From NCBI RefSeq assembly GCF_017349355.1, contig NZ_JAFMPM010000006.1:62001-126000 (forward strand): a stretch of DNA of 64,000 bases. The letters are read 5' to 3'. Position numbers and translations under genes: made by a program. Below the pieces are notes generated by a model. It worked only from the letters and a program-made list of their open reading frames with translations, did not search any database and was not told where the DNA came from. Position 1 is the stretch's first letter; every line of letters begins with the position of its first letter. Below are positions 1 to 64,000 of the stretch, piece after piece. The stretch is from Thiothrix fructosivorans (GTDB lineage Bacteria > Pseudomonadota > Gammaproteobacteria > Thiotrichales > Thiotrichaceae).

Positions 1-302
1 GTACCACCGTCGGCTGCACTCACGAGTCCGGTGTGCTGACTGTCTGCACCCGTGAACGCGCCTTTGCGATGCCCAAACAGCAGCGATTCTGCCAAGGTTT
101 CCGGCAATGCCGCGCAGTTAACGGTGATAAAGGCTTGTTTGGCACGAGGGCTGGTGGTGTGCATGGCACGCGCCACTAATTCCTTGCCTGTACCCGACGC
201 GCCAGTGATCAGCACGCTGGCATCGGTTTGTGCAATCAGGTGCGCGGAACGCAAGATGGCTTCCATCAGGGGGGAACGGGTAAGAATGTTCGTAAACTGC
301 AT
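1..302 (-). CDS. Sigma-54-dependent transcriptional activator, N-terminal part (cut by window edge)
   Basis: About 100 codons of an AAA+ enhancer-binding protein that runs off the left edge. It reads straight into the central domain: Walker A GASGTGKE at residues 34-41, then NCAALPE, then the GAFTGA loop at 81-86 that contacts sigma-54. Proteins of this family use ATP hydrolysis to open the sigma-54 polymerase complex. An in-frame stop at 324-326 means no receiver, GAF or PAS domain precedes the AAA+ module, as in PspF-type regulators; an ATG at 317 would add only five residues. The gene is divergent from the sugar kinase. The DNA-binding end is not in the window and no psp genes are seen, so the target is unknown. 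Confidence 0.85.
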
Positions 303-415
303 AGTAACGCCTGCCATTTTCGTCTATGTTCAACAAAGTCTGGCGTAATTTAGCATTGTTTAGCAAGAGCGTGTCATGACTTAAGGCAGATTTTGGGAAA
401 TGATCGGGGTAGCGC

Positions 416-1333
416 GTGCGTATTGGCATTGATTTGGGCGGAACGAAAATCGAAGTATTGTTGCTGGATGATGCGGGGCGGGAATGTTTCCGCAAACGTT
501 TGCCCACGCCGCAAGGTCAGTACGACGCTATTTTACAAACCATCAAGCAATTGGTGGATGAGGCAGAATACCATGCGGGGCAAGCCTGTAGCGTGGGTTT
601 GGGCACACCCGGAGCGATTTCACCCGCCACTGGCTTGATGAAAAATGCCAACTCCGTGGTATTGAATGGCAAACCCGTGCAACAGCATTTGGAAGCCTTG
701 CTACAACGCCCGGTGCGCATCGAAAACGATGCCAATTGCCTTGCCCTATCCGAAGCCACCGATGGCGCAGCCGCTGGCGGCGGGTGCGTGTTTGGTGTCA
801 TCGTCGGCACGGGTACGGGTGCGGGCATCGTGATCCACGGCAAGGTCTTAACCGGCGCAAATGCGATTGCGGGCGAATGGGGGCATAACCCATTACCGTG
901 GCCGCAACCGGATGAATTACCCGGCAAACCGTGTTATTGCGGCAAACACGGTTGCATCGAAACGTGGTTATCAGGAGTCGGCTTTGCAGCGGAATATCAG
1001 CTAGCCACTGGTACTACCCGCGCCTCGGCGGATATTGTGCGGTTGGCGACAACGGGCGATGCGCAGGCAGAACAGCTATTACAGGCTTACGAAGAGCGCA
1101 TGGCGAAAAGCCTTGCGCACGTCATCAATATCCTCGACCCCGACGTGATCGTACTCGGCGGAGGCATGTCGAATATTCAACGACTGTATACCAACGTACC
1201 GCAACGTTGGGGACGCTATGTATTTTCGGATCAGGTCAATACGCGCTTAGTTGCGCCCCATTTTGGGGATTCCAGCGGCGTGCGTGGTGCAGCATGGCTA
1301 GGAACTAACCACCTCGATAAAAACGGTTATTAA
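416..1333 (+). CDS. mak: ROK-family sugar kinase, Mak-type fructokinase
   Basis: A 305-residue ROK kinase that should phosphorylate a hexose, probably fructose, in the cytoplasm with ATP. The N-terminal phosphate loop IGIDLGGTKIE, the ENDANC active-site segment, and the zinc-binding CYCGKHGC motif near residues 172-179 are all present. The sequence follows E. coli Mak almost throughout, including LPTPQ, GEWGHNPLPW, the SLAHVINILDPDVIVLGGGMSN stretch (key residues NILDPD, GGGMSN) and the GDSSGVRGAAWL ending. The start is a GTG with a GGGGT ribosome site a few bases upstream. ROK proteins vary in substrate, so N-acetylglucosamine or glucose cannot be excluded. Its 3' end overlaps the convergent next gene by 29 bases. 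Confidence 0.88.
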   Translation: MRIGIDLGGTKIEVLLLDDAGRECFRKRLPTPQGQYDAILQTIKQLVDEAEYHAGQACSVGLGTPGAISPATGLMKNANSVVLNGKPVQQHLEALLQRPVRIENDANCLALSEATDGAAAGGGCVFGVIVGTGTGAGIVIHGKVLTGANAIAGEWGHNPLPWPQPDELPGKPCYCGKHGCIETWLSGVGFAAEYQLATGTTRASADIVRLATTGDAQAEQLLQAYEERMAKSLAHVINILDPDVIVLGGGMSNIQRLYTNVPQRWGRYVFSDQVNTRLVAPHFGDSSGVRGAAWLGTNHLDKNGY

Positions 1334-1718
1334 CCCCCAGTGGTCTGGGTGGTATAACGCTGGGGCTTGCACTAGGTAACGGTAACGGAGTCACCACAGC
1401 TCGCGGCAAAATAATGGGTTGAATGCCTAACAGCGTTAAGCTAGCCTGATGATCCACCGCTGCATCCGCCCGAAACGGGATGGATTGATTTTCCGAAAAC
1501 GAACACGAACCACCATACGTCATCAGCAAACTGTGTAACGCTGCCGCACCTTGATCACGGCGGTGGGTGCAATGGGTGAGCTTGCCTGCATTGATGCCAA
1601 AGCGGCACGAGGTGTTATTGTCAGTGGCAATATAGAACGTACCAGTCTGTTTATGCCCAAGCACAACAGCTAGTCGCTCCAGAATTTGCGCCAGTGTGAG
1701 GGATGAATGCCTTTCCAT
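1305..1718 (-). CDS. Small protein with a DUF4388/PATAN-like domain
   Basis: A 137-residue protein, no signal peptide. The first 80 residues resemble the DUF4388 domain: an amphipathic N-terminal helix with LAQILERLAVV, then beta strands with GTFYIATDN and FGINAGKLTHCTH, a small helix, and a closing strand with GSCSFSE. Such domains are usually parts of signalling or GTPase-activating proteins, but this one stands alone with a proline-rich tail of about 55 residues. The ATG at 1718 has a GAGG site six bases upstream. It converges on the mak-like gene with overlapping 3' ends. The domain call rests on pattern, not alignment; function unknown. Confidence 0.6.
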   Translation of the reverse strand: MERHSSLTLAQILERLAVVLGHKQTGTFYIATDNNTSCRFGINAGKLTHCTHRRDQGAAALHSLLMTYGGSCSFSENQSIPFRADAAVDHQASLTLLGIQPIILPRAVVTPLPLPSASPSVIPPRPLGVNNRFYRGG

Positions 1719-1812
1719 AGAAACCTCTGGGGTGATAATGCGCTAGTTATTGGTGGTTACTGCTGGAAAGGTAGCAATAACCGTACCACTTTAGGCAAAC
1801 CTCCCCCACAAC

Positions 1813-1843
1813 GGTGGCATAGTCACGACATAACCATGCCACC
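1813..1843 (-). terminator. Hairpin downstream of the vWA gene
   Basis: An inverted repeat with perfect 8-base arms (GGTGGCAT / ATGCCACC) and a 15-base loop lies 15 bases beyond the stop of the vWA gene on the minus strand. There is no clear T-run after it, so it may be a Rho-independent terminator of low efficiency or an mRNA-end stabiliser. Confidence 0.4.
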
Positions 1844-1858
1844 CAACGGTTTGACGGC

Positions 1859-3085
1859 TTAGCTCTTGCACAAATCAAACTCAAAGCATTCATTGAGTAT
1901 TTGATTGATGGTCACACCAAAGCATACCGCGCCCAGTTTCAACTGGTATTTGCCTGCGCGTGCACCACGCGTATACAGCACAAACTCACGGGATTTACAG
2001 GTCGGCTGATTGTCGTGGCAATGCGTAATATCCCCGAAACAAATCGGTCCAATGGGGACAACCATCACGGATGGCGTACCATCCGGCAAATACGGCACAG
2101 CATTGCCAGCGGCATCCACCACTTGCAGGTAATTGATCATGACATTGGTGAAGTCGATATTGGTATAGCAGTTACACAGGGTAATGCACAAAATTTCCAC
2201 GTCATCGGTTTCCATGTGGTCACACTTGCTGTCACCCCATGCGATGGACATACACGGTTTAATCTCTGGCAACTTGACCGCTTTACAACGCTTGCAGGCA
2301 TTGCAAATAGCTTCGGTCAATAGCGTGGTGTATTCCTCCACGGTCGGGGGATTGCCGATAAAGGCAGCACCACCCGTTTGCGCGGCGAGATCGTGGTAAT
2401 TTTGCACCGTCGCGGGGTTAGATGCACCAGAACCGGGCGCAAGGTGCAAAAAGACACTGACCTGATTTGCCTGTGCTGCTGCAATGGCGTTGCTGGTCGC
2501 CAACGTATCACTCGCATTTTGCGGATCGCCCTGATCAAGCGCTTCGTCGCTGATGTAGAAAATGCTGCGACAAGCGCCTTCTCGCCAATCAAAACAGCGC
2601 GACAAATCGTTAATCGCATCCGCACCCTCTTCCATTTGCCCCTGCGCACTGCCGGAATTGGTCGTGGAAGCGGCAAAAGCACAGGGTGCGCCCCCATGAG
2701 TGAGGTAATCGCGGTAGGTTTCAGTGAATTGCGTACCTGCAAAACTGCCTTCGATACCCAACCATGTCACGCGCAAATGATTGGGGCAACGCTCGAACGC
2801 GGCTTGAATGGCTTGCTCAGCCGCTGCCGACACCGCCGCCGCCTTACCAGACATCGAGCCACTGGTATCAATCAAAACTACGAGGTCGGCGAGGCGCTGG
2901 TGATCCCCACACGGGGTACAATCACACGGCTCACGCTCGTCGCAGGGTTGTAAGTGCTTCTGTTTTTGCCCGCATTTACGCGCCACGTGTTCATCCACTT
3001 TTTGCATAATTTGATGGCATTTTTTACGCGGATTAGGATGCTTTTCATCAAGCATAGCGCTTAACGATTCCTTATAGAATTCCAT
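1859..3085 (-). CDS. Cysteine-rich von Willebrand factor A domain protein
   Basis: A 408-residue protein with a vWA domain beginning near residue 65. The MIDAS metal site DTSGS is at 73-77, so Mg-dependent ligand binding is likely. There is no signal peptide or membrane segment, yet the protein carries about 24 cysteines, many in clusters: CDEREPCDCTPC before the vWA domain, ICNACKRCK after it, and more through the C-terminal 130 residues, which match no family I recognise. The clusters suggest metal binding (inference). The ATG at 3085 is chosen because AGGAG sits eight bases upstream; an upstream in-frame start at 3103 lacks this. It has no operon partner; function unknown. Confidence 0.7.
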   Translation of the reverse strand: MEFYKESLSAMLDEKHPNPRKKCHQIMQKVDEHVARKCGQKQKHLQPCDEREPCDCTPCGDHQRLADLVVLIDTSGSMSGKAAAVSAAAEQAIQAAFERCPNHLRVTWLGIEGSFAGTQFTETYRDYLTHGGAPCAFAASTTNSGSAQGQMEEGADAINDLSRCFDWREGACRSIFYISDEALDQGDPQNASDTLATSNAIAAAQANQVSVFLHLAPGSGASNPATVQNYHDLAAQTGGAAFIGNPPTVEEYTTLLTEAICNACKRCKAVKLPEIKPCMSIAWGDSKCDHMETDDVEILCITLCNCYTNIDFTNVMINYLQVVDAAGNAVPYLPDGTPSVMVVPIGPICFGDITHCHDNQPTCKSREFVLYTRGARAGKYQLKLGAVCFGVTINQILNECFEFDLCKS

Positions 3086-3223
3086 GACGATTCTCCTTTT
3101 CAATGATGTAGTTAGCCCTTAATAACCTGTAACAATAACGTGTTATTAATTTAATCATCACCTCAAAGAGAGCAGAGAACCATCACCTTAATACGGTATT
3201 TTTTTTGACATATATAACGCACT

Positions 3224-3973
3224 CTAGTGATTATTATTAATATTGATAATAACTGGTTTTGCGAAGAGTTTAGCCACCAGCGTTGAAAAATCCAGCGACA
3301 GTGGCGCAATCAAGTTCAAAATATCGGCACTGTACGGATGGGTAAATTGCAACGTATGTGCGTGCAATAGCAACCGCTGGCAATCGAATTGCTCTCGAAA
3401 CAAGCTATTATGTTTGCCATCCCCATGAGTCGTGTCGCCGACAATCGGGTGAAAAATATGTTTCAGGTGGCGGCGGAGCTGGTGTTTACGCCCCGTTTTG
3501 GGTTGCAATTCGAGTAGCGAATAACGGGCGCTAGCATAACGTCCCACGGGGTATGGCAATTCAGTCGTGGCAAGGCGCTGGTAATACGTCAGCGCTACCT
3601 GCGCCGGTTTATCTAGATCCGCGTGGGCATCCGCCATTTTATCGAGTTCCTCCCTGAGCGGATAATCAATCACCCCACTCTCAGCCGTATGCCCACGCAC
3701 CACCGCACGGTAGGTTTTTTGCACCTGCCCTGCGGTAAATTGTGTGTTCAGGCATCGCGCTGTGTCGCTGTCGAGCGCAAACAGCAATACGCCAGAGGTG
3801 GGTTTATCGAGCCGATGCACCGGATACACCTTTTGCCCAATCTGGTCACGCGTAAGCTGAATAGCAAAGCGCGTTTCGTGGCGGTCAATCAGGCTGCGGT
3901 GTACCAGCAACCCGGCAGGTTTATTGATGGCGACGAGGTAGGGGTCGCGGTAGAGTATTTCCAGCATGGGCAT
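3224..3973 (-). CDS. truC: tRNA pseudouridine(65) synthase TruC
   Basis: A 249-residue RluA-family pseudouridine synthase. The catalytic motif HRLDKPTSG is at 53-61 with the nucleophilic aspartate at 56, preceded by the KPAGLLVHRS loop. The conserved QVALTYY, GRKHQLRRH and GDTTHGDGKHN segments match TruC, which modifies U65 of certain tRNAs; the length fits TruC (about 260 residues) better than the larger ribosomal enzymes RluC or RluD, which carry an S4 domain. The ATG at 3973 puts the first strand at residue 3; the open frame runs further upstream but without homology. It is divergent from the CBS gene, about 60 bases away. Confidence 0.86.
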   Translation of the reverse strand: MPMLEILYRDPYLVAINKPAGLLVHRSLIDRHETRFAIQLTRDQIGQKVYPVHRLDKPTSGVLLFALDSDTARCLNTQFTAGQVQKTYRAVVRGHTAESGVIDYPLREELDKMADAHADLDKPAQVALTYYQRLATTELPYPVGRYASARYSLLELQPKTGRKHQLRRHLKHIFHPIVGDTTHGDGKHNSLFREQFDCQRLLLHAHTLQFTHPYSADILNLIAPLSLDFSTLVAKLFAKPVIININNNH

Positions 3974-4034
3974 GTGCGTTTTCCGTGGAGGGGGGCTAGT
4001 ATTATAAGGGTGGGAAGCGGAGCGAAGGAGGAAA

Positions 4035-4466
4035 ATGATGCAAACGATACAACAGGTACTCGCCAAAAAAGGCGGTGAAGTGTTCAGCACCAGTCCGTCA
4101 GTTGCGGTGATTGAAGCGATTAAAACGATGGCTGAGAAAAAAGTAGGCGCATTGCTGGTATTGGAGGATGGCAAACTCAAAGGCATTATCTCGGAACAGG
4201 ATTACACCCGCAAAGTGATCCTGACCTGTCTTGATGCTGACAAAATGCGGGTGGAAGACATCATGACACGGCAGATCGTGGTGACACGACCTGACCAGTC
4301 GATTCAAGAGGTGATGGCAATCATGACCGACAAGCGCATCCGCCACCTGCCGGTGATGGTGGATGGCGAGTTGGTCGGGCTAGTGTCGATTGGCGATCTG
4401 GTCAAAGAAGTCATTTCTGAACAGCAGTTTATGATCACGCAATTGGTGCGGTATATTCAAGGGTAG
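4035..4466 (+). CDS. Two-CBS-domain protein
   Basis: A 143-residue cytoplasmic protein made almost entirely of a tandem CBS pair (about residues 10-65 and 75-130). Both repeats show the usual features: VGALLVLEDGKLKGIISEQD in the first, then VEDIMTR and IRHLPVMVDGELVGLVSIGD in the second. CBS pairs bind adenosine nucleotides and act as energy or redox sensors. No effector domain is attached, so it probably acts on a partner. AGGAGG lies at 4026-4031; the ATG at 4038 is better spaced than the one at 4035, a one-residue difference. It converges on ycaO with one base between the stops. Confidence 0.87.
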   Translation: MMQTIQQVLAKKGGEVFSTSPSVAVIEAIKTMAEKKVGALLVLEDGKLKGIISEQDYTRKVILTCLDADKMRVEDIMTRQIVVTRPDQSIQEVMAIMTDKRIRHLPVMVDGELVGLVSIGDLVKEVISEQQFMITQLVRYIQG

Positions 4467-4467
4467 T

Positions 4468-6192
4468 TCAGGCTTGCAGTGTCGGATGCACCTTCCGGTA
4501 TGCTGCCAATAAACGCTGGTGCATGTCGCAGCCGTGCAATTCCAGCGTCGGCGCAGCTATGCCCCAGAAACGCAAACTGCCATCCAGCAGGCCTTGCGCC
4601 TGTTGCAATGCGGTTGCGCCGTACAGCAAACTAATGTTCGGTGAATAACCCTCGACATCATCCATATCCAGCAAGGCTTCGATACAGCGGTACACACGGC
4701 GGCGTTCTTCACTGATTTGCTCGAAATGGCGAATCCACTGGCAACCTTCACGGATAGCATCTTCATCATCCATCGCCAATGCCAGCAAGGTTTTCAACTC
4801 ACCCACGCGCAAATCCGCCCACAAAGACCCCGCGTCCGGCGCAAGCCCAATCAAGGCGGCGACGGGCTGGTGATCATCCACGCCCAGCTCTTCGATGGTA
4901 TCAAACAGCTCAGTGCATTCTTCATCTTCCAGTTCCGGTAAATGCAGAATCGCTTCACGCACTGCATTACCCGTGCTGTTATTATCCCACTCCAAATCTT
5001 CGATCTGATAGATTTCGGACATTTCCGGCACAATAATACGGCAGGCATACACGCCCAAATGCTCGTAATCCATGATGTACGCGTCGCAATCTTCCGCATA
5101 AACACGCTCCAGCAAATACTGGCATTCTTCCTGCGTGGTGCCGCTGAAATTCCAATCCACGAATTCATGGTCTGGCTCGCTCCACAAGAAATCCCAGTGA
5201 ATCGGGCCACTAGAATCAATGAAATGCGTTTCCAGATTTTGCGGGCTAGCCACGTCTTCCAACTCAAAACTGGGTTCGGAGAAACCTGCCAAGCGATCCA
5301 ACGCCCTGCCCTGCAATAACTCGGTCAAAGCACGTTCCAATGCCACTTCAAAGCGCGGATGTGCGCCAAAGCTAGCGTAACAACCTTGATCGTCGGGGTT
5401 CAGCAAGGTCACACACATCACCGGATATTCCCCACCCAATGACGCATCTTTCACCAGAATACCGAAACCCGCGTCACGCAACGCCTGAATTCCCGCCTCA
5501 ATGTGTGGATAACGCGCAATCACCGCCGCTGGTACATCCGGCAGACAGATTCCCTCAGCAATAATGCGGAACTTGATGTGGCGCTCAAAAATTTCCGATA
5601 AGGCTTGGGTACGCGCTTCGGTAGCAGTATTGCCCGCCGACATGCCATTACTGACATATAAGTTGCCGACCACATTGACAGGAAACCATACCGTTGTGCC
5701 GTCGCTTTGGCGCACATACGGCAACGCACAAATGCCGCGCTCTTCATTACCGGAGTTCAGGTCAACCAGTTTAGGCGCATCCAACGCAGATTCAGGATCG
5801 TAAAAGCTTAAGGTGGACTCATCCAGCAAGCCTGCGGGTAATTGCCCGCTACCATCCAAGGGAAACCATTGCTCGCTGGGGTGATGCACGAAATTGCTAT
5901 TGGCGATGGTTTTGCCCAGATAAAAATCTGCCCAGAAATAGTTGGTGCTGAGGCGTTCAAAGTATTCGCCTAACGCACTCGCCAACGCGGCTTTAGCGGA
6001 TGAACCTTTGCCATTGGTAAATAACATCGGGCAATCGCGGTCGCGAATGTGTACTGACCACACGTTAGCCACGGGATTCAGCCAAGAGGCTTCTTCAATA
6101 GTAAAGCCGATGCGCTGGAGTTTTTCCTGCATCGTCGCGATAGAGGCTTCCAGTGCGGCATCTTTGCCCGGAATAAAGGTTTGTGCTGGCAT
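4468..6192 (-). CDS. ycaO: YcaO, ribosomal protein S12 methylthiolation accessory protein
   Basis: A 574-residue YcaO protein, colinear with E. coli YcaO (586 residues): shared blocks include QTFIPGKDAALE at the start, ASWLNPVANVWSVHIRD, NGKGSSAKAALASALGEYFE, VSNGMSAGNTATEA, LGGEYPVMCV, FASFGAHP-type residues and ETHFIDSSG. The central YcaO domain binds ATP and activates backbone amides by phosphorylation; E. coli YcaO assists RimO in methylthiolating Asp88 of S12. The C-terminal extension of about 170 residues, typical of the E. coli type and not of thiazole-forming cyclodehydratases, is present. No precursor peptide, dehydrogenase or transporter gene lies nearby, so a RiPP role is unlikely. 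rimO is not in the window. Confidence 0.9.
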   Translation of the reverse strand: MPAQTFIPGKDAALEASIATMQEKLQRIGFTIEEASWLNPVANVWSVHIRDRDCPMLFTNGKGSSAKAALASALGEYFERLSTNYFWADFYLGKTIANSNFVHHPSEQWFPLDGSGQLPAGLLDESTLSFYDPESALDAPKLVDLNSGNEERGICALPYVRQSDGTTVWFPVNVVGNLYVSNGMSAGNTATEARTQALSEIFERHIKFRIIAEGICLPDVPAAVIARYPHIEAGIQALRDAGFGILVKDASLGGEYPVMCVTLLNPDDQGCYASFGAHPRFEVALERALTELLQGRALDRLAGFSEPSFELEDVASPQNLETHFIDSSGPIHWDFLWSEPDHEFVDWNFSGTTQEECQYLLERVYAEDCDAYIMDYEHLGVYACRIIVPEMSEIYQIEDLEWDNNSTGNAVREAILHLPELEDEECTELFDTIEELGVDDHQPVAALIGLAPDAGSLWADLRVGELKTLLALAMDDEDAIREGCQWIRHFEQISEERRRVYRCIEALLDMDDVEGYSPNISLLYGATALQQAQGLLDGSLRFWGIAAPTLELHGCDMHQRLLAAYRKVHPTLQA

Positions 6193-6347
6193 GAGGGGAA
6201 CTCAGTTGGGGGTGGTTCGTCAAACTTTAGGTGAACCATTTTAGCGCACTGCACAAACAGGCGTCTTATTATTCGTTATAATTAGAGGATATTGTTATGA
6301 CTACATGTTGCAGTCCCGCTTTAAAAATAGACAAAAAGGAAGGTTGT

Positions 6348-6857
6348 ATGTCACGGAGTGACGCTTCCAGCAAAAATTGGTTAATACTCGCGCTGCTATC
6401 GGTGTTACTGATCGTGGGGTTAGGGTATGCCATTCAGCACTTGCGCAGTGTCCATGCCGAAGCAACCACCACCGATGGCTTAGGTGAGCTACGCACGCGT
6501 CTCTTAGCTGACCCTAGCAGCGTTAGTGGTAATTGGTTGCGCACCCTAAACCCATTGGTCAAAACCGTACAAGGAGATGTGGTGTGGAACAGTGCGCAAC
6601 AACAAGGCGTCATGCGCTTTATCGACTTGCCCAAGCCGAAAGCAGGCACATTTTATCAATTGTGGTTATACGATGCACGCGGTTCAAGCAGTGAACCTGT
6701 TTCAGGAGGAATCGTCACGCAAGGCGCGGGAGATAACGAATTACTGGCGCTCATTGAATCACCGCAAGTGGTGAATGAACCGTATAAATTCGAATTCAAA
6801 CTACACCTTGCCCCTCAGACAACGGATGGCAAAGTGCTGCTCATGATGCAGCCTTAA
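6348..6857 (+). CDS. Membrane-anchored protein with an RskA-type (anti-sigma-K) C-terminal domain
   Basis: A 169-residue single-pass protein: a membrane segment at about residues 10-30, then a periplasmic part ending in an RskA-like domain with the hallmark FIDLPKPKAGTFYQLWLYD. Genuine anti-sigma factors of this family have a cytoplasmic zinc-finger anti-sigma domain before the helix; here only about ten residues precede it and no ECF sigma gene is adjacent, so it is either a stand-alone sensor domain or a decayed anti-sigma factor. AAGGA seven bases ahead supports the ATG at 6348. An in-frame ATG at 6297 is also possible but lies only about eight bases after the expected start of transcription from the TATAAT at 6277-6282. 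Confidence 0.65.
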   Translation: MSRSDASSKNWLILALLSVLLIVGLGYAIQHLRSVHAEATTTDGLGELRTRLLADPSSVSGNWLRTLNPLVKTVQGDVVWNSAQQQGVMRFIDLPKPKAGTFYQLWLYDARGSSSEPVSGGIVTQGAGDNELLALIESPQVVNEPYKFEFKLHLAPQTTDGKVLLMMQP

Positions 6858-7072
6858 TGGGGCTTCACTGGCAGTGGCTGGCGTTTACTGGAAGACAAAA
6901 TAATATTCATCCCCACCGATAACACCACTAATATGCCTAACATGTGAAAGAGCTCAGCCATGGGTAATTGTAAAAAACTTAGACCATAAAAAAAAGCGAC
7001 TAAGATAAAGCCTAACGAATCAATCCAATTATCGACAACTGATCGCATTATTTTATAAAGTTCATTCATCAC
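6854..7072 (-). CDS. Small two-helix membrane protein
   Basis: A 72-residue protein with two predicted membrane helices, around residues 17-33 and 40-60, and a short basic tail (SSSKRQPLPVKPH). GGAGG eight bases upstream favours the GTG at 7072, with an ATG one codon later. Its last codons overlap the stop of the convergent anti-sigma-like gene by four bases. I do not recognise a family. Good start signal and length make it a likely real gene. Confidence 0.55.
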   Translation of the reverse strand: MMNELYKIMRSVVDNWIDSLGFILVAFFYGLSFLQLPMAELFHMLGILVVLSVGMNIILSSSKRQPLPVKPH

Positions 7073-7238
7073 CGTTACATCCTCCAGCTAATCCTTGCTA
7101 ATAAAGTATCCATTAAGTCTAGATAATGGTCAGACTAACTAACAACGCTTGAACCTTACCTTAATGTTTCAGTGAATTATTGTATACCCCCCATTAGGCT
7201 ATTATGCTTAGCAGATTTTGGATAAACAGGCATTACAG

Positions 7239-7934
7239 ATGAGTGATAGCACACCAGTTGAATTCACCGCGAGCAATGATTCGCATCAATTACTCAAACA
7301 CGAACTTGCCCAACGTCAAGCACAGTTGATGCAATTAACCCCTGCCAGCAACCCGCTGGAACGTGCCCATGTGCAGTACGAAATTGCTGAAATCATGCTG
7401 GAGCTGGAAGAGCCGGGGATGCGCGAAGCCGCGTGGGGCATGACGCGTGAGTCGTTTGAGATTTTCCGCGACCAAGCGCAATGGGAAGATGCAGTGCGTT
7501 GCTGTGACGTACTGTTCCGCTGTGATTTGCCTGCATCTGTGCCCGCATTAGGGAATGGTTTGTGGCTGGCTGTCACCTATCCCATTGATCCACAAGTGAC
7601 CATTATGATGCTCAACAACCTGATTGACGCCACGCCACCGCAAGCAGATGGCGCAGCCGTCGCCGCAACCGTAGCGCACTACATCGCCGATTTGCGCTTA
7701 GAAGGTGAAAAACGTGACAGCATGATGTTCCTCACCAGCGCCATGCTCGGCAAAGTGGCAGAACGTCATAGCAAGGTGAATTCACAGGAAGCCATGAATC
7801 TGTGGCTCAATCGGTTGGATTTGCTGAACCCTAAAGTCTTTTTGCCACGTTTAGGGCAAGTGATTGATGCCATCGTAGAAAATCAATGGTGGTATGACCG
7901 TGACGTATTACGCGCCAGCCTACCCGTACATTAA
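7239..7934 (+). CDS. Conserved-looking helical protein of unknown function
   Basis: A 231-residue cytoplasmic protein, predicted all-helical, with no signal peptide, membrane segment or catalytic motif I recognise. It has a repeat-like look: YEIAEIMLELEEPGMREAAWGMTRESFEIF followed by WEDAVRCCDVLF suggests two TPR-like helical hairpins near residues 45-95 (key residues EEPGMREAA, WEDAV), and the C-terminal half keeps Leu-rich helices. The ATG at 7239 is preferred to an in-frame TTG at 7218, though neither has a strong ribosome site. It stands alone between unrelated genes and is followed by a hairpin terminator. Confidence 0.6.
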   Translation: MSDSTPVEFTASNDSHQLLKHELAQRQAQLMQLTPASNPLERAHVQYEIAEIMLELEEPGMREAAWGMTRESFEIFRDQAQWEDAVRCCDVLFRCDLPASVPALGNGLWLAVTYPIDPQVTIMMLNNLIDATPPQADGAAVAATVAHYIADLRLEGEKRDSMMFLTSAMLGKVAERHSKVNSQEAMNLWLNRLDLLNPKVFLPRLGQVIDAIVENQWWYDRDVLRASLPVH

Positions 7935-7942
7935 TTAATGGT

Positions 7943-7988
7943 AATAATCGCAACCGTCTATTTTTCGTATTAGCCGGTTGCGATTATT
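7943..7988. terminator. Bidirectional hairpin terminator
   Basis: Perfect 14-base inverted repeat (AATAATCGCAACCG / CGGTTGCGATTATT) with an 18-base loop, placed nine bases after the stop of the plus-strand gene and ten bases beyond the stop of the convergent lipoprotein gene. It suits both directions; the T-runs are short. Confidence 0.6.
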
Positions 7989-7998
7989 CTCAAAGATT

Positions 7999-8910
7999 TT
8001 ATTGCTTATCACCTATAAATAATAAAACATCATTAACAGAATTATTTAACGTGACACTCTGTAATTGATTATTAGCAGGGTTAACATAAGCTGTTCCGGT
8101 ACTGCTGGTACTTCTGCCACTATTGCTTTCACTGCATCCTACTCCATACGTAATGGAAACATTATAAATATTCCCACGCAGACGCGGTGTCACATTACCA
8201 CTAAACGTACAGCCATCAGTACGACTACCGGTAAGCTGCCCCGTCGCATAAATAACGAACGCGGTTGGCACATTACGATTCGCCAAACTGGTACTTGAAC
8301 CCGTGTAACGCCCACTGATAGTGGCAACATTCGGGGTAATGTTATAACCGCTATCATGCGTCGTATTGAGTGTCACGATGCCGCCGGGAATATCGGTGTA
8401 AGTCAATGTGCCTTGCAAACGCGTTTTCGCGGTGTAGCTACCCGTCCATATGAGCGGGAATAAGCTATTGGTTTCAAAGTTGAAATCTTTGCCGTTGCTG
8501 GACGTGATTGAACCGTTAGAAGAAATCGTATTACCGACAATCACACCAGCAGTCGTGGCGTTATTACCTGCGGCGGAATACAACACCCAATAAAAGCCGT
8601 TATCCGCGATCAAAGCTGTTACCGTGCGGCTAGTATCGCTACTGCCGCGCCACAAGCCTTCCGCATTCAGCACAGCGGAAGTCGTATTACTGTTGCTCGT
8701 GCTGGTACTTGTGCTACTCGCACTGCCTAAGCCCACGCCGCTGGTGCTGGTCGTGCCACTCGTGCTGCTAGTATCGACCGTGCGCGTAATGGTGTTATTA
8801 CCCGTAGAACCTGTCGGCGTGCTGGTGCTCCCCAACGTCGAGCCACTGCCGCCGCACGCGGACACGCCCAGCATTACCCCAAGAGAAAGAGCCATCGCGT
8901 GAATTTTCAT
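7999..8910 (-). CDS. Ser/Thr-rich lipoprotein of unknown function
   Basis: A 303-residue putative lipoprotein: signal peptide of about 18 residues ending in the lipobox VSAC. The mature N-terminus is a low-complexity Ser/Thr/Gly linker of about 60 residues, probably a flexible tether. The remaining 220 residues look like a beta-rich domain (GLWRGSSDTSRTVTALIADNG, FYWVLYS, LQGTLTYTD, ATISGRYTG; key residues GLWRG and ISGRYTG) resembling the lipocalin-like or avidin-like barrels of other bacterial lipoproteins, but without a confident family. The ATG at 8910 follows GGGACGG. Its position alone gives no functional hint. Confidence 0.65.
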   Translation of the reverse strand: MKIHAMALSLGVMLGVSACGGSGSTLGSTSTPTGSTGNNTITRTVDTSSTSGTTSTSGVGLGSASSTSTSTSNSNTTSAVLNAEGLWRGSSDTSRTVTALIADNGFYWVLYSAAGNNATTAGVIVGNTISSNGSITSSNGKDFNFETNSLFPLIWTGSYTAKTRLQGTLTYTDIPGGIVTLNTTHDSGYNITPNVATISGRYTGSSTSLANRNVPTAFVIYATGQLTGSRTDGCTFSGNVTPRLRGNIYNVSITYGVGCSESNSGRSTSSTGTAYVNPANNQLQSVTLNNSVNDVLLFIGDKQ

Positions 8911-8979
8911 GAGCCGTCCCAAGATAAGTGATTCATCTGAACCTGTACCTTAGTGCGACGCGAGCCATCGCCAGAGGCT

Positions 8980-9648
8980 TTACTGGCTAAAGTAACGATA
9001 GTGCCCGATGATCGGCCAAAAGAACAAAGCATCCTCAACATTCGTACCGTAAGCGATATTGTGCCCCATCAGCGGTCGCCCATCCTCGGTGACGTAATGC
9101 GTCACAATGCCGATATGCCCTTGCCCCTTGCCCAAATCCCACGCCACCACGTCACCGGGCTGGTAATCCGCCGGATCTTTGGTAATGGGTAGTGATTTAC
9201 CCTTGCGCTCGAAAAACCGCATCAGGTTATACACGCGGCGATGGTCGATATTGCTATCGGGATTTCTCATGCCCCATTTGCGCGGATAGTCACTGAACGC
9301 CTTGCGCATGTCTTCATGCAATTCACGTTGAAGATCAATGCCTTGTGCACGAAATGCCCGCACAATTACATCCGCACACACGCCTGTGGATTCTGGCACG
9401 TCACCGCCGGGGTATTTCAGATTGACATACGCAGGGTCATACGCACGGGTCACTTCCACCTGTTTATAGACCGAATCCAACAAGGAACGCACATGCGCGG
9501 GTGGCTTCGGCTCAAGAATAGGCGGTGGCACAATAATTTGCGGCGGCAATACGGGCGGCAGCATAAAACGCCGATACGCATCCCACGCCAAATACAGGAA
9601 CAAGATCAGCAAAAACAGCCAAACGAAATACCGCATAAAACGCCGCAT
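8980..9648 (-). CDS. DUF1287 family protein (YijF-like), membrane-anchored
   Basis: A 222-residue protein with an N-terminal membrane helix (about residues 7-26), a proline-rich stalk (PPVLPPQIIVPPP), and a DUF1287 domain that resembles NlpC/P60 hydrolases. The likely catalytic elements are visible: the Cys in PESTGVCADVIVRAF, and the His in GKGQGHIGIV. It should face the periplasm; a role in cell-wall amide cleavage is inferred from the fold. It lies four bases downstream of the Rieske gene in the same direction, so the two are probably co-transcribed. Confidence 0.78.
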   Translation of the reverse strand: MRRFMRYFVWLFLLILFLYLAWDAYRRFMLPPVLPPQIIVPPPILEPKPPAHVRSLLDSVYKQVEVTRAYDPAYVNLKYPGGDVPESTGVCADVIVRAFRAQGIDLQRELHEDMRKAFSDYPRKWGMRNPDSNIDHRRVYNLMRFFERKGKSLPITKDPADYQPGDVVAWDLGKGQGHIGIVTHYVTEDGRPLMGHNIAYGTNVEDALFFWPIIGHYRYFSQ

Positions 9649-9652
9649 GAGG

Positions 9653-9967
9653 TTATACCGTTACCAAAATGCGCCCATCTTCGACGCTGACCGCATAAGT
9701 TTTCAGTGGAATTTCGGCAGGTTCTGCCATTGGCGCACCCGTTTTGACGCTGAATTCTGCACCATGCAAGGAACATTGCACCCGATCCCCGTGCAAACAG
9801 CCGAGGTAGAGTGAAGCATCTTCGTGCGTACACATATCATCCACCGCGTAAAATTCGCCCTCGACGTGGCACACGAGAATGCGCTTGCCATTGCCTGCAT
9901 CGACACGCTTCATCTTTCCGGGCTTGATTTCGTTTATACTGCCAGCATCGAGTCGGGAGTTGTTCAT
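9653..9967 (-). CDS. Rieske [2Fe-2S] ferredoxin-like protein
   Basis: A 104-residue soluble Rieske domain, like the small NirD/BphA3-type ferredoxins. Both cluster-binding motifs are intact: CTHEDASL with C-T-H, and CSLHGAEF with C-x2-H, 18 residues apart, followed by the GAPMAEPAEIPL segment. It probably carries electrons for an oxygenase or reductase not in the window. The ATG at 9967 is needed for the first strand of the domain (INEIKPGKM); upstream in-frame sequence has no homology. Its start codon overlaps that of the divergent dehydrogenase in a shared CATG. It probably forms an operon with the DUF1287 gene. Confidence 0.85.
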   Translation of the reverse strand: MNNSRLDAGSINEIKPGKMKRVDAGNGKRILVCHVEGEFYAVDDMCTHEDASLYLGCLHGDRVQCSLHGAEFSVKTGAPMAEPAEIPLKTYAVSVEDGRILVTV

Positions 9968-10832
9968 GAGTGTAGCTAACCAAAAAGTGTGGATTATGGG
10001 CTGTGGCGATATAGGTCGCCGTGTGGCACGGTTATACCAAAACGAGGGTACGAAGGCTATAGGCTGGGTACGCAGTGAGGAATCCTTGCAATTGGGGTTA
10101 GAACAAGGCTTCGCCATGCGCAAGGGTGACGTGGATCGCGGCAGTTTTTTCTCGATTTTCGCGCTGGATGAAGCACTGGTGTATTGGTTCATGCCGCCGC
10201 AACCGACGGGCGAAACCGATGACCGCATCCGTCGTTTCCTCAAAGGTGTCGATGCTGCACCCAAACGGGTGGTATTAATCAGCACCACTGGCGTATACGG
10301 CGATTGCGACGGACGTTGGATTGACGAATCCGAACCACTAAAACCCGTTGCCGACCGTGCCAAACGCCGCGCTGATGCCGAAAATACCGTGCAAGAATGG
10401 GCAGCGCGTTTTGGCGGCGACATCGTGATTTTGCGCGTCCCCGGCATTTACGCCCCCGACCGCTTGCCACTGGAACGCCTTAAACGCGGCGAACCCGTGC
10501 TGACAGAAGCCGAAGCACCTTGGACAAACCGCATTCACGCCGACGATTTAGCGATGGTCTGTAAACGCGCCATGGAAGCCGCCCCCGCTGGCGCGATTTA
10601 TAACGCCACTGACGGACATCCCTCCACCATGACCGATTATTTCAATCAAGTCGCGGATTACGCCGGATTACCGCGCCCGCCGCAAATCAGCATGAGTGAA
10701 GCACAAGCCGCCATGAGTCCCGGAATGTTGTCGTATTTACAAGAATCGCGGCGGATTCGTAACGATAAACTATTGACTGAATTAAACATCCGGTTACAGT
10801 ACCCGTCCTTGACCGCTGGTCTAGGCATGTAG
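9966..10832 (+). CDS. NAD(P)-dependent SDR/epimerase-type protein, YeeZ-like
   Basis: A 288-residue extended short-chain dehydrogenase. The N-terminal Rossmann motif is WIMGCGDIGRRVARLY, and STTGVYGDCDGRWIDE matches the YeeZ signature; DIVILRVPGIYAP, NRIHADDLA and GAIYNATDGHP are family blocks. The usual YxxxK catalytic pair is replaced by ADRAKRRADAE, as in other YeeZ proteins, so its enzymatic role is uncertain. GGGAG seven bases ahead supports the ATG at 9966. darP follows in the same direction 13 bases downstream. Confidence 0.8.
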   Translation: MSVANQKVWIMGCGDIGRRVARLYQNEGTKAIGWVRSEESLQLGLEQGFAMRKGDVDRGSFFSIFALDEALVYWFMPPQPTGETDDRIRRFLKGVDAAPKRVVLISTTGVYGDCDGRWIDESEPLKPVADRAKRRADAENTVQEWAARFGGDIVILRVPGIYAPDRLPLERLKRGEPVLTEAEAPWTNRIHADDLAMVCKRAMEAAPAGAIYNATDGHPSTMTDYFNQVADYAGLPRPPQISMSEAQAAMSPGMLSYLQESRRIRNDKLLTELNIRLQYPSLTAGLGM

Positions 10833-10845
10833 AAAGGATAAGCCC

Positions 10846-11364
10846 ATGATTGATTACGCCAATGACGATGAAGAAGACGATTACATCAGCCGCAGCCACT
10901 TCAAACGCGAAGCCGAAGCCGCACAAGCTTTGGGCGAACGCCTGATTACCCTGCGCAAAGAACAGCTAGACCAGTTGGATTTATCCGAAAAGCTCTACGA
11001 CTCGATTTTGCTGGCACAACGCTTGACCGCGAACGGCGCGATTCGTCGCCAACGCCAATTCATCGGCAAGCTGATGCGCACCGAAATTCTTGAGCCGATT
11101 GAAGCAAAACTGGCGGAATGGGATCGGGGCGGCAAAGCCGAAACCGCACGTTTGCACCGTTTGGAACGCTGGCGTGATCGCCTGATTAGCGATGAAAACA
11201 TGCTGGGCGAATGGTTGAAAGAATACCCCGAAACCGACACGCAACGAATGCGCAGCCTGATCCGCAACGCGCACAAGGAAAAAGAAGTCAACGCGCCACC
11301 GAAAAGCAGCCGTGAATTATTCAAGCTGCTACGCGAAATTACCGCGCACGAATCGTTACGCTAA
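10846..11364 (+). CDS. darP: Ribosome maturation factor DarP (YjgA, DUF615)
   Basis: A 172-residue charged helical protein of the YjgA/DUF615 family. Typical blocks are the acidic N-terminus followed by SRSHFKREAEAAQALGE, then RRQRQFIGKLMR, LHRLERWRDRLI and SRELFKLLREI. E. coli YjgA (DarP) binds the large ribosomal subunit and helps the peptidyl-transferase centre mature. AGGA lies upstream of the ATG. It is probably co-transcribed with the preceding dehydrogenase and converges on gloB eight bases away. Confidence 0.92.
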   Translation: MIDYANDDEEDDYISRSHFKREAEAAQALGERLITLRKEQLDQLDLSEKLYDSILLAQRLTANGAIRRQRQFIGKLMRTEILEPIEAKLAEWDRGGKAETARLHRLERWRDRLISDENMLGEWLKEYPETDTQRMRSLIRNAHKEKEVNAPPKSSRELFKLLREITAHESLR

Positions 11365-11371
11365 GCGTGCT

Positions 11372-12151
11372 TTAATCGTACTCGGTATCTTTCCAAATAC
11401 GCAGCACCGCGAATACGTCTTCCGGTGTATGCGTTTCGCGCCCAGCAATTTCTTCCGCTTTGGCAATCACTTCGGGAATATGAGTACGCAAAAACGGATT
11501 GGTGTCAAACTCGCGTCCCAATTCAAACGGCACGGTCGGATGCCCCGCATCCAGTAACTCCCAGCACTCTTCCATACGTGTATCCAGTGTCGTATTGTCT
11601 GGCTCAACCCATTTTGCAAAGCCGATATTGTCCACGGTGTATTCGTGGGTGCAATACACTTGTGTCTCCGCTGGCAGTGACGCAATACGCTGCAAGGAAT
11701 GGTACAAGTCAGTCAACGTGCTACCAAATACCCGCCCACAGCCGTTGGCAAACAAGGTGTCACCACAGAACAAACTGCCTTCGCCATAATAGACAATATG
11801 TCCGACCGTATGCCCCGGCAATTCCATCACACTAAACGTTAGCCCTAACGACTCCAGCGCTACCGTAGCGCCGTCGCCTAAGGGCTGCGTGAGGTGTGGG
11901 ATATTTTCATTCACGGGGCCATACACCGCCAAATTAGGAAAAGCTTCCAGCAATTTTTCAATGCCGCCCACATGGTCGCGATGATGGTGGGTAATCAAAA
12001 TGGCAATAGGCTGCATTTGCAAACGTTCGAGCGCTGCCAGCACTGGGGCAGCATCACCGGGATCAACAATCGCCACCTGTTGCGCTGCTTCATTACTGAT
12101 CAGCCAGATGTAGTTGTCGGTAAAAGCGGGTACAGGGGTTACTTGTATCAT
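11372..12151 (-). CDS. gloB: Hydroxyacylglutathione hydrolase (glyoxalase II)
   Basis: A 259-residue metallo-beta-lactamase-fold enzyme that hydrolyses S-lactoylglutathione in methylglyoxal detoxification. The metal site THHHRDHVGG, the ELPGHTVGHIVYY and LFCGDTLFANGCGR segments, and YCTHEYT are intact, and the C-terminal HAGH domain ending in FAVLRIWKD is present. Length and start (MIQVTPVPAFTDNYIW) match the family. It is divergent from gmk. Confidence 0.93.
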   Translation of the reverse strand: MIQVTPVPAFTDNYIWLISNEAAQQVAIVDPGDAAPVLAALERLQMQPIAILITHHHRDHVGGIEKLLEAFPNLAVYGPVNENIPHLTQPLGDGATVALESLGLTFSVMELPGHTVGHIVYYGEGSLFCGDTLFANGCGRVFGSTLTDLYHSLQRIASLPAETQVYCTHEYTVDNIGFAKWVEPDNTTLDTRMEECWELLDAGHPTVPFELGREFDTNPFLRTHIPEVIAKAEEIAGRETHTPEDVFAVLRIWKDTEYD

Positions 12152-12188
12152 GGTTTAGACACCTCACTCGTGATTCCTACACTTCGAC

Positions 12189-12211
12189 TATAATGCATAC
12201 TTCTCTATAAT
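12189..12211 (+). promoter_or_regulatory. Possible promoter(s) for gmk
   Basis: Two perfect TATAAT boxes, at 12189-12194 and 12206-12211, lie in the gap between the divergent gloB and gmk genes, 35-57 bases ahead of gmk. The -35 regions are poor matches to TTGACA, so only the -10 elements are supported by sequence. Confidence 0.4.
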
Positions 12212-12245
12212 CGAACCTTTATCAGCACATCGGGCGGAATTTCGG

Positions 12246-12866
12246 ATGAACACACGTACAGGTCAGCTTTACATTGTTTCAGCCCCCTCTGGCGCAGGCA
12301 AATCCAGCCTACTCACCGCATTACGTGAGCGCGTCGACAATCTGGTGGTATCGGTGTCACACACCACGCGCCAACCACGCCCCGGCGAACAAGACGGCGT
12401 GCATTACCACTTTACCCCCGTGGAGATGTTCCGCCAACAAGTTGCCGAGGGTAACTTTTTGGAATACGCGCAAGTCTTCGACAATTACTACGGCACATCA
12501 CGCTTGTCGGTGGATGCGCTGCGCGATGCGGGTAAGGATGTGATTCTCGAAATTGACTGGCAAGGGGCACAACAAGTGCGTGAACGGGCGGAAGCTGTTA
12601 CCAGCATTTTCATCCTGCCACCGAGTATCGAAGCCTTGAACCAACGTTTGCACGGGCGCGGACAAGACAGCGCGGAAACCATTCAACGACGGATGCGGGA
12701 TGCGCAAAGCGAAATGTCGCACTACCCTGAATACGATTATCTGATCATCAACGACGATTTTGATACGGCACTTGCTGACCTATCCTGTATTTTCCGCAGT
12801 GCACGCCTGAAACAAGCGCCACAATGCCAACAACATCGGGCATTATTCAACGCCTTAGTCAGCTAA
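12246..12866 (+). CDS. gmk: Guanylate kinase
   Basis: A 206-residue guanylate kinase converting GMP to GDP with ATP. The P-loop [11 protein letters not shown] is at residues 12-22; [21 protein letters not shown] is the GMP-binding region (key residues SHTTR and GE-DG-HY), followed by [17 protein letters not shown] and [15 protein letters not shown]. The [17 protein letters not shown] lid is complete. No rpoZ follows, unlike in many gammaproteobacteria. Confidence 0.95.
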
Positions 12867-13022
12867 AAAATGTACGGTGGTGGTGATACACCTACTGGAA
12901 TAGTTGAAAATGTCAGGATCAGCAGCATAGAAATGGAATATGTGATAGTGGTCAATGTGAACTTGATGATTTTAATGTAGCTTAATAAATACATGATTTT
13001 AGGCTGCTATTGAGGTGGAATA

Positions 13023-13862
13023 ATGTTTACGTTAAAACCAATATTAAAGGCAGGTGTGCCTGCATTTCTGGCTATATTATCACTGGCAAGTTGTAATACT
13101 GGTGATACATCAGCCGTTGTGCCCGAACCTATCGTAGTAACACCATCTCCTGTGATACCCCAACCCACCAAGGAAGAACAACGGGCAAAGCTGGAAGCAG
13201 AACTGACAACGGTAGATGCTGAGATCAAAGCAATGATCGGACAAGGACAATGTGCCAGCTCACTCGATTGCCGCCTGCTTGATGTTGTTACTCTGCCTGC
13301 ATGTGGTGGTATTTCACCTTTTTATGCTGCTTATTCCATTCTCGAAACAAACCAAAATACGTTATTCGTGACTTATGAACAAAGGAGGGAATTGATTAGA
13401 AAGATTTCCTCACTCAACACATCACAAAATACTCCAGTGGTAGTTACTCCTCCTGATTCCCTGTGCACGGCGGTGCTGTCGTCTGATCCTGTCGCACAAT
13501 GTATCAATAACCAGTGCAGAGGCATTTATTCACCAACTGTTAGTATGGGGAACAACGCAGGTGTTACATGGGGTGAAGTCAATACCATGATCGGTGATCC
13601 TGTGTGTAGCAGTTCTGAGCAATGTGGGGTATGGCAAGTAGGGTATTCTTTGACCGGAGAATCTCCAACACTTTGTGGTGAAGACACGACTTTTGCGTAT
13701 TCTACTTTTGCAACCGATCCAAAGGAGATTGCCGAAAAGGTCGGACAATATGCCCAAAGTGTGGCAGCAAATTATAACGCACAGGGGTTAGACGCTGTTT
13801 GTCAGTCGAATGTTTCTTTCACAAACGGCGTATGCCGCAGCGAGAAATGTGAGGCAAACTGA
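13023..13862 (+). CDS. Cys-rich lipoprotein with two repeated modules
   Basis: A 279-residue putative lipoprotein: signal peptide ending in the lipobox LASC, then a Pro/Val-rich tether. Two modules of about 90 residues follow, from roughly residue 65 and residue 175. They share the pattern MIG...C-x-SS-x2-C, then a CG pair, an AYS or AYST strand, a variable helix, and a late C...NG/NN-x-CR ending. The even number and mirrored placement of cysteines suggests disulfides in each module. I do not recognise the family. It stands alone between gmk and the AlbA_2 gene. Confidence 0.68.
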   Translation: MFTLKPILKAGVPAFLAILSLASCNTGDTSAVVPEPIVVTPSPVIPQPTKEEQRAKLEAELTTVDAEIKAMIGQGQCASSLDCRLLDVVTLPACGGISPFYAAYSILETNQNTLFVTYEQRRELIRKISSLNTSQNTPVVVTPPDSLCTAVLSSDPVAQCINNQCRGIYSPTVSMGNNAGVTWGEVNTMIGDPVCSSSEQCGVWQVGYSLTGESPTLCGEDTTFAYSTFATDPKEIAEKVGQYAQSVAANYNAQGLDAVCQSNVSFTNGVCRSEKCEAN

Positions 13863-13909
13863 AACTTGGGTTAGAATAGGCTACGTGTTGCAATGACTGG
13901 AGCAAAGTA

Positions 13910-15076
13910 GTGAATGCATCGGAAGTGCGTGCGGAAGTTATTTTAGGGGAAGACAGTACCCGCCAGTTTAAAGTCGATATTCGCAATGCCGAATCGTTGG
14001 CAGCGGAAATGGCAGCCTTTGCCAATTCTAGCGGTGGCGTGATCTTCATCGGGGTCGCCGATGACGGCACGTTGCCGGGGCTGCCAACCGCAGAGATCGG
14101 ACGCATCAACCAATTAATCAGCAATGCCGCCAGCCAACTGGTGCGTAGCCCGCTAACCGTACAAACCGAAAATGTTTTACTGGAAAACGGACAATTAGTG
14201 ATTCGTTTAAGCGTTCCCCAAGGTTTGGATAAACCTTATTTCGATAAAAGTGGAGTGATCTGGTTAAAAGTCGGTGCAGACAAACGCCGCGTTAATTCCA
14301 AAGAAGAATTACGGCGGTTATTCCAAATGACGGGACAATTTCATGCTGACGAACTACCGACTAAAGCGGGTATCGACAAGCTGGATAAGCTACGTTTCCA
14401 AGATTTCTTGCAAGATGCGTATGCTTTAGATTATCCCGAATCACCCGAAGCATTGATCAACCTTTTGCAAAACATGAGTCTTGCGACTGATGAGGGGCAA
14501 TTAAATTTAGCGGGTGTTTTACTGTTTGCCAAACGCCCGGAGTGGATCAAACCGCAATTTGTGGTCAAAGCCATTCGCTATCCCGGCAATGACATCCACG
14601 CCGATACGTATTTGGATACCGAAGATTTTTCAGGCGCGTTGCGTAAGATTTACGAGGATACGTTGGGCTTTATTATGCGGAACTTGCATAAAGTGCAAGC
14701 GGGGCGCGGGGTGAATTCACCCGGTACACCCGAAATCCCCTCAGTGGTTTTCGAGGAATTACTGGTAAACGCACTGATACACCGTGATTACTTGATTGAT
14801 GCACCGATACGGATATTCGTCTACGACAACCGCATCGACATTATCAGCCCCGGTCATTTACCCAACAATCTAACCGTGGCGAAAATCCGTAGCGGCAATG
14901 CGAACAGCCGCAATCCGATTTTGGTATCGTATGCGGCTAAAGGTGTGTTGCCCTATCATGGTTTGAGGTCAGGCATTCGTCGGGCATTGAGGGTTTTCCC
15001 GAACATCGACTTTGAGGATGATCGGGAGGGAAATTTGTTTAAGGTGACGGTGTGGCGAAACACAACGCCAACGTAA
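13910..15076 (+). CDS. AlbA_2/Schlafen-type putative transcriptional regulator (COG2865)
   Basis: A 388-residue protein. The N-terminal AlbA_2 (Schlafen-like) domain spans residues 1-130, with the typical E-x-RQFK, MAAFANSSGGVIFIGVADDG and INQLISNAA segments. The middle holds NLAGVLLFAKRPE, and the C-terminal part carries a HATPase_c_4-type domain with PSVVFEELLVNALIHRDYL, DNRIDIISPG and NPILVSYAAK. Such proteins are annotated as ATP-binding or RecG-like transcriptional regulators; their role is mostly unknown and some sit in defence islands. The start is a GTG with GGAG upstream. Confidence 0.8.
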   Translation: MNASEVRAEVILGEDSTRQFKVDIRNAESLAAEMAAFANSSGGVIFIGVADDGTLPGLPTAEIGRINQLISNAASQLVRSPLTVQTENVLLENGQLVIRLSVPQGLDKPYFDKSGVIWLKVGADKRRVNSKEELRRLFQMTGQFHADELPTKAGIDKLDKLRFQDFLQDAYALDYPESPEALINLLQNMSLATDEGQLNLAGVLLFAKRPEWIKPQFVVKAIRYPGNDIHADTYLDTEDFSGALRKIYEDTLGFIMRNLHKVQAGRGVNSPGTPEIPSVVFEELLVNALIHRDYLIDAPIRIFVYDNRIDIISPGHLPNNLTVAKIRSGNANSRNPILVSYAAKGVLPYHGLRSGIRRALRVFPNIDFEDDREGNLFKVTVWRNTTPT

Positions 15077-15088
15077 ACCTAAACATTA

Positions 15089-16096
15089 TTAGCCACGCCC
15101 ACGCGGTTGTGGACGTTTACCACCCGGACGGGCTGAACTACTGGTACTAGGGCGTGACGAACTGCTAGGGCGTGAAGTTCCACTCGGTCTTGCAGAACCA
15201 CCAGAACGCTCGGAACTACTAGGACGCGCCAAACTCGACCTCCGTGCTGACGGATGGCTTCCGCCAATCGCCGTGCGTCCACTGTCCACCGATTTCATTC
15301 CCGGTCTTGCACCAGAGCGGCGTTCTGGACGTTCGGCAGTAAAGTCCGAACCGTCTTCAAACGCCATGTTCACCAAGCCGTAGAGTTTGCGTAATTCGCG
15401 TACTTCCAGCTCTTTGTGATGCCCACTGCGCAAGTAACGCGGCAGCATAATATTGCCGTAACGCACCCGAATCAAACGGCTAATTTTCACGCCTTGCGAT
15501 TCCCACAAGCGGCGTACTTCGCGGTTGCGACCTTCGGCAAGCACGACGTGATACCAGTGGTTGACCCCTTCGCCGCCTGCGTCTTTGATGCGCATGAAGT
15601 TGGCTTTGCCGTCTTCCAATTCCACGCCTTCCTGCAAACGGATCAGCATTTCATTGTTGACTTCGCCCAACACGCGGCAAGCGTATTCGCGCTCGATTTC
15701 AGACGACGGGTGCATGAGCTTGTTTGCCAATTCGCCATCGGTGGTAAACAGCAATAAGCCGTCAGTATTGATGTCGAGACGTCCCACCATAATCCAACGC
15801 CCAGCGCGGATTTTCGGCAAGCTGTCGAAGACCGTCGGGCGATTATCGGGGTCACTCAAGGTACACACTTCGCCCGCAGGCTTGTGATACATCAGCACTT
15901 TGTGGGTGGCATTGACGCGGGAACTCAAGTGTAGGCGTTGCCCGCGCAAGGTCACTTGATCGTTTTCGTCGATGGCTTGACCGGAGGCGGCACGCTGACC
16001 GTTCACCAGAATTTCACCAGCGTTGACCATGCGCTCAATTTCACGACGTGAGCCGTAACCAGCGCGGGAGAGGAGTTTTTGGATGCGTTCTTTCAT
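15089..16096 (-). CDS. rluB: 23S rRNA pseudouridine(2605) synthase RluB with a long Ser/Arg/Pro tail
   Basis: A 335-residue RsuA-family enzyme: S4 RNA-binding domain at the N-terminus (RIQKLLSRAGYGSRREIE), then the catalytic domain with VGRLDINTDGLLLFT (catalytic Asp in RLD) and EGRNREVRRLWES. It should modify U2605 of 23S rRNA. The last 90 residues or so are low-complexity, rich in Ser, Arg, Pro and Gly, ending in GGKRPQPRGRG. Similar basic tails occur in other RluB proteins and probably help RNA binding. msrB lies ten bases upstream in the same direction. Confidence 0.92.
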   Translation of the reverse strand: MKERIQKLLSRAGYGSRREIERMVNAGEILVNGQRAASGQAIDENDQVTLRGQRLHLSSRVNATHKVLMYHKPAGEVCTLSDPDNRPTVFDSLPKIRAGRWIMVGRLDINTDGLLLFTTDGELANKLMHPSSEIEREYACRVLGEVNNEMLIRLQEGVELEDGKANFMRIKDAGGEGVNHWYHVVLAEGRNREVRRLWESQGVKISRLIRVRYGNIMLPRYLRSGHHKELEVRELRKLYGLVNMAFEDGSDFTAERPERRSGARPGMKSVDSGRTAIGGSHPSARRSSLARPSSSERSGGSARPSGTSRPSSSSRPSTSSSARPGGKRPQPRGRG

Positions 16097-16106
16097 GGCA
16101 GGGATA

Positions 16107-16553
16107 TTACGCTTTGACCTTCTTTAACGCCACCGCATTCATGCAATAACGCAAGCCACTTGGAGCAGGACCATCGGGGAACACATGCCCCAAGTGTGCG
16201 CCGCAGGTATTACAGGTCGTTTCCACCCGCGTCATGCCGTAGGAACGATCCGCGTGGTAAGCAATCGCGTTTTCTGCAACCGGCTGTGTGAACGAAGGCC
16301 AGCCCGTCCCCGAATCAAATTTTTCCGACGCATCAAACAGCAGCGTATCGCAACACAAACACCCGTACAGCCCCGGCTCGAACAAGCTGCACATCGCGGA
16401 GCTAAACGGGCGTTCTGTGCCTTTGCGGCGGGTTACGTAATATTGATCATCGCTCAATTGCTTTTGCCACTCGGCATCCGTTTTGGTTACGGTACATGCA
16501 GGCACGGGGTTGCCGTGGTCGGCAAACTGCAAAATCATGTTCCAATTCAACAT
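16107..16553 (-). CDS. msrB: Peptide methionine (R)-S-oxide reductase MsrB
   Basis: A 148-residue MsrB that reduces methionine-R-sulfoxide in oxidised proteins. The structural zinc ligands are the two CxxC pairs CLCC and CNTC; the GTGWPSF block and the catalytic Cys in RYCMNAVAL are present. The ATG at 16553 is chosen because GAGGAG is eight bases upstream; a GTG two codons earlier is too close to it. It lies just upstream of rluB in the same direction and is probably co-transcribed. Confidence 0.93.
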   Translation of the reverse strand: MLNWNMILQFADHGNPVPACTVTKTDAEWQKQLSDDQYYVTRRKGTERPFSSAMCSLFEPGLYGCLCCDTLLFDASEKFDSGTGWPSFTQPVAENAIAYHADRSYGMTRVETTCNTCGAHLGHVFPDGPAPSGLRYCMNAVALKKVKA

Positions 16554-16675
16554 ACTCACTACTCCTCGTTAAACTAAACGTATCATAGCAAATTCCCTAG
16601 TGCGTTAGGTGGTCATTCCAAACGCCTTGCCAATCTACACTACACTGGCGCGATTCGATTACCACGAGATTCGCC

Positions 16676-18760
16676 ATGACTAACGTAGTCAAAAGCACCA
16701 CCTGTTACGAATGCGATGCCAATTGCCTGTTCGATGTCACCATCGACCCCAGCGGTCGCGCCATTAAAGTCGAAGGCTTGCCGAATTGCCCACGCGGACA
16801 ATTGCAGTTAGAGCGTCAATACCACCCCGACCGCCTGCTCTACCCGCTCAAGCGTATCGGCGCAAAAGGCTCTGGCGAATTCGAGCGCATCAGTTGGGAA
16901 GAAGCCCTCGACACCATCACCGCTGCTTTGCAAACAGCCAAAGCGCAGCACGGCGCACCCGCCGTGGGCTTTTTCGCCGGATACACCAAAGAAGCTCGCC
17001 CGCAATTGCAACGCCTTGCGCACGCTTTCGGCAGCCCGAATTACCTCACCGAATCCGGCTGCTGCTTCTCGGCAACGATGGTCGCGGAAAAACTCACTTA
17101 CGGTTACAAACTCAAAACCACCTCCACCGTCGAATCGCCGAAAACCCAATGCGTGTTGGTGTGGTCAACCAACGCCTCCGGCTCGATTCCACCGTTTGAA
17201 AATCACCACCTTGCCAGCCGTAAAAAAGGGCGCAAGATGATCGTGGTTGACCCGCGCCGCACCGAAACCGCCGAAATTGCCGATATTCACCTGCAAATCC
17301 GCCCCGGCACGGACGGCGCACTCGCCCTCGGTTTCCACCACCTGATTTTTGCGAATGGCTGGCAAGATCAGGTATTTTTGGACGAATGGGCAAACGGGTT
17401 GGACGCTTTCCGCGACTACATCAAAGCATTTCCACCCGCACGAGTCGCGGCGATTTGCGGCATTAGCGAAGCTGATTTACGTGCAGCGGTAGAACTCTTT
17501 GCCACCACCAAGCCCGCGCAAATTGCCATGTCGCCCACCTCCACCGTGCAACACAGCAACGGTTTCCAGAATCACCGCGCGATGATTTTGCTCTCCGCCG
17601 CCACAGGCAATATTGACCGCGAAGGCGGCAACCGCTTCTTCAACGACAAAGTATTGCCCAAGCCAATCGAACTGTTCGACGTGTGCAAAAACGAATTGCC
17701 CCCGCGTATCGGCGACGAAATATTCCCGATTTGGACAAAATACTGGCCTGCCGCACAAAGCATGTTAATGCCAGACTGCATCCTCGAAGGCAAGCCGCAA
17801 CCGCTCAAAGCCTTGCTCGCAATGGGCATTAATACCGCGATGTGGGCAAATTCCAAACGCATGGAACGTGCATTAGGCGAACTGGAATTTTTCGCCGTCT
17901 CCGACTTTTTCCACAACCCCGCCACCTTGCAAGCCGACATCGTATTGCCAGCGGCAACCAGTTTGGAACGCACTGCACTGATCGCCTACCCCGGCTGCGC
18001 GTATCAAGGCGAAGTGAAATACCGCCACCAAGCCCTGCCCCCTCGCGGCGAAGCCAAACCCGACGGGCAAATCTTCCTCGAACTCGGTGTCAAACTCGGC
18101 ATGGCAGCACAATTCTGGCACGGCAACCTTGCCGCTTCGTGGGAAGAAATGGGCGAAGGTTTGCCGCCCGACATCCGCAAAGAAGCATGGGAAAATCCGG
18201 CTGGCGTGACCGTTTACAGCCCCGTGATCGACGAATTGGTCGACCTCGGCTTTTTGGATGCGGATCGGCAATGGCGCATCAACGGCTTCCGCACCGCCAC
18301 CGGCAAAATCGAATTCGATTCAGTGGAACTGAAAGCGCACGGCTACGACGGCTTGCCAACTTACCGCGAACCGATGGAAAGCCCGTTGTCTACACCCGAA
18401 TTACTGGCAGAGTATCCGCTGGTGCTAACGTCGGGCGGGCGGCAAAAGTTTTTCACGCATTCACAACAACACAATATTCCCGCGATGCTGGCGTATGACC
18501 CGTATCCACGGGTACAAATTCACCCCGATGATGCAACAACGCGGGGTATTGCAGACGGTGATTCAGTCGAAATCCGTTCACGACGCGGCGCAGTGACGTT
18601 TCGGGCAGCGGTGACAGACATAATGAAACCGGGCGTGGTGCATTGTTTCCACGGTTGGAATGAATCGAATATCAATGAGTTGACCGATGATACTCAGCTT
18701 GACCCGATCAGTGGATTTCCGCCGTTTAAGTCGTTGTTGTGTGAAGTGTCACGTCTTTAA
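16676..18760 (+). CDS. Cytoplasmic molybdopterin oxidoreductase with N-terminal [4Fe-4S] motif
   Basis: A 694-residue member of the DMSO-reductase/CISM superfamily. The N-terminal cluster motif is C10-x2-C13-x3-C17-x20-C38. No twin-arginine signal precedes it, so it should act in the cytoplasm. Cys residues in TESGCCFSATM (about 128-129) are candidates for the Mo ligand, as in formate dehydrogenase and thiosulfate/polysulfide reductase catalytic subunits. Molybdopterin-contacting blocks include NHHLASRKKGRKMIVVDPRRTETA (key residues DPR-T), AMSPTSTVQHSNG and the C-terminal dinucleotide-binding domain with LVLTSGGRQKFFTHSQQHN. No iron-sulfur or membrane subunit is adjacent. Substrate unknown; a DsrE-like gene next door hints at sulfur. 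Confidence 0.82.
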   Translation: MTNVVKSTTCYECDANCLFDVTIDPSGRAIKVEGLPNCPRGQLQLERQYHPDRLLYPLKRIGAKGSGEFERISWEEALDTITAALQTAKAQHGAPAVGFFAGYTKEARPQLQRLAHAFGSPNYLTESGCCFSATMVAEKLTYGYKLKTTSTVESPKTQCVLVWSTNASGSIPPFENHHLASRKKGRKMIVVDPRRTETAEIADIHLQIRPGTDGALALGFHHLIFANGWQDQVFLDEWANGLDAFRDYIKAFPPARVAAICGISEADLRAAVELFATTKPAQIAMSPTSTVQHSNGFQNHRAMILLSAATGNIDREGGNRFFNDKVLPKPIELFDVCKNELPPRIGDEIFPIWTKYWPAAQSMLMPDCILEGKPQPLKALLAMGINTAMWANSKRMERALGELEFFAVSDFFHNPATLQADIVLPAATSLERTALIAYPGCAYQGEVKYRHQALPPRGEAKPDGQIFLELGVKLGMAAQFWHGNLAASWEEMGEGLPPDIRKEAWENPAGVTVYSPVIDELVDLGFLDADRQWRINGFRTATGKIEFDSVELKAHGYDGLPTYREPMESPLSTPELLAEYPLVLTSGGRQKFFTHSQQHNIPAMLAYDPYPRVQIHPDDATTRGIADGDSVEIRSRRGAVTFRAAVTDIMKPGVVHCFHGWNESNINELTDDTQLDPISGFPPFKSLLCEVSRL

Positions 18761-18892
18761 CAGGGAGATTGTCAATGCCGTTTCACGGAGTGTCACCTCA
18801 CCGCCAAGCCTTGTTTCAGCCGAAGTCGCTGCATGATATTGGCGTTAATAATACCCATGCATAAAGCAAGTACCTTCTTTCGTCTTAAAAAT

Positions 18893-19264
18893 TTAATAAA
18901 TGAGCGATTGCGTGGAATCCAAACACTCTGATACAAAAGTCGCTCCCCCAACGATAACCGCACCATCGACCAACTCACCTTCCTTGACTTGGCGAGCACC
19001 AACGCACGGCCCACACACATACATTTTGCCACCGGCCTCTGCATATAAACCAATCAGCTCAACCAACGTTGGAAAACCTTTCGCTGCCACATGCTCTGCA
19101 ATGCCTTTAATCATCAACATACTGCCATTGCCTTGGAATCCCATTACCACTTCTACATCGGATGCTTGCGCAGACGTTGCCATCACAAAAGGAATGGTTG
19201 CCAATTCTGGATTTTCAGGGCCATTCGTAACCATGATAAACAGCTTTTTTTTAGCCTCTGACAT
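18893..19264 (-). CDS. DsrE/DsrF-like family protein
   Basis: A 123-residue soluble protein of the DsrE-like fold: KLFIMVTNGPENPELATIPFVMATSAQ at the start (key residues TNGPENP, PFVMA), GFQGNGSMLMIKG in the middle, and GKMYVCGPCVGARQV with the conserved CGPC pair. Proteins of this group bind or transfer persulfide sulfur; the Cys pair could hold it here (inference). AGGAG ahead of the ATG at 19264 fixes the start; the open frame upstream is unrelated. It is convergent with the molybdoenzyme gene and divergent from the ergothioneine genes. Confidence 0.82.
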   Translation of the reverse strand: MSEAKKKLFIMVTNGPENPELATIPFVMATSAQASDVEVVMGFQGNGSMLMIKGIAEHVAAKGFPTLVELIGLYAEAGGKMYVCGPCVGARQVKEGELVDGAVIVGGATFVSECLDSTQSLIY

Positions 19265-19450
19265 TTTGATTTCTCCTGTTATCAACAGCTTTATAGACAG
19301 TTTCATACTGGCACAAGTGACCAACACCAGAATTGATATGCGTCATAAACAGGTCACAGAAGCGTCAAACAAATCCCCCACAATCATAGCGTACACCTGC
19401 CTTCGACGCGAAAACGTATTACAAAGCACCAAACAATCAAGGAATGTCAG

Positions 19451-20677
19451 ATGACTGCTGCCCTAGCTTCAGAATACCAACGCATCCGCCACACCAGCGC
19501 GGCGATTTGCGCCCCGCTTGCCCGTGACGATTACCAACTGCAAAGCATTGTCGAAACCAGCCCGCCAAAATGGCATTTGGGGCATGTGACGTGGTTTTTT
19601 GAAACCTTTTTGCTGCAAGCGTTTGTGAAAAATTACCAACCGTTTCGCGCTGAATACAACTACCTGTTCAATTCGTATTACCAAACCGTTGGCTCGATGC
19701 AACCCCGTGCCGAACGCGGCTTAATGTCACGCCCAACGGTGGAAGAAGTCTACGCCTACCGCGCTGCAATTGATGAGCGCATGGCGGATTTGCTAACGCA
19801 CGCTGACCCCAGCCAAGCGCAAGCAATCGCCGCACGGGTCACACTCGGCTTACACCACGAACAGCAACACCAAGAACTGCTGTACATGGACATTAAACAC
19901 AACTTCTGGCGCAACCCGCTGCGCCCGATTTACCTACCCAAAACCTTACCGGTGCGCGAAGCCACCTCGCTTACATGGGAAACCCGCGCGGGTGGTTTGC
20001 TGGAAAGCGGTTTCGAGGGCGACAGCTTCGCCTACGACAACGAACGCCCGCAACACAAGGTTTGGCTTGAACCGCATCGCCTCGCTTCGCGCTTGAGCAC
20101 CAATGGCGAATACCTCGCTTTCATCGAAGATGGCGGCTACCAACGCGCCGAGCTGTGGCTAGCGGATGGCTGGTATCACCGCAAGCAACACGGCTGGCAA
20201 ACGCCCTTGTATTGGGAACAACGTGATGGGCAGTGGTACGAATTCACCCTGCACGGTTTCGAGCCGCTCGATCTTGCCGCGCCCGTTGCCCACACCAGTT
20301 ATTACGAAGCCGACGCTTTCGCCCGCTGGTCAGGCAACCGCTTACCGCTGGAAGCCGAACTCGAACACAAATTACGCGAATTGCCGATCACTGGGCATTT
20401 TACCAACAGTAACACCTTCCACCCGCAAGCAGGCACGGAGCAACACTACGGCTCGCTATGGGAATGGACAGCCTCACCCTACACCGCCTACCCGCGTTTC
20501 CAACCGTTGGAAGGTAGCATGGGCGAATATAACGGTAAATTCATGTGCAACCAGTGGGTATTGCGCGGCGGGGCGTGTATAACACCAGCCGACCACATTC
20601 GCCCCACGTACCGAAACTTTTTTTACCCCCACGACCGCTGGCAGTTCAGCGGTATCCGTCTCGCGGAGGACGTATGA
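19451..20677 (+). CDS. egtB: Ergothioneine sulfoxide synthase EgtB
   Basis: A 408-residue enzyme with an N-terminal DinB_2 domain and a C-terminal FGE-sulfatase-type domain. It oxidatively joins a thiol to the imidazole of hercynine. The iron site H136-x3-H140-x-E142 lies in LGLHHEQQHQELLYMDIKH, a further His is in PPKWHLGHVTWFFE, and the C-terminal blocks GEYNGKFMCNQWVLRGG, RPTYRNFFYPHDRWQFSGIRLAED (key residues RNFF, RWQF) are standard. With no egtA or egtC nearby, cysteine rather than gamma-glutamylcysteine may be the thiol donor (inference). egtD overlaps its stop by ATGA. Confidence 0.92.
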   Translation: MTAALASEYQRIRHTSAAICAPLARDDYQLQSIVETSPPKWHLGHVTWFFETFLLQAFVKNYQPFRAEYNYLFNSYYQTVGSMQPRAERGLMSRPTVEEVYAYRAAIDERMADLLTHADPSQAQAIAARVTLGLHHEQQHQELLYMDIKHNFWRNPLRPIYLPKTLPVREATSLTWETRAGGLLESGFEGDSFAYDNERPQHKVWLEPHRLASRLSTNGEYLAFIEDGGYQRAELWLADGWYHRKQHGWQTPLYWEQRDGQWYEFTLHGFEPLDLAAPVAHTSYYEADAFARWSGNRLPLEAELEHKLRELPITGHFTNSNTFHPQAGTEQHYGSLWEWTASPYTAYPRFQPLEGSMGEYNGKFMCNQWVLRGGACITPADHIRPTYRNFFYPHDRWQFSGIRLAEDV

Positions 20678-21645
20678 ACGCTATTTGCCCCAAAGCCACC
20701 AAGGTCAGCTTTCACGATTACCAGCCGGAGTTGGACAATTTCCGGCAAACCGTGCTGCACGGGCTGGCGCACGAACACAAACAGATTCCGCCGAAATTCT
20801 TCTATGACAAACGCGGCTCACAGTTGTTTGAAGCGATTTTAGAACAGCCAGAATATTACGTGCCACACGTTGAAAAGCAGCTCTACCGCGATTATGCAAC
20901 GGAAATGGCAGCGCTGATCGGCGAGAATGCAGTGCTGATCGAACCCGGTAGCGGCAGTTGCGAAAAGGTGCAATTGTTGCTGGATGCACTGCGACCGGCT
21001 GCGTATGTGCCGATGGATATTTCCGGCGATTTCTTACGCCAATCGGCGGCAACCTTAGGGGCAGCATTTCCGTGGTTACAGGTTCACGCGGCGTGCCTCG
21101 ATTTCACCCGCGAACTGCACTTGCCGCAAAATGTACCCGCTGGGCGGCGCGTGGTGTTTATTCCCGGCTCTAGCTTGGGCAATTTCGATGTGCCAGAAGC
21201 GCAGCATTTTCTGTTCAATATCGCGCAATTGGTCGGCAAAGGCGGCGGCTTGCTGATTGGGGTGGATCGCAAAAAGGCTAAAGCGGTGCTGGAAACAGCG
21301 TATAACGATGCGGCTGGCGTAACGGCGGCGTTTAATCTGAACTTGCTGATACGCATCAATAACGAGCTGGAAGGCACGTTCGACCTCGACCAGTTCGCAC
21401 ATTACGCTTGTTACAACGCGGCGATGGGGCGGATTGAAATGCACCTCACTAGCCTGCAAGAGCAACAAGTACAGGTGTCGGGCAAAACCTTTCACTTTGC
21501 GCGAGGGGAACGGATTCATACTGAAAATTCTTACAAATACCACCCTGAGGAGTTCATCACGCTAGCAACAGCAGCAGGCTTCAAATGTGAGCAACATTGG
21601 ACAGATGCTGCTAATCTCTTCGGCATCTATTACTGCACTGTGTGA
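20674..21645 (+). CDS. egtD: L-histidine N-alpha-methyltransferase EgtD
   Basis: A 323-residue SAM-dependent enzyme that trimethylates histidine to hercynine, the substrate of EgtB. Family blocks are FFYDKRGSQLFEAILEQPEYY, LIEPGSGSCEKVQLLL for SAM binding, VFIPGSSLGNF, and the end HTENSYKYHPEEF. The ATG at 20674 overlaps the egtB stop (ATGA) and has GGAGG four bases upstream; the open frame upstream is out of family. Translational coupling to egtB fits equal production of the two pathway enzymes. Confidence 0.93.
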   Translation: MNAICPKATKVSFHDYQPELDNFRQTVLHGLAHEHKQIPPKFFYDKRGSQLFEAILEQPEYYVPHVEKQLYRDYATEMAALIGENAVLIEPGSGSCEKVQLLLDALRPAAYVPMDISGDFLRQSAATLGAAFPWLQVHAACLDFTRELHLPQNVPAGRRVVFIPGSSLGNFDVPEAQHFLFNIAQLVGKGGGLLIGVDRKKAKAVLETAYNDAAGVTAAFNLNLLIRINNELEGTFDLDQFAHYACYNAAMGRIEMHLTSLQEQQVQVSGKTFHFARGERIHTENSYKYHPEEFITLATAAGFKCEQHWTDAANLFGIYYCTV

Positions 21646-21652
21646 GCCGATC

Positions 21653-22780
21653 ATGCCAACACCTGAAAGCCGCTTCCCTGCCCTGCAAAACTGCATTTAC
21701 CTCAACCATGCAGCGGTAGCACCGTGGCCGCAAGTTACCGCCGATGCTGTGCAAGCGTTTGCCGCCGAAAATGCGCGGCAAGGCACACTCAATTACCCTC
21801 ACTGGCTGACCGTGGAACAAGCCTTGCGTGAACAAGCGCGTGAATTGCTGAATGCCCCTGCCGCAGGCGATATTGCACTGGTAAAAAATACGTCGGAAGG
21901 CTTGTCATTCGTCGCCTATGGGCTGGATTGGCAAGCGGGCGATAACGTGGTGGGAATTCGTCAGGAATTTCCCTCTAACCGTTATGTCTGGCAATCATTG
22001 ACAAAACAAGGTGTGGAATTCCGCCAATTGGATTTGTACGACCATCCCGATGATCCCGAAACAGCGTTGCTAGCATTGTGCGATGCACGTACTCGCTTGA
22101 TCAGCATTAGCGCGGTGCAATACACCAACGGCTTGCGCATGGATTTGGCGAAAATCGGGGAATTTTGCCGAGCCAAGGGCATCCTATTTTGCGTGGATGC
22201 AATTCAACAACTCGGCGCAATGCCGTTTGATGTGCAGCAAGTGCAAGCCGATTTTGTAGTGGCGGATGGGCATAAGTGGATGCTGGGCGCGGAAGGCTTA
22301 GCACTGTTTTACGTGCGCCGTGAAATATTGGAGCAACTACACTTAACCCAATACGGCTGGCACATGGCGGAAGGTTTGACCGATTACACCATGGAAGAGT
22401 ATCAACCTGCGCTGGATGCGCGGCGTTTTGAATGCGGCAGCCCGAATATGTTGGGGATTCATGCGCTACATGCTAGCCTTGGGGTATTGCTGGCAACGGG
22501 CATGACGATGGTGTGGGAACAGCTTAGTGCGCGAATACAGTATTTAGTGGATGGATTACAGGCACTGCCGGATGTGGAAATTCTCAGCGATACGCGCATA
22601 GAACGGCGTTCAGGCATTGTGACGTTCCGCTCACGCACAATACCTAACGATAAGCTATTTAAGCAGTTGCAGGATAACGGCGTATTTTGTGCGCCACGCG
22701 GCGGCGGCATTCGCTTTTCACCGCATTTTTATACGCCGTTTGCACAGTTAGCGCAGGTTTTACGGGTGTTAGCTACATAA
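21653..22780 (+). CDS. Class V aminotransferase, EgtE-like
   Basis: A 375-residue PLP enzyme of the NifS/SufS/isopenicillin-epimerase superfamily, starting at the ATG seven bases after egtD stops. The PLP-binding lysine is in VADGHKWMLG (about K207); CIYLNHAAVAPWP opens the protein, and SISAVQYTNGLRMDLAKIGEFCR and RFECGSPNMLG are typical. In mycobacteria the last step of ergothioneine synthesis, C-S lysis of hercynylcysteine sulfoxide, is done by EgtE, a protein of this fold. Position as third gene after egtB-egtD makes that the best guess; a cysteine desulfurase role cannot be excluded. Confidence 0.75.
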   Translation: MPTPESRFPALQNCIYLNHAAVAPWPQVTADAVQAFAAENARQGTLNYPHWLTVEQALREQARELLNAPAAGDIALVKNTSEGLSFVAYGLDWQAGDNVVGIRQEFPSNRYVWQSLTKQGVEFRQLDLYDHPDDPETALLALCDARTRLISISAVQYTNGLRMDLAKIGEFCRAKGILFCVDAIQQLGAMPFDVQQVQADFVVADGHKWMLGAEGLALFYVRREILEQLHLTQYGWHMAEGLTDYTMEEYQPALDARRFECGSPNMLGIHALHASLGVLLATGMTMVWEQLSARIQYLVDGLQALPDVEILSDTRIERRSGIVTFRSRTIPNDKLFKQLQDNGVFCAPRGGGIRFSPHFYTPFAQLAQVLRVLAT

Positions 22781-22852
22781 GGCTATTTTTTGAGCTTGTC
22801 ATCTTGCATAAAAGAAATCTATTATTGGAGGAGTAAAATCAACCTAACTAGC

Positions 22853-22915
22853 GACGCCATCTGTAAAAAGATGCACTATATTCAGACTTGGCCTCGACAG
22901 GGGCGTCATGCCAAG
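22853..22915 (+). promoter_or_regulatory. Structured leader ahead of the diguanylate cyclase
   Basis: The leader can pair GACGC at 22853-22857 with GCGTC at 22903-22907, enclosing a second stem CATCT/AGATG (22858-22862 with 22869-22873, loop GTAAAA). A competing stem pairs CTTGGC (22887-22892) with GCCAAG (22910-22915). The two larger stems are mutually exclusive in part, as in a switch. It does not match the c-di-GMP-I riboswitch consensus I know. Weak evidence. Confidence 0.25.
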
Positions 22916-22925
22916 GCGCAGGAAC

Positions 22926-24164
22926 ATGACGGTTGCAACTAAGAAAGACTCCATGAATAAGAAAAAGATCAACTCACTCACATCGCCAATGATTCTTCAG
23001 GGGCAAATAACGTTTTTATCCCGCCACGGCTCGACTTGGTTTTGGGGAAATGTATTAGCGGCTAGTCTGTTCATTCTGCTACGTTGGGTAGAAAGCGATG
23101 ATAGTTTACCGTTATTGCTGGTCTGGTATGGCGCGATCATCGCAATGAATGTTACCCGCTGGCTATTTGGTCAAGGCTTCCTGCCGTCACAACATTATTC
23201 GGGCGAAGAATTAAGTGAATTTGGGCAACGCTACCTGATTTACTCTACCTTGATCAGTGCCTTATGGGGCGTGTCAGGCATTATCTTATTTTCACCCACA
23301 TCGCTCACGCAAGCCGTGCATGTATTGTTACTAGCGGGCGCAATCGTCGCGGCAATGCCTGTTCTAGCGTTATCCAGTTTTGCGTTGTACGTACAAATTG
23401 GGGCGATTTTACTGCCCATTACCCTCAATATGCTGTTATTAGGGGAAACGGCACAACAATCGCTGGCCTTAGCTACGCTGTTGTTGGGGGTGTTACTAGC
23501 GATGGCATCACGTTCGATTACCAGCTTGCTGAATGATCTTCATGCTGTGCAAATACAAGTGCAAGAACAAGCGCATACCGATCCCGTCACGCAAATTTCC
23601 AATCGGCGGTATTTTGATAGCACCTTTAAAACCGAATGGCGACGTGCGGCACGTGAAAGCAAGCCATTGTCTTTATTAATGATTGATGTTGACCATTTCA
23701 AACGTTATAACGACAAACACGGGCATCAAGCTGGTGATCAATGCCTACAAATTATTGCGCAATGCATTAAAGCCGTGGCACGCCGTGCGTCTGACGTAGT
23801 GGCACGGCATGGCGGCGAAGAATTCGCGATTTTGTTGCCGGATACATCCCCCGATGATGCAGCGTTACTCGCTGAACGGGTGCGTAAAAGCGTGGAAGAT
23901 CAACGCATCCCGCATTCTGATGGCGCAATTCCGCGTATTGTGACCATTAGTATTGGGGTATCAAGCTGTACACCGAATCCCCCTCACGATTCTCATCCAC
24001 CAAATGAAGCAGATGTCATTTACCCAGCAATGTTACTGAATGCGGCGGATCGCGCCCTGTACCGCGCCAAACGTAATGGTCGCAATCAGATTGCGCGGGA
24101 AAACTGTGGCGACAGCGTGCTCAAATTGCCAGTAGCACCGATAGCAGTTACGCACGCCGCTTGA
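22926..24164 (+). CDS. Membrane diguanylate cyclase (GGDEF)
   Basis: A protein of about 412 residues: an N-terminal membrane region with around six helices (VLAASLFILLRW, LLLVWYGAIIAMN, LISALWGVSGIILF, VLLLAGAIVAAMPVLAL, IGAILLPITLNMLLLG, LALATLLLGVLLAMA), then a GGDEF domain. The active-site loop is GGEEF near residues 296-300, a functional variant, and an RxxD I-site (RASD) lies five residues before it, so product inhibition is likely. DP-T-I-NRR and MIDVDHFKRYND are intact. It should make c-di-GMP. Three in-frame ATGs (22908, 22926, 22953) compete; none has an ideal ribosome site. Confidence 0.85.
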   Translation: MTVATKKDSMNKKKINSLTSPMILQGQITFLSRHGSTWFWGNVLAASLFILLRWVESDDSLPLLLVWYGAIIAMNVTRWLFGQGFLPSQHYSGEELSEFGQRYLIYSTLISALWGVSGIILFSPTSLTQAVHVLLLAGAIVAAMPVLALSSFALYVQIGAILLPITLNMLLLGETAQQSLALATLLLGVLLAMASRSITSLLNDLHAVQIQVQEQAHTDPVTQISNRRYFDSTFKTEWRRAARESKPLSLLMIDVDHFKRYNDKHGHQAGDQCLQIIAQCIKAVARRASDVVARHGGEEFAILLPDTSPDDAALLAERVRKSVEDQRIPHSDGAIPRIVTISIGVSSCTPNPPHDSHPPNEADVIYPAMLLNAADRALYRAKRNGRNQIARENCGDSVLKLPVAPIAVTHAA

Positions 24165-24316
24165 TTTACGTATTTAGCACTCTTTTCGTTACAATTTGTT
24201 ACAAAAAGTTATCCCCATGCTTCTCGAAATAGTATTTTCGCCAGCGAAAAACATGCTATAAAGTGGAACGCTGCTTTTTAGAAAAAACACAAGAACATGG
24301 GGACGTGCTGGCTTGC

Positions 24317-25849
24317 ATGAATACTGATAAAAAATACATTATTGCTGAACTAGACACTATTCTTAACAGCCCACGTTTCCGCGCCCGCAAAGTCATTAAA
24401 TTGTTTCTGCAATATGTTGTGCAGGAAACGTTGGCAGGGCGCGGTAGCGAATTAAATCAGCAAAATATTGCCACCAAAGCTTTGGGTAAACCTGCCGATT
24501 TTTCCCCGGTATATAATCCTTTAGTACGCATTGAAGCTGGGCGGCTGCGTAAGCTCTTACAAGCGCATTACGCCACTAACGACAGTGCCATCATGATCAC
24601 AATGCCCAAAGGCACGTATGCCGTGACTTTTTTACCGGGAAATCGTCCCGAACACGTTACACCGACAATTGTCCCAACAAGCATCTCAGTGGGATTAGTC
24701 CCCCATGTCACCGAAGGCCCTAAACTTGCTTTAAACTGCCAAGTACTCGATCTCACGCCCACCACAGCTACGCAGGTCTGTCACCGCTTACGCAGCGACT
24801 TACTGCTAATGCTGAACCGTTTCCGTAATATTCAACTGGTCGCACAAGCACAACGTTCAGATTATACGTTGAATCTTGACCTGCAAACCGCTGGTGCTGA
24901 CGTTGAATTATTTATTCTATTAAGCCACACCCTCAGTGACGAATTAATCTGGGCAAACACCTTGCGACTACCCGCTCAGCCCAACCAAACCGACTTAGCG
25001 GCACTGTGCTTACAAATCGCGGCGAATACTGTGGCATTGCATTCCGGTAAAATTCTCTACCACTGGGCACAATACCAACAGAGCTTGAATGCTCCTATCC
25101 CCGCGCATCATGACGCATTAGTGTATTACCTCGCGTTCCTCCACGACATTCGCTACGCCAGCTTCAGGACAGCACTCACCGCTTGCCAACAGCGTTTGCA
25201 GCACTTTCCTGAGGACAATAAAGCGTTGGTCATTCTCGCCCGCTTGTGTGGTTACGACCACGTATTGCAATACCACTGTGTGGAACAGTTGGAAACGACG
25301 TGGACTCATGCGGCACGTACCGCCATGAAGCTCGACCCCGGCAATGCCGAAGCGCATTCTATTTTTGCGCATAACCGCTATTTTTTGGGGGATCACGCCC
25401 TGTGTCGGGCAGAGCTGGAAATAGCACGCCAAACCAACCCTTTCGACACGTCCATCGAATACCTCTACGGTTTTGGGTTGTATCTGACGGGTGATAAAAT
25501 GGCAGGTATACACGCCATTCAGACACTCATGGCGATTTCTTTCCCACAACCGGATTGGTATCACGTCCTACCTTTCCTGCACGCCTTTAACGAAGCGAAT
25601 TACACCGAGGCGTTAGCACTCGCCGAACGCATTCAACACTTCGGCTATTGGGGTGAAATGGCACGTTGCGTGAGTTATTTTCGACTCGGGCAAACCGAGC
25701 GTAGCCTACGGGAGCTTCAGGATTTATTTCAGTATAATTCCGCGTTGTTAAATAGCCAAAATTCTGATAATCGGTCTATTTTTTCGCATGAAGCATTAAA
25801 AAAAGTGTTATCAACACTGCAAGAAATCAAACAGCTTATTATTATTTAG
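24317..25849 (+). CDS. Winged-helix-like N-terminal domain plus TPR-type protein
   Basis: A 510-residue cytoplasmic protein. Residues 10-100 match the module found at the N-terminus of many TPR or adenylate-cyclase-like regulators: SPRFRARKVIKLFLQYVVQ, GRGSELNQQNIA, YNPLVRIEAGRLRKLLQ and MPKGTYAVTF. A mixed domain follows (about 130-260), then helical repeats to the end (LVILARLCGYD, NAEAHSIFAHNRYF, SIEYLYGFGLYLTG). The architecture points to a signalling or transcription role, perhaps linked to the upstream cyclase. A GTG at 24263 would add 18 residues and cannot be excluded. Confidence 0.65.
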   Translation: MNTDKKYIIAELDTILNSPRFRARKVIKLFLQYVVQETLAGRGSELNQQNIATKALGKPADFSPVYNPLVRIEAGRLRKLLQAHYATNDSAIMITMPKGTYAVTFLPGNRPEHVTPTIVPTSISVGLVPHVTEGPKLALNCQVLDLTPTTATQVCHRLRSDLLLMLNRFRNIQLVAQAQRSDYTLNLDLQTAGADVELFILLSHTLSDELIWANTLRLPAQPNQTDLAALCLQIAANTVALHSGKILYHWAQYQQSLNAPIPAHHDALVYYLAFLHDIRYASFRTALTACQQRLQHFPEDNKALVILARLCGYDHVLQYHCVEQLETTWTHAARTAMKLDPGNAEAHSIFAHNRYFLGDHALCRAELEIARQTNPFDTSIEYLYGFGLYLTGDKMAGIHAIQTLMAISFPQPDWYHVLPFLHAFNEANYTEALALAERIQHFGYWGEMARCVSYFRLGQTERSLRELQDLFQYNSALLNSQNSDNRSIFSHEALKKVLSTLQEIKQLIII

Positions 25850-26012
25850 CAATATCTAATCTTAATGACTTGCATAAACTATACTCAATAATTATCTATA
25901 CAAAACATATAGATATAATCTATAATTCTTTAAAAAAATTGATTTAATTAATTACATCAACAAGCCTATAAATCAGCATAGTTTATCAAAACGCTAAGGC
26001 GGAGAATTTTTT

Positions 26013-27101
26013 ATGTATACGATTCCACAATCCCGTGCACGCTGGATGCCTATCATCGCAGTACTATTAGTCATTACACCCTACGTAACAGGCTGTACAG
26101 GAGAAAGTACAACAGCACAAGATACAAGCACAACAAATACGGGATCAACAACGACTGCCACGGTAGCCACCACCGCAGTCACAACACCTTCCACGACGAC
26201 ATCCAGCAGTACAACAACAAGTACGAGCAAAAGAAGCTACAGCCTCGTTTCCAGTAGCGGACAAATCATTGATGCCAATAATTTGAACCAAAACAGCTCG
26301 CTGTCTTTTGGATCAACCGGAGTGGCAGGGCGTCCAGAACTCGAAGGTGCAGACTTAACCCCGTTAAGTGATGCTGAACTTACCGCGATGAAAACAACCA
26401 CTACACCCGCATCTCGTATCATACAAGAATCTGTTTTAGGTTTTGATAGCCGTTTTCTCGTCAATCCGTATGCCTATCCCGAACGAGCGGTGGCACTGAT
26501 TACTTATAATGGCAATACGCATTGCACTGGCTGGTTAGTGAGCAAGGATACCCTAGTCACCGCCGGACATTGCGTCCATAGCGGTGGCAGCAAGGGCAAC
26601 TGGGGTGCAGCAACGTCTTTCAAAATTTATCCGGGTTTATCAAATGGCTATGCCCCTTACGGCTCTTGCGCTCCCAAAGAACTCTATTCTTCTTACGGGT
26701 GGATTACGGCTGCTGACGGTGATGCTGACATCGGCATTATCAAACTGAATTGCTCTGTCGGTAATTCCACTGGCTACTTCAGCTATTTCGTTGCCAACCC
26801 TGTCGATAATACCAGCATCACAATTAACGGTTACCCCGGAGACAAAGCCAACGGTGGTCAGAATCAACAATGGGGAAGTAAAGGCACAGTATCTCATTCT
26901 ACAGAGTCTAAAATTTACTACGATAACGACACTGTTGGCGGCATGAGTGGTGCGCCGACTTGGGTCAGTAATAATGGAACAGCATGGGCATTAGGCATTC
27001 ATACCAATGGTGAAAGTTTGCTGACCCCTAATACCAACGCTGGCACACGCATTTCCCAAGACGTATTCGACCTGATTACCGCCGTCAAAGAACTGCCATA
27101 A
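26013..27101 (+). CDS. Secreted trypsin-like (V8-type) serine protease, putative lipoprotein
   Basis: A 362-residue exported protein: hydrophobic signal ending in the lipobox-like VTGC, then a Thr/Ser-rich linker of about 45 residues. The protease domain has the complete triad in order: His in TAGHCV (about 185), Asp in GDADIGIIKL (about 239), Ser in GGMSGAP (about 312). HCTGWLVS just before the His motif is typical of glutamyl-endopeptidase-like (S1B) enzymes. It is probably tethered to a membrane by its lipid. GGAG precedes the ATG. The gap upstream (25850-26012) is AT-rich. Confidence 0.82.
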   Translation: MYTIPQSRARWMPIIAVLLVITPYVTGCTGESTTAQDTSTTNTGSTTTATVATTAVTTPSTTTSSSTTTSTSKRSYSLVSSSGQIIDANNLNQNSSLSFGSTGVAGRPELEGADLTPLSDAELTAMKTTTTPASRIIQESVLGFDSRFLVNPYAYPERAVALITYNGNTHCTGWLVSKDTLVTAGHCVHSGGSKGNWGAATSFKIYPGLSNGYAPYGSCAPKELYSSYGWITAADGDADIGIIKLNCSVGNSTGYFSYFVANPVDNTSITINGYPGDKANGGQNQQWGSKGTVSHSTESKIYYDNDTVGGMSGAPTWVSNNGTAWALGIHTNGESLLTPNTNAGTRISQDVFDLITAVKELP

Positions 27102-27195
27102 AACCCACATCCCCAAGCGACAGGTGAATCCCACAAGGCGGCGCGTTACAATGCCCGCCTTGCTTTAATGCTTAACGCTGGATTCCAACCTGACC

Positions 27196-30100
27196 GTGAG
27201 TACTCTCATCCAAAAACGCGCCCTGCGCCTACAAAATCTGCCCAAACCCGAATACCCAGAAGAACTGCCGGTCGCGGCTCGCCGTGCCGAAATCATCGAA
27301 GCCATTGCCGCCCATCAAGTCGTGATTATATGCGGCGAAACCGGCTCAGGCAAAACCACCCAGATCCCCAAAATGTGCTTGGAACTGGAACGCGGGGTAA
27401 ACGGCTTCATCGGTCACACCCAACCACGGCGGATTGCGGCACGCAGCGTAGCAGCGCGGATTGCCGAAGAACTCAAGGTGCAACTGGGGCAGCAAGTCGG
27501 CTACAAAGTACGTTTCCACGACCGCTGTTCGCCCGACAGTTACGTAAAACTGATGACCGATGGCATTTTGCTCGCGGAAATTCAGCAAGACCGCTTCCTC
27601 AAGCAATACGACACCCTGATTATTGATGAGGCACACGAACGCAGCCTCAATATTGACTTCCTGCTCGGCTACCTCAAATGGCTGCTGCCAAAACGCCGTG
27701 ATCTGAAAGTCATCATCACCTCTGCCACCATCGACCCCGAACGCTTTTCCCAGCATTTCGACAACGCCCCGATCATTAACGTGTCAGGGCGCACCTATCC
27801 AGTGGATATTCGCTACCGCCCGCTGATGGATGTGGATGCCGAGGAGGAATTCGAGCGCGACCAGACCCAAGCGATTTTAGAAGCTGTTGATGAATTAGGG
27901 CGCGAAGCCCCCGGCGATATTCTAATCTTCCTGCCCGGCGAACGTGAAATCCGTGAAACCGCCGAAGCCTTGCGCAAACATCACCCGCCCGCCACCGAAA
28001 TTCTACCGCTGTACGCCCGCTTATCGAACGAAGAACAGCACCGTATTTTCGAGCCGCACGGTCGCCGCCGCATTGTGCTTTCCACCAACGTAGCGGAAAC
28101 CTCCCTCACTGTCCCCGGCATTAAATACGTGGTGGATAGCGGTTACGCCCGCATCTCGCGCTATTCGTGGCGGGCAGGCGTGCAACGTTTGCCGATTGAA
28201 AAAGTCTCGCAAGCCTCCGCCAACCAACGTTCGGGGCGCTGCGGACGCGTCAGCAACGGCATCACCATTCGCCTCTACAGCGAAGACGATTACAACAAAC
28301 GTCCCGTGTTTACCGAACCGGAAATTTTGCGCACCAACCTTGCCGCCGTCATCTTGCAACTGGCAACGATGTGGACGGCAGACGTGGAGCACTTCCCTTT
28401 CGTCGAGCCACCGGACACCCGCCTGATTCGCGACGGCTACAAACTGCTGTTTGAAATCGGTGCGGTAGATGCGGATTACAACGTCACCCCCAGCGGACAC
28501 CAACTCGCCAAACTGCCGCTCGACCCGCGTTTCGGGCGCATGTTGCTCGCGGCACACGACAACGGTGCGTTACGCGAAGTGCTGATCATCGTCAGTGCTC
28601 TGACCTTGCAAGACCCGCGTGAACGCCCACTGGACAAACAACAAGCCTCCGACGAAAAACACGCGCGTTTCAAAGACGAACAATCCGATTTCCTCAGCTT
28701 CCTGAAGCTCTGGGACTATTTCCACGAGCAACGCAAACACCTCAGTCAGCGCAAATTCCGTGATCTATGCCAAAAAGAATTCCTCTCCTACATGCGCTTG
28801 CGCGAATGGCACGACATTCACACCCAACTGCATCAAATGGTGCTGGAAATGGGCGGTAAGGAAAATGATACGCCCGCCAGTTACGACGCGATTCATCTCA
28901 GCCTGCTAACCGGCTTGCTCGGCAATATCGGCATGAAAGACGAAGAGCGCGAATACATGGGTGCGGGTGGACGCAAATTTCACCTTTTTCCCGCATCCAG
29001 TCTACGCAAAAAGCCGCCGCAATGGGTCATGGCAGCCGAATTGGTGGAAACCTCGCGCCTGTTCGGGCGCACCCTTGCCAAAATTCAGCCAGAATGGGTG
29101 GAAAAACTCGCCGAACACCTGTTGCGCCACCATTACACCGAGCCGCATTGGGAACAAAAACAAGCACAAGTCGCCGCGTTTGAACGCACCTCGCTGTACG
29201 GCATTACCATCACGCCGCGCCGCAAAGTCAATTACGGGCGCATTGACCCTGTGTTGTGCCGTGAAATATTCATCCGCCACGCGCTAGTTTACGGCGAATA
29301 CCGTACCCCTGCCCCGTTTTTCCAACACAATGCCGAGCTGATTGCGGACATTGAAATGTTGGAAGCCAAGGGTCGCCGCCGTGACATCCTCATCGACGAA
29401 CACCGTTTGTATGCGTTTTATGACGAACGCATCCCCGCACAAGTCGTCAACGGACATTCCTTCGAGCGCTGGCGCAAAAAAGCCGAGCAAACGGACAGCC
29501 AGCTCCTCCACCTGAGCCGTGCTTACCTGATGGAGCGCGAAGCGGGGCATGAAAAAAGCGGGCAATTCCCCGACACCCTACATGTACAAGGCATGATTCT
29601 GCCGTTACGTTATCACTTTGATCCTAAAGCAGAAGATGATGGCGTCACCGTGCGCGTGCCACTACTGGGATTAAACCAATTGAACCCGATTCGCTTTGAA
29701 TACTTAGTGCCGGGGATGTTGGAAGAAAAAATCACCGCGCTAATTCGTGCCTTGCCCAAACAAATCCGCAAACAGTTTGTACCAGCACCCGACTACGCCC
29801 GTGCCTGCATGGAAGCCATCCAACCCAGTGATACCCTGCCCCTGCAAACGGCGGTGGAAAAACAGTTATTACGCATGAGCGGTAGCCAAATTCAACCGGA
29901 AGTATGGGCAGAAGTGACGTTGGAAACACACCTGCAAATGCGCTTTGAAGTCGCCGACGAAGCAGGCAAAGTGATTCGCAGCGGACGTGATTTTGACACC
30001 TTGCGTGGTAAAGTTCGTCAGCAAACCCGCGCAGAACTTGCCAGCAAACCTGTGCAATCCATCGAACGGGTTGGCATTACAACATGGGATTTTGGCGACT

Positions 30101-30909
30101 TGCCGGAACTCTATTGGTTGGAAGCAGGCGGCACGAAATTGCGCACCTGGCCTGCCCTAGTCGATGCCACCAACAGCGTCACCATTCGTCTGTTTGATAA
30201 TGAAGCCGATGCCAGCAACGCACATTGGCAAGGTGTATTGCGCCTGTTCTGGCTCACGCTACCCGCTGAAGTGAAAGATGTACCGAAATATGTGCCACAG
30301 ATGCAGACTTTATGCCTGCACTACGCCGCCACCGGCAAATGCGACGAACTCAAAGAAAGTATTACTCGCTACGTGTTCCGGCAAGCATTTAAACATCACC
30401 TGACCATTCGCAAGCAAGACAGCTTCTCCCACGCACTAGGGGAATGCCGTTCACAGATTTTCCCGCAAACGCAAGAAACGGCACGACTGGTTGCACCGAT
30501 ACTCGCGCTCTACCACGAATTACGCAAGCAATTGAAAGGTAAAGTGCAACCCACTTGGTTGGAAGCCATGAATGACATCAGCGAACAACTGAACCATCTG
30601 GTGTACGTGGGTTTTTTGGACGCAGTATCCCACGAGGAGTTGCGGCACTTTCCGCGTTACCTCAAAGGCATTCAGAGACGTTTGCAAAAATTGGCGGAGA
30701 ACCCGACCAAAGACAGAGCATTACGGGTGCAAGTACAACCGTATTGGGATCAGTGGAAAGCGGCTTCGGCTACGCTCAGTCACCGCAGCGAATACCGTTG
30801 GATGTTGGAAGAATTTCGGGTATCGCTGTTTGCGCAGGAGCTAGGCACCGCAAGGCCGGTATCGGCCAAGCGGTTAGAGGAATTGTGGAAGAAAGCACTT
30901 ACTGAGTAG
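27196..30909 (+). CDS. hrpA: ATP-dependent RNA helicase HrpA
   Basis: A 1237-residue DEAH-box helicase. Walker A GETGSGKTT lies near residue 50, DEAH in LIIDEAHERS near 141, SAT in ITSATIDPERF, then QRSGRCGRV of motif VI, the HA2 and OB regions, and the long DUF3418 C-terminal domain that defines bacterial HrpA. E. coli HrpA acts on mRNA and on stalled or collided ribosomes. It starts with GTG and lacks a strong ribosome site. Its 3' end overlaps the convergent wzc gene by 11 bases. Confidence 0.93.
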   Translation: MSTLIQKRALRLQNLPKPEYPEELPVAARRAEIIEAIAAHQVVIICGETGSGKTTQIPKMCLELERGVNGFIGHTQPRRIAARSVAARIAEELKVQLGQQVGYKVRFHDRCSPDSYVKLMTDGILLAEIQQDRFLKQYDTLIIDEAHERSLNIDFLLGYLKWLLPKRRDLKVIITSATIDPERFSQHFDNAPIINVSGRTYPVDIRYRPLMDVDAEEEFERDQTQAILEAVDELGREAPGDILIFLPGEREIRETAEALRKHHPPATEILPLYARLSNEEQHRIFEPHGRRRIVLSTNVAETSLTVPGIKYVVDSGYARISRYSWRAGVQRLPIEKVSQASANQRSGRCGRVSNGITIRLYSEDDYNKRPVFTEPEILRTNLAAVILQLATMWTADVEHFPFVEPPDTRLIRDGYKLLFEIGAVDADYNVTPSGHQLAKLPLDPRFGRMLLAAHDNGALREVLIIVSALTLQDPRERPLDKQQASDEKHARFKDEQSDFLSFLKLWDYFHEQRKHLSQRKFRDLCQKEFLSYMRLREWHDIHTQLHQMVLEMGGKENDTPASYDAIHLSLLTGLLGNIGMKDEEREYMGAGGRKFHLFPASSLRKKPPQWVMAAELVETSRLFGRTLAKIQPEWVEKLAEHLLRHHYTEPHWEQKQAQVAAFERTSLYGITITPRRKVNYGRIDPVLCREIFIRHALVYGEYRTPAPFFQHNAELIADIEMLEAKGRRRDILIDEHRLYAFYDERIPAQVVNGHSFERWRKKAEQTDSQLLHLSRAYLMEREAGHEKSGQFPDTLHVQGMILPLRYHFDPKAEDDGVTVRVPLLGLNQLNPIRFEYLVPGMLEEKITALIRALPKQIRKQFVPAPDYARACMEAIQPSDTLPLQTAVEKQLLRMSGSQIQPEVWAEVTLETHLQMRFEVADEAGKVIRSGRDFDTLRGKVRQQTRAELASKPVQSIERVGITTWDFGDLPELYWLEAGGTKLRTWPALVDATNSVTIRLFDNEADASNAHWQGVLRLFWLTLPAEVKDVPKYVPQMQTLCLHYAATGKCDELKESITRYVFRQAFKHHLTIRKQDSFSHALGECRSQIFPQTQETARLVAPILALYHELRKQLKGKVQPTWLEAMNDISEQLNHLVYVGFLDAVSHEELRHFPRYLKGIQRRLQKLAENPTKDRALRVQVQPYWDQWKAASATLSHRSEYRWMLEEFRVSLFAQELGTARPVSAKRLEELWKKALTE

Positions 30910-33157
30910 CCACCATCGCGGTCTGACCGCTACGTGGGTAGCGGTTCGGGTAGCCGTAGTACTTGTTAGACACTTCAGGCGATTTCATTTTAGTCAGCAC
31001 CGCGCCAATGATATTGCACTGTGCTTGATTCAAACGACCGATAGCATCTTTCAAACCACGCTTACCGGTTTGACTGTAAGCACTCACGAACACAGTATTG
31101 CCAGTACGGTTGGAAATAATCAAGGCATCCGCCAAGCCCATGACTGGCGGACCGTCGATAATAATGTGGTCAAACATGCCTTCCACTTCGCTCAACAGGT
31201 CAGTAAAGCGGTCGCCTGCCAACAATTCTGTGGGGTTAGGCACAGCAGAACCCGCTGAAATAGCGGATAAGTTCTGCACAGTGGTTTCCTGAATCAGGTC
31301 AACCACTTGCTTCTCACCTAACAGAAAATCACTCACGCCAATACGGTTTTCCAGACCCAGCTTGTTATGGGCTTCAGGGTGGCGCATATCGCAATCAATC
31401 AGCAACACTTTTTTACCAGTGTAGGCAAACACCGTTGCCAAATTCACGGCAGTCGTGGTTTTACCTTCACTAGGAGCAGGGCTGGTGACATTCATAACCA
31501 ACGCCAACCCTTGATGCGGCGGAGATTTCATCATCAGAATATTTTCACGCAAGGAACGAAAGGCTTCCAACATGAACGAACTACCCACCTGACCACGCAG
31601 TGCCAGCACGTTCTTATTATTGCGACCCGAAATATAAGGAATCACCCCTAACAAAGGGATAGAACCCAGCACACGACGCATGTCTTCCAGACTTCTCAGA
31701 CGGTCATCCATGATTTCTGCCATGATCGCAGCTAACAGACCCAGCAACAAACCAATCGCCGTTCCCATCACCAAATTCAACGGAATATTGGGTGAATAGG
31801 GCTTAGATGGCACGCTAGCTTTATCCACAACGGCTACGTTGCTCGCACCACTGTCTTCAGCAAGGCGAACTTCACTTAAACGCGCCAACAAACCGTCATA
31901 AGTACGGCTATCAGCGGTGACTTTACGTTCTAAATTATTATACTCAACGGATTTATCGCGCTGTCCGATCAAACGACCTTCCTGCTTTTTAACCTCATTT
32001 TTCAACTCAGCTTCACGTTGCTTCGCCGCCTCAAACTCGGCCTGCAATTTGCCACGCGCCGTCGTATCAATACTGGAAGATTCTTTAGCGATTTCACTAC
32101 GCAATTCGCTAATACGACCATCAAGTTGCTGCATTTCAGGGAAACCAGGTTTAAACAAACGTGATTTATCCCGATATTCTGCTTGCGCCCGCGCCAATTC
32201 TTCCTTCAATGCCTGAATTGCAGGATTTTCAAGAGTACGGTCAGCACCCGCCACATTTTTAGAGCGGTTAAATGCTGCTTCAGCGGCAATCCGCGCCCCC
32301 GTAGCCTCGGTTAGCGCTACGTTGAGTGAGTCCATCACACCAGAAGCAGATGAACGATCACCATCCAGCGTAATAATGCCTTGATCTTTCGCATATTTGA
32401 CTAACGCGCTTTCAGATTTCTCAAGCTCACGTTTCGCTTCTCCCAGTTTCTTGGTTAGGGTTTCTTTCGCATGCGAAACGGCTTCATTACGTAAATCAAA
32501 ACTCATCTGTTTATAATTATCAGCTAATTTATTAACCACATTGGCTGCTAATTCAGGATCTCCGTGATCAAAGCTGATTTTGAAAATTTGGGAATTTTCT
32601 ACAGGGTAAATGGAAAGCAAACGTGTAAAGTTTTCCTCAACCACATGCGTTTTGTCATCCACTACGGCATCGCCTGTCAGGCTACGCTTCACCGATGCCA
32701 ACCAATCATAGGCTTTGGTTTTGAGCGAATCTTGGCTCTCAAAGCGCGATTCAATACCTAATTCTTTAATGGTGAGATTGGTTAAACGCTCGCTACGTAA
32801 TAATTCTGTCTGTGTCTGGTAAAAATCACGTTCGGTGACGGGAGCACGCGCCGCGCCCTCGCCTTCGCCAAAGTTCAGTGAAGGGCCTGCCTCAGGCGTT
32901 ACTTGTAATGATGTCGTGGCACGATACACATTCGGCGTAGTCATGGTGATAAACATCGCCAGCAATAAAGTGGTTAGTGCGATACCCAGCACTAACCACT
33001 TGCGTTGCATGAGCCGACGCCACAATTCACCAAAGCCAAATTCTTCAACCTGTGCTTTCGGAGCCATGTCTTCTACAGGAATATACTCGATGACCTGCGC
33101 ATTTCCCGCAGACCGTACCTCGAGGTTTTTCGACTGATTTGTATGATAATTTTCCAT
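30899..33157 (-). CDS. wzc: Wzc-type tyrosine autokinase / chain-length regulator
   Basis: A 752-residue inner-membrane protein. The Wzz domain begins with a helix at about 55-73; a long periplasmic coiled coil follows (ETLTKKLGEAKRELEKSESAL region), and a second helix near 460 (LVMGTAIGLLLGLLAAI). The cytoplasmic BY-kinase has Walker A SPAPSEGKTTTA (about 556-567), Walker A' VLLIDCDMRHP (about 580-590) and Walker B HIIIDGPPV (about 665). A short tyrosine cluster, YYGYPNRYPR, lies near the C-terminus and is the likely autophosphorylation site. It controls polymer length and export. It is the last gene of the operon; wza and wzb are not seen. GGAG five bases ahead selects the ATG at 33157. Confidence 0.9.
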   Translation of the reverse strand: MENYHTNQSKNLEVRSAGNAQVIEYIPVEDMAPKAQVEEFGFGELWRRLMQRKWLVLGIALTTLLLAMFITMTTPNVYRATTSLQVTPEAGPSLNFGEGEGAARAPVTERDFYQTQTELLRSERLTNLTIKELGIESRFESQDSLKTKAYDWLASVKRSLTGDAVVDDKTHVVEENFTRLLSIYPVENSQIFKISFDHGDPELAANVVNKLADNYKQMSFDLRNEAVSHAKETLTKKLGEAKRELEKSESALVKYAKDQGIITLDGDRSSASGVMDSLNVALTEATGARIAAEAAFNRSKNVAGADRTLENPAIQALKEELARAQAEYRDKSRLFKPGFPEMQQLDGRISELRSEIAKESSSIDTTARGKLQAEFEAAKQREAELKNEVKKQEGRLIGQRDKSVEYNNLERKVTADSRTYDGLLARLSEVRLAEDSGASNVAVVDKASVPSKPYSPNIPLNLVMGTAIGLLLGLLAAIMAEIMDDRLRSLEDMRRVLGSIPLLGVIPYISGRNNKNVLALRGQVGSSFMLEAFRSLRENILMMKSPPHQGLALVMNVTSPAPSEGKTTTAVNLATVFAYTGKKVLLIDCDMRHPEAHNKLGLENRIGVSDFLLGEKQVVDLIQETTVQNLSAISAGSAVPNPTELLAGDRFTDLLSEVEGMFDHIIIDGPPVMGLADALIISNRTGNTVFVSAYSQTGKRGLKDAIGRLNQAQCNIIGAVLTKMKSPEVSNKYYGYPNRYPRSGQTAMVATQ

Positions 33158-33232
33158 CACTGCTCCTTGAGCATTGCCACTATGGACAATATTTTTTCAT
33201 TGACATAACGTTCTGAAATTCACCCAATAGTA

Positions 33233-33257
33233 GTACATTGTTCAATAAACAATGTAC
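33233..33257 (-). promoter_or_regulatory. Hairpin in the manC-wzc gap
   Basis: Perfect 10-base arms (GTACATTGTT / AACAATGTAC) with a 5-base loop, in the 123-base gap between manC and wzc, the only gap of this size after wecA apart from the 67 bases before wzx. No U-run follows on the minus strand, so it is not a standard terminator; it may be an attenuator, an mRNA-processing or stability element, or an operator. Confidence 0.45.
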
Positions 33258-33280
33258 TTGAAAATAGCCCGAATATTCTA

Positions 33281-34717
33281 CTAGGCTTCGTTGCGCCCAT
33301 ACTGATCTTCCAGACGAACGATGTCATCTTCCCCAAGATAACTGCCCGACTGTACTTCAACCAATTCGAGAGGCACTTTGCCCGGATTTGCCAAGCGGTG
33401 CACACTGCCCAGTGGAATATACGTTGATTGGTTTTCAGTCAGCAAAAAGGTTTTGTCATCACAGGTCACTTCAGCCGTGCCTTTCACCACAATCCAGTGT
33501 TCAGCGCGATGATGGTGTTTTTGCAGGGATAATTTCGCACCCGGCTTGACCGTAATACGCTTGACCTGAAAACGCTCACCCGCATCCACCGAGTCATAGC
33601 AACCCCACGGACGGTTTACCAAACGGTGAATAATAGCTTCGCTGCGCCCTTCCGCTTCCAGTGCTGTCACAATGCGCTTCACGTCTTGCGCTTTGCTTTT
33701 GTGAGCAACCAAGGTAGCATCTTTGGTTTCGATCACAATCAGGTCATCGACCCCCACCAGCGTCACCAAGCGGTCTTCGGTAAACACCAAATTATTGCTG
33801 GCATCATGCGTCATGACATTGCCGCGCAAGACGTTATTGGCGGCATCACGCTCGCTGACTTCCCACACAGCCGACCAAGCACCCACATCGTTCCAACCCG
33901 CATTGAGTGGCACAATCGCCGCATGGCGCGTGTGTTCCATTACCGCGTAGTCAATGGAATCGGACGGGCATTCTTTGAAAGTAGCCGCATCCAAGCGAAT
34001 GAAATCCAAATCGTGTTGCGCTTGCTTGAACGTCTTTTTACAAGCTTCCAAAATCTCAGGCTTATACGTTTCCAGTTCGCGCAAAAAAGCGCTGGCTTTG
34101 AACATGAAAATGCCGGAATTCCACAAGTGTTTGCCACCGCACAGATACGCCGTCGCGGTTTCCAGATTGGGTTTTTCCGCAAACGCCGCTACTTGCCAAG
34201 CATTGGTAAAACCAGTGATGGCGCTACCCTGCTCGATATAACCGTAGCCGGTTTCGGGCGATATGGGAGTAATCCCAAACGTTACTAAAAAGCCGTCTTC
34301 TGCCAAGGCACTGGCTTGCTGAATGGCTTGCTGAAAGGCAGCAACATCGGGAATTACATGGTCAGCAGGCAATACCAACATCACCGGATCTGACCCATTT
34401 TTTTCCAGCAAAGACAAGGCAGCGACCGCAACCGCAGGTGCCGTATTACGCCCGACGGGTTCGAGCAAAATACCTTGATTGGCTTGACCGATTTCCTGTA
34501 ACTGTTCTGCCACCATGAAACGGTGTTCTTCATTACACACAATAACAGCAGGTTGTTTATCAGCCAGCCCATCTAGACGTTCCAGCGTTGATTGAAACAA
34601 CGTGCGATCTTCAGCAATCAACGGCAAAAATTGCTTGGGGCGCAGTTTGCGCGATACCGGCCACAAACGTGAACCAGAGCCACCGGAGAGGATTACGGGG
34701 GTGATTGGAGTCGCCAT
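33281..34717 (-). CDS. manC: Mannose-1-phosphate guanylyltransferase / mannose-6-phosphate isomerase
   Basis: A 478-residue bifunctional ManC. The N-terminal nucleotidyltransferase has GGSGSRLWPVSRKLRPKQF, FAEKPN and NSGIFMFKA; the C-terminal cupin isomerase has RPWGCYDS, QKHHHRAEHWIVVKG and YIPLGSVHRLAN. It makes GDP-mannose, the precursor for Gmd in the same operon. The ATG at 34717 opens MATPITPVILSGG; in-frame codons upstream (to 34798) overlap fcl and have no homology. The gap to fcl is 19 bases. Confidence 0.94.
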   Translation of the reverse strand: MATPITPVILSGGSGSRLWPVSRKLRPKQFLPLIAEDRTLFQSTLERLDGLADKQPAVIVCNEEHRFMVAEQLQEIGQANQGILLEPVGRNTAPAVAVAALSLLEKNGSDPVMLVLPADHVIPDVAAFQQAIQQASALAEDGFLVTFGITPISPETGYGYIEQGSAITGFTNAWQVAAFAEKPNLETATAYLCGGKHLWNSGIFMFKASAFLRELETYKPEILEACKKTFKQAQHDLDFIRLDAATFKECPSDSIDYAVMEHTRHAAIVPLNAGWNDVGAWSAVWEVSERDAANNVLRGNVMTHDASNNLVFTEDRLVTLVGVDDLIVIETKDATLVAHKSKAQDVKRIVTALEAEGRSEAIIHRLVNRPWGCYDSVDAGERFQVKRITVKPGAKLSLQKHHHRAEHWIVVKGTAEVTCDDKTFLLTENQSTYIPLGSVHRLANPGKVPLELVEVQSGSYLGEDDIVRLEDQYGRNEA

Positions 34718-34736
34718 CTCTATACCTTCTTTCATT

Positions 34737-35705
34737 TTAGGATTGTCGGAAATCACGTTGGTGATCCACGAACCATGCATACGTTGATTTAAGCCCATCG
34801 GGTAAGGCGATTTGAGGTTGCCAGCCCAAACTTTTCAGGCGGGAAACATCCAGTAATTTGCGCGGTGTGCCATCCGGCTTACTCGCATCAAACACAATAT
34901 TCCCTTGAAAACCGACCACTTCTGCCATGAGTTGCGCCAGTTGCGCAATGCTACAATCCACACCTGTACCAACGTTAATATGCGATTGGGTTTGTGGCAC
35001 AAGTGCTTGATACTCCGCATCAGCCATTTCCATCACATGGATGGAAGCCGCTGCCATATCATCAACATGCAGAAACTCGCGCAGTGGTGTCCCCGAACCC
35101 CAGACCGTGACCTGCGGTTCTTGTGCCAACATCGCCTCATGGAAACGCCGCATCAGTGCGGGGATAACGTGGGAGTTTTCGGGGTGGAAATTATCGTTAA
35201 AGCCGTACAAATTGGTCGGCATGACACTGCGATATTGCGTACCGTACTGACGGTTATACGATTCACACAATTTGATACCAGCGATTTTGGCAATTGCATA
35301 AGGCTCGTTGGTAGCCTCTAACTCACCCTGCAACAATTCGGATTCAGACATCGGCTGCTTGGCAAACTTGGGGTAAATGCACGACGAACCGAGGAAAAGC
35401 AGGTGTTGAACACCTGCTTGCCACGCTGAATGAATGATATTGCTTTCAATCATCAGGTTTTCATAAATGAAATCCGCCGGATACGTGCTATTTGCATGAA
35501 TCCCCCCGACTTTTGCCGCTGCCAGATAGACTTGATCAATGTTTTCCGTTTGGAAGAATTGCTCAACTTCCTGTTGACGGTTCAGGTTCAATTCCTGCCG
35601 GGAACGTAATACCAACTCCACCTCAGGGCGCTGTTGCAATTGACGAATCAAGGCAGAGCCAACCATTCCCTGATGGCCAGCGACATAAATACGGGTTTTT
35701 TTCAT
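34737..35705 (-). CDS. fcl: GDP-L-fucose synthase
   Basis: A 322-residue SDR epimerase/reductase that turns GDP-4-keto-6-deoxymannose into GDP-L-fucose. The NADP site is [12 protein letters not shown]; the catalytic Ser and Tyr-x3-Lys appear in [10 protein letters not shown] and [34 protein letters not shown] is diagnostic. The gene lies six bases downstream of gmd, which supplies its substrate. Confidence 0.94.
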
Positions 35706-35710
35706 GCGGA

Positions 35711-36859
35711 TTACTCGTGGTAAGACATAATGCGGTGGCCGTGGTCTTTCAGATGCTTTTCTTTCAGCATCAGCTTCAGGTCAGATTCCATCATGTCATT
35801 CACCAGTGAATTCAGGTCATGCTTAGGAACCCAGCCCAATTTTTCCTTGGCTTTCGTTGGGTCGCCAATCAGCAACTCGACTTCAGTTGGACGGAAATAA
35901 CGTGGGTCAACTGATACCACTTCACGACCAACGGTTAAACCGTGTTGGTCAGGTGTTGCGCCCGTGACAGTTTCATACACAGCCAGATCAAAACCAGCAA
36001 TCACGCCTTTTTCATCAACACCCTCACCGTGGAAGTCGATCTTGATACCTGCGCGGGCAAACGCCATGCGTACAAATTCACGTACTTCGGTGGTAACGCC
36101 AGTGGCAATCGCGAAGTCTTCTGGCTGGTCAGCTTGCAGAATCAACCACATCATTTCCACGTAGTCTTGTGCATGACCCCAGTCGCGCTTGGCGGACAGG
36201 TTGCCCAAGTGCAGGTCTTTCTGTAAACCCAATGCAATGCGGGAAGCCGCACGAGTAATTTTACGGGTAACAAACGTTTCACCACGCAATGGGGATTCGT
36301 GGTTGAACAAGATGCCGTTACACGCAAACATGCCGTAGGCTTCGCGGTAGTTAACCGTGATCCAGTACGCATACAACTTCGCCACCGCGTAAGGTGAACG
36401 CGGGTAGAATGGCGTGGTTTCTTTTTGCGGTACTTCTTGCACCAAACCGTACAACTCAGAGGTTGAGGCTTGATAAATACGGGTTTTCTTGGTCAAATTG
36501 AGGAAACGTACCGCCTCAAGGATACGCAATGTACCGATACCATCCGCATTGGCGGTGTATTCCGGCATATCAAACGAAACGTGAACGTGGCTCATTGCCG
36601 CGAGGTTGTAAATTTCATCCGGTTGCACCTGACCGATAATGCGAGTCAAGTTCATGCTGTCGGTCATGTCGCCGTAATGCAGCACAAATTTACCGTCAGA
36701 GGTATGTGGATCTTGGTACAGATGATCAATGCGGTCAGTATTCAGTGATGAAGAACGACGCTTGATGCCGTGTACGGTATAGCCCTTTTTCAACAAAAAT
36801 TCAGCTAAGTAAGCACCGTCTTGACCAGTGATACCTGTAATTAAAGCCGTTTTGCTCAT
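35711..36859 (-). CDS. gmd: GDP-mannose 4,6-dehydratase
   Basis: A 382-residue enzyme converting GDP-mannose to GDP-4-keto-6-deoxymannose. [15 protein letters not shown] is the NADP site, with [40 protein letters not shown] (Tyr-x3-Lys) and [11 protein letters not shown] all as in E. coli Gmd. Its product is the branch point for GDP-L-fucose (fcl) and, with the aminotransferase encoded at 42.6-43.7 kb, for GDP-perosamine. Confidence 0.95.
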
Positions 36860-36872
36860 GATTATTCCTTAT

Positions 36873-37679
36873 TTAGATAACTTGATTGTTAAGAGTGGTT
36901 TTGCTGCGCATCAACAAATATAAAGGGTAGGAAAATCGTTTCAAATTCATTAGACACACGGAACGTGCCGCATACAAAGCGGAGGATTGCGTGGAACATA
37001 ATTCATTTTTCACTCGTAACCTGAAATCTTCCTTGATGCCGGACATGCGCCGACTATTGGAGACACCCGCCATATCAAAGCGCGAAATGACCATATCCAG
37101 TAGACGCAGATCAGCTGGTGTCTTTAGCATTTTCACTGCCCGAACGATATAGTCATAGTCTGCTGAGAGTTTGTACTCAAGATCATAACGCAACGACGCA
37201 TAGCGATGATGAAAAAACATGGACTGGTGGTTACAGAACATGCCTTTTTCCAAGCTAATCGTGTTGTTTGCGGGTTTCACAACTTCGTTATCCGCAAACT
37301 CTTCACACGCATGACCGTAGACAATGGCAGGCTTGTCACCACCTAAGCCATTGATATTTGAGTCCAATTCTTGCAATGTTTCTGGTGAATACAAGGAATC
37401 CCCTGAGTTCAAGAAACAAAAATAGTCACATGAGGACATCCGTTCAAGCCCTTTATTCATAGCATCGTAGATACCACGATCAGGCTCAGACACTACCCGA
37501 ATATTGCTCTGTTCATCCGCTAATTGTGTCAAATAAGCAGGCGTACCATCCTTAGATGCACCATCAATAATAACGCACTCCCAATCACAGTAAGATTGTT
37601 TCAAGAGCGATTCGACAGTACGCTGCAAACCCGCAAGGTTATTGTAACAAATAGTCACAAAGAAGAATTTATTACTCAT
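36873..37679 (-). CDS. Family 2 glycosyltransferase, WcaE-like
   Basis: A 268-residue GT-A transferase. FVTICYNNLAGLQRTVESLLKQ opens the nucleotide-binding fold (key residues T-CYNN), WECVIIDGASKDGT and EPDRGIYDAMNKGL follow, and CFLNSGDSL carries the DxD-like region. HQSMFFHHRYASLRYDLEYKLSADYDY resembles colanic acid transferase WcaE, a putative fucosyl transferase, which would suit the GDP-fucose genes next to it (inference). Its ATG overlaps the pssE-like stop by eight bases. Confidence 0.82.
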   Translation of the reverse strand: MSNKFFFVTICYNNLAGLQRTVESLLKQSYCDWECVIIDGASKDGTPAYLTQLADEQSNIRVVSEPDRGIYDAMNKGLERMSSCDYFCFLNSGDSLYSPETLQELDSNINGLGGDKPAIVYGHACEEFADNEVVKPANNTISLEKGMFCNHQSMFFHHRYASLRYDLEYKLSADYDYIVRAVKMLKTPADLRLLDMVISRFDMAGVSNSRRMSGIKEDFRLRVKNELCSTQSSALYAARSVCLMNLKRFSYPLYLLMRSKTTLNNQVI

Positions 37680-38163
37680 AAATATATCTCAGCACTTCCT
37701 TGACTGCATTAAATTCCACTTTTTCATAAGGCTGTAAACCTTGTGTGCTTTGCTCAATCTTACTGATGGCGTGCGCAATCTCTTGAACATTCTGACAGAC
37801 TGCACATAAATTCTGCGATTTCACGTACTGAGCCAGCTCAATCTGATGCTTGTCGGCGCGTTCAGTATTCGGCACAACCAAGACGCGCTTACGTTGTTCC
37901 AGCAACATGAAAATAGTGCCTGCCCCAGCATGAGTAATAAAAAAATCATACTCATGCAAACGATCTTTTAGCCCTTTGTCAAAATCAAAGGAAGGTTTAT
38001 GCTTAGGCTGATAAGCACCTTCACCTGTTTGCAAGGTAATGTCATACCCTTTCTCTAATTCCCGACTCTCATCAATTTTGCGCACCAAAGAATCGAAACC
38101 GGTTGTTCCTGTAATCACCAGAACCCGGTTTTTCTTAGAGACGTCCTGCGAATTCAGCATCAC
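37672..38163 (-). CDS. PssE/Alg13-like half of a split glycosyltransferase
   Basis: A 163-residue protein matching the C-terminal, donor-binding half of family 28 transferases. The signature is the DFFITHAGAGTIFMLLEQRKRVLVVPN segment (key residues HAGAGT, VVPN) followed by the KHQIELA donor-sugar motif. In eukaryotes Alg13 must pair with membrane-bound Alg14, and bacterial PssE pairs with PssD; the partner gene overlaps by 29 bases. AAGGAG seven bases ahead supports the GTG at 38163; an ATG follows one codon later. Confidence 0.82.
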   Translation of the reverse strand: MMLNSQDVSKKNRVLVITGTTGFDSLVRKIDESRELEKGYDITLQTGEGAYQPKHKPSFDFDKGLKDRLHEYDFFITHAGAGTIFMLLEQRKRVLVVPNTERADKHQIELAQYVKSQNLCAVCQNVQEIAHAISKIEQSTQGLQPYEKVEFNAVKEVLRYIYE

Positions 38164-38623
38164 GATACAACTCCTTCAATGATTCATTCTGCACAAAGAA
38201 TTTGGTGCTGAATGGCGAACACGCTTTTCCTGAGAGACTTTTACTGGTGAAACGACACCAATCTTCAAAAAAGATGCGTTTTTTAACGTTAAGTACTTTG
38301 CAAACCATAAACACCGGAATACAAATACCAGGTCCAAAACCAATCACAGCGCGTGGCTTATGCTGCCGTACCAGCTTGACGGTTAATGCTACCGCTTTTA
38401 AGTAAGCATTCACAAAAGAGAGAGGATTGAAGGACTCATTTTTATGCCGAATGGGCGGCACAGTATAAATATTTCCAATACCATCACCTTTCATCGTTTC
38501 CGTATCGGTTACGTGAATGAATGCTAGATTCGGATCAAGCGACTGCATCTGTTTCATCAAACGCATCGCCTGATCATGATGCCCGCCCTCTCCATACACG
38601 AGCAATATACTTATGTTGTTCAT
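38135..38623 (-). CDS. PssD/Alg14-like half of a split glycosyltransferase
   Basis: A 162-residue protein that supplies the membrane-anchoring, acceptor-binding half. LVYGEGGHHDQAMRLM is the Alg14/PssD glycine-rich start, AVIGFGPGICIPVFMVCKVLNVKKRIFFEDWCRF follows (key residues GFGPG, FEDWCR). It overlaps wzy by 50 bases and pssE by 29 bases; AAGGAG ahead of the ATG at 38623 makes the long overlap with wzy credible. PssD-PssE type pairs add glucuronic acid in some capsules; the sugar here is unknown. Confidence 0.82.
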   Translation of the reverse strand: MNNISILLVYGEGGHHDQAMRLMKQMQSLDPNLAFIHVTDTETMKGDGIGNIYTVPPIRHKNESFNPLSFVNAYLKAVALTVKLVRQHKPRAVIGFGPGICIPVFMVCKVLNVKKRIFFEDWCRFTSKSLSGKACSPFSTKFFVQNESLKELYRDAEFAGRL

Positions 38624-39854
38624 GGTCTACTCCTTGCAACCTGACCAATACCATCAACAAGGCAAATTCTTCAGTGCCCCGCCCTAGAAAGTCTCCGAAG
38701 GGGGCTGTCATGAAATCTGTTAGCAACAATGCCACTAAAATAATTGAAAAATTATTTTTATACTTAGCGAATAATTGATAAACAATCATGACCATCAAAA
38801 ACGCTAAAGGAAAGAATAAGATACCGTACTTAAACAGCAACCCCGTCACACCAATATCTGAAACATAAATATTAAGCCCATACACTGAGCGAAAACCTTC
38901 ATTAAACTGGAGTGATAACGCACCGTGCGGCATCAAAAAGCCATTCAATGTTTCACGCAACATAATGACAAACTCACGATTACGGTGATAATCGTAAAAA
39001 GCCACCGACTCATTAAAAGTGTACACATACAGAAAATAAGTTAGATAACCTAAAATAGACACCACTGGAATTAACAGCAATGCGCTCACAGTAAAGTGAT
39101 CAGCACGCTGGCGTAGAATCGTAATCCAAATAAAGGTTAAAACAATAGCCAAACCAAAACCACGGGTTTGGTTAATATACAGCATGTAAGCAGCCAACAG
39201 AATGATTGGCAATACAGCCTTCAAAAACTGCCCACGCGCCAACAAATAATACGGGTACAACGGCAGTAAAAACCCCGCCTCAAGGAAGCGTGTCGCAAAG
39301 CGATCATCTGTTGCAATAAAACCTTCCTCGAATTGCTCTGCATGTACGGAGAATGAGAAACCAGAATTGCGTGGAATTAACTCAAACGCATTCGCAACCG
39401 ACCAGCCTAACGCCATATAAAACAAGTATTTCAGTATCGTTTCAAGATCAGCATCACCGTAACCTCTGCGCCCCCCCAATGTCACCATAATCAAGAAATA
39501 CCACAAATACATCAAGGTACGGCGTTCTTCCAGAAAACCGTAATGTAACGGCTGCTGAAAATTCACATACGCAAAAATAGGAGGCATGATAAACAGCATT
39601 CCCACCATTGCCAAGAAATACCAATCAACTGTATCTAGCTGCTCTTTTTGAGCAATCAAAATATAAATAACTGCCACGAGTGACAGCGCAATGATGGCTT
39701 CACGCAGAAAAACAATGCCAAAACGATGGTCATCACTAAGAAAAAATAACCCAGAAACCAACGCAAGCGCCGCTATCATCAAGACCTTATCCCAAGTGGA
39801 AGCAACGATTCCCACTGCGGCTGGTACTTTCAACAATGTAGGTTTCAATGGCAT
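38574..39854 (-). CDS. wzy: O-antigen/exopolysaccharide polymerase, Wzy-like
   Basis: A 426-residue integral membrane protein with about eleven helices (for example VLMIAALALVSGLFFL, AIIALSLVAVIYILIA, YFLAMVGMLFIMPPIFAY, LLLIPVVSILGYLTYFLYVYTF, LTFIWITILRQ). A large loop near residues 280-330 with RNREFVIMLRETLNGFLMPHGALS resembles the Wzy_C region. Wzy proteins are poorly conserved; the call rests on topology and its place between transferase genes and near wzx. It would join repeat units in the periplasm. Confidence 0.75.
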   Translation of the reverse strand: MPLKPTLLKVPAAVGIVASTWDKVLMIAALALVSGLFFLSDDHRFGIVFLREAIIALSLVAVIYILIAQKEQLDTVDWYFLAMVGMLFIMPPIFAYVNFQQPLHYGFLEERRTLMYLWYFLIMVTLGGRRGYGDADLETILKYLFYMALGWSVANAFELIPRNSGFSFSVHAEQFEEGFIATDDRFATRFLEAGFLLPLYPYYLLARGQFLKAVLPIILLAAYMLYINQTRGFGLAIVLTFIWITILRQRADHFTVSALLLIPVVSILGYLTYFLYVYTFNESVAFYDYHRNREFVIMLRETLNGFLMPHGALSLQFNEGFRSVYGLNIYVSDIGVTGLLFKYGILFFPLAFLMVMIVYQLFAKYKNNFSIILVALLLTDFMTAPFGDFLGRGTEEFALLMVLVRLQGVDHEQHKYIARVWRGRAS

Positions 39855-39865
39855 AAGGGTTTCCG

Positions 39866-41023
39866 TTACTTCTCAAGAACACTAAGAATGTTGGTTGAAT
39901 ATCCCTTGTGGTCAAAACTGCTGACACGCTGCTGACCTCTGACGGCTAATTCTGCTGCCAACGCTTCATCGCGTAACAGTTGCAGCATTTTCTGTGACAT
40001 ATCAATAGGATCATTCGGATTGAAAATCAACGCCGCATCGCCGACCTGCTCTGGTAGCGCCACTACATTGGAACAGCACACTGGCACGCCTAACGCAAAT
40101 GCTTCATAAATGGGGATACTCACGCTTTCAAACAGCGTTGGCATGACCAACATTCGCGCCATTTTGTAGAGGTAAGGAATATCCTCATAATCTATATAGC
40201 CCAAATGTTTGATGCGATATTCTAAACCTAGCTCTTGAATTTTCGCCATCAACTTAGGGTAATTATCCTGCTGAGACCCCGACAATATCAGGAAGACATC
40301 CTCATTGGTTTCTGTGACGATGCGATTGAACGCCTCAACCAACTGGATATGGTTCTTATGAAACCAGCACTGTGCAGGATAAAAAATATAGCGTTCTGGC
40401 AAACCATACTTTTGGCGAACTGCCGCAAAATTATCGGGTTTCGCCTCATAACGGAGCAGAAAATCCGGTGGTGGCGACTGAATTACCGCAATTTTATCGC
40501 TATTCGCACCCAAGAAATTCATGATGTCATTTCTGACATAGTTGGACTCACAAATGACTGCTTTGGCGGATTTAGTCAAGGCGCGATTACGTAACTCACG
40601 CTTAAATCGCTCTGTCCACGTAAACGCATGAGGATAGTACTTCTCCTGCATATCATGTAACGTGAACACAAACGGCTTTTTAAGAAATAAATGCGGATAC
40701 ACTGACGTAGCCGGGGATATAAATAAATCAATATCCGCGTAAGCCTGCTTTTCGTCGTCTCTGAGGAAAAAGGACTCGCGCATCCCTAACAATAGCTGAG
40801 AAAAAATAAGCGTCTGATTGAGCGTCGAGCGATTAGAAGGCGTTAGCTTTCTAACCTCCAAGCCATAACCATCAAAGCGGTCGTCATTGATGTCAGCAAA
40901 AATGATATACGTATTGGTTTTATCGACCGACAAGGCATCGACCATCGACTGGATGTATTGAAAAATACCCCCGCCGTGCATGGGATAAAATGTCAGGATA
41001 CCGATTTTCTTATGCATACTCAT
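39866..41023 (-). CDS. Family 4 glycosyltransferase
   Basis: A 385-residue GT-B transferase. N-terminal acceptor domain begins GILTFYPMHGGGIFQYIQSM; the donor domain has RYIFYPAQCWFHKNHIQLVEAFNRI, FLILSGSQQDNYPKL, IKHLGYIDYEDIPYLYKMA and the E-x7-E signature in FESVSIPIYEAFALGVPVCCSN. Cytoplasmic or membrane-associated; sugar specificity cannot be read. Twelve bases separate it from wzy. Confidence 0.88.
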   Translation of the reverse strand: MSMHKKIGILTFYPMHGGGIFQYIQSMVDALSVDKTNTYIIFADINDDRFDGYGLEVRKLTPSNRSTLNQTLIFSQLLLGMRESFFLRDDEKQAYADIDLFISPATSVYPHLFLKKPFVFTLHDMQEKYYPHAFTWTERFKRELRNRALTKSAKAVICESNYVRNDIMNFLGANSDKIAVIQSPPPDFLLRYEAKPDNFAAVRQKYGLPERYIFYPAQCWFHKNHIQLVEAFNRIVTETNEDVFLILSGSQQDNYPKLMAKIQELGLEYRIKHLGYIDYEDIPYLYKMARMLVMPTLFESVSIPIYEAFALGVPVCCSNVVALPEQVGDAALIFNPNDPIDMSQKMLQLLRDEALAAELAVRGQQRVSSFDHKGYSTNILSVLEK

Positions 41024-41038
41024 TAACTCAGCTCTTCG

Positions 41039-42490
41039 TTATTTTTTCTTGAAAAAATAGATTAGTGCGGCAGCAACCAATCCCGCCAAGATGAAACCAT
41101 CCGCCAAAATCATCCATAAAGGCGAAGGCAAATACCCGTGTAACAGTGCTAACAACCCAACAAGAAGCCCGCCGATGACCAAGAATATACCTGTTAACCA
41201 CAAGTACTCACTAAACTTATGCCCAACATTGCGTTGCACCCACCCGTAGAAATACGGCATAGGCAACAGCAACAAAAACAGTGACATGGCAGCACCATTG
41301 TAACCGTAGGCTTGGGTCAACACGTAAATGCCCACCATGTAAGCCACTGTTCCGAGGAAGGAACTAATTGCCGTCACCTTCGCATTGCCCGACCCTTGCA
41401 GTGCCCAATACGCCACCACCGTATTGGATTGGAAGAAGAAGTACAGCGCGATAATCTGTAAGGTCAGCGTACTTTTCGCCGCAAATTCCGCCGAGATCCA
41501 CAGCTCCAAAAACGCACCGCCCGCCGAAATCAACCCAACACTCAATGCCATGCTCACCACAAACACCAGCAACATGGAACGCTTGTACAATGCCAAACGC
41601 CCAACCGCATCATTCAGGCTGGATAGCTCACTGAAACGCGGGAAAGTGATCTGACTCAGCACCTGAATAATCCCGTTCGCCATCTGCGCAATCGTATGGG
41701 GTATCTGGTAATACGTCACCGCTTCTGTCCCTAGGATAGCGCCAATAATAAACTTATCCAGTCGTGAAACGACACCGCCTAAGAAATTGCTGACAAACGT
41801 ATACACACTAAAACCGAGCATTTCGGCAAAAATATGCCTATCAAACGACAGCCCTAGCACCACCCCTTGCGGCAACACTTTTTTTACAAACGTGTAACCT
41901 GTCGTCAATGCCACGACTTGAATAGCAACATAGCCCCATAGAATGACCAGCAAATCATAATCCAACAGCAACAATACCGTGGCAGAAACGACGCCCGCAA
42001 TGTTAGCCACATTCTGAATAACAGCTGGAATATCAAAGCGATGGTAGGCTTTGAAGACATTCAGGAAAAACTGATTGATATAACTCAACAAAAAAGCCAA
42101 TGCCGTAATAGACAGTGCCTTAGAAGCCATTAACGCCTTGACAGCATCATCGTTATAGATCAACCGCCCCAACGGCAAGGAGAAAAGTGCCACCAATCCC
42201 GCTATAGCAATGCCCAAAACAACATACATCATCAAGGCAATGTCTAAGATGGGCTTAACTTTCAGGTATTCGCCCGTTGCTTCATATTGGGAAACATACT
42301 TAACGATCGCCTGACCCACGCCGAGGTCAACGAATGTCATAAAACCGATGAGTGAAATACAAATGATATACAAGCCGTAGACATCATCACCCATATATTT
42401 GATCATTAGCGGAATAGTCGCTAATGACGCAATCAGTGGCAAAATATAGCCCAAGCCGCTGAACGCAATGTTCCTATGTATGTTTTTCAT
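41039..42490 (-). CDS. wzx: Polysaccharide repeat-unit flippase Wzx
   Basis: A 483-residue integral membrane protein with about 14 helices, of the Wzx/MOP superfamily. It starts with IAFSGLGYILPLIASLATIPLMIKYMGDDVYGLY (key residues GDDVYGLY), and the amphipathic DLGVGQAIVKYVSQY segment is typical. It should flip undecaprenyl-linked repeat units to the periplasm. Together with wzy and wzc it makes this a Wzx/Wzy-dependent locus. There is a 67-base gap to the aminotransferase gene. Confidence 0.88.
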   Translation of the reverse strand: MKNIHRNIAFSGLGYILPLIASLATIPLMIKYMGDDVYGLYIICISLIGFMTFVDLGVGQAIVKYVSQYEATGEYLKVKPILDIALMMYVVLGIAIAGLVALFSLPLGRLIYNDDAVKALMASKALSITALAFLLSYINQFFLNVFKAYHRFDIPAVIQNVANIAGVVSATVLLLLDYDLLVILWGYVAIQVVALTTGYTFVKKVLPQGVVLGLSFDRHIFAEMLGFSVYTFVSNFLGGVVSRLDKFIIGAILGTEAVTYYQIPHTIAQMANGIIQVLSQITFPRFSELSSLNDAVGRLALYKRSMLLVFVVSMALSVGLISAGGAFLELWISAEFAAKSTLTLQIIALYFFFQSNTVVAYWALQGSGNAKVTAISSFLGTVAYMVGIYVLTQAYGYNGAAMSLFLLLLPMPYFYGWVQRNVGHKFSEYLWLTGIFLVIGGLLVGLLALLHGYLPSPLWMILADGFILAGLVAAALIYFFKKK

Positions 42491-42557
42491 TATTGGATAA
42501 CTCTGGGGTTTGGCAAATCAGGTTCGTTTCCAAACCTGATACCAGCATTCTAACGGC

Positions 42558-43682
42558 TTATTGGAACATTTCCATACATTTTCTGACAGCCGCGCATACA
42601 CGCTCGACGTCGCGCTTCTCCATATCAAAATACGATGGCAAGTTAATACCTGTCTGATAAACCGCGTAAGTCACCGGCGTGTGCGTACCAGGGTACTCCG
42701 CCATTTCAGATAAAGGGTAGAAATACGGGCGGCTATCCACATCAAATTCACGCAGTTTCTTCATGAAAATATCACGTTGTGCTTCATCAATACCTGCAAT
42801 TTCCAATGTCACCATCCAGTAAACATTCTTTGCCCACGGCGCGGTGCGATTCAGCGAAATGCCATCGATACCTGCCAAACCTGCTTCATACCACTCAAAG
42901 GCTTCCTGCTTCTTAGCCAAAATCTCGTCGATACGCTCAAGTTGCGCCAAACCGAGTGCCGCTTGTAAATTCGTCATGCGGTAGTTAAAACCGACTTCCG
43001 TATGCCAGTAGCGCTTCGTCGGACTCATGGCATGGTCACGCAAATATTTAGCTCGGGTATACAGCGCCTCATCATCGGTGGTGATCATACCACCCTCACC
43101 GGACGTGATAACTTTGTTACCATAAAAACTGAAAGAGCCGCAGTGCCCCCAAGAGCCTACACGCTTACCATTGACTTCCGCACCGTGTGCTTCGGCAGCA
43201 TCTTCGATAACCAATAAGTTGTATTTTTCGGCAATCGCCATGATGGCAGGCATATTAGCGGGGTGTCCATACAGGTGTACCGGCATAATCGCTTTGGTTT
43301 TTTCAGTAATCGCAGCCTCGATAGCTGCCGGATCAATACACAGCGTGTCACGTTCAATATCGACCAATACCGGCACAGCACCCACGTATTTGGCGGCATT
43401 GGCTGTCGCAATAAAGGTCAAATCGGGCATGATGATTTCATCGCCCACGCTAATACCCATTGTGACCAGTGCCAAATGCAAGGAGGTTGTCCCATTGCTA
43501 CAGGTCAGTGCGTATTTTGTGCCACAAAACTCAGCAAACTTTTCTTCAAATGCCGTAATGTATTCTCCTAGAGAAGAAACCCACCCTGATGCGATAGCCG
43601 CTGTTACATACTCGATTTCTTTTTTAGTAATGGTCGGCCTAGAAACAGGCAGGAAACCATTGTTCTGTTGTAATTGAGTCAT
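42558..43682 (-). CDS. DegT/DnrJ/EryC1/StrS aminotransferase, probable GDP-perosamine synthase
   Basis: A 374-residue PLP-dependent sugar aminotransferase. ALTCSNGTTSLHLAL, IEDAAEAHGA, and the PLP-lysine in SFYGNKVITSGEGG (about residue 190) are intact; GFNYRMTNLQAALGLAQLE is a family block. The sequence resembles GDP-perosamine synthases (Per/RfbE), which aminate GDP-4-keto-6-deoxymannose, the product of Gmd encoded in this operon; that makes perosamine the best guess. Another keto sugar cannot be excluded without alignment. Confidence 0.82.
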   Translation of the reverse strand: MTQLQQNNGFLPVSRPTITKKEIEYVTAAIASGWVSSLGEYITAFEEKFAEFCGTKYALTCSNGTTSLHLALVTMGISVGDEIIMPDLTFIATANAAKYVGAVPVLVDIERDTLCIDPAAIEAAITEKTKAIMPVHLYGHPANMPAIMAIAEKYNLLVIEDAAEAHGAEVNGKRVGSWGHCGSFSFYGNKVITSGEGGMITTDDEALYTRAKYLRDHAMSPTKRYWHTEVGFNYRMTNLQAALGLAQLERIDEILAKKQEAFEWYEAGLAGIDGISLNRTAPWAKNVYWMVTLEIAGIDEAQRDIFMKKLREFDVDSRPYFYPLSEMAEYPGTHTPVTYAVYQTGINLPSYFDMEKRDVERVCAAVRKCMEMFQ

Positions 43683-43713
43683 TTGTCTTATGTTCCTATT
43701 GCTAAATACTATT

Positions 43714-44802
43714 TTACTTTGCGTTTTTTTTAACCATTCGACCCACTAAGTGAGCGTATAAAGCAAATCCCACTACGAAGGTCAACATGATGATACCTTG
43801 ATTCAGATTCCTAACATGCATTGCAATGCCCACAGTCGCAAAAAATGCCGACAAAGTGCAAATTTTCAGAAGCGCGATGCGCTTACTGTCGCCACTGGAA
43901 TCTTGCAAAATATGATGAAGATGTGAGCGATCTGCCTCTAAAGGAGATTTCTTGCGCAACATACGTCCACCAATCACCCGTACCATATCCATCAACGGAA
44001 AGGCAATTAGCCATAAAGCCGTCGCTGCGGAAAAGGCAAACCCTTGTTTGGTATTGGCATCAAAGGCAACACCAGAACTCTGAGGAATTGCCGCGTGCGT
44101 ACCTTGAATCAACAGCCATACGACGGTGAAACCAATCAACATTGAGCCAGTATCACCCATGAAGATTTTCTGGAACAATGATTGCGAAAGCCCTAGATTA
44201 GCCACCAAATAAGGAATCAGCGCTGCCGAGACAATTAAGGCTAAATTCATGTTGATGCTGTCATTATTGATGGAGAATAGGATCGCCATGCCCAAAAAGG
44301 TAATAAGCGAACAAATACCCAGCAAACCGTCAACACCATCTATCATATTGAAGGCGTTGATCGCCCCGATGACTGCCACTACCGTCAGTGCATAACCGAA
44401 CATCCCTATATCAATCGTATTCCCCATACCGAAAAGATCACCGAGATTATGGATGTACAAACCCGTGCCACTACACATCAGCACAGCAACGACAGTCTGA
44501 ACCAACAAACGTAATTTAGGTGACAGATCCTTAAGGTCATCAGCAACCCCTAATGCAACAATAATACTGCTACATAATAGGTAGGTTAATGAACTCATAT
44601 CGGGTCTGATCGCTACCGCCAGCCCTATCACCAAACCCGCATAGATTGAGACGCCACCAATCAATGGAATATGCCCATCATGGAACTTACGCTGACTATT
44701 AGGCACATCCACCAAACCAAACCTTGACGCAAACGGCGTCAAGAGAAAGATGGATAACGCCGATATAAAAGAAACTAATAAAGCTATGCCCGCAAAACTC
44801 AC
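43714..44802 (-). CDS. WecA-like undecaprenyl-phosphate sugar-phosphate transferase
   Basis: A 362-residue polytopic membrane protein of the MraY/WecA family with about eleven helices. Motifs: KFHDGHIPLIGG, VADDLKDL, NAFNMIDGVDGLLG, MGDTGSMLIGF and RSHLHHIL. It should start each repeat unit by moving a HexNAc-1-phosphate to undecaprenyl phosphate (GlcNAc as in WecA, or FucNAc as in WbpL). It is the first gene of the operon and lies about 70 bases downstream of the ops element, as expected of the initiating enzyme. Confidence 0.9.
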   Translation of the reverse strand: MSFAGIALLVSFISALSIFLLTPFASRFGLVDVPNSQRKFHDGHIPLIGGVSIYAGLVIGLAVAIRPDMSSLTYLLCSSIIVALGVADDLKDLSPKLRLLVQTVVAVLMCSGTGLYIHNLGDLFGMGNTIDIGMFGYALTVVAVIGAINAFNMIDGVDGLLGICSLITFLGMAILFSINNDSINMNLALIVSAALIPYLVANLGLSQSLFQKIFMGDTGSMLIGFTVVWLLIQGTHAAIPQSSGVAFDANTKQGFAFSAATALWLIAFPLMDMVRVIGGRMLRKKSPLEADRSHLHHILQDSSGDSKRIALLKICTLSAFFATVGIAMHVRNLNQGIIMLTFVVGFALYAHLVGRMVKKNAK

Positions 44803-44870
44803 TGGAACCTCCTGTTCACAAAAGCGCTTACTTTATCTCTCAATGACACATTAAAAACACTATCGCCCAC

Positions 44871-44881
44871 ACGCTACCGCC
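44871..44881 (-). promoter_or_regulatory. ops element (RfaH recruitment site) of the polysaccharide operon
   Basis: Reading the minus strand, GGCGGTAGCGT matches the ops consensus GGCGGTAGYNT at every position, and continues TGTGG. It lies about 70 bases ahead of wecA, in the leader of a 12-kb operon, where ops sits in RfaH-controlled capsule and O-antigen operons. Elongating RNA polymerase pauses there and takes up RfaH, which lets it read through long operons. No rfaH gene is in the window. Confidence 0.85.
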
Positions 44882-45911
44882 ATGCAGAAACACATCCCCG
44901 CGTAGCAATATTAGGCGAAAAATCTTTTCCAAACACTGACATATCAATGTACTCAGATACATTGGCTTGGCGAGGAATTGAGAAAGCCTAGAACAGAAAC
45001 CACTTGTCATGCACAGATGTTCCCGTTAAGCCCCTACAATTACCATAAGAGAAATCAATAGCATGAGCATAAAACAATCACTAGACCGTTACAGTTTGCT
45101 ACTCATCACTAAGCATTTTACTTGCGCCAAGGATCAATCGCTGCCATATAGAAATAATTTATGACGCTTCTGCTCTTTCATAAAATACATCATTTAATTG
45201 ATGTATAAACATAGTATAGTGTTTTATAGAAATATAGCAACGCTACCTATCACTGAAAGAGCACTTTTCATCAAAAAATCGTATTAAGATTTACTTATTA
45301 AAGCAACCATTTGTTAATCATTGTCAATTTTATTGATTAAAAATAAACATAAATCAATAAGAAAAACATATAAATATAAATAACCTTAATGCCTCAGGGT
45401 CAAACTATAGTTCGTTTTCTAGCAATTTCTGCTGATTTTCAGGGTTTTTGATATTTTTTTTTGATCGTAAATAAAAGAATGATCTCTTTATCAATCTTAT
45501 GCTTATTTTTTGATCACAAATCAGCTACATGGCACAGAACGAGGGGATTTTCACGGCAACATACCTATTCTCATCCCTCCCCACTGCTACCTGTTTAAGC
45601 AGAAAATCACGGATGCAAACGGCAAAAATCGCACTGTTTTGGCGTGTTACCCAGAAATTGAATCCCTTTATTGGTGCCCCCCTCAATCTCATTCACTTTA
45701 GTATTCCAGAAAGTCCTACTCGACTCATCAGCTATTGCCTAAACTTATTGCTGAAGACTAATGTGGGCATTAGCAGATAAAGCTGACCAATGAATGAGGC
45801 CCCCCCCCTGACAAAGTAGAACCCACAGAAAATCCCACGCTGACGCTAGCATGGTCTGACTTAAAGCCGTTAAAATGCACGTACTGAATAGACACATAAA
45901 ATACTGATCTC
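44882..45911. other. Gene-poor AT-rich region between the polysaccharide operon and ruvB
   Basis: About 1.0 kb without a convincing gene, clearly richer in A and T than its surroundings from about 45100 to 45520. It should hold the promoter and leader of the polysaccharide operon and the promoter of ruvB. Visible items: an inverted repeat CAATGTA/TACATTG at 44945-44964; a palindrome ACATCA-6-TGATGT at 45187-45204; two near copies of TTTTTTGATC-2-AAAT ending at 45472 and 45521; and a run of nine C at 45800-45808. Two overlapping open frames at 45510-45780 lack start signals and family features. Confidence 0.7.
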
Positions 45912-46976
45912 ATGGAAAAACAAACTTCCCACCTCCTTTCCCCTCATATTCGGCGCGAAGAAGCCTACGCGGATGAACACATTCGCCCCCGCCGCCTACA
46001 AGACTACATAGGGCAACCCGTAGTGCGGGAACAGATGGAAATTTTCATCCACGCTGCTCGCCACCGAGGCGATGCACTGGATCATGTCCTGATCTTTGGT
46101 CCCCCCGGTCTAGGCAAAACCACCCTTTCCCACATTATCGCGCATGAAATGGGCGCAAACTTGCGCCAGACTTCGGGGCCGGTACTCGAAAAAGCGGGTG
46201 ATTTAGCCGCCTTACTCACCAATCTCGAACCGCATGACGTGCTGTTTATTGACGAAATCCACCGCCTCAGCCCAATGGTAGAAGAAATTCTCTACCCCGC
46301 GATGGAAGATTTTCAGCTAGACATTATGATTGGCGATGGCCCCGCCGCACGCTCCATCAAGCTTGACCTGCCACCGTTCACACTGGTCGGTGCAACCACG
46401 CGAGCGGGCTTGCTCACCTCGCCGTTACGTGACCGTTTCGGCATTGTGCAACGCCTAGAGTTTTACAACGTCGCCGACCTTGCCTACATCGTGCAACGCG
46501 CCTCCACCATTATCGGTGCGACCATTGACGAAGGCGGTGCACACGAAATTGCCAAACGGTCACGCGGCACACCGCGTATTGCCAACCGCCTATTACGGCG
46601 CGTGCGTGATTACGCACAAGTCAAAGGCAATGGCTTGATTGATGCCGACATCGCCGACAAAGCCCTCAATATGCTCAATGTCGATCACCAAGGCTTCGAT
46701 CACATGGACAGGCGCTTGCTACTTGCCATTATGGAAAAATTCGACGGCGGCCCCGTCGGGGTCGACAGCCTTGCCGCAGCCATCGGTGAAGAACGCGGCA
46801 CGATTGAAGATGTCCTCGAACCCTTCCTGATCCAGCAAGGCTTTTTAATGCGTACCCCACGCGGGCGCGTGGCTACACGCCATGCGTGGCAACACTTCGG
46901 GCTAAACATTCCTGCCCGCCTCAACCTATCCGGTGACATCCCAATCGAGGGCAGTAGCGGTGACTTATTTGAATGA
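45912..46976 (+). CDS. ruvB: Holliday junction branch-migration ATPase RuvB
   Basis: A 354-residue AAA+ motor of the RuvABC resolvasome. The N-terminus [11 protein letters not shown], Walker [10 protein letters not shown], Walker [12 protein letters not shown], sensor [18 protein letters not shown] and C-terminal winged-helix blocks [28 protein letters not shown] (key residues KFDGGPVG) and RTPRGRVAT are complete. No ribosome site is obvious ahead of the ATG. ruvC and ruvA, normally just upstream in related bacteria, are absent here. ybgC overlaps its 3' end by 17 bases. Confidence 0.95.
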
Positions 46977-47379
46977 ATTTACTTTCCCCGTGCGTGTGTA
47001 TTACGAAGACACCGATGCAGGCGGCGTGGTGTATCACGCCAATTACCTCTGTTTCATGGAACGCGCCCGCACCGAATGGTTACGTGCCTTAGGGTTTGAA
47101 CACGACACCCTAGCAACGACACTAAATATCTTGTTTGTCGTGGGTAGCATTGACATTCAATACCGCAAACCGGCACGCCTCAATGACGCCCTGAGCGTTA
47201 AAACCCGCATCGAGACACTTGGTCGGGCTAGCCTTGCTTTCAAACAAGAAATCTGGCGCGAAACCACAAATAATTCGCATGAACTCTTGACAACTGCCAG
47301 CGTCAAAGTAGTCTGCGTTGCCGTGGGCACATTTCGGGCAACAACTATTCCAACACAGATAAGGGAACTCCTTCAGTGA
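46960..47379 (+). CDS. ybgC: YbgC, acyl-CoA thioesterase of the Tol-Pal operon
   Basis: A 139-residue hotdog-fold thioesterase. [24 protein letters not shown] is the family signature with the catalytic Asp in DTDAGG, followed by [14 protein letters not shown]. The GTG at 46960, with GAGGG nine bases ahead, gives a normal YbgC length; the frame is open back to a GTG at 46933. It overlaps ruvB at its start and tolQ at its end (GTGA), so it is translationally tied into the tol operon. Confidence 0.88.
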
Positions 47380-48062
47380 CAACAGATCTCTCCATCCTCA
47401 AGCTGATCATGGATGCCAGCGTGGTCGTGAAAATCGTCATGACTTTACTGCTACTGGCTTCATTACTCTCTTGGACACTGATCATGGTTAAATCCGGCAC
47501 GATCAGCAGCACCCAAAGCAGCGTCACCAAATTTGAAGAACGTTTCTGGAGCGGCGTGTCATTGAACTCCTTATACGAAGAGTTGTCTCAGAAAACGAAT
47601 CGGTACGGCTTAGAGCGCATTTTTTACGACGGCTTCCACGAATACAAACGCGCCCTGAATACAGACCCCACCTCGCGCCTCTCCGTCACTGATTCTGTGC
47701 AACGCTCGATGCGGGTTGCCGCCTCCAAAGAGGTGGATGATCTGGAAAGAAATCTAGCGTTTTTAGCCACTGTCGGCTCTACCAGTCCTTATGTAGGTCT
47801 GTTTGGAACGGTCTGGGGGATCATGAACTCCTTTATTTCACTGGGACAAATGCAGCAAGCCACCCTCGGCGTGGTCGCCCCCGGCATTGCCGAAGCCCTA
47901 ATTGCCACGGCAATCGGCTTGTTTGCGGCCATTCCCGCCGTAATTGCCTACAACCGTTTCAGTGACAAAATTGACCGTTTGGTGGTGAGCTATGACAACT
48001 TCCGCGAAGAATTCACTGCGCTGCTAGAACGCCATGCCAGTACGCAAAGGAAACCCGTATGA
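47376..48062 (+). CDS. tolQ: TolQ
   Basis: A 228-residue inner-membrane protein of the ExbB/TolQ/MotA type, with three helices: VVVKIVMTLLLLASLLSWTLIMV near the start, then LEKN-type domain helix AFLATVGSTSPYVGLFGTVWGIM, and GIAEALIATAIGLFAAIPAVIAYN. The conserved Thr in GLFGTVWG and the A-x-ATAIGL helix line the proton path. With TolR it harvests the proton gradient to drive TolA. The start is a GTG overlapping the ybgC stop. Confidence 0.95.
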   Translation: MTTDLSILKLIMDASVVVKIVMTLLLLASLLSWTLIMVKSGTISSTQSSVTKFEERFWSGVSLNSLYEELSQKTNRYGLERIFYDGFHEYKRALNTDPTSRLSVTDSVQRSMRVAASKEVDDLERNLAFLATVGSTSPYVGLFGTVWGIMNSFISLGQMQQATLGVVAPGIAEALIATAIGLFAAIPAVIAYNRFSDKIDRLVVSYDNFREEFTALLERHASTQRKPV

Positions 48063-48490
48063 GCGCTCCCGCCCCACGCCGCCGCCGCAAAATCATGGCT
48101 GAAATGAACGTCGTGCCCTACATCGACGTTATGCTGGTACTGCTAGTCATCTTCATGGTCACAGCCCCCATTATGCAAACCGGCGTCAAAGTAGACGCAC
48201 CCGATGCCCAAGCCGACCCCTTGGATGCCAATAACCAGCAAGCGCCACTCACCCTCTCCGTGGATGCCTCTGGCAAACTGTTTTTAGAAGATGGCGCAGA
48301 AATACCCGCTGCCGATGTTACCGCTTACGTGACCAGCCAACTCGATGCCAAAGCCGAGCGCCCCGTCTACGTCAAAGCAGACAGCACGGTAGAATACCGC
48401 CACCTCATGAACGCGATGGTTGCCGTACAAAAGGCAGGTGCAAAAAAGATCGGTTTAATGGCTGACCCCGCACCGCCCAACCAACCCTAA
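48059..48490 (+). CDS. tolR: TolR
   Basis: A 143-residue ExbD/TolR protein: one helix at about 18-40 with the essential proton-carrying Asp in VVPYIDVMLVLLVIFMVTAP, then a periplasmic domain ending in RPVYVKADSTVEYRHLMNAMVAVQKAGAKKIGLM (key residues VKAD, VEY). Its ATG overlaps the tolQ stop (ATGA), suggesting coupled synthesis of the motor parts. Confidence 0.95.
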   Translation: MSAPAPRRRRKIMAEMNVVPYIDVMLVLLVIFMVTAPIMQTGVKVDAPDAQADPLDANNQQAPLTLSVDASGKLFLEDGAEIPAADVTAYVTSQLDAKAERPVYVKADSTVEYRHLMNAMVAVQKAGAKKIGLMADPAPPNQP

Positions 48491-48517
48491 TGATCTAAAC
48501 AAGGGCTAACAAGATCA
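48491..48517 (+). promoter_or_regulatory. Hairpin presenting the tolA ribosome site
   Basis: TGATCT (48491-48496) pairs with AGATCA (48512-48517), the last base being the A of the tolA ATG. The AAGGG ribosome-binding stretch lies in the 15-base loop. This is the only non-overlapping junction from ybgC through tolA, so tolA translation may be set separately. Six base pairs only. Confidence 0.35.
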
Positions 48518-49812
48518 TGTTTAAAGAAATACTCAATAGACCAAAAGCATTGTTCTGGGCAATCTTACTGCACATTCTCATCGTGTTCGTGCTCCTACTC
48601 AGTTTCAAATGGACAGATCGCCCCGAAGTCGCCGAAAACAAAGCGATTGAAGTCGTCGTCCCCGAAGAAACCATACCCAGCGAAAAGCCCACGGATAAAG
48701 CACCCGCCCGCAGTGCCTTAACAGCAACCGAAGACACATCGCCGGACGTTCCCGAAAAAGCGACCGAAACCGCCAAAGAAGCTGAGCAAAAAGCCGAAAC
48801 CGAAGCCAAAGCCAAAGCTGCTGCCGCAAAAGCAGCCGCCACTCTTGCCAAACAACAAGCCGAAGCCCAACGCAAAACACTCACTGAAATCCAAGAAACA
48901 GCTCAACAAAAAGCCGCCGCCGAAAAAGCCAAAGCGGACGCCCGTGCCAAAGCCGCCACCGAAAAAGCAGCCGCACAACAAGAAAGTGCCGCCGAAGCCC
49001 GTGCCAAAGCGGAAGCCCGCCGTCGCGCCGAAGCCCGTGCCGATGCCAGAGAAGCCGAACAACGCAAAATCGAATCTGCGCAAAAAGAAACCGAACGCAA
49101 AGAAAGCCTTGCTGCCAACCGCGCCCGCGCCGAAGCAGAAGCCAAAGCCTTAGCTGCCGAAAAAGCCCGCGAAAAAGCCAAAGCGGACGCACGCGCTGAA
49201 GCGAAAGCAGAAGCCAAAGAAGCCGCTAACGCCCGTGCTGACGCAGAAGCCAAGGCAAAATCCGAGGCGAAAGCCAAAGAAGCTGCCAATGCTCGCGCTG
49301 ACGCAGAAGCCAAGGCAAAATCCGAAGCGAAAGCCAAAGAAGCCGCTGATGCGCGTGCTGAAGCAGAAGCCAAAGCAAAATCCGAAGCCCTTGCTCGCAA
49401 AAAAGCCGACGCAGAAGAAGCCAAACTCGCCGCCGAACGCGAAGCTTGGAAAGCATCCGAAGCCAGACGCAAAGCGGCTGAAGACGATGCCCGTCGCGAT
49501 GCCAATGCCGCAGCCGCTGCTGCCGCCGCAGGCCCTAGCAGCCGTGATTTAAGCAACGCACGCGCCGCGTGGACGAGTGCGATCAAACGCAAAGTCAAAG
49601 GCAACTGGAACAAACCGTCTGAAAGTTTCAGCATGTCCGCCACAGCGCGAGTCAGCGTGCGTAACGGTGGTGGCATTGGGCGCTTCTCACTGAATTGCGA
49701 CGGTAGCCCAGCCTTTTGCGAATCCCTAAAATCCGCCATTCACAGTTCTGACCCATTCCCCAAGCCGGAATACGACGAATTGTACGGTGATACCCTTGTC
49801 ATTACGTTTTGA
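48517..49812 (+). CDS. tolA: TolA
   Basis: A 431-residue protein with one N-terminal helix (LFWAILLHILIVFVLLLSF, residues 10-28), a very long Ala/Lys/Glu helical domain II (about residues 85-330), and a C-terminal domain III of about 90 residues starting at AWTSAIKRKVKGNW. Two cysteines there (NCDGSPAFCESL) probably form a disulfide. TolA links the TolQR motor to TolB and Pal at the outer membrane. Domain II contains three tandem 20-residue repeats. Antisense frames over this region are compositional shadows. Confidence 0.93.
   Translation: MFKEILNRPKALFWAILLHILIVFVLLLSFKWTDRPEVAENKAIEVVVPEETIPSEKPTDKAPARSALTATEDTSPDVPEKATETAKEAEQKAETEAKAKAAAAKAAATLAKQQAEAQRKTLTEIQETAQQKAAAEKAKADARAKAATEKAAAQQESAAEARAKAEARRRAEARADAREAEQRKIESAQKETERKESLAANRARAEAEAKALAAEKAREKAKADARAEAKAEAKEAANARADAEAKAKSEAKAKEAANARADAEAKAKSEAKAKEAADARAEAEAKAKSEALARKKADAEEAKLAAEREAWKASEARRKAAEDDARRDANAAAAAAAAGPSSRDLSNARAAWTSAIKRKVKGNWNKPSESFSMSATARVSVRNGGGIGRFSLNCDGSPAFCESLKSAIHSSDPFPKPEYDELYGDTLVITF
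49211..49390 (+). repeat. Three tandem 60-bp repeats inside tolA
   Basis: Three consecutive 60-base units, each encoding AKEAANARADAEAKAKSEAK or a near copy. The first two differ at only a few third positions and the third has several further changes. The unit is a multiple of three, so gain or loss would change the length of the TolA stalk without a frameshift. Confidence 0.85.
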
Positions 49813-49821
49813 GTAACAGTT

Positions 49822-51051
49822 ATGAAAACAACACTACTAACCTCCCTCCTGTTATCCGCCAGCGTGTTATTCCCAGTCATGACACAGGCAGAAGAATTGC
49901 ACATTCACATCGACAGTGACGCGTCCACCGACGGGACGCGCCTGCTGGTTGCGCCGTTCGGCCCTTTAGCTAAAGTGATTGAAGCCGACTTGCAACGCAG
50001 CGGACGCTTTGCGCTGATCGACCCTGCGCGGGCGGGCGGTGGCGTTACGCCGGATGCGCTACGTGCGGCAGGTGCAGAATACGCCGTGGTGGGCAGCCAA
50101 GCCGGTGGGCTGGATTTCCAGCTCATTAACGTCAATAGCGGGCAAGTGGTTGGCTCATTCCGCATTCCGGCGCACCCGAATGAACGCCGCATGGCACACA
50201 AAGCCGCTGACTTGGTGTTTGAAAAACTTACCGGCGTGAAAGGTGCATTCGATACACGCATTGCCTACGTATCGGCGAATGGCCCGGCAACCAAACAAAC
50301 CTTCCAACTGATCGTGTCGGATGCAGATGGCTATAACCCGCGAACCATCGTGTCGTCCCAAAAACCGGTGATGTCGCCGAGTTGGTCGCCCGATGGCAAG
50401 CAAGTCGCCTACGTATCGTATGAAAACGGACGCCCCGTGGTTTACGCTCAAGATCTCGCGTCGGGTGGCAAACGCACCATTTCCGACCCAACCCGTTCCA
50501 GCACTTCGCCATCTTGGTCGCCAGATGGACGCTCCATTGCTTATAGCGTGGCGGAACGCGGTAATTACAATATTGTGGTGGCGGGTGCAAGCGGTGGCGG
50601 CGCACGTCAAATCACCAATACACGCGGCATCAATACTGAACCACAATGGGCGGACAGTGGCACGATCGTGTTTACCTCCGACCGCAGCGGGCAGCCGCAA
50701 TTGTATAAAACCTCTGCCAGTGGCGGTGGCGAAAGCCGCATGTCATTCAGCGGTGGGTATAACGCTGGCGCAAGCATTGCAGGCAATGCCGTGGCAATGG
50801 TGCGCCAAAGCGGCAGCAGCTCCAGCATTACCATTATGGATGCCGCAACGAAACAGGAACGCACCATTTCACGCGGGACTCAGGATGATTCACCCGCCAT
50901 TTCCCCGAATGGCATGATGGTGCTCTACGCCACCGACGCAGGTGGGCGCAATTCCTTGGCGGTGGCAAGCGACAACGGCAAAGCCCACCAAAGCCTGTAT
51001 TCTCAGGCGGGTGATGTACGCGACCCCGCGTGGTCCCCCTATCTTGATTAA
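49822..51051 (+). CDS. tolB: TolB
   Basis: A 409-residue periplasmic protein with a cleavable signal peptide (MKTTLLTSLLLSASVLFPVMTQA). An N-terminal alpha/beta domain is followed by a six-bladed beta-propeller with repeated SPSWSPDGKQVAYVS, SPSWSPDGRSIAYS, EPQWADSGTIVFTSDR and DDSPAISPNGMMVLYAT blades. It binds TolA and Pal. The gene starts nine bases after tolA. Confidence 0.95.
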   Translation: MKTTLLTSLLLSASVLFPVMTQAEELHIHIDSDASTDGTRLLVAPFGPLAKVIEADLQRSGRFALIDPARAGGGVTPDALRAAGAEYAVVGSQAGGLDFQLINVNSGQVVGSFRIPAHPNERRMAHKAADLVFEKLTGVKGAFDTRIAYVSANGPATKQTFQLIVSDADGYNPRTIVSSQKPVMSPSWSPDGKQVAYVSYENGRPVVYAQDLASGGKRTISDPTRSSTSPSWSPDGRSIAYSVAERGNYNIVVAGASGGGARQITNTRGINTEPQWADSGTIVFTSDRSGQPQLYKTSASGGGESRMSFSGGYNAGASIAGNAVAMVRQSGSSSSITIMDAATKQERTISRGTQDDSPAISPNGMMVLYATDAGGRNSLAVASDNGKAHQSLYSQAGDVRDPAWSPYLD

Positions 51052-51071
51052 TGAATAGCGAGATGAGTGTT

Positions 51072-51674
51072 ATGAAACTGAAAGTATTAGCCTTTTCTGT
51101 ATTGGTAGCCGCACTGAGTGTGACGGGTTGCCAACAAGTTCCCACCGCTGGTGCAGGTGGCACGGGCGGTGTTGGTGGTGCAGGCGGTAACGGCTATGGC
51201 ACAGGTGGCGGCAACGGCGCAGGCGGCACGGGTGGTACAGGCGGCGCGTATGGCAATGGCTATGGGAACGGCGGCTACGGCAATGGCACAGGCAGCGGGC
51301 AATACACTCCCGCCGATTTGCGCAACCCTGGCAGCATTCTGGCGCAACGCGTCATTTACTTTGACCTTGACCGTTCTGAGATCAAACCGGAATACATGAG
51401 CGTGTTGAATGCCCATGCTGCCTTGCTGAGTGCTTACCCTAACCTACGTGTGCGGCTGGAAGGTCATGCGGATGAACGCGGTTCACGCGAATACAACGTC
51501 GCCCTCTCCGAACGCCGTGGCTACTCCGTGTTAGATTACATGCAGGTCAAAGGCACGAGCAGTAATCAGATGGAAGTCATCGGTTATGGGGAAGAAGTGC
51601 CAGCGATTTTCGGGCATAATGAAAGCGCGTGGGGCAAGAACCGCCGCGTCGAAATCAAATACGCCGGAGAATAA
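51072..51674 (+). CDS. pal: Pal, peptidoglycan-associated lipoprotein, with a long glycine-rich linker
   Basis: A 200-residue outer-membrane lipoprotein. Signal peptide with lipobox VTGC (Cys 20), then an unusual Gly/Asn/Thr-rich linker at about 27-76, then the OmpA-like peptidoglycan-binding domain: IYFDLDRSEIKPEY, LEGHADERGSREYNVALSERR (binding residues Asp and Arg) and VIGYGEEVP, ending RRVEIKY. The ATG at 51072 gives a standard signal; in-frame ATGs at 51051 and 51063 would add seven or three residues, the first overlapping the tolB stop. Confidence 0.92.
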   Translation: MKLKVLAFSVLVAALSVTGCQQVPTAGAGGTGGVGGAGGNGYGTGGGNGAGGTGGTGGAYGNGYGNGGYGNGTGSGQYTPADLRNPGSILAQRVIYFDLDRSEIKPEYMSVLNAHAALLSAYPNLRVRLEGHADERGSREYNVALSERRGYSVLDYMQVKGTSSNQMEVIGYGEEVPAIFGHNESAWGKNRRVEIKYAGE

Positions 51675-51678
51675 TGCA

Positions 51679-52602
51679 ATGCAAAACAAGCTAAGCCGCA
51701 GCGCCTTGAGCGCTCTGGTAGCTACCGTGTTGGCTATGCCTGCGTGGGCAGAGCCAATGCCTGATGAAGCGGCTTTACAATTACTGCAACGGGTCAATGA
51801 TCTGGAGCAGGAATTGCGCAACCTCAGAGGCGATAACGAAAAGCTGCAAAACGAACTGGAAACAATGCGTAAAAGTCAGAAGGAAAACTTTCAGCAAGTC
51901 GATGACCGGCTGGAAAAGCTGCAAGACACCGCTGCGGATAAACCAGCTGATACGGCGGTTAAATCCGACAGTATCACGGCAGATAAACCAGCGGACAAAC
52001 CAGCTGATAAACCGCTGGATAAAGACCCGAATGGTTTTTACAGCTACGGCACGGGCAAGTCCGATGACAAAAACCCGGCAACACCGCTGAATAAACCAGA
52101 GGACAAGCCGACAGACAAACCAGCGGACACGGCAAAAGCAACGGAAAGCACCCCGCCTGCGAGCGCCACTTCCAGTGCCAGCACCACGGGCGACAAAGAC
52201 AAAGTTGCACCTGCACAGGATGAACGTTCGGTTTACGATCATGCTTTCCAAACTTTGCTGCAAGATCCGAAGGAAGCCGTACCGGAATTCCGTTCGTTCC
52301 TCAAGGAATACCCGAAAAGCTCCCTCGCCCCCAGTGCGCAGTATTGGGTGGGTGAAGCGCTGTATGCTGAAAAGGATTTCAAAGGAGCGATTGAAGAGTT
52401 TTTGGTAGTGCTAAAGGAACACAAAGGCAGCGATAAAGCCCCAGATGCCGCGCTCAAACTCGGTTACAGTTTCTATGAGCTGAAAGAGTGGGACAAGGCC
52501 AGCCAGACCTTAAAAGACGTGATCAGCTTCTTCCCAGACAGTGCTGAAACCGTCAAAATGGCGCAAGAACGCCTCGACAAAATGAAAACTGAGGGGCATT
52601 AG
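51679..52602 (+). CDS. cpoB: CpoB (YbgF), coordinator of wall synthesis and outer-membrane constriction
   Basis: A 307-residue periplasmic protein: signal peptide ending AMPAWA, an N-terminal coiled coil (LLQRVNDLEQELRNLRGDNEKLQNEL region) that trimerises in E. coli YbgF, then a low-complexity linker of about 90 residues built of KPADKP- and KPTDKP-like units, and a C-terminal TPR domain (YDHAFQTLL, AQYWVGEALYAEKDFKGAIEEF, DAALKLGYSFYELKEWDKA). It binds TolA and adjusts PBP1B. Last gene of the operon, four bases after pal. Confidence 0.92.
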   Translation: MQNKLSRSALSALVATVLAMPAWAEPMPDEAALQLLQRVNDLEQELRNLRGDNEKLQNELETMRKSQKENFQQVDDRLEKLQDTAADKPADTAVKSDSITADKPADKPADKPLDKDPNGFYSYGTGKSDDKNPATPLNKPEDKPTDKPADTAKATESTPPASATSSASTTGDKDKVAPAQDERSVYDHAFQTLLQDPKEAVPEFRSFLKEYPKSSLAPSAQYWVGEALYAEKDFKGAIEEFLVVLKEHKGSDKAPDAALKLGYSFYELKEWDKASQTLKDVISFFPDSAETVKMAQERLDKMKTEGH

Positions 52603-52615
52603 CCCCTCTTTTTTT
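52591..52615 (+). terminator. Rho-independent terminator of the tol-pal operon
   Basis: GAGGGGC / GCCCCTC with loop ATTA-type bases, followed directly by seven T. The cpoB stop codon lies within the hairpin, so the operon ends immediately after cpoB. Confidence 0.92.
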
Positions 52616-52706
52616 AATCATGCCGACACCTTTCTCCAGCAAAATTGCGCATCTTTGCATATAGTTATCGGGCATGGATGACGATTAAATAACAGCGGAG
52701 ATGCGC

Positions 52707-52925
52707 ATGTTCGGCAAGAAAAGCCCTAAACCAGCCCCAACCCTTGATCTGATGCAGGCCATTGCGCCTGCGCCATTAAAAACAGCCGCTGCTCGGCGCT
52801 TCATGGAATTCTGCCAACAAGACTTTCCAACGCATGACAAAGCCGATGGTTTTGACCCAAAAGTGTACGTGGATGCGGTCAAATTAGTGATCGACCGCCT
52901 TGAAGCCACGCGGCACATGGAGTAA
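52707..52925 (+). CDS. Small protein encoded ahead of the Rad50-like ATPase
   Basis: A 72-residue soluble protein with no recognised family: a basic Pro/Ala-rich N-terminus (MFGKKSPKPAPTLDLMQAI) and a helical C-terminal half (AARRFMEFCQQDFP, VYVDAVKLVIDRLEATRH). GGAG six bases ahead supports the ATG at 52707 over that at 52701. Five bases separate it from the ATPase gene, so the two are surely co-transcribed and may work together. Confidence 0.65.
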   Translation: MFGKKSPKPAPTLDLMQAIAPAPLKTAAARRFMEFCQQDFPTHDKADGFDPKVYVDAVKLVIDRLEATRHME

Positions 52926-52930
52926 GCAGC

Positions 52931-54787
52931 ATGATCATCACCTCTGTTATTGCCGACAATTTCCGTAAATATGCGCACCTGCAACTCGACAACTTGCCAA
53001 ACCAAGGTTTAATCGCGTTAATCGGTGGCAATGAATCCGGCAAAAGCACCATTGGGGATGCCATCCAGTTCGGTCTGTTTGGGCGCACCGATCAAGTCCC
53101 CGCCGAAGATGCCGCGAAACTGATTCATTGGGGCGCAAACAAAGCTAGTGTGGCTTTGCGCTTGCAACATCGCGGGCATGAATACCGCTTGATTCGCTCG
53201 ATTGACAGCGACGGCAATGTGGCGGCGACCCTATTTTCCACCGAGGAAGAAGTCACCCTCGCGGATACACCCGAAAGCGTGGAACGCCAACTGAAAGCCT
53301 TGTTTGGTTATTACTACGAGGCGTTTTCCAAAGCGTTTTATTGGGGGCAACAAAGCAGCAGCGCCAAAGATGGTGACAGCGACAACCTGCGAGCGATTGC
53401 GGGGCTGAAAGAACACGCCAACATCAGTGCGCAATTAGAACGCGAACAACAAGAACGCGTGCAAACCCTGAAGGAATTGCAGGCACGACGGCAGCATACT
53501 GCCAACGCCGTCGATACCTTGCACATTGATGAAACCCAACTGCCGCACTTCACAACCATCAGCGCCGATTTGCAAGATCGTCAGCAACAACTCACCCTGC
53601 TGGGGCAACGCTTAGACAAAGAATCGCTGGCTTACCCCAATAATTTAGAGACATTCCAACGGGTTGACAACCGCAGCCGTCAAATTGGGCGCTGGACACT
53701 CATGACGTTGCTGGTATTCCTCGTCGCTTTAGTCGTAGGCTTGTTCCTGATGTTTACGCCCGAATGGGGCAACAAACTGCTGAGCGGTGTGGCTTCGTCT
53801 ACGCTGGATTTCATCGGTAGAAGCGCTATTCGCTTAGCCTCTGTCACCGCCTTGAGCGGAGCAGTATTGCTGGTATACGGGTGGTATGTGGAAATGCGCC
53901 ATTTACGCCCTTTGCACAATCAAGCCAGACACCTGCGTAAAGCGTTTGAAGAAAGTTACCAAGCCTGTACGCAACCCCTTAACCGTGTGCTACCCACCGA
54001 TAGCACTGATTATTTGGTCGGCAAGCACGTCGAATGGCCAGAAGCGAGCACCACCCACCCTGATATGGCTTCCATCCCTGCGTGGACACAACAAGCCAGC
54101 CAGTACAAAGCCAAAGCCTTGTACGTGCACAGTGCGGCGGATACGCTGAACGTGGGACTGGCTAACCGTAACAAGGAAATGGCAGAATACGTGGACTGGT
54201 TGAATGCTGATATTCATACCGCCGAGCAACAACTCGCCCACAAAGCCCAGTTACAAGCCTTAGTCACCCAACAAGAAGACGCGTTGGAATACGAACACCG
54301 TCAGCAAATCGTCACGGCTACCGCGTTGGATCTGTTAAAGCGCGATGCCAGCCATTCGATTGCACGCTTTAATCAATTGGTGAAAACGCGTTGCCCCGAA
54401 TTGCTGCAACGTTTCACCCAAGCCCATTACAAATCACTGGAAATCACCCCTGAATTCAGCCTGAAATTATTGTCGGAAGAAAAAGGTGACTTCCTCGATT
54501 TCAATGAAATCTCCACGGGAACACAACGCCAAGTCGCGCTAGCCATGCGAATTGCGCTGGCGAATGCACTCGCAGATGCCACCAAAACCGATAAACAAAT
54601 GCTGTTCTTGGATGAGCCATTCGCGTTCTTTGACCCCGAACGTACCAATAATACCCTGCAAAGCCTGACCGAAACCAGCAAAGGGGTGATCAGTCAAATT
54701 TGGCTTACCGCGCAAACCAAACCGGAAGGCGTGAAGTTGGCACAGGAAATTCACTGCGCCCAAGGCAATACTACTCTGAAGGTATAG
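52931..54787 (+). CDS. Membrane-spanning Rad50/YhaN-like ATPase
   Basis: A 618-residue SMC/Rad50-type ABC ATPase with head halves at both ends. Walker A GGNESGKS is at 32-39, WGQQSSS marks the Q-loop region, coiled coil spans about 160-235 and 385-470, the ABC signature ISTGTQRQVALAMRIAL is near 527-545 and Walker B MLFLDEPFAFFD near 557-568. Two hydrophobic segments in the middle, at about 254-275 and 302-320, look like true membrane helices where Rad50 has its hook. This layout resembles B. subtilis YhaN. No SbcD/YhaO nuclease gene is adjacent. DNA repair at the membrane is a guess from the family. Confidence 0.78.
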   Translation: MIITSVIADNFRKYAHLQLDNLPNQGLIALIGGNESGKSTIGDAIQFGLFGRTDQVPAEDAAKLIHWGANKASVALRLQHRGHEYRLIRSIDSDGNVAATLFSTEEEVTLADTPESVERQLKALFGYYYEAFSKAFYWGQQSSSAKDGDSDNLRAIAGLKEHANISAQLEREQQERVQTLKELQARRQHTANAVDTLHIDETQLPHFTTISADLQDRQQQLTLLGQRLDKESLAYPNNLETFQRVDNRSRQIGRWTLMTLLVFLVALVVGLFLMFTPEWGNKLLSGVASSTLDFIGRSAIRLASVTALSGAVLLVYGWYVEMRHLRPLHNQARHLRKAFEESYQACTQPLNRVLPTDSTDYLVGKHVEWPEASTTHPDMASIPAWTQQASQYKAKALYVHSAADTLNVGLANRNKEMAEYVDWLNADIHTAEQQLAHKAQLQALVTQQEDALEYEHRQQIVTATALDLLKRDASHSIARFNQLVKTRCPELLQRFTQAHYKSLEITPEFSLKLLSEEKGDFLDFNEISTGTQRQVALAMRIALANALADATKTDKQMLFLDEPFAFFDPERTNNTLQSLTETSKGVISQIWLTAQTKPEGVKLAQEIHCAQGNTTLKV

Positions 54788-54850
54788 ATCGCTCTTTTTT
54801 GCGATTTCTCAAACTATAATCGCCTCTACACTACAGTTAGAGGAGAGGTT

Positions 54851-56116
54851 ATGACGTTTGATAATTTTGCATCCGCGCAGTCATTTTTGCTGATGGCGGG
54901 TTTTGTGATTGCCTTCATCATGGGGGCAATCGTCAATAAAACACACTTCTGTACGATGGGCGCAATCTCCGATTGGATCAATATGGAACACACCGGGCGC
55001 TTGCGTGCGTGGGGTTTGGCGATTGGCGTGGCATTGCTGGGTGTGGTGGTTCTGGAAATGTTGGGGCTGGTCAATCTGAACAGTTCTTACCCCCCTTACC
55101 GTAACGGACAACTGATTTGGGCAGAAAATCTGCTGGGCGGTATCCTGTTCGGCATTGGCATGACCATCGCAGGCGGTTGCGGCAATAAGTGTTTGGTGCG
55201 CATCGGCGCGGGCAATCTGAAATCCATCATCGTGTTTTTAATCATCGGCGTGGTGGCGTATTTCATGCTGAACCCGTTCCCCGGTTCGGATAAAACCTTG
55301 TATTCACTATTGTTCTACCCGTGGCTGAATCCGCTGGCACTTAATCTGGGGAACTCGCAGGATTTGGGCAGCGTCGTGGCGGGGGAAGGCAATGCTGTCA
55401 TGGCACGTTTGGTGATTGGCTTGCTCCTTGGCGCAGTATTGATCTGGTTAGCCTTCAAATCCAAAGACTTCCGCAGCAGTAGCGATTTTGCCGTGGGCGG
55501 TATGGCGGTGGGTTTGTGTGTGTTAGCCGCGTGGTACGTCACCAGCAATACCGTGGTGATGGTGGATGATCAACCTTATCCGCTGACGCAATATTACGGC
55601 GAATGGGACATGCTCGCTGAATCTGAGGAAGGCAAACCGGCGCTTGGAGCAGCGTTAGGCTCGCAATCGTTTACCTTCATTAACCCCATGGGGCAAGCCG
55701 TCGGTTATGCTGCGGGTGGCTTCAATAGCAGCTTGCTGACATTTGGTTTGATGGCATTGTTTGGGGTAGCGGCAGGTTCGTTCGTGTGGGCGTTGCTGAC
55801 GCGAACTTTCCGCATCGAATGGTTCTCTTCCAAAGCAGATGTTGCCAATCATCTGTTGGGTGCAATCCTGATGGGCGTGGGCGGCGTATTGGCGATGGGT
55901 TGCACAGTTGGACAAGCGATTACCGGCGTATCGACGTTAGCGGTTGGCTCTTTCATTGCATTTGCGGGCATTGTGGTAGGCAGCGTGTTGACGATGAAGG
56001 TACAGTTCTACCAAATGATGTACGAAGACGAAGCCAGTTTTGGCAAAGCCTTAATCACCGGACTGGTAGATTTGCGACTTTTGCCCGAATCGTTGCGCAA
56101 ACTTGAAAAAGTTTAA
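54851..56116 (+). CDS. YeeE/YedE-type sulfur-compound permease (TsuA-like)
   Basis: A 421-residue integral membrane protein with about nine to eleven helices. The conserved Cys motifs of the family are present: NKTHFCTMGAISDW near the start, GGCGNKCLVRIGAGN, and MGCTVGQAITGVSTLA near the end. TsuA, a member of this family, takes up thiosulfate by passing it along such cysteines. AGAGGAGAGG lies ahead of the ATG, and a TATAAT box is at 54815-54820. No TusA or SirA partner gene is adjacent. Confidence 0.85.
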   Translation: MTFDNFASAQSFLLMAGFVIAFIMGAIVNKTHFCTMGAISDWINMEHTGRLRAWGLAIGVALLGVVVLEMLGLVNLNSSYPPYRNGQLIWAENLLGGILFGIGMTIAGGCGNKCLVRIGAGNLKSIIVFLIIGVVAYFMLNPFPGSDKTLYSLLFYPWLNPLALNLGNSQDLGSVVAGEGNAVMARLVIGLLLGAVLIWLAFKSKDFRSSSDFAVGGMAVGLCVLAAWYVTSNTVVMVDDQPYPLTQYYGEWDMLAESEEGKPALGAALGSQSFTFINPMGQAVGYAAGGFNSSLLTFGLMALFGVAAGSFVWALLTRTFRIEWFSSKADVANHLLGAILMGVGGVLAMGCTVGQAITGVSTLAVGSFIAFAGIVVGSVLTMKVQFYQMMYEDEASFGKALITGLVDLRLLPESLRKLEKV

Positions 56117-56135
56117 CCGAAGCTGAAAAAAAGAC

Positions 56136-56163
56136 TTGCCAGCCGCATTTCTTTCCCTATAAT
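56136..56163 (+). promoter_or_regulatory. Promoter of tRNA-Lys
   Basis: TTGCCA (-35, five of six matches) and TATAAT (-10, perfect) with a 16-base spacer, followed by a GC-rich discriminator (AGCGCTC) typical of stable-RNA promoters. Transcription should begin around 56170, just before the mature tRNA. Confidence 0.8.
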
Positions 56164-56176
56164 AGCGCTCTCTCAC

Positions 56177-56252
56177 GGGACATTAGCTCAGTCGGTAGAG
56201 CATCTGACTTTTAATTAGGTGGTCGTGCGTTCGAGTCGCACATGTCCCACCA
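56177..56252 (+). tRNA. tRNA-Lys (anticodon TTT)
   Basis: A 76-base tRNA with encoded CCA. The acceptor stem GGGACAT/ATGTCCC pairs fully, the D arm GCTC/GAGC and T arm GTGCG/CGCAC with TTCGAGT are standard, and the anticodon loop is CTTTTAA with anticodon TTT. The anticodon stem TCTGA/TTAGG includes two G-T wobble pairs. It is transcribed alone, with its own promoter and terminator. Confidence 0.96.
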
Positions 56253-56263
56253 TACAAAACAAA

Positions 56264-56295
56264 GGGTTGCATCCAACAAGATGCAGCCCTTTTTT
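56264..56295 (+). terminator. Rho-independent terminator after tRNA-Lys
   Basis: GGGTTGCATC pairs with GATGCAGCCC (ten pairs, one G-T) around a six-base loop, followed by a T-run. It ends the monocistronic tRNA transcript 12 bases after the CCA end. Confidence 0.92.
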
Positions 56296-56405
56296 GTTTT
56301 TGCGATTTACGGTACGGTTTACGGTGTCCTTTTGTCTTGCCAAGCAATACTGGCTTAGAAATTGCATACTAAATCACTCAACCACCAACAATCACGGAGA
56401 CAATA

Positions 56406-57113
56406 ATGGGTAGGGTACATTTCATCGGCGGCGAAAAAGGCGGCGTAGGCAAATCACTGACCGCACGCGTGCTGGCACAATATTTCATCGACAACGCCAC
56501 CCCGTTCATGGGGTTTGATGCGGACGAATCTCATGGGACTTTTTCCCGCTTTTACAAAGACTTCTCTGCACCATTGCGGGTCGATGACTACGACAGCTTG
56601 GATAATATCGTCACCCTCGCGGAAACACACCCCGATCACGATCTGATTATCGACCTCGCTGCTCAAACCGCCTCGCGACTGGGGCAATGGCTCAAGGAAA
56701 GCGATGTCTTCGGTATTTTCACCGCAATGGGGCATCAAGTATTTCTCTGGCACGTTATGGATGATGGCGCGGATGCGATGAGCCTGCTGGACAAAACGCT
56801 GGAAAGCTATCCCCAGCAAGCCATTCAGTTCATTGTGGTACAGAACATGGGGCGCGGTGAGAATTTTGACATCTTCGAGAAATCGCCCATTTTCCAAAAA
56901 GCGCAGCAACGCAATGCCTATTGCATGACATTGGGCAAGCTACACCCCAAATTGGTGCAAAAAGTCGATTTCAATGACCTAAGCTTCTGGGCAGCCGCCA
57001 ATAACCGCGACCTGATGAACACACCGGAACGGCAACGGTTACGGGTATGGTTAGACAATACCTACGCGCAATTAGATCACTTCCTCAAACACGACTCACC
57101 ACAAGACGAGTAA
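56406..57113 (+). CDS. ParA/MinD-like ATPase
   Basis: A 235-residue P-loop ATPase with the deviant Walker A KGGVGKS at 11-17, FMGFDADES as the A' region and DLIIDLAAQ as Walker B. Such proteins usually position DNA or protein complexes through ATP-driven dimer cycles; this one has a divergent second half with no known partner-binding motif. GGAG-type sequence precedes the ATG. The next gene starts five bases after its stop, so they form a two-gene operon. No parB or mobilisation gene is near. Confidence 0.75.
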   Translation: MGRVHFIGGEKGGVGKSLTARVLAQYFIDNATPFMGFDADESHGTFSRFYKDFSAPLRVDDYDSLDNIVTLAETHPDHDLIIDLAAQTASRLGQWLKESDVFGIFTAMGHQVFLWHVMDDGADAMSLLDKTLESYPQQAIQFIVVQNMGRGENFDIFEKSPIFQKAQQRNAYCMTLGKLHPKLVQKVDFNDLSFWAAANNRDLMNTPERQRLRVWLDNTYAQLDHFLKHDSPQDE

Positions 57114-57118
57114 ATCTC

Positions 57119-57856
57119 ATGCAAACGCTCACCGATTACGGTCAAAACGCTATCAATAACCTCGCGCAACGCTACGGTGTCTCCAACGATGCGGTAACGA
57201 CGCTGCTCTACGCCGTCATGAATGGCAACGGTACGATGGCGCAGTTTTACCACCCCGAACTCGGCGGCGGCGGGCAATGGATGCAGGGCGGCATGACGAT
57301 GGTGGGTGATATGTTCAACTACGGTCTGAAATCGACCGTGGATGGCTTGTGTCAGGCATTATCCAACCTCTTGAATCAGCCCAACGCACTCTTCGTCCCC
57401 CAACCACAACAGCAGGGCAACCGCAATTGGTGGCCGGATGATCTGGGCATGGCTGCTTCGACAGGTGGGCAAAACAACGTGCGCTACGCCTACTTCCCCA
57501 GCAGTTGCCGTTTAGCCATCGACATCAGCGGGCAAGTCACGATCTATAACACGCTGGATCATCAAATCGGCGGCGTTTCGCAACAGCAAGGTGGCAGTAC
57601 TTCGCTGACTTTCAGCAGCCAATACGGCACGCTGACGGTGGATCAATTGCCCATCGTGTCGATTAACGGCGTAGCCCCGCAACCGCAGCCTGTGCAGCAA
57701 CCGTTTCAACCCGCCGCCCCGCAGCTCTCTTTCAACACAAACGAGGGCGGTGATATTTTTGCGCTCATCGAACGCCTTGCCGACCTCAAGCAAAAAGGCG
57801 TGATCAGTGAAGATGAATTTGCCAGCAAGAAAGCCGAATTGCTGCAACGTTTGTAA
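57119..57856 (+). CDS. SHOCT-domain protein
   Basis: A 245-residue soluble protein. The last 35 residues form a SHOCT domain (IFALIERLADLKQKGVISEDEFASKKAELL), a short helical module often at protein ends and thought to mediate oligomerisation. The middle is Gln/Gly-rich beta sequence (LAIDISGQVTIYNTLDHQIGGVSQQ region), and a Pro/Gln linker joins the two. Residues 1-85 are helical with no family I can name. It probably works with the ParA-like protein encoded just upstream. Confidence 0.75.
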   Translation: MQTLTDYGQNAINNLAQRYGVSNDAVTTLLYAVMNGNGTMAQFYHPELGGGGQWMQGGMTMVGDMFNYGLKSTVDGLCQALSNLLNQPNALFVPQPQQQGNRNWWPDDLGMAASTGGQNNVRYAYFPSSCRLAIDISGQVTIYNTLDHQIGGVSQQQGGSTSLTFSSQYGTLTVDQLPIVSINGVAPQPQPVQQPFQPAAPQLSFNTNEGGDIFALIERLADLKQKGVISEDEFASKKAELLQRL

Positions 57857-57948
57857 GTTCATCCTCCCAGCCTGCACAACAAACAGGGGAGTCATCATCA
57901 CGATGCCCCCCCTACTCTCAACGGTAATGTTATGCCAGTCGTGAAGGC

Positions 57949-58515
57949 TTAATGCTTACCACCCTTCCCGCCTTTAGCACCACCACCCATGCCAGCGTTG
58001 GCTGGGGCGACTGGCACTACAGTGAACTCCTCTAGTGACACGAGCTTGTTCGCATCGGTATCCAAACGCGCAAATTCCCACATGCCGCTGTTGCTGCCCT
58101 TGCTTTGCAATTCGGTGAATTCTGCTACACTCAGCACAGCATTAGCGTCTTTGTCTGCCAAATTGAATACGTTGGTCAGGTAAGTGGCTGCTGTACCCGT
58201 CGCAGTGGCGGTAAACTCAGCCAAGGTAATGTCGCTGGTTGTGTCGGTGTTAATCTTAGTAAACGCGGCGTTGACACGGCGGGTCTGGATAATGTTTTCC
58301 AAGCCTGCAAATTCAGCCAGTGTTAGGTCGTCGTTGGTATTGGTATTAGCGGTATTAAAATCAGCCGTTTTACCCGCAAGTGCTTCTTCAGCCGTCACCG
58401 TGCCGTTAGCGTCGGTGTCGTACTCAGCCATACCAGCATGAGCCGCCAGTACCAGAGAAGAGGCAGACAGCAGGACACCAGCAACCAGTAAAGACAGAGT
58501 AGTATTCGTTTTCAT
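57949..58515 (-). CDS. Secreted EF-hand calcium-binding protein
   Basis: A 188-residue exported protein with a signal peptide ending in LVLAAHA. Five EF-hand-type loops are visible: DTDANGTVTAEE, NTNTNDDLTLAEF, NTDTTSDITLAEF, DKDANAVLSVAEF and DTDANKLVSLEEF; the first, fourth and fifth have the best calcium ligands, while the second and third begin with Asn. A Gly/Lys tail (GMGGGAKGGKGGKH) closes it. GGAG eight bases ahead selects the ATG at 58515. Calcium buffering or sensing in the periplasm is inferred. Confidence 0.82.
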   Translation of the reverse strand: MKTNTTLSLLVAGVLLSASSLVLAAHAGMAEYDTDANGTVTAEEALAGKTADFNTANTNTNDDLTLAEFAGLENIIQTRRVNAAFTKINTDTTSDITLAEFTATATGTAATYLTNVFNLADKDANAVLSVAEFTELQSKGSNSGMWEFARLDTDANKLVSLEEFTVVPVAPANAGMGGGAKGGKGGKH

Positions 58516-58544
58516 CGTTATTGCTCCAAACATTTTTCAAAAGC

Positions 58545-58600
58545 CTTACCCAACACGGGTAAGTGTTAGTTGACCCAGCGCTGCAACGCTGGGTTTTTTT
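58545..58600 (+). terminator. Two hairpins, the second a strong plus-strand terminator
   Basis: CTTACCC/GGGTAAG (58545-58563, loop AACAC) is followed by CCCAGCG/CGCTGGG (58574-58593, loop CTGCAA) and seven T. The T-run is on the plus strand, but both flanking genes run on the minus strand. On the minus strand the same bases form two hairpins in the leader of the EF-hand mRNA, the CTTACCC one followed by only four T. Confidence 0.7.
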
Positions 58601-58627
58601 ATACCTCAACTCACGCTGAGGATTCGG

Positions 58628-59911
58628 TTAGTGACCCGCTTCACGCACCAGCGGAAGCAAGTCATCATTCGTATTCTTAGGGGGCATCAAAGGCAACATG
58701 CCGCCTTGCAAACGCAAAACCCGCAGCGTACCGTCGGCTTGCAACAACGCATCCACGGCCACCGTATCACCCACATTCAACAGCGCAAACGCCGTCGTGC
58801 TTTGATGATTGAGCGCATCGCGATCCCCCAGCAACATGCTGGCTTGATCGACCACAAAGGTACTACCCAATAAGCTGAAGGTTTTTTGCGCCGCATCTAT
58901 CGCCGTAATCGCCCCCTGCCAGCGCACCCCAGCCGTATCTTTCGCATGGCGCAACGCCACCCGCGTGGCTTGCAACACGCCACTGGCATCCATCGTACCC
59001 TCCACTTCCAAACCCGCATTCAACACAATGCCGCTGGCGGATAAGCCATCAAAACGCGTACTGCTGCTGGTCGCCACCGCTTGCCCATTGAGCGTGAAAC
59101 GGCTGCTTGATTCCAATGCTGTCACCACACCTTCCATTTCCAAGCGGGTATTTTGAGGATAATCCGTCCGCACGGGTTTCACGCGCACTTTCGTGGCGAT
59201 GACGCGCTGCCCTTGCAAAGCTGCACGGCTTTCCACCTCGACAAACACACCGTTGCTCAGGCTTGTTCCTGCTGTAAAACCTTCCAACCGCGCCGTGGCA
59301 TAATCCACCACCACATCGCCTAGTTGGAATGTGGTTTGCGCCGTTAATAAACCACTCACAGTCCCCGCCAGCTTCAACAACGCACCATCGTTGGCGTAGC
59401 GATCCCGCTGCAAGGTTACGCTGGAAGCCGTAATCATCCCCGCCGCATCACGCACGCCCGACACTTCCACCACATTGCCCCGCTGTAAGGCACTTAATTG
59501 CGTGAAACCGTGCAATACCGTCAAGTCATCCGTCGTGACCGTTTGCCCCATCACCGTCAGGCTGACGTTATCGCTGGAAAACGCCGTCACCTCACCCACC
59601 AATAAGCTCTCAAAGCTCACTTGCGTGGCGATGCTGGTACTGCCATCTTCTGCGGGTACGCCTGTCACCGTGACGAATTCGCCGACACTGAATGCCGCTT
59701 GCCCGCTCACCAACTCGCCCTCACGGTAAAACGTGGCTTGATCCACGTCATAGCGCACCCCATTGACGTAAATACTGCCAAAGCCGGTGATCCGCCCGCT
59801 GGAAATACCCGTGCCGCTCATGCCGCCTTCTACCAGCGTTAACGCACTTTCCACGCAACTGCTGAGTAATACCGCACTGAATACCGTTGCCAGCACGCGC
59901 TTAATCTTCAT
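58628..59911 (-). CDS. DUF5666 repeat lipoprotein
   Basis: A 427-residue putative lipoprotein: signal with lipobox LSSC, then repeated beta-rich DUF5666 modules of about 70 residues, each with a pattern like GRITGFGSIYVNG, VGEVTAFSSDNVSLTVMG, LAGTVSGLLTAQTTFQLG, MEGVVTALESSSRFTLNG and WQGAITAIDAAQKTFSLLG, paired with GEFVTVTGV- or GLEVEGTM-type strands. These are probably OB-like barrels in the periplasm; function unknown. The ATG at 59911 overlaps the end of the DUF6502 gene by 11 bases, so the two are coupled, as is common for this gene pair. Confidence 0.8.
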   Translation of the reverse strand: MKIKRVLATVFSAVLLSSCVESALTLVEGGMSGTGISSGRITGFGSIYVNGVRYDVDQATFYREGELVSGQAAFSVGEFVTVTGVPAEDGSTSIATQVSFESLLVGEVTAFSSDNVSLTVMGQTVTTDDLTVLHGFTQLSALQRGNVVEVSGVRDAAGMITASSVTLQRDRYANDGALLKLAGTVSGLLTAQTTFQLGDVVVDYATARLEGFTAGTSLSNGVFVEVESRAALQGQRVIATKVRVKPVRTDYPQNTRLEMEGVVTALESSSRFTLNGQAVATSSSTRFDGLSASGIVLNAGLEVEGTMDASGVLQATRVALRHAKDTAGVRWQGAITAIDAAQKTFSLLGSTFVVDQASMLLGDRDALNHQSTTAFALLNVGDTVAVDALLQADGTLRVLRLQGGMLPLMPPKNTNDDLLPLVREAGH

Positions 59912-60731
59912 GTTTCGCATCCTTTTCCACATCCACGGGCTGCTCGAAATAATAAATACCGACACCCGCCTGCATTCGTCCTGTGCCTTTTATATCGGCA
60001 TTGCTGTCACGGTCATGGCGGTATAACCACGCATTAAAACGCAGCAACAATTGTTGGGAATCGTGTTGCACAAATTCGCGGAATTCGGGCAAGACTTCGA
60101 TAGGCAAATTGTCGTAACTGACCTTGCGCTGATACCGCAGGTCTTGGGGGTTACGACTGGTTAAGTTGTGGTCGATGGTGCTAATCAACAGCGGCACATC
60201 CAACCCTAGCAACGCGACTTTTTCGCCCTCATCGCCTTGCGGAAGGTAGACCTGACTAAGCAATTCCACGCTGCTGCCGTCCAACGTTTCGCGCACCACC
60301 TGAATACGCTTCATTTCTTCGAGCATCGCAAAATTCGACATATCACCGCTGTAACGCTGCACCAGCCGCTCGAAACTGCCCTGCTCCCCCCGAAACGGCA
60401 AAATCGCTGGTTGACCCGTGCTCGCATCCACGAATTCAGCATCATGTAACCAACCCGTCAACACGCGCACGCCACGGTTATAACGCTGGCTGGTTTCGGT
60501 CGCTTCACGTTCGCGCAATACTGCCACGTCTTTGCGGGTTAAGCCGGTAATCGCCGCCACGCGTGAAGTCGTCACGCGTTCACCGCCACGGGCTAGCTCT
60601 TGTTCGACCACATCGACATACGCTTGCTTGACCAATTGAGTGAAATCGCCAAGGGCGACCCCTTTGCGGTACAGAATCCGCATCAAGGTTTTGATGATGC
60701 GGTAAAAAGCGAGGCGTAGTGTTTTGTCCAT
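59901..60731 (-). CDS. DUF6502 protein with a probable helix-turn-helix
   Basis: A 276-residue cytoplasmic protein of the DUF6502 type. The N-terminus RIIKTLMRILYRKGVALGDFTQLVKQAYVDV precedes TTSRVAAITGLTRKDVAVLRERE (key residues SRVAAITGL-R-DV), which reads as a helix-turn-helix; then VLTGWLHDAEFVDASTGQP and FERLVQRYSGDMSNFAMLEEMKR, as in other family members. A DNA-binding role is inferred. Start codons at 60731 and 60755 both lie inside a 30-base perfect palindrome, a possible autoregulatory site. It is coupled to the DUF5666 gene. Confidence 0.75.
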   Translation of the reverse strand: MDKTLRLAFYRIIKTLMRILYRKGVALGDFTQLVKQAYVDVVEQELARGGERVTTSRVAAITGLTRKDVAVLREREATETSQRYNRGVRVLTGWLHDAEFVDASTGQPAILPFRGEQGSFERLVQRYSGDMSNFAMLEEMKRIQVVRETLDGSSVELLSQVYLPQGDEGEKVALLGLDVPLLISTIDHNLTSRNPQDLRYQRKVSYDNLPIEVLPEFREFVQHDSQQLLLRFNAWLYRHDRDSNADIKGTGRMQAGVGIYYFEQPVDVEKDAKHED

Positions 60732-60757
60732 GAATGGGAATTTATTCCCATTCATGG
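60728..60757. promoter_or_regulatory. 30-bp perfect palindrome over the DUF6502 start
   Basis: Arms of 14 bases (CCATGAATGGGAAT and its exact complement) around a TT centre. Both candidate start codons of the DUF6502 gene are in it. A TTGACT -35-like box on the minus strand (60763-60768) lies just outside, so the palindrome would cover the spacer and -10 region. This fits an operator; as RNA it would hide the start codon. Confidence 0.75.
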
Positions 60758-60793
60758 TAGACAGTCAAGCACTATTCCATAAAACAGGCTTAT

Positions 60794-61087
60794 TTAGATG
60801 AACGATGATGAGGTTTCAGACAAAATCGGGCGATAACCTTCCGGCCAAACCGTGCCACACGCACGCTGAGTGGATTGGGAATAAATCGCCAATAAGTCCG
60901 GTGTGGTGGTTTTCAAGGCCGCCGCGACGGCTATCAGGGTGGAAAGTTTAGCCTCCTTGATGTCGGCGACCATCAGCTTATGCCAGGTTTGCCGGGAAAT
61001 ACCGGAATACTCGGCGGCTTCTTTTACACTTAATCCCAAGACTTTTGTGCGAGACTGCATATACTGCGCCAAATCCAATGCTGACAT
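60794..61087 (-). CDS. Short XRE-type HTH protein, paralogue of the XRE-FW protein
   Basis: A 97-residue protein with an XRE-like helix-turn-helix: GLSVKEAAEYSGISRQTWHKLM at about 18-39. In my alignment 38 of its first 60 residues are identical to the start of the protein encoded at 61979-62587, so the two arose by duplication. The 35-residue tail (CGTVWPEGYRPIL) is unrelated to the paralogue and no ligand domain is present. GAGGGG precedes the ATG at 61087. A near-perfect inverted repeat lies 61-85 bases upstream of the start. Confidence 0.8.
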   Translation of the reverse strand: MSALDLAQYMQSRTKVLGLSVKEAAEYSGISRQTWHKLMVADIKEAKLSTLIAVAAALKTTTPDLLAIYSQSTQRACGTVWPEGYRPILSETSSSFI

Positions 61088-61147
61088 GTTGTCACCCCTC
61101 AATGACAAGTGTACATGGACTGAGTATCAGACTTTGGACAAACGGTA

Positions 61148-61172
61148 TCAAGGTGGAAATTTCCACCCTTGA
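61148..61172. promoter_or_regulatory. Inverted repeat upstream of the short XRE gene
   Basis: TCAAGGTGGAAA is followed directly by its complement TTTCCACCTTGA with one extra C in the right arm; the inner 16 bases (GGTGGAAATTTCCACC) are a perfect palindrome. It lies 61-85 bases upstream of the short XRE gene and partly overlaps a TTGTCA box on the minus strand. An operator for an HTH protein encoded here is likely (inference). Confidence 0.65.
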
Positions 61173-61193
61173 CAAGCATTAGGATGAACCTTG

Positions 61194-61982
61194 TTAGCGC
61201 TGATCCAACAACTGGAGCAAACCGAGGTAATACAGCAACTGGGCTTTGTTGATGCTTCCAAACTTTTTCAGGATACTTTCGAGCAATTTTTCACCGTATT
61301 TCTGAGAAATACCCGGCAAATATTTCGGCAAGATTTTCATCGGCAAACCCGTGATCAGAAAAGGCAAAAGCTGGCGCTCTTTCACGCTAAGCTGTTCCAG
61401 CAATGCTGCTAGAAAAAAGGCGCGTAAGGCGGGCTTACTCATGACATGCTCATGAAAAATCTGCGTACAACACATCAAAGTCGACAAGTTCGTCGCTAGC
61501 AGCCGTTGGTAAAGCGCGTCTTTTTCGGCACTGATAATACTCGCACCGCCAAAACCCGCCGCTCCCACCAGCGGTAACGATAAACCATGTTTAATGCCAT
61601 AGTCTTGCTCAGCAGTAATCACAACATGACGTTCTGGAGCAGTGGTCTCGGGTTTTCTAGCTTCTACCCACCAGTCAATGACGTGGGTTTCTCCTTGGGT
61701 TATTTTTTTGATAGTAAAATCATGCTTCTCAAACCCTGCCTCTTGATAGTGTTTGAGAAAATGCGGATTATAAGTATCTGAGGTAATAAACAACGGAGCG
61801 AGTGGCAGCCCTGACTGTAAATGTAACTGAGGGATGAAGGTGTATAAAACACCCTCAAACCCTAGAGACTGCACACACCGTGTATAAACGGCGAAGGCTT
61901 CATCAAACGTATTAGCTTGAAACAACGCGGCTACAAAGTCCAGCGGGTTAAAAACACCCGGTGCAGATAGTAGCGGTTTCAC
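61194..61982 (-). CDS. LuxR-type regulator with autoinducer-binding-like domain (LuxR solo)
   Basis: A 262-residue protein. Residues 20-160 resemble the autoinducer-binding domain: LGFEGVLYTFIPQ, TYNPHFLKHYQEAGFEKHDF, HVIDWW and HGLSLPLVGAAGFGGASIIS, with Phe where LuxR proteins have the first ligand Trp. Residues 195-255 read as a divergent GerE helix-turn-helix (LSVKERQLLPFLITG, PGIS, ILKKFGSINKAQLLYYL). The GTG start at 61982 overlaps the XRE-FW stop (GTGA), so synthesis is coupled; the frame is open upstream but overlaps that gene. No luxI gene is in the window. Confidence 0.6.
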   Translation of the reverse strand: MKPLLSAPGVFNPLDFVAALFQANTFDEAFAVYTRCVQSLGFEGVLYTFIPQLHLQSGLPLAPLFITSDTYNPHFLKHYQEAGFEKHDFTIKKITQGETHVIDWWVEARKPETTAPERHVVITAEQDYGIKHGLSLPLVGAAGFGGASIISAEKDALYQRLLATNLSTLMCCTQIFHEHVMSKPALRAFFLAALLEQLSVKERQLLPFLITGLPMKILPKYLPGISQKYGEKLLESILKKFGSINKAQLLYYLGLLQLLDQR

Positions 61983-62587
61983 GGCTTTAGCACAGTCACC
62001 ATACAGTACAAGCCCGCCTGCCGTGGAAACACAATATCCCCTGCCGCATTCACGCATTTCCATTGCGAAATAGCGTTACACGCCAACGTAGGCGCACGCA
62101 ATTGCACGCTCAACTGTACGTGTTTCCCAGACGGCGTATCGGGAATCGCAATGCTATTATCCACAGGCTGTAAAGGTGATGTACCCGGAACATCCATACA
62201 CTGCAAACGCCAACCCACCCACGATTCCGTGCCGACATTAGCGATTTCCCATGTTTTTTCAAACACTTCACCGGCACGCACCGTACTATTATCCGGGTAG
62301 GTCACATCCGCGATAAACCCCGAAACAAAACGGGTGTCACCACTGCGATGCGCCGCTTGGGTCACTTCGCGTCCATTAAAAAAGATACGCAACATACTCA
62401 GTGGATGCGTTTCCAACGTATCCGCTACCTGTATCAAGGTGGATAAACGCGCTTCACCAATCTCGGCACGCAGCAATTTATGCCATGTTTGCCGTGAAAT
62501 TCCCGAACGTTTTGCCGCTTCAGTAGTGGTCAAACGCAACGCGCGTAAACGTAAACGCAGATATTCTGCTAAGTCCAATGCGGACAT
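61979..62587 (-). CDS. XRE HTH fused to a four-tryptophan (FW, NBR1-like) Ig domain
   Basis: A 202-residue soluble protein. Residues 1-60 are an XRE-type helix-turn-helix (LTTTEAAKRSGISRQTWHKLL). Residues 85-200 match the FW/NBR1 central domain: AGEVFEKTWEIANVGTESW, VGWRLQC, a variable loop, PDTPSGKHVQLSVQLRAP and ISQWKCVN, with the four diagnostic tryptophans at 113, 123, 126 and 176. In eukaryotes this domain binds protein cargo; in bacteria its ligand is unknown. The ATG at 62587 is placed ten bases after AGGGG. The LuxR-like gene is coupled to its stop. Confidence 0.78.
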   Translation of the reverse strand: MSALDLAEYLRLRLRALRLTTTEAAKRSGISRQTWHKLLRAEIGEARLSTLIQVADTLETHPLSMLRIFFNGREVTQAAHRSGDTRFVSGFIADVTYPDNSTVRAGEVFEKTWEIANVGTESWVGWRLQCMDVPGTSPLQPVDNSIAIPDTPSGKHVQLSVQLRAPTLACNAISQWKCVNAAGDIVFPRQAGLYCMVTVLKP

Positions 62588-62679
62588 AATTATTTTCCCC
62601 TTCAATTCAACTGACTAGCGGCAATTTATCAGAAAGTAAACAACGACGATAGAATAAATCCTAGCAGATTAACGCTTAT

Positions 62680-62696
62680 CAGGGGTAAAACACCTG
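62680..62696. promoter_or_regulatory. Inverted repeat upstream of the XRE-FW gene
   Basis: CAGGGG and CACCTG flank TAAAA; the arms pair at five of six positions. It lies about 90-110 bases ahead of the XRE-FW start in the gap shared with the divergent lipoprotein gene. Short and imperfect, so only a candidate operator. Confidence 0.3.
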
Positions 62697-62777
62697 AACC
62701 AGCAAAGAATTGCCGAGTTGATGGGTATCCTTTAGTATTCAAAACTGCTCTTGCCCCACAGGATTGTTAATGCCGTG

Positions 62778-63587
62778 ATGAAATATTTAGCACAGATCGG
62801 TTTAATCGGTTGTTGCAGTTTACTGCTTGCTTTGCAAGGCTGCGATCAAACCGTCGATCCAACCCCTGCCCCTAAACACGTTTCCGTGCTGGAAACCTAT
62901 ATACAAGCCTTAGCCTTAGAAGATGAAGCCCTCGAAACACGCTTCGGTAAATTAGTCATCACCCACAGTAAACCGGATATGCCTCCCGACGCGCTGACCT
63001 TGGCGGGAAAACACATTTTTCAACAGGAAGGCTTTTACCTGTCATTGCATCAATACATCAAACAAAATGCCCGCGATGTGGTGTTATTTGGCTCAAATTG
63101 CGGCGGCACAGCTTGTCCACAAAACCAATTTTACTTCTTGCTGTTGGATAAAGATAAAGCACCAGAAATCATTACCCACTCTGATTTTACCGCTGATCCC
63201 GAAGACCTAAAACTCAGCGTGGATGGTGAACGCCTAATTCTTGATCTAGGTTTCCAAGCGGGTAAGCACAAAACTGCGGTCTTGCAAGGCAATACTTTCG
63301 GCATTGAGCTGGATACTGTGCCGAAAAGTTTCGTGGGCGAAGAAAATTGCCGCTGGCTCTACGACGAAGTATTAGGCTCTTGCAAAGAATACCAAGAAGC
63401 CGATGCAAGCTGTCGTGATCCCCAAAGCAGCTTCCCCGGTCACTTAATACGCGGTATTGCAGCGGTAGCAGAACACCCCGGTTTTGTCGCCGAATCCTTT
63501 GAACGGCGCTGCAAAATTGCCTGCGAAAGTGCCAAAATCGTCGATTACCCCACCTTCGCCAAGGAAGTGTGCAGCAAAAGCCATTAA
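62778..63587 (+). CDS. Putative lipoprotein of unknown function
   Basis: A 269-residue exported protein: hydrophobic signal with lipobox-like LQGC, then a folded region rich in cysteine after the middle (SNCGGTACPQNQF, EENCRWLYDEVLGSCKE, DASCRDP, RRCKIACES, EVCSKSH). Eight cysteines after residue 190 suggest several disulfides. I do not recognise the family. The ATG at 62778 begins the signal peptide; nine further codons upstream are open. It diverges from the XRE-FW gene. Confidence 0.65.
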   Translation: MKYLAQIGLIGCCSLLLALQGCDQTVDPTPAPKHVSVLETYIQALALEDEALETRFGKLVITHSKPDMPPDALTLAGKHIFQQEGFYLSLHQYIKQNARDVVLFGSNCGGTACPQNQFYFLLLDKDKAPEIITHSDFTADPEDLKLSVDGERLILDLGFQAGKHKTAVLQGNTFGIELDTVPKSFVGEENCRWLYDEVLGSCKEYQEADASCRDPQSSFPGHLIRGIAAVAEHPGFVAESFERRCKIACESAKIVDYPTFAKEVCSKSH

Positions 63588-63596
63588 AGCAAACCG

Positions 63597-64000
63597 CTAC
63601 TCTTCCTGCGTCACAAAACGCAACTGCCGCTGGTTGCCGCTTTTAGCCCCGACCAGATACGGATTATGCGAATTCTTGCGCACTTCACTCAGGAAGGGAA
63701 TCTGCCCTTTCTGACCCGTCAACGCATAATCTTGCAGCAAAGTATCTTCCAACACGGCGCGGTCAATGCCCAAGAGCGTCACCCCTGCCCCATGCACCAA
63801 GACAAACAAGCGCGGCAAAGCGATCTTATGCGTTTGCTGCACCTCGGCATAAATCCACGCCGTCAATGCCCAGAAACGCGCAAACGGCGCATCCCCCAGC
63901 AAGAGCGGCAACGTTTGCCCAAAGCGCCCCGAATTCGCGATCATATCCCAATAACGCGCAAAACGGTTCATCTGCTGCATCGTGGCAAAATCCACCCGAT
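63597..64000 (-). CDS. C-terminal part of a DUF4080-type B12-binding radical SAM protein (cut by window edge)
   Basis: The last 134 codons of a gene that continues beyond the right edge; the frame is open to base 64000. RFARYWDMIANSGRFGQTLPLLLG and APFARFWALTAWIYA (key residues RYWD-IANSGRF) match the DUF4080 region that ends many cobalamin-binding radical SAM proteins, usually annotated with tRNA or unknown modification roles. The radical SAM cluster motif is outside the window, so the call rests on this tail alone. It converges on the lipoprotein gene ten bases away. Confidence 0.7.
   Translation of the reverse strand, partial: RVDFATMQQMNRFARYWDMIANSGRFGQTLPLLLGDAPFARFWALTAWIYAEVQQTHKIALPRLFVLVHGAGVTLLGIDRAVLEDTLLQDYALTGQKGQIPFLSEVRKNSHNPYLVGAKSGNQRQLRFVTQEE

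What the first reader, a model, noticed from the sequence alone, without database searches (positions are those of the whole stretch)
61194..62587. XRE-HTH / four-tryptophan Ig fusion translationally coupled to a LuxR-type solo
A DNA-binding domain is joined to an FW (NBR1-like) Ig domain, a fold best known from eukaryotic autophagy cargo receptors, with all four tryptophans in place (113, 123, 126, 176). Its stop codon shares GTGA with a LuxR-like protein whose ligand pocket and helix-turn-helix are both divergent, and no luxI is near. A one-to-one coupled pair of an HTH-Ig protein and a ligand-sensing protein suggests a two-part sensor-regulator not described to my knowledge.
Basis: partly seen in the sequence, partly recalled or inferred. 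Interest (0 to 1): 0.8.

Follow-up and report, generated by a model that had tools for sequence, protein, structure and literature searches.

The report
Regulator pair from acyl-amino-acid signalling

Summary
The domain calls hold: XRE-HTH plus FW (PF16158, 52 bits), coupled by GTGA to a LuxR-like protein (PF03472, 54 bits; AlphaFold pLDDT 88). XRE-FW proteins were named in 2012, and one canonical tryptophan is probably a tyrosine here.

The pair is not one-to-one. In 12 genus genomes with XRE-FW, 5 have the coupled LuxR, 3 another LuxR nearby, 4 none; only the window's coupled LuxR is clearly intact.

The main result is what this LuxR family goes with. Of 19 FeeM-type N-acyl amino acid synthase loci in the family, 17 have a methyltransferase beside them and 16 a LuxR within 5 kb. 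Conversely, 37 of 53 LuxR places have no FeeM nearby. In two genomes XRE-FW, LuxR, FeeM and methyltransferase follow each other; the window lacks the last two. All 45 LuxRs aligned keep the amide-binding Asp and none the lactone-binding Trp. The window's genome has no LuxI match and has an intact FeeM-methyltransferase-LuxR module elsewhere, behind a palindrome found once in that genome.

I read the pair as a lineage-specific offshoot of N-acyl-amino-acid (perhaps methyl ester) signalling.

The parts
61979..62587 (-). XRE-FW protein (P0001, 202 aa)
   Evidence: HTH_31 and PF16158 over cut-off; best matches 50-79% identical in 11 other genus genomes
62405..62572 (-). XRE helix-turn-helix of P0001 (residues 6-61); the stretch GISRQTWHKL (residues 29-38) is the same in P0003
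61994..62302 (-). FW (NBR1-like Ig) domain of P0001 (residues 96-198 by Pfam). Residues aligned with the N-terminus-binding pocket of CtNbr1: F91, D94, D99, W113, L193 identical; W763 falls on Y194
   Evidence: the alignment beyond residue 187 rests alone and is weak; pocket residues from PMC9233695
61979..61982 (-). GTGA overlap: GTG start of the LuxR gene and TGA stop of the XRE-FW gene
   Evidence: same overlap in 5 of 5 pair genomes
61194..61982 (-). LuxR-type protein (P0002, 262 aa)
61446..61904 (-). Ligand-binding domain of P0002 (PF03472, residues 27-179). TraR-equivalent Y61, D70, W85 kept (Y79, D88, W104); W57 is F75, P71 is F89
61218..61391 (-). Divergent GerE-like helix-turn-helix of P0002 (about residues 198-255)
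   Evidence: no Pfam GerE match; aligned to RhlR/TraR/LasR by profile and in model comparison
61152..61167 (.). Perfect 16-bp palindrome GGTGGAAATTTCCACC, candidate XRE operator, upstream of P0003 and just after the LuxR gene
   Evidence: the only exact copy in the window's genome; same or variant dyad before the HTH-only gene in 8 of 9 loci aligned (not in G048; weakest in G040 and G045)
60794..61087 (-). HTH-only paralogue (P0003, 97 aa); in G054 and G056 FeeM and the methyltransferase lie between the LuxR gene and this gene
   Evidence: its best Pfam HTH matches are just under their cut-offs

Best explanation
The pair is a lineage-specific form of a quorum-sensing-like cassette that uses an N-acyl amino acid in place of an acyl-homoserine lactone. 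In the full cassette, FeeM joins a fatty acyl chain to an amino acid, the SAM methyltransferase modifies the product (most simply by making a methyl ester), and the LuxR protein binds it and controls transcription. In the lineage of the window, an XRE-FW regulator stands at the head of the operon and is translationally coupled to the LuxR, so that regulator and receptor are made together. In the window's genome FeeM and the methyltransferase are missing from this locus. P0002 would then listen to a signal made by the intact module elsewhere on the same contig (C6, about 649 kb) or by neighbouring cells. XRE-FW, through its FW pocket, would bring a partner protein to promoters that carry its XRE site.

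Shown by sequence: the domains, the overlap, the linkage, the pocket signature, the palindromes, and the absence of FeeM and methyltransferase here. Inferred: the chemistry of the signal, the binding sites of LuxR and XRE, the direction of regulation, any contact between XRE-FW and LuxR, and that the window lineage lost the two genes rather than never had them.
For: Linkage: 16 of 19 FeeM loci in 63 family genomes have a LuxR within 5 kb (about 0.09 expected if placed at random), 10 of 29 FW places lie near LuxR or FeeM (expected 0.13), and 11 of 35 HTH-only places do (expected 0.18) (related genomes are not independent; 53 of the 60 LuxR rows used, 7 fragment rows dropped). Methyltransferase beside FeeM in 17 of 19. 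Domains, two loci each: FeeM PF21926 54 and 63 bits (cut-off 27), methyltransferase PF13489 51 and 64 bits. The FeeM profile finds the FeeM structure 2g0b.

Synteny: G054 and G056 have XRE-FW, LuxR, FeeM, methyltransferase, a gene on the other strand, HTH, then the DUF6502, DUF5666 and EF-hand clusters; the window has the same order without FeeM, methyltransferase and that opposite gene. The trio also occurs outside the family in a Granulosicoccaceae MAG (L211) and, with the LuxR about 4 kb from FeeM, in a Bugula symbiont (L212), and in two MAGs of unknown family (L205, L210).

Tree: the five XRE-FW-paired LuxRs group with those of G036 and G037 (99/94). In those two genomes an FW-only gene sits beside FeeM, and their FeeMs group with FeeM of G054 and G056 (84/81).

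Pocket: over 45 LuxRs, TraR D70 is D in 45 and Y61 is Y in 45, but W57 is W in 0 (F in 37) and P71 is P in 0. In TraR, D70 holds the amide nitrogen and W57 the lactone carbonyl (PMC8546723, passages). No LuxI match in the window's genome. The own-genome FeeM has a palindrome CCAAGCGCTTGG that occurs once in 4.36 Mb, with compensated variants before FeeM in G053, G016 and G026.
Against: Only 16 of 53 LuxR places in the family have FeeM within 5 kb, and 19 of the 35 genomes with LuxR have no FeeM of this type. The window locus has neither FeeM nor methyltransferase, and no CCAAGnnCTTGG site with up to 1 mismatch. FW-lineage FeeM leaders (G054, G036, G037; G056) also lack the palindrome. Over all 63 genomes the exact palindrome is no commoner than its reversed control (23 against 21 sites), and 17 of the 23 sites are not before FeeM. 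The pair's LuxR is cut or split in 3 of the other 4 genomes and frameshifted in the fourth, a MAG, so the circuit may be dying. The FW-only proteins of G036/G037 are not the closest relatives of the genus XRE-FW. Other FeeM-like genes in the family have no LuxR nearby (G047, G005, G006). [quoted passage not shown] passages). No experiment ties any of these genes to a signal.
Confidence: 0.5

Rival explanations
1. XRE-FW is a self-sufficient regulator and the coupled LuxR is a passenger that is being lost: the signalling cassette came to lie behind XRE-FW once and is now decaying, with the window at an intermediate stage.
For: In 12 genus genomes the best XRE-FW match is near no LuxR in 4 and near another LuxR type in 3, and five second copies have none. 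In 4 of 5 pair genomes the LuxR is interrupted, cut or frameshifted. XRE-FW differs less between genomes than LuxR.
Against: P0002 is full length, holds the residues that are invariant or nearly so in the family, gives a confident model and has fewer replacement than silent differences per site (silent sites saturated). The GTGA overlap is kept in 5 of 5. Even with FeeM gone here, the receptor frame has stayed open.
Confidence: 0.28
2. One reading: XRE-FW and LuxR form a dedicated two-protein complex in which ligand binding by LuxR is passed to the XRE DNA-binding domain through the FW domain.
For: Coupled expression through GTGA in 5 of 5 pair genomes. An FW domain binds a protein N-terminus in CtNbr1 and most of that pocket is kept in P0001. 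Other LuxR receptors are controlled by protein partners (PMC13043044, start of abstract in the listing).
Against: In 4 of 12 genus genomes XRE-FW has no LuxR nearby, and the family has 53 LuxR places against 29 FW places. No interaction evidence.
Confidence: 0.12
3. The FeeM-methyltransferase product is not a signal but a lipid or surfactant, and the LuxR senses it only to control its own production.
For: N-acyl amino acids include biosurfactants and membrane lipids (titles and abstract starts in the listing).
Against: The receptor is LuxR-type, and XRE regulators lie near LuxR or FeeM at 11 of 35 HTH-only places, with LuxRs from several clades. LuxR places outnumber FeeM loci (53 against 19), which fits listening better than pure product feedback.
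Confidence: 0.2
4. P0002 is an ordinary AHL-eavesdropping LuxR solo.
For: Autoind_bind fold, nearest solved relatives are AHL receptors; 37 of 53 LuxR places have no FeeM nearby; AHL-responsive solos are known (PMC8546723, passages).
Against: The lactone-contacting Trp is lost in 45 of 45 family members aligned and P71 in 45 of 45. Where a synthase is linked it is FeeM, and a clear LuxI was found in 1 of 63 genomes.
Confidence: 0.07

Closest known systems
XRE-FW proteins (Marchbank et al. 2012, PMC3357945)
   Same: XRE-family HTH followed by a C-terminal FW domain in a bacterial protein.
   Different: Translationally coupled to a LuxR-type receptor and, in two relatives, followed by FeeM and a methyltransferase. 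The passages read mention no such partner. The fourth canonical Trp is probably Tyr.
LuxI/LuxR quorum sensing (TraR, LasR, QscR, RhlR)
   Same: Two-domain receptor fold with the amide-binding Asp. The linked synthase is an acyltransferase structurally close to AHL synthases (FeeM, PMC9654057, passages). A dyad lies before the synthase gene in 9 of 22 leaders.
   Different: Synthase is FeeM-type with a methyltransferase beside it. The lactone-binding Trp and Pro71 are gone. No LuxI match in the window's genome. The dyad CCAAGnnCTTGG differs from the lux box as I recall it.
LuxR solos with non-AHL ligands (fluorescent pseudomonad subgroups, PMC8546723)
   Same: LuxR without LuxI, substitutions at W57 and other pocket positions.
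   Different: In 16 of 53 places a candidate synthase (FeeM) lies within 5 kb, so part of this family is not truly solo; the window's copy is solo at its own locus.
[quoted passage not shown] described there as AHL analogues.
   Different: Their synthase genes were reported as not found, and NAMEs did not act on AHL reporters. Whether the present cassette makes NAMEs is untested; the two methyltransferases scanned match no NCBIfam model above its cut-off.

Membership tests
XRE-FW proteins | N-terminal XRE-type HTH | tested here: met
   HTH_31 28.1 bits, cut-off 27; HTH_26 22.3 bits, cut-off 22
XRE-FW proteins | C-terminal FW domain (PF16158) | tested here: met
   52.3 bits, cut-off 28; profile matches NBR1 4ole and ILRUN 6vhi
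FW domain | Four conserved tryptophans | tested here: not met
   W113, W123, W176 fall on tryptophans of NBR1/ILRUN/CtNbr1; the pocket W763 of CtNbr1 falls on Y194 in a weak alignment. FW membership rests on the profile score, not on this count.
LuxR-type receptors | Autoinducer-binding domain PF03472 | tested here: met
   54 bits, cut-off 23; Foldseek to LasR, QscR, TraR
LuxR-type receptors | GerE helix-turn-helix PF00196 | tested here: inconclusive
   No Pfam match; aligned through the HTH of RhlR, TraR, LasR by profile and in long Foldseek alignments
AHL-responsive LuxR (canonical quorum sensing) | Conserved pocket residues W57, Y61, D70, P71, W85 (TraR numbering) | tested here: not met
   Y79, D88, W104 kept; W57 is F75 and P71 is F89; 0 of 45 family members keep W57 or P71
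AHL-responsive LuxR (canonical quorum sensing) | Cognate LuxI synthase | tested here: not met
   PF00765: no match in the window's genome; 2 of 63 family genomes over the cut-off (G006 clear, G049 marginal), 5 more below it
FeeM-methyltransferase-LuxR cassette (this report) | FeeM and methyltransferase beside the LuxR gene | tested here: not met
   Absent at the window locus; present in the syntenic loci of G054 and G056 (FeeM of G056 carries a stop) and at another locus of the window's own genome
FeeM-methyltransferase-LuxR cassette (this report) | LuxR belongs to the cassette's receptor family by sequence and tree | tested here: met
   Clade 99/94 with the receptors of G054, G056, G036, G037
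FeeM-methyltransferase-LuxR cassette (this report) | Receptor binds an N-acyl amino acid or its ester | not testable with these tools
   Only the pocket signature was examined

The most novel reading that the evidence does not exclude
Thiothrix and scattered other gammaproteobacteria have a quorum-sensing system separate from AHL signalling: FeeM and a methyltransferase make an N-acyl amino acid methyl ester, and a dedicated LuxR clade that has lost the lactone contact but kept the amide contact reads it. One lineage has added a co-translated XRE-FW regulator whose Ig-like FW domain, best known from an autophagy receptor, acts as a protein-recruiting arm of a bacterial transcription factor.
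Probability: 0.37. Interest if true: 0.8.

Novelty: new variant of a known kind. Interest (0 to 1): 0.6.

Why it matters
[quoted passage not shown] It turns part of a group of 'LuxR solos' into receptors with a partner synthase, and it gives a bacterial setting in which the function of an FW domain can be tested. The LuxR pocket signature (Asp70 kept, Trp57 lost) and the dyad before FeeM make clear predictions. For filamentous Thiothrix it would be a route to its cell-to-cell signalling; no AHL synthase profile match was found in the window's genome.

Tried and rejected
Defence or toxin-antitoxin reading: PADLOC gave only short HTH-type matches (16.8 and 21.7 bits best), PHROGs mostly repressor-type HTHs. 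Rejected as HTH similarity. HipA-type genes sit beside XRE-FW in some relatives but not in the window.

FW-only genes of G036/G037 as direct relatives of the genus XRE-FW: not supported. They group with an FW of G031 (89/90), so the FW link in that genus may be independent.

The FeeM palindrome as operator of the window pair: no site with up to 1 mismatch of CCAAGnnCTTGG, and three two-mismatch sites of the full palindrome against 3.8 expected. Rejected for this locus.

A wide spread of this FeeM subfamily: weak matches in 10 of 369 class genomes besides two of the family, and in 6 of 398 phylum genomes besides the window's. Surroundings in 9 of these 16 genomes were read and none shows a LuxR match. 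Rejected as a general gammaproteobacterial module; the other 7 were not read.

XRE-FW with LuxR across the class: PF16158 is in 15 of 369 genomes, the window's included. Of the other 14, one (G173) shows the XRE-FW architecture by our HMMs, with no LuxR or FeeM beside it. The neighbours of the other 13 were not examined for LuxR.

dN/dS: silent sites are saturated, so only 'fewer replacement than silent differences per site' can be said.

Literature searches: FeeM with LuxR, XRE-FW, Thiothrix quorum sensing. No listing shown described the FeeM-methyltransferase-LuxR trio; searches matched more papers than were listed. Eight papers were seen in passages (PMC9582228, PMC3357945, PMC11580390, PMC9654057, PMC7293339, PMC6296433, PMC9233695, PMC8546723) and none in full. 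PMC13043044 and the lipid papers were seen only as listings.

Full report
What is at the coordinates. The minus strand holds two genes. P0001 (62587..61979, 202 aa) has an XRE helix-turn-helix and an FW domain, both over Pfam's cut-offs (28.1 against 27 bits; 52.3 against 28 bits). P0002 (61982..61194, 262 aa, GTG start) has an autoinducer-binding domain (54 bits, cut-off 23). They share GTGA, and in 5 of 5 genomes with this pair the overlap is again GTGA. A third gene, P0003 (61087..60794), is the same kind of XRE helix-turn-helix without FW; its Pfam HTH matches are just under their cut-offs. The stretch GISRQTWHKL, which covers the likely recognition helix, is identical in P0001 and P0003.

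Correction on the tryptophans. In CtNbr1 the FW pocket that holds a protein N-terminus is made of F651, D654, D658, W672, L762 and W763 (PMC9233695, passages). Aligned with it, P0001 has F91, D94, D99, W113, L193 and Y194. The profile alignment supports the register up to about residue 187; the last two residues rest on one weak single-sequence alignment. W126 falls on no tryptophan of the solved FW domains. The FW assignment rests on the profile, and binding of a protein N-terminus is inference.

The LuxR protein. A model built from P0002 and 14 relatives has mean pLDDT 88. Foldseek places it with QscR, LasR, RhlR, SdiA and TraR: ligand domains alone superpose at 2.4-3.4 A, while alignments of about 250 columns have rmsd of roughly 6-16 A, so the arrangement of the two domains differs. 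In 45 family members (of 53 places counted; 4 of the 45 are truncated or partial), the TraR-equivalent residues are: Y61 45 of 45, D70 45 of 45, W85 39 of 45, W57 0 of 45 (37 Phe, 5 Tyr), P71 0 of 45 (33 Phe) (register from the profile alignment to TraR). In TraR-like receptors W57 holds the lactone carbonyl and D70 the amide nitrogen (PMC8546723, passages). So the whole family looks made for an N-acylated amine that is not a lactone. This is inference from residues, not a binding result.

The partners. A search of 63 genomes of the taxonomic family with P0002 found matches in 35, and with P0001 in 26. Gene maps showed two recurring neighbours of the LuxR genes: a FeeM-type N-acyl amino acid synthase (PF21926, 54 and 63 bits in two loci, cut-off 27) and a class I SAM methyltransferase (PF13489, 51 and 64 bits). 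FeeM of this type is at 19 places in 16 of 63 genomes; 17 of 19 have the methyltransferase beside it and 16 of 19 have LuxR within 5 kb, against about 0.09 expected. Against this, only 16 of 53 LuxR places have FeeM nearby. The broader Pfam search finds other FeeM-like genes, some of them weak, and the surroundings of three such genomes that were read (G047, G005, G006) show no LuxR.

The window in that light. In G054 and G056 the order is XRE-FW, LuxR, FeeM, methyltransferase, one gene on the other strand, HTH, and the DUF6502, DUF5666 and EF-hand clusters. The window has XRE-FW, LuxR, HTH, DUF6502, DUF5666, EF-hand (clusters, domains). The five paired LuxRs form a clade with those of G036 and G037 (99/94). 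In G036 and G037 an FW-only gene stands beside FeeM, and their FeeMs group with those of G054 and G056 (84/81). This supports a cassette shared by the ancestor of these lineages, with FeeM and methyltransferase absent from the window locus. Loss is the simpler reading but gain in the others is not excluded. The FW-only proteins themselves are not sisters of the genus XRE-FW.

How stable the pair is. A full XRE-FW (50% identity or more to P0001) is in 12 of the 16 genus genomes. Its best copy has the coupled LuxR in 5, a LuxR of another clade within 5 kb in 3 (G059, G060, G061) and none nearby in 4 (G051, G052, G053, G057). Five genomes (G051, G052, G059, G060, G061) have a second copy, 59-60% identical, near no LuxR or FeeM, so 8 of 17 such places are linked. 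Among the 5 coupled ones, G054's LuxR is split by 1,316 bp that encode a transposase-like frame, G049's is cut near its HTH with a transposase-like gene next to it, G055's ends at the same place and G056's C-terminus is frameshifted. Calling those frames transposase-like is my recognition, not a search result. Only the window's copy is clearly intact.

The window's own signalling genes. The window's genome has no LuxI profile match and has one intact FeeM, methyltransferase, LuxR module on the same contig (C6, FeeM at 649430-649951). Before that FeeM stands a perfect palindrome, CCAAGCGCTTGG, the only copy in its 4.36 Mb; the reversed control pattern also occurs once. In G045, G057 and G058 the sole copy is again before FeeM, and in G040 two of three copies are, so in these five genomes 6 of 7 sites are before FeeM. 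Over all 63 genomes there are 23 sites against 21 of the control, and the other 16 sites, in 13 further genomes, are not before a FeeM of this type. G016, G053 and G026 have different but again perfectly symmetric sequences at the same place. In all, 9 of 22 FeeM leaders (18 from the family, 4 from named loci; the damaged G056 left out) have a gapless palindrome of 12 bp or more, starting 40-50 nt before the start codon, against a shuffle mean of 0.55 and maximum of 4. It lies close to the start codon, so activation, repression and effects on the leader are all open. The FW-lineage FeeM genes lack it.

The XRE side. A 16-bp palindrome, GGTGGAAATTTCCACC, lies before P0003 at 61152-61167. It is the only exact copy in the window's genome, and the same or a variant dyad precedes the HTH-only gene in 8 of the 9 loci aligned, not in G048. 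With up to two mismatches such sites are commoner than the reversed control in 16 of 20 genomes, not in G040, G045, G046 or G050; the places of the last genomes were not listed, and many sites lie elsewhere in the genomes. Its role as XRE operator is inference.

Beyond the family. A scan of named genomes with seven LuxRs returned 16 loci, 11 of which have FeeM in the stretch held. These include Thiothrix eikelboomii, an uncultured Granulosicoccaceae MAG, a symbiont of Bugula neritina (LuxR about 4 kb from FeeM) and MAGs titled only Gammaproteobacteria. In even samples of 369 class and 398 phylum genomes the FeeM subfamily is otherwise rare and weak.

Verdict. XRE-FW is a known architecture; the coupling to this LuxR is a lineage-specific arrangement. 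The larger finding is that FeeM of this type, where it occurs in the family, lies beside a methyltransferase and a LuxR in 16 of 19 places. The best explanation is N-acyl-amino-acid signalling, of which the window keeps receptor and co-regulator at this place and synthase elsewhere. The trio was not described in any listing I saw, though most subscription papers are outside that library.

Noticed in passing
L102, L105, L107, L108, L109, L116, L117 (FeeM leaders): Between the palindrome and the FeeM start codon a hairpin pairs GG(G)ATC..CCT with AGG..GATCC and buries the Shine-Dalgarno stretch; G016 and G026 change both sides together. No covariation test was run. Possible translational control of FeeM.
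   Followed up: partly
61152-61167 and genus genomes: Sites like GGTGGAAATTTCCACC (up to 2 mismatches) are more frequent than the reversed control in 15 of 16 genus genomes, up to 16 in G060. This may reflect base composition or a wider XRE regulon.
   Followed up: partly
57949-60755 (-): DUF6502, DUF5666 and EF-hand genes follow P0003 in the window; their sequence clusters follow in the same order in G054 and G056.
   Followed up: no
L067:4170-5710, also L064, L065, L066, L070: A HipA gene lies near XRE-FW on the other strand in several relatives (Pfam for L067 with its HTH partner; the same sequence cluster in the others) but not in the window.
   Followed up: no
G000:C7:38195-38827 (L104): A second XRE-FW protein in the window's genome (61.7 bits to PF16158) with no LuxR or FeeM in the 12 kb held.
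   Followed up: partly
L068, L069, L070, L130, L103: A separate LuxR clade has Tyr in place of Trp85 and mostly Ile at P71, and in three genomes lies within 5 kb of the same XRE-FW orthologue. Possibly ligand-free.
   Followed up: no
G047:C111 (L231): Three FeeM-like genes in tandem (91-111 bits), with no LuxR on the 5.3-kb contig.
   Followed up: no
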